Source of the DNA: an uncultured Candidatus Saccharibacteria bacterium
Lineage (GTDB): Bacteria; Patescibacteria; Saccharimonadia; Saccharimonadales; CAMLKC01
Length of the DNA stretch: 16,543 bases
Assembly: GCA_946480595.1 (NCBI GenBank)
Contig: CAMLKC010000019.1
Location: 1 to 16,543, forward strand
Reading direction: 5' to 3'
Part shown: positions 1-16,543 of the stretch, piece after piece
How positions within the stretch are numbered: the first letter of the stretch is position 1
Layout: each line of letters starts with the position of its first letter
The notes under the pieces: model-generated
The model's input: only the letters and a program-made list of their open reading frames with translations
The model's database searches: none
Told to the model about the DNA's origin: nothing
Position numbers and translations under genes: made by a program

Positions 1-839
1 TTGACGGAACCGTCGAACGTATCGACGGCAGTGAGTTGGATATAAAGCAGCTCCCGGACCTTTTGATGGGCGTATCGCTATTTGCCAGTAAGCGTTTGGT
101 GGTGATTAAAAATCTTTCCGAAAACAAAACCCTTTGGAGCCAATTTGGCGATTGGATAGCCCGCGTCAGCCCGGATATCCACTTGGTACTGGTTGAGCCG
201 AAGCCCGACAAGCGCACCAAAACCTACAAAGACCTGCAAAAGGCCGCAGATGTCCGCGAGTCAAAGCTGTGGACCGAACGCGACGCCGGCGTGGCTGAAC
301 AATGGGTTGCGGCCGAGGCGAAACAGATGGGATTTGAGCTGGATAAAAAATGTGCGCAGTTCTTGGTGCGGCGGGTCGGGGTAGACCAATGGCTGCTGTC
401 CCAGGCGCTCCACAAGCTATCGGTGGCAGAAACGGTGTCGGTCGAAACGATTGAAGATATTATTGAACCGAACCCTACCGAGAATGTTTTTATGCTGTTT
501 GAGTCGGCGCTAAAAGGTGATGCGCTAAAGATAAAAAAGATGCTCGCCATTCTCGAAACCACTGAAGACGCCTATCGGCTACTCGGTCTTCTTAGCGGCC
601 AGGCGGTGCAGTTTGCCGTGCTGGCACTTTCCGACAAGCCGTCAGCCGAAGTTGCCAAGGATATGGGCGTGCACCCGTACGCGATGTCAAAGCTGGCGCC
701 AGCTGCCAAGAAACTTGGCCGTACTGGTGCAAAAAGAATCGTGGCGGCTTTCTCAGAGGCAGATGAAGCGGTCAAATCGTCGGCCGTGGACCCGTGGCTG
801 TTGATTGAACGAGCGCTCATAAAAGTTGCCTGCCTATAA
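1..839 (+). CDS. holA: DNA polymerase III delta subunit, 5'-truncated
   Basis: Delta subunit of the clamp loader, which opens the beta sliding clamp during replication. The reading frame is open from base 3 and continues upstream of the window. The visible part begins in the N-terminal AAA+-like domain (DGTVERIDGSEL, then LPDLLMGVSLFASKRLVVIKN), typical of HolA where 'sLFs.krlvvi' follows the first strand. The remaining 267+ residues cover the middle domain and the C-terminal helical collar (VFMLFESALKGDALKIKKML, then the ALLSGQ-type helices). A TTG at 36 is in frame but is not a credible start, because the homologous N-terminus lies upstream. The next gene, convergent, is rpsT; holA and rpsT are neighbours in many bacteria. 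Family assignment is from recognition of the conserved pattern. Confidence 0.88.
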   Translation, partial: DGTVERIDGSELDIKQLPDLLMGVSLFASKRLVVIKNLSENKTLWSQFGDWIARVSPDIHLVLVEPKPDKRTKTYKDLQKAADVRESKLWTERDAGVAEQWVAAEAKQMGFELDKKCAQFLVRRVGVDQWLLSQALHKLSVAETVSVETIEDIIEPNPTENVFMLFESALKGDALKIKKMLAILETTEDAYRLLGLLSGQAVQFAVLALSDKPSAEVAKDMGVHPYAMSKLAPAAKKLGRTGAKRIVAAFSEADEAVKSSAVDPWLLIERALIKVACL

Positions 840-866
840 AAAATAGGCGCGAGTTGCGGCTATTTT
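840..866. terminator. Bidirectional terminator between holA and rpsT
   Basis: AAAATAG (840-846) pairs with CTATTTT (860-866), and inside it CGC (848-850) pairs with GCG (856-858) around loop GAGTT. There is one G/G mismatch. On the minus strand the stem is followed by a run of seven T, so it is a good intrinsic terminator for rpsT. On the plus strand TTTTGTTT gives holA a usable one. It starts 1 nt after the holA stop codon. Confidence 0.8.
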
Positions 867-881
867 GTTTGAAGCAGGGAA

Positions 882-1280
882 CTATTTTTCAGCTTTTTTA
901 GCAGCTGGTTTCTTGGCTGCAGGCTTCTTTGCGGCTGGCTTTTTAACAGCTTCTGCTTTAGGAGCGGCTTTTGCGGCAGCTGGTTTCTTAGTTGCAGCTG
1001 GCTTAGCAGCGGCAGCTTTTTTAGCTGGAGCGAGCTTTACGCCGGCGTCTTTTGCCACCTTAGCGAGCTGTGCTTTGCGGCGGGCAACGGTGTTCTTTTT
1101 AAGAAGCTTCTTTTTAACGGCGGTGTCGAGCTCGCTGTGAGCAGCTGAGAGACCTTCGCTGGTTGGCTTTGTCATGAATGCTTTAACGGCAGTTTTAATG
1201 TCGCGCTTGATACCGACGTTACGTTCGCGGCGTACGGCAGTCTGCTTCATTCGTTTGATAGCTGATTTGATGATTGGCAT
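882..1280 (-). CDS. rpsT: Ribosomal protein S20 with a long Lys/Ala/Pro tail
   Basis: Small-subunit protein that binds 16S rRNA. The 132-aa product has the S20 core in residues 1 to about 83 (PIIKSAIKRMKQTAVRRERN, then KAFMTKPTSEGLSAAHSELDTAVKKKLLKKNTVARRKAQLAK). Typical S20 proteins are about 85-95 aa. Residues 84-132 form an extra tail of Ala/Lys/Pro with PAAKK repeats near the C-terminus, like histone H1 or the basic tail of actinobacterial HU. The tail is inferred to be disordered and to bind nucleic acid. ATG at 1280 is preceded by an AAAGGAAC ribosome site and a strong promoter. It converges on holA. Confidence 0.93.
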   Translation of the reverse strand: MPIIKSAIKRMKQTAVRRERNVGIKRDIKTAVKAFMTKPTSEGLSAAHSELDTAVKKKLLKKNTVARRKAQLAKVAKDAGVKLAPAKKAAAAKPAATKKPAAAKAAPKAEAVKKPAAKKPAAKKPAAKKAEK

Positions 1281-1325
1281 GTTGTTCCTTTACCTTATAG
1301 AATTTGTGAATACAATCAAGGTGAG

Positions 1326-1354
1326 ATTATAGAGGAAAATGGCTGAATTGTAAA
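1326..1354 (-). promoter_or_regulatory. Strong sigma-70-type promoter of rpsT
   Basis: On the minus strand: -35 TTTACA (1354-1349), 17-nt spacer, -10 TATAAT (1331-1326). It is a near-perfect consensus match, giving a leader of about 40 nt before the rpsT start. Confidence 0.85.
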
Positions 1355-1380
1355 GTAGTTCGGATCAGAGCACCCCTTAA

Positions 1381-1405
1381 AATAAAACGCGCCCGCACCG
1401 GGCGC
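1381..1405 (-). terminator. Intrinsic terminator of the first high-GC gene
   Basis: Read on the minus strand, GCGCCC (1405-1400) pairs with GGGCGC (1394-1389) around loop GGTGC and is followed by GTTTTATTTT. It lies 50 nt after the stop codon of the 88-aa gene, and no other minus-strand gene ends here. Confidence 0.75.
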
Positions 1406-1455
1406 CCGCTGTGCCGAGGGTATCGGCGGCGGGCGGCCCGGTACGGGTAGGACGG

Positions 1456-1722
1456 TCAGGCCTGGTGCTTGCCCGTCCAGTTGTTGCCCCGTGTGAAGGT
1501 GTCGAACACCCGGAACAGGTCGCTGCGCGACATGGCGGGGTCGACGGCCTTCATCTCGAAGCTGCCAGGAGCGTTCCTCGTCAGCGTGACGCTGGAAGGA
1601 AGCTGCCGCTGGAGCGAGTCCAGGCGGGGATCGGCAGATCCGGTGAAGGTGAAGCCCAGCACGGCGGGGCTGGCGGCAGTGCCGTCGCCCTCCATGTGGT
1701 AGTGCAGGTCGAAGCCAGGCAT
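1456..1722 (-). CDS. High-GC gene for an 88-aa protein of unknown function
   Basis: I do not recognise this protein. It starts MPGFDLHYHMEGDGTAA, has no membrane segment or signal peptide, no cysteine, and reads as a small, probably beta-rich soluble domain (VLGFTFTG, SSVTLTRN, GSFEMKAV) ending in TRGNNWTGKHQA. Support for a real gene: an AGGAG ribosome site 7 nt before ATG 1722, a consensus promoter 42 nt upstream, and a terminator 50 nt after the stop. G+C is about 68% over 1501-1720 by my count, well above neighbours (about 48% at 1921-1980), with G/C favoured in third positions. It forms a single-gene unit between rpsT and the DHH-like gene, and resembles in layout the genes at 4629-5267 and 15386-15856. 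Recent acquisition is possible but not shown. Confidence 0.7.
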   Translation of the reverse strand: MPGFDLHYHMEGDGTAASPAVLGFTFTGSADPRLDSLQRQLPSSVTLTRNAPGSFEMKAVDPAMSRSDLFRVFDTFTRGNNWTGKHQA

Positions 1723-1763
1723 GGCATCTCCTCGTACTCGTACCAGCTTACACGGACTGGAGT

Positions 1764-1792
1764 ATTATATACTCTTTCAACGAATATTGCAA
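1764..1792 (-). promoter_or_regulatory. Promoter of the 88-aa high-GC gene
   Basis: Minus strand: -35 TTGCAA (1792-1787), 17-nt spacer, -10 TATAAT (1769-1764). The promoter region is AT-rich, like native promoters in the window and unlike the gene it serves. Confidence 0.78.
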
Positions 1793-1833
1793 TACATTTT
1801 TCAGAAAATGCAAGCATAAGAACGCGAAACTAA

Positions 1834-1863
1834 TTGACTATATGAAAATACTTATGGTATAGT
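1834..1863 (+). promoter_or_regulatory. Promoter of the DHH-like gene
   Basis: TTGACT (1834-1839), 18-nt spacer, TATAGT (1858-1863). The leader is about 36 nt with an AGGAAA ribosome site before ATG 1906. It is divergent from the promoter at 1764-1792, with about 70 nt between the two -10 boxes. Confidence 0.72.
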
Positions 1864-1905
1864 GAACTCAAAATCGATAAAAATAAAAATATAGGAAAAC
1901 GCCTC

Positions 1906-3849
1906 ATGAACGATGGCAACGCCAAGCAGCAAATCGCCGACAAGGTAAAGAACAGCAGTAACATCATGGTTACCGTCAGTTCGAATCCATCCGTTGACGA
2001 GCTAAGCGCCGCGTTGGGACTGACCCTGCTGCTGAATAAAATGAAAAAGCACGCGACGGCAGTATTCAGTGGCTCGATTCCGCCCGCAATTACCTTTCTT
2101 GATCCGCAAAAGACATTCGAGAACACGGTTGATTCGCTGCGTGACTTTATTATTGCCCTCGACAAAGAAAAAGCCGACCACCTTCGTTACAAGGTAGACG
2201 GCGATGTCGTTAAGATTTTCATTACGCCGTACCGTACAACTATTACCAGCGATGACCTCGACTTTAGCCAAGGCGACTACAACGTCGAGTTGGTACTCGC
2301 CCTTGGGGTAAAAAACCGCGATGACCTGGATACGGCACTTAGTGCGCACGGTCGCATTCTCCACGATGCAACAGTAGCGTCAATCAGTGCGGGCGGCACT
2401 GTGAGCGAACTCGGCAGTATAAATTGGCGTGAGGAAAACGCCAGTTCGCTGAGTGAAATGCTCGTCAGTCTTAGCGAGTCATTCAAAGACAAGGGTACGC
2501 TGGACGAACAGATTGCCACAGCCTTTCTCACGGGTATCGTGGCGGCAACCGATCGTTTCAGTAACGAACGCACCTCGTCTAAGGTGATGACAATTGCTGC
2601 GCAGCTTATGTCAGCCGGAGCCAACCAGCAGTTGATCGCTTCCAAGTTAGAAGAAGCCCACGAAATCGGCGACACTAAGCCGAGCGGACCGTCAGGTGGA
2701 AGTAGCACTTCCGAAGCGGCCGCCAACTCCGACGGCACGACCGACCTAACTGAAGGTCAGGCGACCAAGCTTGAACGCAAGGAGGCTGCAAAAAAGACCG
2801 AAGAGCCGCCAAAGCAAAAAGAGAACGACGGGTCGTTGACGATTTCACACGAGAAAGAGGGCGATCTAGACGAAGTAACTCGTCAAACCGAAGAAGAAGA
2901 GCGTGAAGCCGCGGCAAAAGCGGCTCAAGAGGAAATCGAGAAACAGGCCAAGGCTGTTCCAGACGAACAGCAGGAAGAAGCGGCGAAAAAGGCTGAGGAT
3001 AACTTAGCCCAGCAGCTCCAATCAGTGGCTCCTGCCGCAGCAGCGCCTGCGACGCCGTCGGTAGCTGATCTGCAAAAGGACCTTGCGGCTGCTAATGCCG
3101 AGGTAGACAAAGCTGCTGAGCAGCCACCAGTCGCTCCCGTAGGCTCGGCCGAGATGAACCAATGGCAAGGCTCGGACCAAGCGCCAAGTATGGGCGGCAC
3201 ATTGAATGCGACTACTGAACAGGCAGAACAAGACAAGCGCCGTGCCCTTGAAGAAGACCGAAATCACACTATTTTGACGCACGGTAGCGGCAACAGCTAT
3301 GTTGGTGATAGTACGCCGACTTTCCAGTCGCCACTTAACGCCGCATCGCAGCCACCAGAAGAGCAGCCGATGGTCGATCCTTTCAGAGGAGATTCACCAA
3401 CGCCAACGCTTAATGCTGTCTCGCCGGTAACATTGCCACCGATTAATCCACCGCAGGAAACACAGGAACCATCTCTTCCTACGGAAACGCTCGCCGATAT
3501 CGATAGGGAAAACCGCATGCCGCACGAAGAAGCGCGCGCAGCAGTTGACGCGGCGTTTGGCGCGGTACCGTTTACGCCGGCCAGCGCACCACAGCCGGAC
3601 CAAATGCCAGCACCAGAACAACCAGTGGCTCCGCCTGCGGTTTTGCCGCCTATGCCGCCAATGCCGGACTTTTCGACATTGCCTCCGTTGCCTCAGGCTA
3701 ATCCTGAAGCCGGACCTGATGCCGCGTTCTCTGGAGCGCTGCCCCCTGACAAGCTAGAAGACGTCTTCGGATCGTCACCAGCACCAGCGCCGAGTCCCGC
3801 GCCGCAGTCAAACGACCCAGCGCAGTTCAAAATCCCCGGCCAAGGCTAG
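1906..3849 (+). CDS. Degenerate DHH/NrnA-like domain with a long low-complexity tail
   Basis: The 647-aa product has two halves. Residues 15-250 follow the layout of DHH-DHHA1 phosphoesterases (NrnA/RecJ superfamily): VSSNPSVDELSAALGLTLLL at 24-43 sits where active enzymes have 'hhnPDgDaiGSalal'. HDATVASISAGGT (153-165) sits where the DHH triad is expected. GIVAATDRFSNERTSSKVM (210-228) corresponds to the 'GiytDTg.F...ts' segment. In all three places the metal-binding Asp/His pattern is not kept, so I infer a non-catalytic or altered member. Residues 255-370 are highly charged and coiled-coil-like, rich in Glu, Lys and Ala. Residues 375-647 are Ala/Pro/Gln-rich and probably disordered. No signal peptide or membrane helix is seen. 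It is monocistronic, and its stop overlaps the stop of the convergent PIG-L gene. The assignment to the superfamily is moderate; the function is unknown. Confidence 0.72.
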   Translation: MNDGNAKQQIADKVKNSSNIMVTVSSNPSVDELSAALGLTLLLNKMKKHATAVFSGSIPPAITFLDPQKTFENTVDSLRDFIIALDKEKADHLRYKVDGDVVKIFITPYRTTITSDDLDFSQGDYNVELVLALGVKNRDDLDTALSAHGRILHDATVASISAGGTVSELGSINWREENASSLSEMLVSLSESFKDKGTLDEQIATAFLTGIVAATDRFSNERTSSKVMTIAAQLMSAGANQQLIASKLEEAHEIGDTKPSGPSGGSSTSEAAANSDGTTDLTEGQATKLERKEAAKKTEEPPKQKENDGSLTISHEKEGDLDEVTRQTEEEEREAAAKAAQEEIEKQAKAVPDEQQEEAAKKAEDNLAQQLQSVAPAAAAPATPSVADLQKDLAAANAEVDKAAEQPPVAPVGSAEMNQWQGSDQAPSMGGTLNATTEQAEQDKRRALEEDRNHTILTHGSGNSYVGDSTPTFQSPLNAASQPPEEQPMVDPFRGDSPTPTLNAVSPVTLPPINPPQETQEPSLPTETLADIDRENRMPHEEARAAVDAAFGAVPFTPASAPQPDQMPAPEQPVAPPAVLPPMPPMPDFSTLPPLPQANPEAGPDAAFSGALPPDKLEDVFGSSPAPAPSPAPQSNDPAQFKIPGQG

Positions 3850-4529
3850 TCTTTAATCAAAAAGTAATTCAAACCGAGGTTATCGCCTCGGTTTTTGATA
3901 TGATTTTCGCCGTCGCTCCGCTGTGAATGGTGGGCGCGGACAACCTCAAGCAGCTGTGTATTCAGATGGCGGGCGTCCACGATTTCATCGACTTCTTCTT
4001 CACGGCGGCCGCGTTCCATGTAGATCCAGTCGGTATTGTCAGTCGGCCAGTCGCTATAGGGTACACAATGCAATAAAATTCGATTGAGGCGCTTGTCGGT
4101 CGCCTTTAGCCGGTAAAAGGCCAAGCAAGCCGCACGTGATGCGGCGATATGGTCAATGTGTCCCGTTAAGCCGTTTAAGTCGAATGCGACAAATTCAACT
4201 TCAGCATCTTCGGGCGCACTTTCAATCGTCGAAGTGACGATCGCTTCTATCTTTTCGGCAGCTTCAATCATGACAGCGTTGTCGATATGGCCGTCTTTAA
4301 ACCCAAGGTACTGCATGCTTTTTGCGCCGAGCAGCCGGCCGCTTTGTTCCCATTCTTTTTGCCGTACGGCGCCAAGGTCGGGCTCGTTATCAGGGTTAGT
4401 GCCGCCTTCGCCTCTTGTAAGGGTAATAAGGTGTAGCTCTGCACCTCCGTGAGTTTCATGGAGCAACATGCCGGCAGGACCGATTGCTTCGTCATCCGGG
4501 TGCGCAAAAATGCCAAAAATAATCTTCAT
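3846..4529 (-). CDS. PIG-L/LmbE family zinc deacetylase
   Basis: The 227-aa protein begins MKIIFGIFAHPDDEAIG, with the zinc motif AHPDDE at residues 9-14. It also carries the second-site motif GHIDHIAAS in the middle, matching the H-x2-H of the family. Members remove acetyl groups from N-acetylglucosamine-linked substrates (for example GlcNAc-PI, GlcNAc-inositol in mycothiol synthesis, bacillithiol intermediates); which substrate applies here cannot be told. I chose ATG at 4529 rather than the in-frame GTG at 4547: the family begins right before the first strand, and a TATACT box ends 6 nt before the ATG, suggesting a leaderless message. Its stop TAG overlaps the convergent neighbour's stop in the palindrome CTAG. 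Confidence 0.88.
   Translation of the reverse strand: MKIIFGIFAHPDDEAIGPAGMLLHETHGGAELHLITLTRGEGGTNPDNEPDLGAVRQKEWEQSGRLLGAKSMQYLGFKDGHIDNAVMIEAAEKIEAIVTSTIESAPEDAEVEFVAFDLNGLTGHIDHIAASRAACLAFYRLKATDKRLNRILLHCVPYSDWPTDNTDWIYMERGRREEEVDEIVDARHLNTQLLEVVRAHHSQRSDGENHIKNRGDNLGLNYFLIKD
3871..3897 (+). terminator. Terminator of the DHH-like gene, inside the PIG-L coding region
   Basis: AAACCGAGG (3871-3879) pairs with CCTCGGTTT (3886-3894), with a 6-nt loop and then T residues to 3896. It lies about 20 nt after the plus-strand stop and is embedded in the last codons of the convergent PIG-L gene (encoding about KNRGDNLGL). The same bases therefore serve both as a terminator and as codons. Confidence 0.8.
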
Positions 4530-4535
4530 AAATTC

Positions 4536-4541
4536 AGTATA
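4536..4541 (-). promoter_or_regulatory. -10 box of the PIG-L gene (leaderless start)
   Basis: On the minus strand TATACT is followed by 6 nt (GAATTT) and then ATG. No convincing -35 is visible. The spacing puts the predicted transcription start at the start codon. Confidence 0.55.
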
Positions 4542-4561
4542 ACGCACGTGTGGGGTGAGTG

Positions 4562-4614
4562 CCGGTTGCCGGCGGCGGGGAGCGTGTTGCTCCTCCCAGC
4601 CGCCGGCGAACCGG
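4562..4614. terminator. Very strong hairpin after the 212-aa high-GC gene
   Basis: CCGGTT, GCCGGCGGC and GGGAG (4562-4582) pair with CTCCC, GCCGCCGGC and AACCGG (4593-4614), giving 20 bp with one mismatch and one bulged G around a 10-nt loop. It lies 15 nt after the minus-strand stop at 4629. There is no T run on either side, so it is not a textbook intrinsic terminator. It may still stop or protect the transcript and insulate the PIG-L gene. Confidence 0.6.
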
Positions 4615-4628
4615 TGCCCACTCTCAGC

Positions 4629-5267
4629 TCACAGAAGCTGACTGTACGCCTGGGGCGACAGGCGGATCACGACCCGCTTGACCCCGCCCCTGAGAACGTC
4701 GTCCAGCAGGTCATCCCTGGGGTCGGTGACGAACCGGGGGTGGTGCTGGCAGGTGGTGATGCCTGCGAACCGCATGCGACAGGGGTCGGGCTCGACCAGT
4801 CGCTTCTTGCCGTAGGCGCGCACGGTGTCGTTGCTGATGACGACAGCCATCCGGGCGGGAAGGAGCCCGTCCTGCTGCACGATGACGCTGTTCGCCGGAA
4901 GGGCGAGCGGACTCGTGGTGCCGCCCGAGACGAAGTCCACGTTGAGGACTCGGCCGTTCTTGGTGTCGGCGAACCCGATGAGCGTGAAGTGCGGCTCACC
5001 GCGGTCCGTGTTGTAGGTGAGGGCCGGGTACGCCTTGTTGGCTTCCAGGCCCCTCGTCCGGGCGACGTCGGCCCGGCTGACGCCGGGGGTCTTGTAGTCG
5101 TCTGTGACCAGCAGGGCGACGCCGTTGATGGCGATGACGCCCAGAAGGGCTGCACCAGCGACGACGCGCCAGGCGCCCTTGGGGTTGTGTCGGTACGACT
5201 TGTACAGGCCCACGCACGCGGCTGCGAGCGTGGCGTAAAGCACGAATGCAATAGTCCAGGTGTCCAT
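4629..5267 (-). CDS. High-GC two-helix membrane protein of unknown function
   Basis: I do not recognise this 212-aa protein. Residues 5-22 (TIAFVLYATLAAACVGLY) and 33-54 (RVVAGAALLGVIAINGVALLV) are two membrane helices. The loop between them, KSYRHNPKGAW, is basic and so probably cytoplasmic, which would place both ends outside the membrane. The 150-residue C-terminal part is soluble, with FTLIGFADTKNGRVLNVDF and a C-x8-C pair (CRMRFAGITTC). I chose ATG 5267 because the helix follows at once and a possible promoter lies just upstream; the ribosome site (GAGAGA) is weak. G+C is about 65-68% in 4861-4980 by my count, far above truB next door. It is a single-gene minus-strand unit between PIG-L and truB. 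Confidence 0.7.
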   Translation of the reverse strand: MDTWTIAFVLYATLAAACVGLYKSYRHNPKGAWRVVAGAALLGVIAINGVALLVTDDYKTPGVSRADVARTRGLEANKAYPALTYNTDRGEPHFTLIGFADTKNGRVLNVDFVSGGTTSPLALPANSVIVQQDGLLPARMAVVISNDTVRAYGKKRLVEPDPCRMRFAGITTCQHHPRFVTDPRDDLLDDVLRGGVKRVVIRLSPQAYSQLL

Positions 5268-5307
5268 CTCGGTTCTCTCTGTGAGGCGGAAAGCGAACGG
5301 TGCCGAT

Positions 5308-5336
5308 AGTATCATGAGAATTACATTTACGCAAAC
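5308..5336 (-). promoter_or_regulatory. Probable promoter of the 212-aa membrane protein
   Basis: Minus strand: TTGCGT (about 5336-5331), 17-nt spacer, TACTAT (about 5313-5308). The matches are moderate. It overlaps the upstream part of the truB promoter on the other strand, so the two transcripts may compete. Confidence 0.5.
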
Positions 5337-5342
5337 ATCCGT

Positions 5343-5348
5343 TATAAT
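5343..5348 (+). promoter_or_regulatory. -10 box of truB
   Basis: Perfect TATAAT ending 9 nt before ATG 5358, without a clear -35. It predicts a leader of only a few bases, and no Shine-Dalgarno sequence is present. Confidence 0.6.
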
Positions 5349-5357
5349 TGAAAGTCT

Positions 5358-6017
5358 ATGAATGACGAAGTACTTCTCATCGACAAGCCAGCCGAGATGA
5401 CCAGCTTTGGTGTCGTGGCGCGGATTCGCCGCGTACTTAGCCAGCAAGCGGGCAAAAAGGTGAAGGTAGGACACACTGGGACGCTCGATCCGTTTGCAAC
5501 AGGCCTCATGATTCTTGTGACTGGCAAAGAATGTAAGAACGCAGGCCATTACACCAAGCTCGACAAGGTTTACGAGGCAACATTTCGCTTGGGTGAAACC
5601 AGCACCACGGGAGATCCCGAAGGCGACATAACAAAAACATCAGACAAGCAGCCGTCGCGCAAAGAGGTAGAAGAGGCGCTTAAAAAGTTTACAGGGGAGA
5701 TAGAACAGCGGCCGCCGATCTTCAGCGCCATCAAAATCAATGGCCGCCGCGCCTACCATATGGCGCGCAACGGCGAAGAAGTCGAAATTCCGCTACGAAA
5801 GATACATATTTATAGCTTGGAATTGCTGGACTACGACTACCCGGAAATAAAAATCCGTACGAATGTCAGCAGCGGCACATATATCCGTAGCCTCTGTGTG
5901 GACATCGGTGAACAGCTCGGCACGGGAGCGTATTGTACACATCTTAGGCGCATTTCAATTGGTGAGTGGTCGGTGTATGATGCTAAGTACCTGCAAGAAT
6001 ACGGCATACAAAACTAG
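5358..6017 (+). CDS. truB: tRNA pseudouridine-55 synthase
   Basis: Converts U55 of the T-loop of tRNAs to pseudouridine. The 219-aa protein has the diagnostic KVGHTGTLDPFATGLM (35-50) with catalytic Asp44, then YEATFRLGETSTTGDPEGD, QRPPIFSAIKINGRRAYHMAR and SSGTYIRSLCVDIGEQLGTGAYCTHLRR. It ends shortly after the catalytic domain, so the C-terminal PUA domain found in the longer enzymes (about 300 aa) is missing or very short. Its TAG stop is 8 nt from the next start and next to that gene's AGGAGG ribosome site, so the two are co-transcribed. Confidence 0.95.
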   Translation: MNDEVLLIDKPAEMTSFGVVARIRRVLSQQAGKKVKVGHTGTLDPFATGLMILVTGKECKNAGHYTKLDKVYEATFRLGETSTTGDPEGDITKTSDKQPSRKEVEEALKKFTGEIEQRPPIFSAIKINGRRAYHMARNGEEVEIPLRKIHIYSLELLDYDYPEIKIRTNVSSGTYIRSLCVDIGEQLGTGAYCTHLRRISIGEWSVYDAKYLQEYGIQN

Positions 6018-6025
6018 GAGGGCAC

Positions 6026-6736
6026 ATGGAAGTAGAACTGGTATACGGCACTACAAAAGCAATCGTTGACCCGCAAGGGGCATATCTTACCAATTTGTCG
6101 GACGATAGGGGAGATATCTTGTTTCCTAAGCGAAATCTGACGGCCGAAGACGGCGCGACAAAGCTTCGCGGCGGTTCGCACATTTGTTTGCCTAACTTTG
6201 GACCCGGAGGAGCCAGCGGACAGCCGCAACACGGGTTTGGGCGGACAAGCTTATGGGAGGTGACCGACAAGACCGAGAGCAGTGTGCTTTTAACGCTTCT
6301 TGAGGGAAAACAGGGATACGAGGATATGAGCTCGGTACTGACCTATCAGCTGGCTGACAACATGCTGATGATGACCTGCGAACTAACGAATAACGGCTCA
6401 GCACCCCTTAGGGTGGCACCGGCATTCCATCCGTATTTCTCTTTGACCGGTGAAAGAGAAGTCGAAATAGACGGCGTGAAAACGGAACTGGGCGATCTTT
6501 CCGAAGCTCAGTTTATGGGCGACAACCGTCACGAACTAAAGACAGTCGTCCGCACGTTTACTCTCGATTCGACTGATCTGCCAATATGGGCCAAGTGGAC
6601 GGACCAGCTAGGTAGGTATGTCTGCGTCGAGCCGTCGCTGGGCGGGTTTACTTTCCTGGAAGATTCGCCAAAACCCGAGGAAATCCTGCCACCGGGAGGC
6701 TCAAAAACCTACGCCTTTTCCATAACCTGGGGTTAA
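6026..6736 (+). CDS. Hexose mutarotase-like epimerase (aldose 1-epimerase / YeaD fold)
   Basis: Predicted to interconvert alpha and beta anomers of a hexose or hexose 6-phosphate. The 236-aa product carries GGSHICLPNFGPGGASGQPQ followed by HGFGR (49-73), with His69 in the substrate site, AFHPYF (133-138) with the probable catalytic acid His135, and CVEPSLGG (200-207) with the probable catalytic base Glu202. These spacings match the YeaD/galactose mutarotase-like superfamily. The length is shorter than most aldose 1-epimerases (about 300-350 aa) and closer to compact members. A strong AGGAGG site sits 4 nt before the ATG. It is the second gene of the truB operon. Substrate cannot be assigned. 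Confidence 0.85.
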   Translation: MEVELVYGTTKAIVDPQGAYLTNLSDDRGDILFPKRNLTAEDGATKLRGGSHICLPNFGPGGASGQPQHGFGRTSLWEVTDKTESSVLLTLLEGKQGYEDMSSVLTYQLADNMLMMTCELTNNGSAPLRVAPAFHPYFSLTGEREVEIDGVKTELGDLSEAQFMGDNRHELKTVVRTFTLDSTDLPIWAKWTDQLGRYVCVEPSLGGFTFLEDSPKPEEILPPGGSKTYAFSITWG

Positions 6737-6740
6737 CCTG

Positions 6741-6769
6741 TTGAAAAGTCGCGGCTACTCTGGTACAAT
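6741..6769 (+). promoter_or_regulatory. Promoter of rpsO
   Basis: TTGAAA (6741-6746), 17-nt spacer, TACAAT (6764-6769) with an extended -10 TGG. It begins 4 nt after the stop of the previous gene. ATG 6778 is only 8 nt after the -10, so the message is predicted to be leaderless or nearly so. Confidence 0.82.
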
Positions 6770-6777
6770 ACTTTTTG

Positions 6778-7044
6778 ATGATAACAGCAGATAACAAAGC
6801 CAAGGCACTCGCCTTGACACAGACGCACAAAGAAGACGTTGGGTCTCCACAAGCTCAGGTCTCTGTTTTGACGTCTCGTATCAAGGAAATCACCGAGCAC
6901 CTCAAGGCTAACAAGCACGACCACATGGCTCGCCGCGGACTTATCCAGATGGTAGGCCGTCGCAAAAGGTTGCTGAAATACCTCGAACGCAAAAACTTCG
7001 AAGCTTACGAAGCAACCGTCGCCAAGCTAAAACTCCGCAAATAA
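6778..7044 (+). CDS. rpsO: Ribosomal protein S15
   Basis: An 88-aa protein of the usual S15 length (about 89 aa) that binds the central domain of 16S rRNA. Conserved pieces: GSPQAQVSVLTSRIKEITEHL, then HDHMARRGLIQMVGRRKRLL, LKYL. ATG 6778 is used; the TTG three bases before it is not needed, as the family begins just before this point. The gene has no Shine-Dalgarno sequence and is read from its own promoter. The terminator hairpin begins in its last codons. Confidence 0.96.
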   Translation: MITADNKAKALALTQTHKEDVGSPQAQVSVLTSRIKEITEHLKANKHDHMARRGLIQMVGRRKRLLKYLERKNFEAYEATVAKLKLRK

Positions 7045-7058
7045 TCGCGGAGTTTTTT
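7029..7058 (+). terminator. Terminator of rpsO
   Basis: AAAACTCCGC (7029-7038) pairs with GCGGAGTTTT (7047-7056) around an 8-nt loop that contains the stop codon, followed by TT. The 5' arm encodes the last residues of S15. Confidence 0.85.
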
Positions 7059-7084
7059 GATTCTTTAAATAAACATGGTATAGT
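7057..7084 (+). promoter_or_regulatory. Promoter of the 17-codon leader ORF and downstream operon
   Basis: TTGATT (7057-7062), 16-nt spacer, TATAGT (7079-7084) with an extended -10 TGG. The -35 overlaps the T-tail of the rpsO terminator. Predicted transcription starts at or next to ATG 7091. Confidence 0.7.
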
Positions 7085-7090
7085 TTACGT

Positions 7091-7144
7091 ATGGTTTACC
7101 TAAACGCCCACCATCTGCATATTTCGCCGGAGCAAGTCGGGTAA
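7091..7144 (+). CDS. Leaderless 17-aa ORF, possible leader peptide
   Basis: Encodes MVYLNAHHLHISPEQVG and then TAA. Three of residues 7-10 are His (CAC, CAT, CTG, CAT). The ATG lies 6 nt after a good -10 box, the arrangement seen for other genes in this window, and no ribosome site is present. A terminator follows 21 nt after the stop. The bases of its last codons (CAAGTCGG, 7133-7140) can pair with the 5' arm of that terminator. This is what an attenuation leader would look like, but expression of the peptide is inferred only. Confidence 0.45.
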   Translation: MVYLNAHHLHISPEQVG

Positions 7145-7165
7145 TTTTCTTATTGTCATATTTTT

Positions 7166-7190
7166 ACGCCGAACTTGTTTCGGCGTTTTT
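7166..7190 (+). terminator. Intrinsic terminator upstream of the GNAT-like gene
   Basis: ACGCCGAA (7166-7173) pairs with TTCGGCGT (7179-7186) around a 5-nt loop, followed by TTTT and G, then TTT. It ends 31 nt before the start of the next gene, for which I see no separate -10 box, so it may control read-through into that gene. Confidence 0.8.
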
Positions 7191-7221
7191 GTTTGTTGAC
7201 TTTAATTTGAAATAAGGAAAT

Positions 7222-7917
7222 ATGATGAAAAACAGAGAAATACTTACTGGTGAGCGAGGAGCTCGCCGGTTGGATGATATAGCGATCCCGCTTGCGGATG
7301 TCTATAAAGCGGCGTTTGCCGGTGAACCGTGGTTTGAGGTGAGCAGGTGCGCGGTCGACGATTGTTCGGTAGGTTTTTGCCCGGACGCACCAGGGCTGCC
7401 GTGTGCTGGGTGCGGTAACGAGCTAACTGAGGCATATGAGGTAGATGAGCTTGTCGCCGCGTGGCGGCAAATGATAACAGGCGAAGATGCGATGATGGAG
7501 ATTGGTTACATGGGCGACAATCCGGTCCGGGTTACGCTAGCGCGCCCAACGACACCAGCCGAATTGTACGCCCGAAAATACGCAGACGTGCCGGCGATGG
7601 AACGCTGGACTGCCGAAAACCTCGACCGCGAGCTGGTTTGGATCGAAGACACCTTTGCTGACCGAAGCAAACAGCCGCGCGGTAACTTAAAAGAGCGCGG
7701 CCGCACGCTCGGCACGATCGCGCTTCGCTACGGCGGCCTAGCGGTCGTAACGCGCACATTGGCGCCGCAGGTCATTGCGGCCACGCTACGCGACGCAGGG
7801 GAGAGAACCGACCTGTTTGTTGGCACCGAAGGAGTTGGCAGTACCATGCCGGGCGCCCGGTCGGTAATGATCGTGCCTGACAGGCGAACGCTGCTGAACG
7901 TGAAGGAGATAGAATGA
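7222..7917 (+). CDS. GNAT-like protein with a cysteine cluster
   Basis: The 231-aa product resembles a group of GNAT-fold proteins. IPLADVYKAAFAGEPWFEV (22-40) matches the first helix of that group ('iy..aF..ePw.E'), followed by cysteines 43, 48, 53, 61 and 64 (ending CAGCG), which may bind zinc. GGLAVVTRTLAPQVIAATLRDAG near the C-terminus resembles the last GNAT strand and helix. The usual acetyl-CoA loop (R/Q-x-x-G-x-G/A) is not obvious, though GRTLGTIALRYGG is a candidate region. An AAGGA site precedes ATG 7222 by 3 nt; ATG 7225, the next codon, would be better spaced. The stop overlaps the next start (ATGA). It may be controlled by the leader at 7091-7190. The acetyltransferase function is tentative. 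Confidence 0.6.
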   Translation: MMKNREILTGERGARRLDDIAIPLADVYKAAFAGEPWFEVSRCAVDDCSVGFCPDAPGLPCAGCGNELTEAYEVDELVAAWRQMITGEDAMMEIGYMGDNPVRVTLARPTTPAELYARKYADVPAMERWTAENLDRELVWIEDTFADRSKQPRGNLKERGRTLGTIALRYGGLAVVTRTLAPQVIAATLRDAGERTDLFVGTEGVGSTMPGARSVMIVPDRRTLLNVKEIE

Positions 7918-8618
7918 ATATCTTAGTACTTGGCGGCACGCACGGCAATGAGCTGCTGGGGATACGGCTGGTAAAGCTGTTAAAAAGGCGTCCAATCAAA
8001 GGTGTGAAGGCGGTGATTGCCAACCCCAGGGCAGTCCAAGCCGTTACGCGTTTTACCGAGTCCGATCTCAACCGGAGTTTCGGTGAAGGCTACGTGGGTA
8101 CCTACGAGACGAAACGGGCCGTCGGGCTGAAAAAACTGGCGGCCGGCTACGACGCGGTGCTGGACTTTCACAATACCCAAACGCCGAACAACAACTGCGG
8201 ATTTGTAGGGATGGGCTGTGACCCGCGCCTGTACGACGTGGCAAAAGCCGTCGGGTTTTCGATGTGCGTCGAGGCTACCTACGACTGTGTGAATAAGTAT
8301 TGCCTCAACACGATTTCCATTGAAATAAGCGTGGACGATGCACTGGACGACCCGGAAATCTGGTACGAAAAAATAGCCGCCTTATCCGCGGAGAGGTTGC
8401 CAGTTCCGCAGCGCCCGCTTCAGCTGTACCGGTTTTCGCGCCGGGTGTCATGGGAAGAAAAGGAAGCGCTTAGCCTTGGGAATTGGCAGCCGTTTCAGCG
8501 AATAAACGCCGATGAAGCGCGCCGTCTGGGCGTCAAAAAAGAAACGGTGCCGATTTTCATCGGCTCACGGTTCACCAGCGAATACGCAACGCTGCTTTCG
8601 ATAGAGCGGAGCGTTTAA
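7914..8618 (+). CDS. AspA/AstE-type M14 zinc deacylase
   Basis: A 234-aa member of the aspartoacylase / succinylglutamate desuccinylase branch of M14 zinc carboxypeptidases, which remove acyl groups from N-acyl amino acids. Visible residues: GGTHGNE (7-13) with zinc ligands His10 and Glu13, ESDLNRSF (49-56) with substrate-binding Arg54, VLDFHNTQ (82-89) with the third ligand His86, and ISIEIS (134-139) where Glu137 is the likely catalytic Glu. Length is slightly short for the family (about 300 aa). It starts within the stop of the GNAT-like gene (4-nt ATGA overlap), so the two are translationally coupled. The substrate is unknown. Its TAA overlaps the stop of the convergent NUDIX gene in the sequence TTAA. 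Confidence 0.83.
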   Translation: MNILVLGGTHGNELLGIRLVKLLKRRPIKGVKAVIANPRAVQAVTRFTESDLNRSFGEGYVGTYETKRAVGLKKLAAGYDAVLDFHNTQTPNNNCGFVGMGCDPRLYDVAKAVGFSMCVEATYDCVNKYCLNTISIEISVDDALDDPEIWYEKIAALSAERLPVPQRPLQLYRFSRRVSWEEKEALSLGNWQPFQRINADEARRLGVKKETVPIFIGSRFTSEYATLLSIERSV

Positions 8619-9070
8619 AGACTCATTTGGTGGTAAATAAGTACCGGCTGCACGGTATTCACGTACTTGCTCAGATCGATTTCCTGCAGGAAGTCGGGCA
8701 GGACGACGTGTTCTTTCGGGTCGATAAACTCAACCAGCTCGACTTCCTCGACGCCGTGCGACGTGGCGGCAAGGTCGATAGTCTCGTAATCTTCGGGGTT
8801 TTCAATCAGGAAAAAGAACTCCATCTGTTCTTTTTTGCCGTCCTCAGTAAACTGCTGCATAAAGAGCAGGCGGCCGATCTTCGGTTCAATGCCGGTTTCC
8901 TCGATCATTTCGCGCTTTAGGCCGTCTTCTAACAGCTCACCCATGTCCAGTCCGCCACCGGGCGTACACCAAAAGTCGCGGTCGTTCCGGCGGTAGGCGG
9001 TCAGCTTTTGGCAGAGTAACTTTTCGTCTTTAAAAATGATTCCTCGTACGGCAATCCGTCGTTCTTGCAT
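8615..9070 (-). CDS. NUDIX hydrolase
   Basis: The 151-aa product contains a complete Nudix box, GGLDMGELLEDGLKREMIEE then TGI (39-61), matching G-x5-E-x7-R-E-x2-E-E-x-G. Such enzymes cleave nucleoside diphosphates linked to another group, for example oxidised dNTPs, ADP-sugars or capped RNA ends. The exact substrate cannot be read from this sequence. The start ATG 9070 (MQERRIAVRGIIF) follows an AAGGAG site at 6 nt spacing; longer in-frame starts run into the leader and lack support. It is transcribed from 9162-9167 with a leader of about 85 nt that is homologous to the leader of the divergent operon. Confidence 0.9.
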   Translation of the reverse strand: MQERRIAVRGIIFKDEKLLCQKLTAYRRNDRDFWCTPGGGLDMGELLEDGLKREMIEETGIEPKIGRLLFMQQFTEDGKKEQMEFFFLIENPEDYETIDLAATSHGVEEVELVEFIDPKEHVVLPDFLQEIDLSKYVNTVQPVLIYHQMSL

Positions 9071-9105
9071 GTGTTTCTCCTTGGTTAAAATATTGACCGT
9101 TAGAG

Positions 9106-9167
9106 GTTCGGCTCGTCCGAACGTAGACGCATAGCGGATCCCGCAGGATCGTATTGCCACGATTATA
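9106..9167 (-). promoter_or_regulatory. Promoter and two-hairpin leader of the NUDIX gene
   Basis: Minus strand: extended -10 TGCTATAAT (box 9167-9162), then TGGCAAT, hairpin 1 GATCC-TGCG-GGATC (9150-9137), a 14-nt linker containing CTAT, and hairpin 2 GTTCGG-ACGAG-CCGAAC (9122-9106). The ribosome site follows about 20 nt later. The same order and spacing occur on the other strand at 9200-9262. Confidence 0.62.
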
Positions 9168-9199
9168 GCACGAGGCTAGGCGGCGGAGCTACGGTTTGC

Positions 9200-9262
9200 T
9201 ATACTTGGCAATTACTATGATCCGCTAGGATCCTCTATTCGCGAATGTTCGGACGGCCGGAC
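9200..9262 (+). promoter_or_regulatory. Promoter and two-hairpin leader of the Gre-like operon
   Basis: Extended -10 TGCTATACT (box 9200-9205), then TGGCAAT, hairpin 1 GATCC-GCTA-GGATC (9219-9232), a 14-nt linker containing CTAT, and hairpin 2 GTTCGG-ACGG-CCGGAC (9247-9262). The stem of hairpin 2 is kept through a U-G pair relative to the copy at 9106-9122, while loops differ. An AAAGGAG ribosome site precedes ATG 9306. Confidence 0.62.
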
Positions 9263-9305
9263 CGCTGGCGATTCTCTTACGAAAAAATAAACGAAAGGAG
9301 CTTTC

Positions 9306-9764
9306 ATGCGCGAAGAGCTCGTCATACTTGATGAGGATAAAGCGTACGCGGCGCGGCGGATTGCCGAGTTGCAAAAAGAGATTCTTGGTCTGGGGCCTGA
9401 GTTTTACGAAGTATTTAATCAATCATCAGAAACCTGGCACGACAACGCGCCCTTTGACGCGCTGCGCGACCGGCAGTCGCTACTCGATGCCGAGCTGCAA
9501 AAACTCCGCCAAGTGCTGCGTGACAGTGTGCCGGGCGTGCCGGTAAAAAAGAAGGGCCAAGCGGGAGTCGGGAGCATCGTAGAACTCTCGAGCGGCCAGC
9601 GCTATTTTGTTGCCGGTGATTGGACGCCGCATGCCGGACAGTTGAAGGACGCCGCCATAGTTGTCAGCCGCAAAGCACCGATTGCCGCCGCGCTGCTTGG
9701 CAAAAAAGTCGGCGCCGTTGTATCCGCAGGCAAGCAACAGGCAATAATAACCGCTATACTATAA
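9306..9764 (+). CDS. GreA/GreB-like transcript cleavage factor, divergent
   Basis: The 152-aa length and layout match Gre factors, which enter the RNA polymerase secondary channel and promote cleavage of backtracked RNA. Residues 1-75 form a helical hairpin with heptad-like Leu. Residues 85-152 are the FKBP-like domain (GSIVELSSGQRYFVAGDW, SRKAPIAAALLGKKVGAVV, compare 'S..SPlG.ALlGk..Gd'). At the hairpin tip the usual 'DLSENAEY' is replaced by SETWHDNAPFD (41-51), with Asp46 and Asp51 as possible stand-ins for the metal-binding acids. It is the first gene of a three-gene operon with the FusB-type and GNAT genes. It could be a Gre paralogue with another job at the channel. Confidence 0.75.
   Translation: MREELVILDEDKAYAARRIAELQKEILGLGPEFYEVFNQSSETWHDNAPFDALRDRQSLLDAELQKLRQVLRDSVPGVPVKKKGQAGVGSIVELSSGQRYFVAGDWTPHAGQLKDAAIVVSRKAPIAAALLGKKVGAVVSAGKQQAIITAIL
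9755..9760 (+). promoter_or_regulatory. Internal -10 box before the FusB-type gene
   Basis: TATACT ends 6 nt before ATG 9767. This is the same geometry as the leaderless starts elsewhere in the window. No clear -35 is present, so it may be only a secondary promoter within the operon. Confidence 0.4.
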
Positions 9765-9766
9765 TC

Positions 9767-10249
9767 ATGAACGCTCTATCCAGAGAAGCATTTACCGAGC
9801 TAACTAGTACGATGCGGCCGCGGCTTCGCCGTGAGCTGCGCTTCGTGCCCGAAGAAATCAGCGACTGGGAAAGCCGTGATTTTTTGGCGGTGACCAACAA
9901 GCAGGGGAATGAAGGCGTGCTGATCGTTCCGTTCTTAGGTAATATAGTAGCTCCATTCGTAGTACAGGCTCGCCAGCCCAATGCATCGGGGCGGGTAGAA
10001 GCGGTTATCTGCGATATTTGCGCGACCTGGCAGCGCGGCACGCACTCGGCTGCCATTACTTTTACTGTCGACAAAACACGCTCAGTATCGTTTTTATGCT
10101 GCGCCGATCTGCTTTGCAGCTTTCACGTTCGTAGCCAAACAGCCGCCGCGACACTCTCAAGGGCGCAGCTGCGCGAGCAAATCACGGTTGACGCGAGAAT
10201 TCAGCGCCTGCGCGACCGGCTTGCGAGTATACTGAGTGTATATGAATGA
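9767..10249 (+). CDS. FBP/FusB-type protein with C-terminal treble-clef zinc finger
   Basis: The 160-aa product ends in a domain matching the EF-G-binding treble-clef zinc finger of FusB/FBP-family proteins. Visible pieces are ICDICATWQRGTHS (81-94) with Cys82, Cys85 and His93, then VSFLCCADLLCSFHVRSQ (107-124) with Cys111, Cys112 and Cys117. FusB proteins bind elongation factor G and free it from stalled ribosomes, giving fusidic acid resistance in staphylococci; relatives without known drug roles exist in Actinobacteria. ATG 9767 is 2 nt after the stop of the Gre-like gene; the frame is open further upstream but overlaps that gene without support. The last codons overlap the next gene by 8 nt. 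Confidence 0.72.
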   Translation: MNALSREAFTELTSTMRPRLRRELRFVPEEISDWESRDFLAVTNKQGNEGVLIVPFLGNIVAPFVVQARQPNASGRVEAVICDICATWQRGTHSAAITFTVDKTRSVSFLCCADLLCSFHVRSQTAAATLSRAQLREQITVDARIQRLRDRLASILSVYE

Positions 10250-10682
10250 CATTCACATCAGGGATATGCGCGAGGCGGACGTACCGGCAGTAGCGGCGAT
10301 TGGCCGCGGGGCGTCAGAGTTAAAAACGAATGAAGACGATGAATTCTGGAGCGAAGACCTCCTAAAAGACTGGGTTGCTGGTGACGATGTCATGCTTGTC
10401 GTTGAGGCAGATGGCCGGGTTGTTGGCTTTATGCTGACGCAGATCCACAAGGCAACCAAAGCAGGGTATCTGTCGGACGTCGCTATTCATCCGGACTTTC
10501 GCGGCCATGGTGTCGGCTCACAGCTCATCGAAGCAGCTCTTGCCCGGTTGAAAGAGCGTGGCGTTAACTACGTCTATGGCCTTACCAAGGTAGAAAACGA
10601 GAAAATACACGGCCTGCTGAAAAAATTTGGATTTACGCAGGGCAATGCTTTTTACTGGTTTGAGAAATATCTGGACGTTTAA
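10242..10682 (+). CDS. GNAT N-acetyltransferase (RimI-like)
   Basis: The 146-aa product shows a standard GNAT fold: IRDMREADVPAVAAIG (first strand and helix), MLVVEADGRVVGFML (strands 2-4), LSDVAIHPDFRGHGVGSQLI (motif A, acetyl-CoA loop R-G-H-G-V-G), and a C-terminal VYGLTKVENEKIHGLLKKFGF. It transfers acetyl from acetyl-CoA to an amine, possibly a protein N-terminus or a small molecule; the acceptor is unknown. ATG 10242 overlaps the previous stop by 8 nt, showing translational coupling; the GTG at 10236 is less likely. A TATACT box at 10228-10233 might add a second start. Its TAA shares TTAA with the stop of the convergent gene. Confidence 0.87.
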   Translation: MNDIHIRDMREADVPAVAAIGRGASELKTNEDDEFWSEDLLKDWVAGDDVMLVVEADGRVVGFMLTQIHKATKAGYLSDVAIHPDFRGHGVGSQLIEAALARLKERGVNYVYGLTKVENEKIHGLLKKFGFTQGNAFYWFEKYLDV

Positions 10683-11749
10683 GCAGCCAGATCGACTGAT
10701 TCTTGGGTCAGTGCTTCGCGCAGTAGCTGGGCTTTTTCGGCTGCCTTAGCAATTTCTCCGCCCCAAACGGTGGCGGGCGGATCAGCACGGGACTCGTAGC
10801 CGGCAACAGTCACGCGCAAATCACCCTCGAGGCATAGTCGTTCGGTCTCGAATTTTTGGCCTAGAAAGTATGGTTGGTGGCTGACAAACAGGGCTTTATC
10901 GCCTGGTTTAAGTTCGGCGATCTTGCTAAGAAACGCGATGGTTTCACCAGTACTCGCACGCGGCTGGCTATCTTTCTTGTAGGGAGCTGACAGGTTAACG
11001 ATAACCTCAGGTGCCCATTCCGGTCGTTGCTGGTCGTCGTCAAAACTAACTGTCTGCACCTGGTAGCGGCTGTCGTAGTTGTCATCTCGGTACCAAGAGG
11101 TCATGGGCGAGTGTGCATCAACGCGTGGTGCGTCATAGCCGTGTCGCTCGAACCAGTCTTTTGCTGCGAAGGCTAGCAGGTTGGTCTCGACCTGTGAATC
11201 ATTGACGTAGGGATATTTGCCGGCGTTTTTAAGGTCGGGGGCGAGCATAGGGCGTTCAGCGCCTAGGCCAATCAAATACTTAGCCGTGGTATCACCTTGC
11301 TCTAGTGTGTCGTACAGAAAGTCGGTGCGGTTTGCAACCGGCGCGACCGTGGCACCAAAAACAGCAGCAACGGTATAGTCACCTTCGGGTATAGGAGCAG
11401 CTTCGGTCATTGACAGCTCGGCTGCAACTCGTTTGATTGTCGTGCGAAATTCGGGTGATAGGTCATCATCTTTTAGTTGGTGACGCTCCATTTTAGGGTC
11501 ATTACGCCAGTTCATAGCTTTGTGGACCAGCCTGGCGACAACATCAGGATAGACTTCTAGGTTATCTTGCGCGGCTATCAGCTCGTTCATTTCCTCTTCA
11601 CTGATACGTCCTTCGGCTTCTGACGCAACCAGTAGTTCCTGTAATGCGGGGTGAAAGAGGAAGGCTTCGGTTTCATCTTTCAGACGTTCGCGGTAGTCGG
11701 CTTTGGATAGTGAGTGTTCTGGGGTGATTTTTGTGATTTCGTGGTTCAT
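10679..11749 (-). CDS. 356-aa protein of unknown function, weak DUF218-like signs
   Basis: I do not recognise this protein with certainty. Residues 1-120 are acidic and helical. Residues 125-310 look like an alpha/beta domain: YTVAAVFGATV (125-135), an Arg-containing helix, AKYLIGLGAERP (156-167), TGETIAFLSKIAEL (267-280) and DKALFVSHQPYFLGQKFETE (284-303). The order of a 'vFGA' strand, a 'lGa.R' turn, a T-x-E-T helix and an 'LFVSHQPY....R' segment recalls DUF218 (YdcF/SanA/ElyC) proteins, but the match is weak. No signal peptide or membrane helix is seen. ATG 11749 is 8 nt after a TATAGT box with a consensus -35, so the message is predicted to be leaderless. Confidence 0.8.
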   Translation of the reverse strand: MNHEITKITPEHSLSKADYRERLKDETEAFLFHPALQELLVASEAEGRISEEEMNELIAAQDNLEVYPDVVARLVHKAMNWRNDPKMERHQLKDDDLSPEFRTTIKRVAAELSMTEAAPIPEGDYTVAAVFGATVAPVANRTDFLYDTLEQGDTTAKYLIGLGAERPMLAPDLKNAGKYPYVNDSQVETNLLAFAAKDWFERHGYDAPRVDAHSPMTSWYRDDNYDSRYQVQTVSFDDDQQRPEWAPEVIVNLSAPYKKDSQPRASTGETIAFLSKIAELKPGDKALFVSHQPYFLGQKFETERLCLEGDLRVTVAGYESRADPPATVWGGEIAKAAEKAQLLREALTQESVDLAA

Positions 11750-11757
11750 TTGTCTAT

Positions 11758-11786
11758 ACTATAGCATAAACGCAATGAATTTTCAA
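11758..11786 (-). promoter_or_regulatory. Promoter of the 356-aa gene
   Basis: Minus strand: -35 TTGAAA (11786-11781), 17-nt spacer, -10 TATAGT (11763-11758) with an extended TGC. The start codon is 8 nt downstream, so this is a clear case of a leaderless transcript. Confidence 0.82.
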
Positions 11787-11821
11787 GAGGTACATAACTA
11801 GGGCAGTAAGGCTGAATAGGG

Positions 11822-11951
11822 TATAATAACAACAACGTTCGCCGCCAGCGACTAAGTGGTGGATGCGCTATTTCTGTTTCGCAGAAGTACTCGCACACCC
11901 GTTACTTACTCGCCTTATACATTAACAGGCGAACAAAAAAGGAGGACAGCA
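11822..11951 (+). promoter_or_regulatory. -10 box and structured leader of pnp
   Basis: TATAAT at 11822-11827 (no clear -35) opens a leader of about 115-120 nt. GTTCGCC (11837-11843) can pair with GGCGAAC (11928-11934), closing a multi-branch structure. Inside it TATTTCTG (11869-11876) pairs with CAGAAGTA (11882-11889). An alternative stem CCGCCA/TGGTGG (11842-11847 with 11857-11862) overlaps the closing stem by two bases. AAAAAAGGAGG follows directly, so the closing stem could control access to the ribosome site. Confidence 0.55.
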
Positions 11952-14072
11952 ATGTCTACTATCAACCCTCATGGTAAAGAGATCATCTCTGTTACCACTG
12001 ATCTTTGCGGCCAGCCGCTGACACTCGAGGTTAACCGCGTTGGCTTTCGTACGACTGCCAGCGTACTGGTAAAATACGGCGACACCGTCGTGCTCGGTAC
12101 GGCCATGGTCGGCAAAAAACCCATCAGCGGCATGGATTACTTTCCGCTTTCTGTGGACTACGAAGAAAAATTTTATGCAGCCGGCAAGATCAGTGGCAGC
12201 CGCTTTATTAAGCGCGAAGGTCGTCCAAGCGACGAAGCCATCCTTATTGGCCGTTTGATCGACCGTCCGATCCGTCCGCTGTTTCCAAAAGGTTACCGCC
12301 AGGAAGTCCAGGTGGTCGCAAGCGTGCTTTCCATGGACCCGGCATTCCGTCCTGACTCTATTGCCATGATCGCGGCGTCAACCGCCCTTATGCTGACCGG
12401 CGCACCGTTTGACGGTCCTGTTGCCGGGCTTCGCGTTGGCCGAGTTGGCGGCGAGTTCAAGGCTTTCCTTACAGCTGAAGAGCGCGAAGAAAGTGATCTC
12501 GACCTCGTTGTTGCTGGTATTGAACGCGGCGTCACCATGGTTGAGGCTGGCGCCAACGAAGTCAGCGAAGCCGTCGTCGCCGAGGGTATCGCCTGGGCAT
12601 ACGAGCAGCTCCAGCCAGCTATCAAACTCCAAAAAGAGCTGATAGAAAAAGTTGGCGTTGAGGCACTCGAATTCGAACTTATCCTTCCGAACGAAGAGTT
12701 CCAGCAAATCGTCGATGAGTGGATGAAAGACAAGCTTGGCGAAGACCTCCGCCGCCCGTACCCTGAACGGAACGAAATGGTTTCAATTTTACGTGACCAA
12801 TTCCACGACGCAATGGTCGAAAAGTTTGGTGAAGAGGACTACAGCATCCTCCGCGGCGAATACGACGAGGCTTTCACGATGGCACTGCATAAAGACGTTC
12901 GCCGGGGAATTGTTGAGGACAACCTTCGTCCTGACGGCCGTAAGCTCGACGAAATCCGTCCGCTTTCAAGCGAAGTCGGCATCTTGCCGCGTACGCACGG
13001 TTCGAGCATCTTTACCCGCGGCGTGACCCAGGGTATGAATATTGTCACCCTGGCACCGCTTAGCTACGCCCAAATGGTAGACACGATGGAGCAAAACGAC
13101 TACGAACGCCGCTACATGCACCATTACAACGCGCCGGGCTACACTGTTGGTGAAGTTCGCCGTCTCGGCTCACCAGGACGCCGCGAAATCGGTCACGGCT
13201 ATCTTGCCGAACGCGCCCTTATTCCTGTGCTTCCAGCCGAAGAGGATTTCCCGTACGCTATCCGCAGCGTCACGGAAATCATGAGCCAGAATGGCTCGAC
13301 CTCTATGGCCGCTACTTGTAGCAGCTGCCTGGCGCTAATGGACGCTGGCGTGCCAATCAAGCGTCCGGTTAGTGGTATTGCCATGGGTCTGATGATGGAC
13401 GGCGACACGCCGTACGTTCTGAGCGACATCGCCGACGCCGAAGACTTTGCCGGCGACATGGACTTCAAGGTAACGGGTACCGAACAGGGAATCACGGCTA
13501 TCCAGATGGACATGAAGGTCCACGGCCTTCCTGTAGAAATTTTGCGCCAGGCACTTGAAACTGCCAAGCCGGGCCGTGCGCATATTCTCGAACACATGAT
13601 TTCAACGCTGGCTGCGCCTCGCGAGGCTATCAGCCCGTACGCGCCACGCATCGAAAAGATCAAGATCAACCCTGAAAAGATCGGTGCGGTCATTGGTAAG
13701 GGCGGAGAAGTCATCAACAAGATTACCGCCGAAACCGGCGCACAGATCGACATCAAGGACGACGGTCTTATTACCGTGGCTGCCAGCGACACTGCCAAGA
13801 TCGAAAAGGCAATCAACTGGATCAAGAGCCTGACCGAAGAGCCGGAAGTCGGCCGCATTTACGAAGGCAAGGTCGTCAGCATTAAGGACTTTGGTGCATT
13901 CGTGAACATCCTTCCGGGCATCGATGGCATGGTCCACATTTCGCAGCTTTCTAACGAGCGCGTCGAAAAAGTGACCGACGTACTACACGAAGGCCAAATC
14001 GTAAAAGCAAAACTGACTGGCATCGACGAGCGTGGCCGTCTCAGCCTTAGTCTGAAAGACGCGAACGAATAG
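11952..14072 (+). CDS. pnp: Polynucleotide phosphorylase
   Basis: 3'-to-5' phosphorolytic exoribonuclease, core of RNA decay. The 706-aa product has the expected order: first RNase PH domain (YGDTVVLGTAMVGKKPISGMDYFPL, then FIKREGRPSDEAILIGRLIDRP), helical linker, second RNase PH domain (RTHGSSIFTRGVTQ, SMAATCSSCLALMDAGVPI, and DMDFKVTGTEQGITAIQMD with the catalytic Asp pair), KH domain (KIGAVIGKGGEVINKIT with GxxG) and S1 domain (EGKVVSIKDFGAFVNILPGIDGMVHISQL). Length is close to the E. coli enzyme (711 aa). ATG 11952 follows GGAGG at good spacing; the frame is open further upstream but that part falls in the leader. The next gene begins 1 nt after the stop. Confidence 0.97.
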   Translation: MSTINPHGKEIISVTTDLCGQPLTLEVNRVGFRTTASVLVKYGDTVVLGTAMVGKKPISGMDYFPLSVDYEEKFYAAGKISGSRFIKREGRPSDEAILIGRLIDRPIRPLFPKGYRQEVQVVASVLSMDPAFRPDSIAMIAASTALMLTGAPFDGPVAGLRVGRVGGEFKAFLTAEEREESDLDLVVAGIERGVTMVEAGANEVSEAVVAEGIAWAYEQLQPAIKLQKELIEKVGVEALEFELILPNEEFQQIVDEWMKDKLGEDLRRPYPERNEMVSILRDQFHDAMVEKFGEEDYSILRGEYDEAFTMALHKDVRRGIVEDNLRPDGRKLDEIRPLSSEVGILPRTHGSSIFTRGVTQGMNIVTLAPLSYAQMVDTMEQNDYERRYMHHYNAPGYTVGEVRRLGSPGRREIGHGYLAERALIPVLPAEEDFPYAIRSVTEIMSQNGSTSMAATCSSCLALMDAGVPIKRPVSGIAMGLMMDGDTPYVLSDIADAEDFAGDMDFKVTGTEQGITAIQMDMKVHGLPVEILRQALETAKPGRAHILEHMISTLAAPREAISPYAPRIEKIKINPEKIGAVIGKGGEVINKITAETGAQIDIKDDGLITVAASDTAKIEKAINWIKSLTEEPEVGRIYEGKVVSIKDFGAFVNILPGIDGMVHISQLSNERVEKVTDVLHEGQIVKAKLTGIDERGRLSLSLKDANE

Positions 14073-14073
14073 A

Positions 14074-14652
14074 ATGAACAGCGAACGGCCGCTCCTCGTA
14101 ATGCTCCTTGGCGTTCCGGGGAGTGGCAAAACGTACTTTTCGCAGCAGCTTGCTGCAAGGTTACGAGGTGTTCGGCTGAACAGCGATGCCATGCGCCTGT
14201 CGATTTTTGGCTCGCTTGAAATAATGGACAAACTCTACAATTCGGGGGACCGTCGGCAGCTGAACGCATATACGTTCGGCGCGATGGACCACGTCACCGA
14301 TCAGCTGCTGGCCGCCGGAATAAGCGTGATCTACGATGCTATTCACACCAAGCGCGCCGATAGGCTCAAGCAAGAAGCGGCGGCTAAAAAGCATGGTGCG
14401 CTGCCCATACTCCTCCGAGTAACGGTGCCTCGCGACGTTGCAGTCCGCCGTGTTGTCGAACGGCCTGCAGCTGGGGATGCGCGCCAGTTTACGCCGCAAA
14501 AGGCAGAAGAAGTGATCCGTCATTTTGAAGACACGACAGAAGCGCCTGATGCGGGCGAAGTGGTGATTGATATTAACGGCGAACTGCCATTTGAGCAGCA
14601 GTTCCAATCGTTCCAGGAACAGTTAAAAACAGTACTGCACGAACAGCAATAA
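14074..14652 (+). CDS. P-loop kinase (AAA_33 / polynucleotide kinase-like)
   Basis: A 192-aa protein with Walker A GVPGSGKT (13-20), followed by LNSDAMR (35-41), where 'sDe.R' is typical of small-molecule and zeta-toxin-like kinases. A Walker B-type strand VIYDAIHTK (where active kinases often have 'vi.Da...') and ILLRVTVPRDVAVRRVVER supply the lid and base-binding region. It is likely to phosphorylate a nucleoside, sugar or RNA/DNA end. The gene begins 1 nt after the pnp stop, so it is made from the pnp transcript by translational coupling, hinting at a link to RNA end processing. The substrate is unknown. There is no sign of an antitoxin partner. Confidence 0.8.
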   Translation: MNSERPLLVMLLGVPGSGKTYFSQQLAARLRGVRLNSDAMRLSIFGSLEIMDKLYNSGDRRQLNAYTFGAMDHVTDQLLAAGISVIYDAIHTKRADRLKQEAAAKKHGALPILLRVTVPRDVAVRRVVERPAAGDARQFTPQKAEEVIRHFEDTTEAPDAGEVVIDINGELPFEQQFQSFQEQLKTVLHEQQ

Positions 14653-14672
14653 ATTGGTACAGTAGAAGAGAT

Positions 14673-15263
14673 ATGGCAGACGAAAAACAAGCCCAGCTCG
14701 ACCAAATACGCGCGGATATCCTGGAAAAGAATATCTGTCCGGAGCTCGCCGAGACGGCGCATAATTTGGTGATGGGTGATGGCAACCTGAACGCCGAGAT
14801 TGTATTTATTGGCGAAGCACCTGGCAAAAACGAAGACGAACAGGGACTACCGTTCGTCGGCGCGGCTGGCAAGTTCTTAAACGAGATGCTAGCGCAAGCG
14901 GGGATGGAGCGGAGCGACGTGTATATTACCAACATCGTCAAATACCGTCCGCCAAATAATCGCGACCCGCTGCCAGAAGAAAAACAGGCTTTTTGGCCGT
15001 ACCTGACCAGGCAGTTGGAGGTTATCGCGCCAAAAGTCGTCGTAACGCTCGGCCGTCATAGTATGGAGTACTTTTTGCCTGAGGCTAAAATCAGCCAGGT
15101 TCACGGTGAAGCCAAGCGCGTTGTGTTTGGAGATAAAAAGCTGGTGATTGTGCCGCTCTACCATCCGGCCGCAGCGCTCTATAACGGCGGAATGCGCGGG
15201 ACGCTGATTGATGATTTTCTGCGTGTGCCAAAAATCATTGAGATGATAAAAGCTGGAGAATAG
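14673..15263 (+). CDS. Family 4-like uracil-DNA glycosylase lacking Fe-S cysteines
   Basis: Removes uracil from DNA, the first step of base excision repair. The 196-aa protein has motif A IGEAPGKNEDEQGLPFVGAA (46-65), TNIVKYRPPNNRDP, and motif B PLYHPAAALYN, as in UDG families 4/5. Family 4 enzymes normally bind a [4Fe-4S] cluster with four Cys: a C-x2-C near the N-terminus, KCRPP, and a later Cys. Here only Cys22 remains and is the sole Cys in the protein; KCRPP has become KYRPP and the last Cys position falls in KQAFWPYL. It is the third gene of the pnp operon, though TACAGT with TGG (14658-14663) 9 nt before the ATG may add its own promoter. Confidence 0.9.
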   Translation: MADEKQAQLDQIRADILEKNICPELAETAHNLVMGDGNLNAEIVFIGEAPGKNEDEQGLPFVGAAGKFLNEMLAQAGMERSDVYITNIVKYRPPNNRDPLPEEKQAFWPYLTRQLEVIAPKVVVTLGRHSMEYFLPEAKISQVHGEAKRVVFGDKKLVIVPLYHPAAALYNGGMRGTLIDDFLRVPKIIEMIKAGE

Positions 15264-15270
15264 TCTTTAG

Positions 15271-15337
15271 AAAGGGAAAAGGCCGCAGATCACTCTGCGG
15301 CCCCGCCCTTTCGAGGTCTTGTCCGCAGGTTGCGGAC
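15271..15337. terminator. Double hairpin between the UDG gene and the 156-aa high-GC gene
   Basis: GGCCGCAG (15281-15288) pairs with CTGCGGCC (15295-15302), and AAAGGG (15271-15276) with CCCTTT (15306-15311). On the minus strand the inner stem is followed by TTTTCCCTTT, making it a good terminator for the high-GC gene; on the plus strand it lacks a T run but closes the pnp operon. A second hairpin, GTCCGCA (15321-15327) with TGCGGAC (15331-15337), stands beside it. Confidence 0.72.
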
Positions 15338-15385
15338 CGACACTTTAGTTATCGAACGGGCGTGTTCGTGTGTTCGGTTTCCCCC

Positions 15386-15856
15386 TCAGTTCTCGTAGCC
15401 GAGCCAGTGCAGCGCCCAGACGCGGTTGGTCAGGGTGCCGCCGAGGCCGACGATGAACATGTAGCCGACGTCGATGAACGCCAGCTCGTTGATGGACGGC
15501 TGGAACCCGTACGCGTGGAGCACCGCCGGCATGGCCGGCAGCGCCACCAGGGCGGTCATCGGGAGGACGAGCTCGGCGGCGAACAGGATGGCCCGGCGGA
15601 GCTTGTGCTCCTCCTTCCAGCCGGCCCGGCGGATCTTGTACTCGACGTACAGGAGCGCGGGCAGCAGGAGGATGGTCAGCACGGCGCCGTAGACAGTCTG
15701 CGGGTCGTCGGTGCGCACGAGCGCGCCGATCGCCGCGACGGCGAAGGCAGCCAGCATGACCTTGTACGCGGCCCTCGCCACGTGGTGGCGACGGGTCGGC
15801 AGGGGGATGTGGAGCACTCGGCCGTTGTCGGCGTCGACGGGAATCGTCTTCGTCAA
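15386..15856 (-). CDS. High-GC four-helix membrane protein of unknown function
   Basis: I do not recognise this protein. With TTG 15856 as start it has 156 residues. There are four predicted membrane helices: around AAYKVMLAAFAVAAIGALV, VYGAVLTILLLPALLYVEY, AILFAAELVLPMTALVALPA and FIDVGYMFIVGLGGTLTNRV. A basic loop KIRRAGWKEEHKLRRA between helices 2 and 3 is probably cytoplasmic. I prefer TTG 15856 because GAGGTG (15868-15863) stands 6 nt before it; GTG 15865 has no well-spaced site. G+C is about 67-75% in 15541-15660 by my count. The soluble start contains DADNGRVLHIPL, echoed by DTKNGRVLNVDF in the 212-aa high-GC protein. It has its own consensus promoter and terminator. Confidence 0.7.
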   Translation of the reverse strand: MTKTIPVDADNGRVLHIPLPTRRHHVARAAYKVMLAAFAVAAIGALVRTDDPQTVYGAVLTILLLPALLYVEYKIRRAGWKEEHKLRRAILFAAELVLPMTALVALPAMPAVLHAYGFQPSINELAFIDVGYMFIVGLGGTLTNRVWALHWLGYEN

Positions 15857-15909
15857 GGAAAACACCTCTTTCGGGGGATGGGGAAGAACATCTTGCGACG
15901 AACTTATTA

Positions 15910-15938
15910 ATTATAGCACTAATATGAATAAAAGTCAA
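15910..15938 (-). promoter_or_regulatory. Promoter of the 156-aa high-GC gene
   Basis: Minus strand: -35 TTGACT (15938-15933), 17-nt spacer, -10 TATAAT (15915-15910) with extended TGC. The leader of about 45 nt contains a 12-codon ORF (15891-15853) encoding MFFPIPRKRCFP, whose TGA overlaps the TTG start as TTGA. Confidence 0.82.
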
Positions 15939-16031
15939 TATCCTGCTTATGTTACCGTATCTGTTAAGCGCGCGTCTAAAGGCTGCAAAACTTGCCAGAA
16001 GCACCTACCTTTGCTATACTGTAATCACTGA
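15923..16031 (+). CDS. Possible 35-aa Cys/His small protein
   Basis: An ATG 6 nt after TATAGC (15912-15917) opens 35 codons, MNKSQYPAYVTVSVKRASKG then CKTCQKHLPLLYCNH, with C-x2-C and C-x-H near the end that could hold a metal. There is no ribosome site or clear -35, and it overlaps promoters on both strands (156-aa gene and rnj). It is speculative. Confidence 0.22.
15992..16020 (+). promoter_or_regulatory. Promoter of RNase J
   Basis: TTGCCA (15992-15997), 17-nt spacer, TATACT (16015-16020) with extended TGC. It predicts a leader of about 110 nt before ATG 16139, unusually long for this window. Confidence 0.72.
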
Positions 16032-16069
16032 AACGCACGCGGTAGAAATGTCACTAATCAGTGAACCGC
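16025..16069 (+). promoter_or_regulatory. RNase J leader with two exclusive folds
   Basis: TCACTGA (16025-16031) is fully complementary to TCAGTGA (16058-16064). Alternatively TCACT (16051-16055) pairs with AGTGA (16060-16064), stacked under GCGGT (16039-16043) with ACCGC (16065-16069). The two folds compete for 16058-16064. Confidence 0.4.
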
Positions 16070-16138
16070 TGCAGCTTATGGGAATTTCGAACGTAACTAA
16101 TAAAAAATACTTTTTTAGAAAGGTAATACATATACACT

Positions 16139-16543
16139 ATGGGTCAACGAAGACTCTCTAACGCCCAAGGCGACGATACATCAAAGCGTCCCCAGCAAGG
16201 GCAACAACGACAAAAATCAAATAACACCGTGCTGAACAACACGACCACACGCAAGGGAGAAGTCTTCCGTGCGCAGCGCCGTACCAGCGAAAACGTCAAT
16301 CTCCGTGCCTCACAGCACATGATTAACGTGCCGGTGAACAAGTCTATCTATAACGGTTATAGCGGTCGCCAGTTCAGCTTGGCCGAACAGCCAAAGCGCT
16401 CAAAAGCACCACGCCCAACGCTTAAGATCATGCCTATCGGCGGTCTTGGCGAAATGGGTATTGGTAAAAACATGATGGCGATCGAGTACGACAACGACAT
16501 CATTGTTATCGACGCGGGTTTCTTGTTCCCGGGTGCCGATTAT
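16139..16543 (+). CDS. rnj: Ribonuclease J, 3'-truncated, with long basic N-terminal extension
   Basis: Metallo-beta-lactamase/beta-CASP nuclease with 5'-to-3' exo- and endonuclease activity in mRNA decay and rRNA maturation. The window holds 135 codons. Residues 95-135 are the start of the catalytic domain (LKIMPIGGLGEMGIGKNMMA then IEYDNDIIVIDAGFLFPGADY), matching 'vipLGGlgEIGkNm..ieyd.diiviD.G..FP' with a two-residue insertion in GEMGIGKNM. The first 94 residues are extra, rich in Gln, Asn, Arg and Lys, and probably disordered; extended N-termini also occur in actinobacterial RNase J. AGAAAGG lies 15 nt before ATG 16139, which is long for a ribosome site. Zinc motif HxHxDH lies beyond the window. 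Confidence 0.92.
   Translation, partial: MGQRRLSNAQGDDTSKRPQQGQQRQKSNNTVLNNTTTRKGEVFRAQRRTSENVNLRASQHMINVPVNKSIYNGYSGRQFSLAEQPKRSKAPRPTLKIMPIGGLGEMGIGKNMMAIEYDNDIIVIDAGFLFPGADY

Follow-up and report, generated by a model that had tools for sequence, protein, structure and literature searches.

MDR-NUDIX RNA (Rfam RF02918) is a structured RNA reported from TM7/Saccharibacteria, and it is said to have been first described by Weinberg et al. in 2017. Its name refers to multidrug exporter and NUDIX genes, and alignment of the two copies studied here to the family model gives a helix P1 of five pairs, a helix P2 of four pairs, an internal loop of 4 + 5 bases, and a helix P3 of six pairs with a loop reading ACG(A)G. 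The term MDR-NUDIX was not found in any of 5.39 million open-licence papers, and no ligand or mechanism for this RNA was found in open-licence papers.

Two riboswitch classes invite comparison. Guanidine-II (mini-ykkC) RNAs, according to PMC5486947, have two stem-loops with G-C-closed ACGR loops through which they dimerise, and they precede efflux-pump and other genes, where they are thought to act on translation. The ykkC subtype 2c riboswitch, according to PMC7266159, senses (d)ADP/(d)CDP and controls genes for NUDIX and HAD-like hydrolases; NUDIX genes also lie behind MDR-NUDIX RNA.

Here we analyse a window of 16,543 nucleotides (the whole stretch of DNA given above) from an uncultured Candidatus Saccharibacteria bacterium, in which two divergent leaders carry similar structured elements. 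The pair is real, selected, and regulatory, and belongs to the catalogued orphan cis-regulatory family RF02918. We consider it likely that both arms are 5'-terminal, cis-regulatory MDR-NUDIX RNA leaders that link exporter, NUDIX, and Gre-like genes to one signal.

Two MDR-NUDIX RNAs in one divergent promoter region

An Rfam scan identifies the right arm (9214..9271, + strand) as RF02918 with 72.3 bits (E 2.5e-12) and the left arm (9097..9155, - strand) with 61.5 bits (E 9e-10), against a cut-off of 54.9, and both align to the model over its full length, 1-59. The initial annotation had placed the same structured leader on both arms of a divergent promoter, as these matches bear out, and had taken the pattern to be without a known RNA family; both arms belong to one already catalogued, and the motif is not new. 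They resemble RF02918 in sequence, in all three helices, in the loops, and in leader position. In keeping with the family name, the gene behind the left arm is a NUDIX gene, whereas the right arm leads into a Gre-like/FusB-type/GNAT group, a class absent from that name, and the two copies here make up a single divergent promoter region.

The right element reads, in order, 5' ACUAU, P1 (GAUCC/GGAUC), a CUCUA linker, P2 (UCGC/GCGA), and P3 (GUUCGG/CCGGAC) with an ACGG loop; the left element has the same layout, with an ACGAG loop on P3 and one G-G mismatch in P2. Hairpin 1 is GATCC-GCTA-GGATC (9219-9232, +) on the right and GATCC-TGCG-GGATC (9137-9150, -) on the left, and hairpin 2 is GTTCGG-ACGG-CCGGAC (9247-9262, +) and GTTCGG-ACGAG-CCGAAC (9106-9122, -), such that the change of one hairpin 2 stem pair from U-A to U-G between the arms, pointed out earlier, is real. 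The proposal of a layout with only two hairpins needs revision, in that a third helix, P2, encloses hairpin 2. The 14-nt linker between the hairpins (CTCTATTCGCGAAT on the + arm, CGCTATGCGTCTAC on the - arm) has the length originally given in both arms, but it is not wholly single-stranded: its later part pairs 3' of hairpin 2 as P2, and the element therefore spans 9214-9271 (+) and 9155-9097 (-). The heptamer TGGCAAT (9206-9212, +; 9153-9159, -), which had been counted as part of the layout, is found in only two of 72 copies, both of them in the window, with one further copy (G074:C1b) reading TGGCACT at that position. Within the window, the combined pattern of -10 box, TGGCAAT, two hairpins, and linker is present at these two sites only.

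The P3 loop is similar to those of guanidine-II and likewise closed by G-C, being exactly ACGR in 15 of the 72 copies and ACGAG in 34. In contrast to guanidine-II, the ACG-type loop is confined to P3, the P1 loop being variable, and P2 and the internal loop have no counterpart there. Because the two-stem-loop hallmark is absent, the window elements are not members of guanidine-II; at positions 9000-9400 neither an Rfam match to guanidine-II nor a covariance-model match to ykkC was seen at E up to 1.

Genes at the window locus

The left leader runs into a gene for a NUDIX hydrolase of 151 aa (8615..9070, -; Pfam NUDIX, E 6.8e-15), with the Shine-Dalgarno sequence AAGGAG at 9077..9082 (-). The right leader, with AAGGAG at 9295..9300 (+), runs into a group of genes that begins with a Gre/Gfh1-like protein of 152 aa (9306..9764, +) and continues with an FBP_C (FusB-type) treble-clef protein (9767..10249, +; Pfam, E 3.2e-13) and a GNAT acetyltransferase (10236..10682, +; Pfam, E 9.3e-19). 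The earlier gene calls are confirmed by Pfam for NUDIX, FBP_C, and GNAT, and supported by weak matches for the Gre-like protein. The proteins encoded at 7222-7917 and 10679-11749 match nothing in Pfam at E up to 0.001. We take the genes that flank the NUDIX and Gre-like/FBP_C block (window 6775-14072) to be rpsO and pnp.

All seven Gre-like relatives match the GreA_GreB C-terminal domain at E up to 0.05, with the match of the window's own protein below the curated cut-off, and one of the seven matches the Gre N-terminal domain (E 0.035). A profile of the group finds Gfh1 as the nearest solved chain (E 0.0016), with GreA at E 0.0097, both being weak matches. In the stretch QSSETWHDNAPFDALRDKQS of the 9306-9764 gene, 16 of 20 positions are invariant among seven sequences, and this Gre/Gfh1-like paralogue may represent a distinct transcription-factor family of its class.

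Distribution and target genes

The prediction that related leaders would hold further copies was followed up by covariance-model search of 392 genomes, an even draw from the larger class to which Saccharibacteria genome UBA6175 belongs. At E up to 1e-3, 54 of the 392 genomes have a match, 43 of them over the cut-off, and the matches lie at 69 places (55 above the Rfam cut-off and 14 below it), although weak copies may have been missed as a consequence of the stricter search filters used. No MDR-NUDIX RNA match was seen in 14 control genomes. Together with the two window copies and one from G001, the scan gives 72 copies. The gene downstream of each was picked by a rule on length, start codon, and ribosome-binding site within 320 nt, and was assigned to a family by phmmer comparison with six representatives (E up to 1e-5).

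All 72 copies precede a gene of one of three families: ABC exporters (41 copies), NUDIX (24 copies), and Gre-like proteins (seven copies, namely the window right arm and six others). Many of the exporter genes run off the end of the locus; two of the 41 were compared with NCBIfam and gave their highest scores with MsbA-type models, though short of the cut-offs. Genomes G262, G178, and G253 each have one copy before an exporter gene, one before a NUDIX gene, and one before a Gre-like gene. Because the element stands before all three families, with one copy of each kind in three genomes, it most likely places these genes under a common signal, and the co-regulation suggested in the initial annotation fits this gene association. 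The combination of an exporter, a nucleotide hydrolase, and a Gre-like factor in one genome narrows what the signal might be, and suggests stress or a drug-like compound.

The same gene association bears on whether the two arms, which are similar inverted copies and 73% complementary across 40 nt, might be what is left of a small mobile element with inverted repeats. We regard this as extremely improbable, as every copy lies upstream of, and co-oriented with, a gene from the three families, no genome has more than three copies, and the locus is conserved in G262, with which the window is syntenic, and in G178.

Among the 392 genomes, 13 have a Gre-like member at 117 bits or more, and the next matches, which are probably ordinary GreA, score at most 60.1 bits. 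Five of the 13 genes have the full element and four (in G253, G126, G326, and G082) have a short form, in which P2 and P3 are present and P1 is absent (L103:1442-1477, +; L105:1980-2017, -; L107:1427-1465, +; L096:3062-3112, -). The contig with the G348 gene stops too early to show an element, and none was found for those of G143, G208, and G360; the right arm of the window adds another full copy beyond these 13. The short forms are far under the Rfam cut-off or unlisted. A related reduction is seen in one exporter copy (G130:C25, 31.7 bits), in which P1 is strongly reduced. A P2/P3 core model was built from alignment A3 (68 of the 72 copies, omitting G179:C1, G390:C2, G327:C84, and G068:C2, plus three short forms), and in the 392 genomes it found nothing new below E 1e-4 beyond the prior copies and the three source short forms. 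The four Gre-like genes with an element lacking P1 point to P2/P3 as the core, which the short form marks out for probing.

The FBP_C gene is found in two of the 13 Gre-like loci (G262 and G178) and the window GNAT gene in none of them, some of these loci being short; the constant target is therefore the Gre-like gene, and not the FusB-type or GNAT gene.

Promoters and the divergent arrangement

Each arm has a predicted promoter immediately upstream of the element. There are 8 nt between the end of the extended -10 box TGCTATACT (9197..9205, +) and the right element, and 6 nt between the end of TGCTATAAT (9162..9170, -) and the left one. A sigma-70 scan lists neither proposed promoter, on account of their weak -35 boxes, and its sole hit is at 9008-9037. 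In the larger set, the best -10 hexamer among 45 scanned positions ends 6-8 nt before the first base of the element in 58 of 72 copies, and from this spacing the transcript is predicted to begin at the element itself or no more than one or two bases away from it, such that the RNA probably begins at the 5' end of the transcript. By eye, a 6-nt spacing from the -10 box is also seen for the short forms in L103 and L107, and is not clearly kept in that of G253 (G253:C20).

The two elements are back-to-back with a gap of 58 bases in the window and 56 in G262, and the window extended -10 boxes are 26 bases apart (9162-9205). In a gap of 58 bases, -35 regions at their customary spacing would interleave, and polymerase probably cannot occupy both divergent promoters at once. 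The two units of G178 likewise diverge, although some 1.8 kb separates them and a homologue of the window gene at 10679-11749 lies in between. In the window, G262, and G178, the element pair is located between genes that are presumably rpsO and pnp, and in G253 the Gre-like gene stands alone between the presumed rpsO and pnp, its NUDIX gene being on another contig. The divergent pair has both arms in about 175 bases, which is handy for a two-colour reporter.

Evidence for a selected RNA fold

The proposal that an RNA fold is under selection in both leaders is supported by covariation. Across the 72 aligned copies (71 distinct), the helices are paired in 94.4% of 1054 cells, and 12 of the 15 pairs change on both sides. 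Double-change cells number 145, compared with 43 in shuffles, and the covariation score is 0.409, compared with 0.163 for shuffles, which do not allow for relatedness, and 0.034-0.095 for slid structures, which do. A mutual-information scan without a given structure, done on 66 rows (65 distinct) after dropping six badly aligned rows, returns only proposed pairs at ranks 1-6. With helix covariation this strong, chance, a mobile repeat, and a plain DNA operator are all disfavoured.

The DNA operator, as the site for a protein controlling both promoters, deserves consideration nonetheless, because the repeats adjoin both -10 boxes, P1 is palindromic, and the element starts directly after the promoter in most copies. 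Against it, the internal loop between P2 and P3 is asymmetric, double changes are present at all four P2 pairs (at one pair in a single cell only), and the palindromic P1 is the helix missing from the four copies with the short form. A strand-specific excess of G-U over A-C would also argue for RNA; in the 66 rows the ratio is 33:18 over all helices, 22:5 in P2, and 4:0 in P1, but 7:13 in P3, and with the sign reversed there the test is only suggestive. On balance, we consider an operator improbable.

Folding of single sequences supports the structure only weakly, with energy z-scores of -1.16 and -0.76 for the two window arms. The best fold of the left element is without P2, part of which is present in its centroid, and the best fold of the right leader with the linker included loses both P2 and P3.

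Conservation extends to unpaired bases, with the 5' ACUAU kept in 56 of 72 copies, the linker CUCUA in 51 of 72, and the P3 loop conserved as well. Two further pairings picked out by eye in alignment A2, one between the ACGAG loop and the P2 5' strand and one joining ACUAU or CUAU to an AUAG on the 3' side, are absent from the top 22 mutual-information pairs and were rejected. Separately, A2 columns 2 and 44 (5' leader and linker) and columns 79 and 80 (internal loop) show non-canonical covariation, a hint of tertiary contacts.

Leader regions and possible modes of control

Downstream of the element, the first 15 nucleotides of the linker contain 4% G, and in 63 of the 72 copies 26-51 nt separate the element from the start codon; the other nine have picked start codons more than 60 nt away and were omitted from the linker, Shine-Dalgarno, and T-run analyses. 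An expression platform was not apparent in the leaders. Sequestration of the Shine-Dalgarno sequence was rejected as a general mechanism, as its pairing with the element averages 0.142 in the 63 leaders, compared with 0.167 (sd 0.023) for swapped elements and 0.256 (sd 0.038) for shuffled ones. Its predicted pairing with the linker alone (0.040 native, 0.054 swapped, 0.023 [sd 0.011] shuffled) is in small excess over shuffles, on which we do not build. The ribosome-binding site is predicted to be unpaired at 0.40 when the element is present and at 0.49 when it is removed; in a few leaders, including the window left arm (0.64), the site is predicted to pair with the element.

Near the window leaders there is one terminator-like site, which is at chance level (shuffle mean 0.6), and no consistent intrinsic terminator was seen across leaders, although 21 of the 63 have at least five T in eight bases shortly 3' of the element, a count taken without a control. 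An AUG at base 4 of the element in 65 of 72 copies raises the question as to whether a leader peptide is translated from it for ribosome-mediated attenuation. The frames range from 2 to 100 residues with no common sequence, no conserved upstream peptide was found in the leaders, and the AUG is absent from seven copies, including the window left arm; we find attenuation of this kind scarcely credible.

A further explanation is that the element binds no ligand and acts as a 5'-terminal stability element against mRNA decay, possibly by controlling how the NUDIX enzyme itself removes the 5' pyrophosphate. Consistent with this are the predicted start at about base 1 of the element in most copies, the 6-nt spacing kept by the L103 and L107 short forms (and not clearly by G253:C20), a ribosome-binding site without general pairing, and the weak similarity of the window NUDIX protein to RNA pyrophosphohydrolases and also to MutT. 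Against it, no NCBIfam model reaches its cut-off with that protein, and the conserved unpaired bases exceed what a plain stabilising hairpin would need. We consider a purely stabilising role unlikely.

We return to regulated leaders that share one signal. Transcription would start at the first base of the RNA or a base or two away from it, and the RNA would fold into P1 and an arm made of P2 and P3, which holds an internal loop conserved in part and a loop of ACG type. An A/U-rich, G-poor linker would connect this fold to the ribosome-binding site. Together with the conserved unpaired bases, the linker and the position at the 5' end would suit a compact domain that senses a signal and affects either translation or decay dependent on the 5' end. 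Tentatively, and with slightly more doubt than confidence, we suggest that P2/P3 could be the core at which a small molecule or a protein is sensed, altering translation or 5'-end-dependent mRNA lifetime and not transcription termination. A more specific version, drawn by analogy and in our view a long shot, is that P2/P3 with its single G-C-closed ACG-type loop might be a one-hairpin 5'-terminal sensor analogous to guanidine-II in mechanism and not in descent, and might act at the mRNA 5' end to join drug efflux, nucleotide clean-up, and a Gre/Gfh1-like factor in one stress regulon; the NUDIX enzyme might also exert feedback through the 5' phosphates of the regulon to which it belongs.

The modest additions made here to what is catalogued are the Gre-like genes as a third target family, the short form without P1, a predicted position at the transcript 5' end, and another divergent pair, in G262.

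Occurrence beyond the class draw

In a phylum-wide draw, seven of 379 genomes match, six of them over the cut-off, and all seven had already been met in the class draw. A search of bacterial and archaeal genomes with an exact, longer DNA pattern returned nine stretches, three of which are MDR-NUDIX RNAs (two labelled Candidatus Saccharibacteria and one labelled uncultured bacterium) and six of which are not. As for viral copies, 12 of 18 exact-pattern stretches were checked with Rfam (L026-L031 were left out) and none matched. Alongside chance matches of the pattern in Rhodobacteraceae, we observed Rhodo-rpoB RNAs at L003:3204-3295 (+) and L006:151-242 (-).
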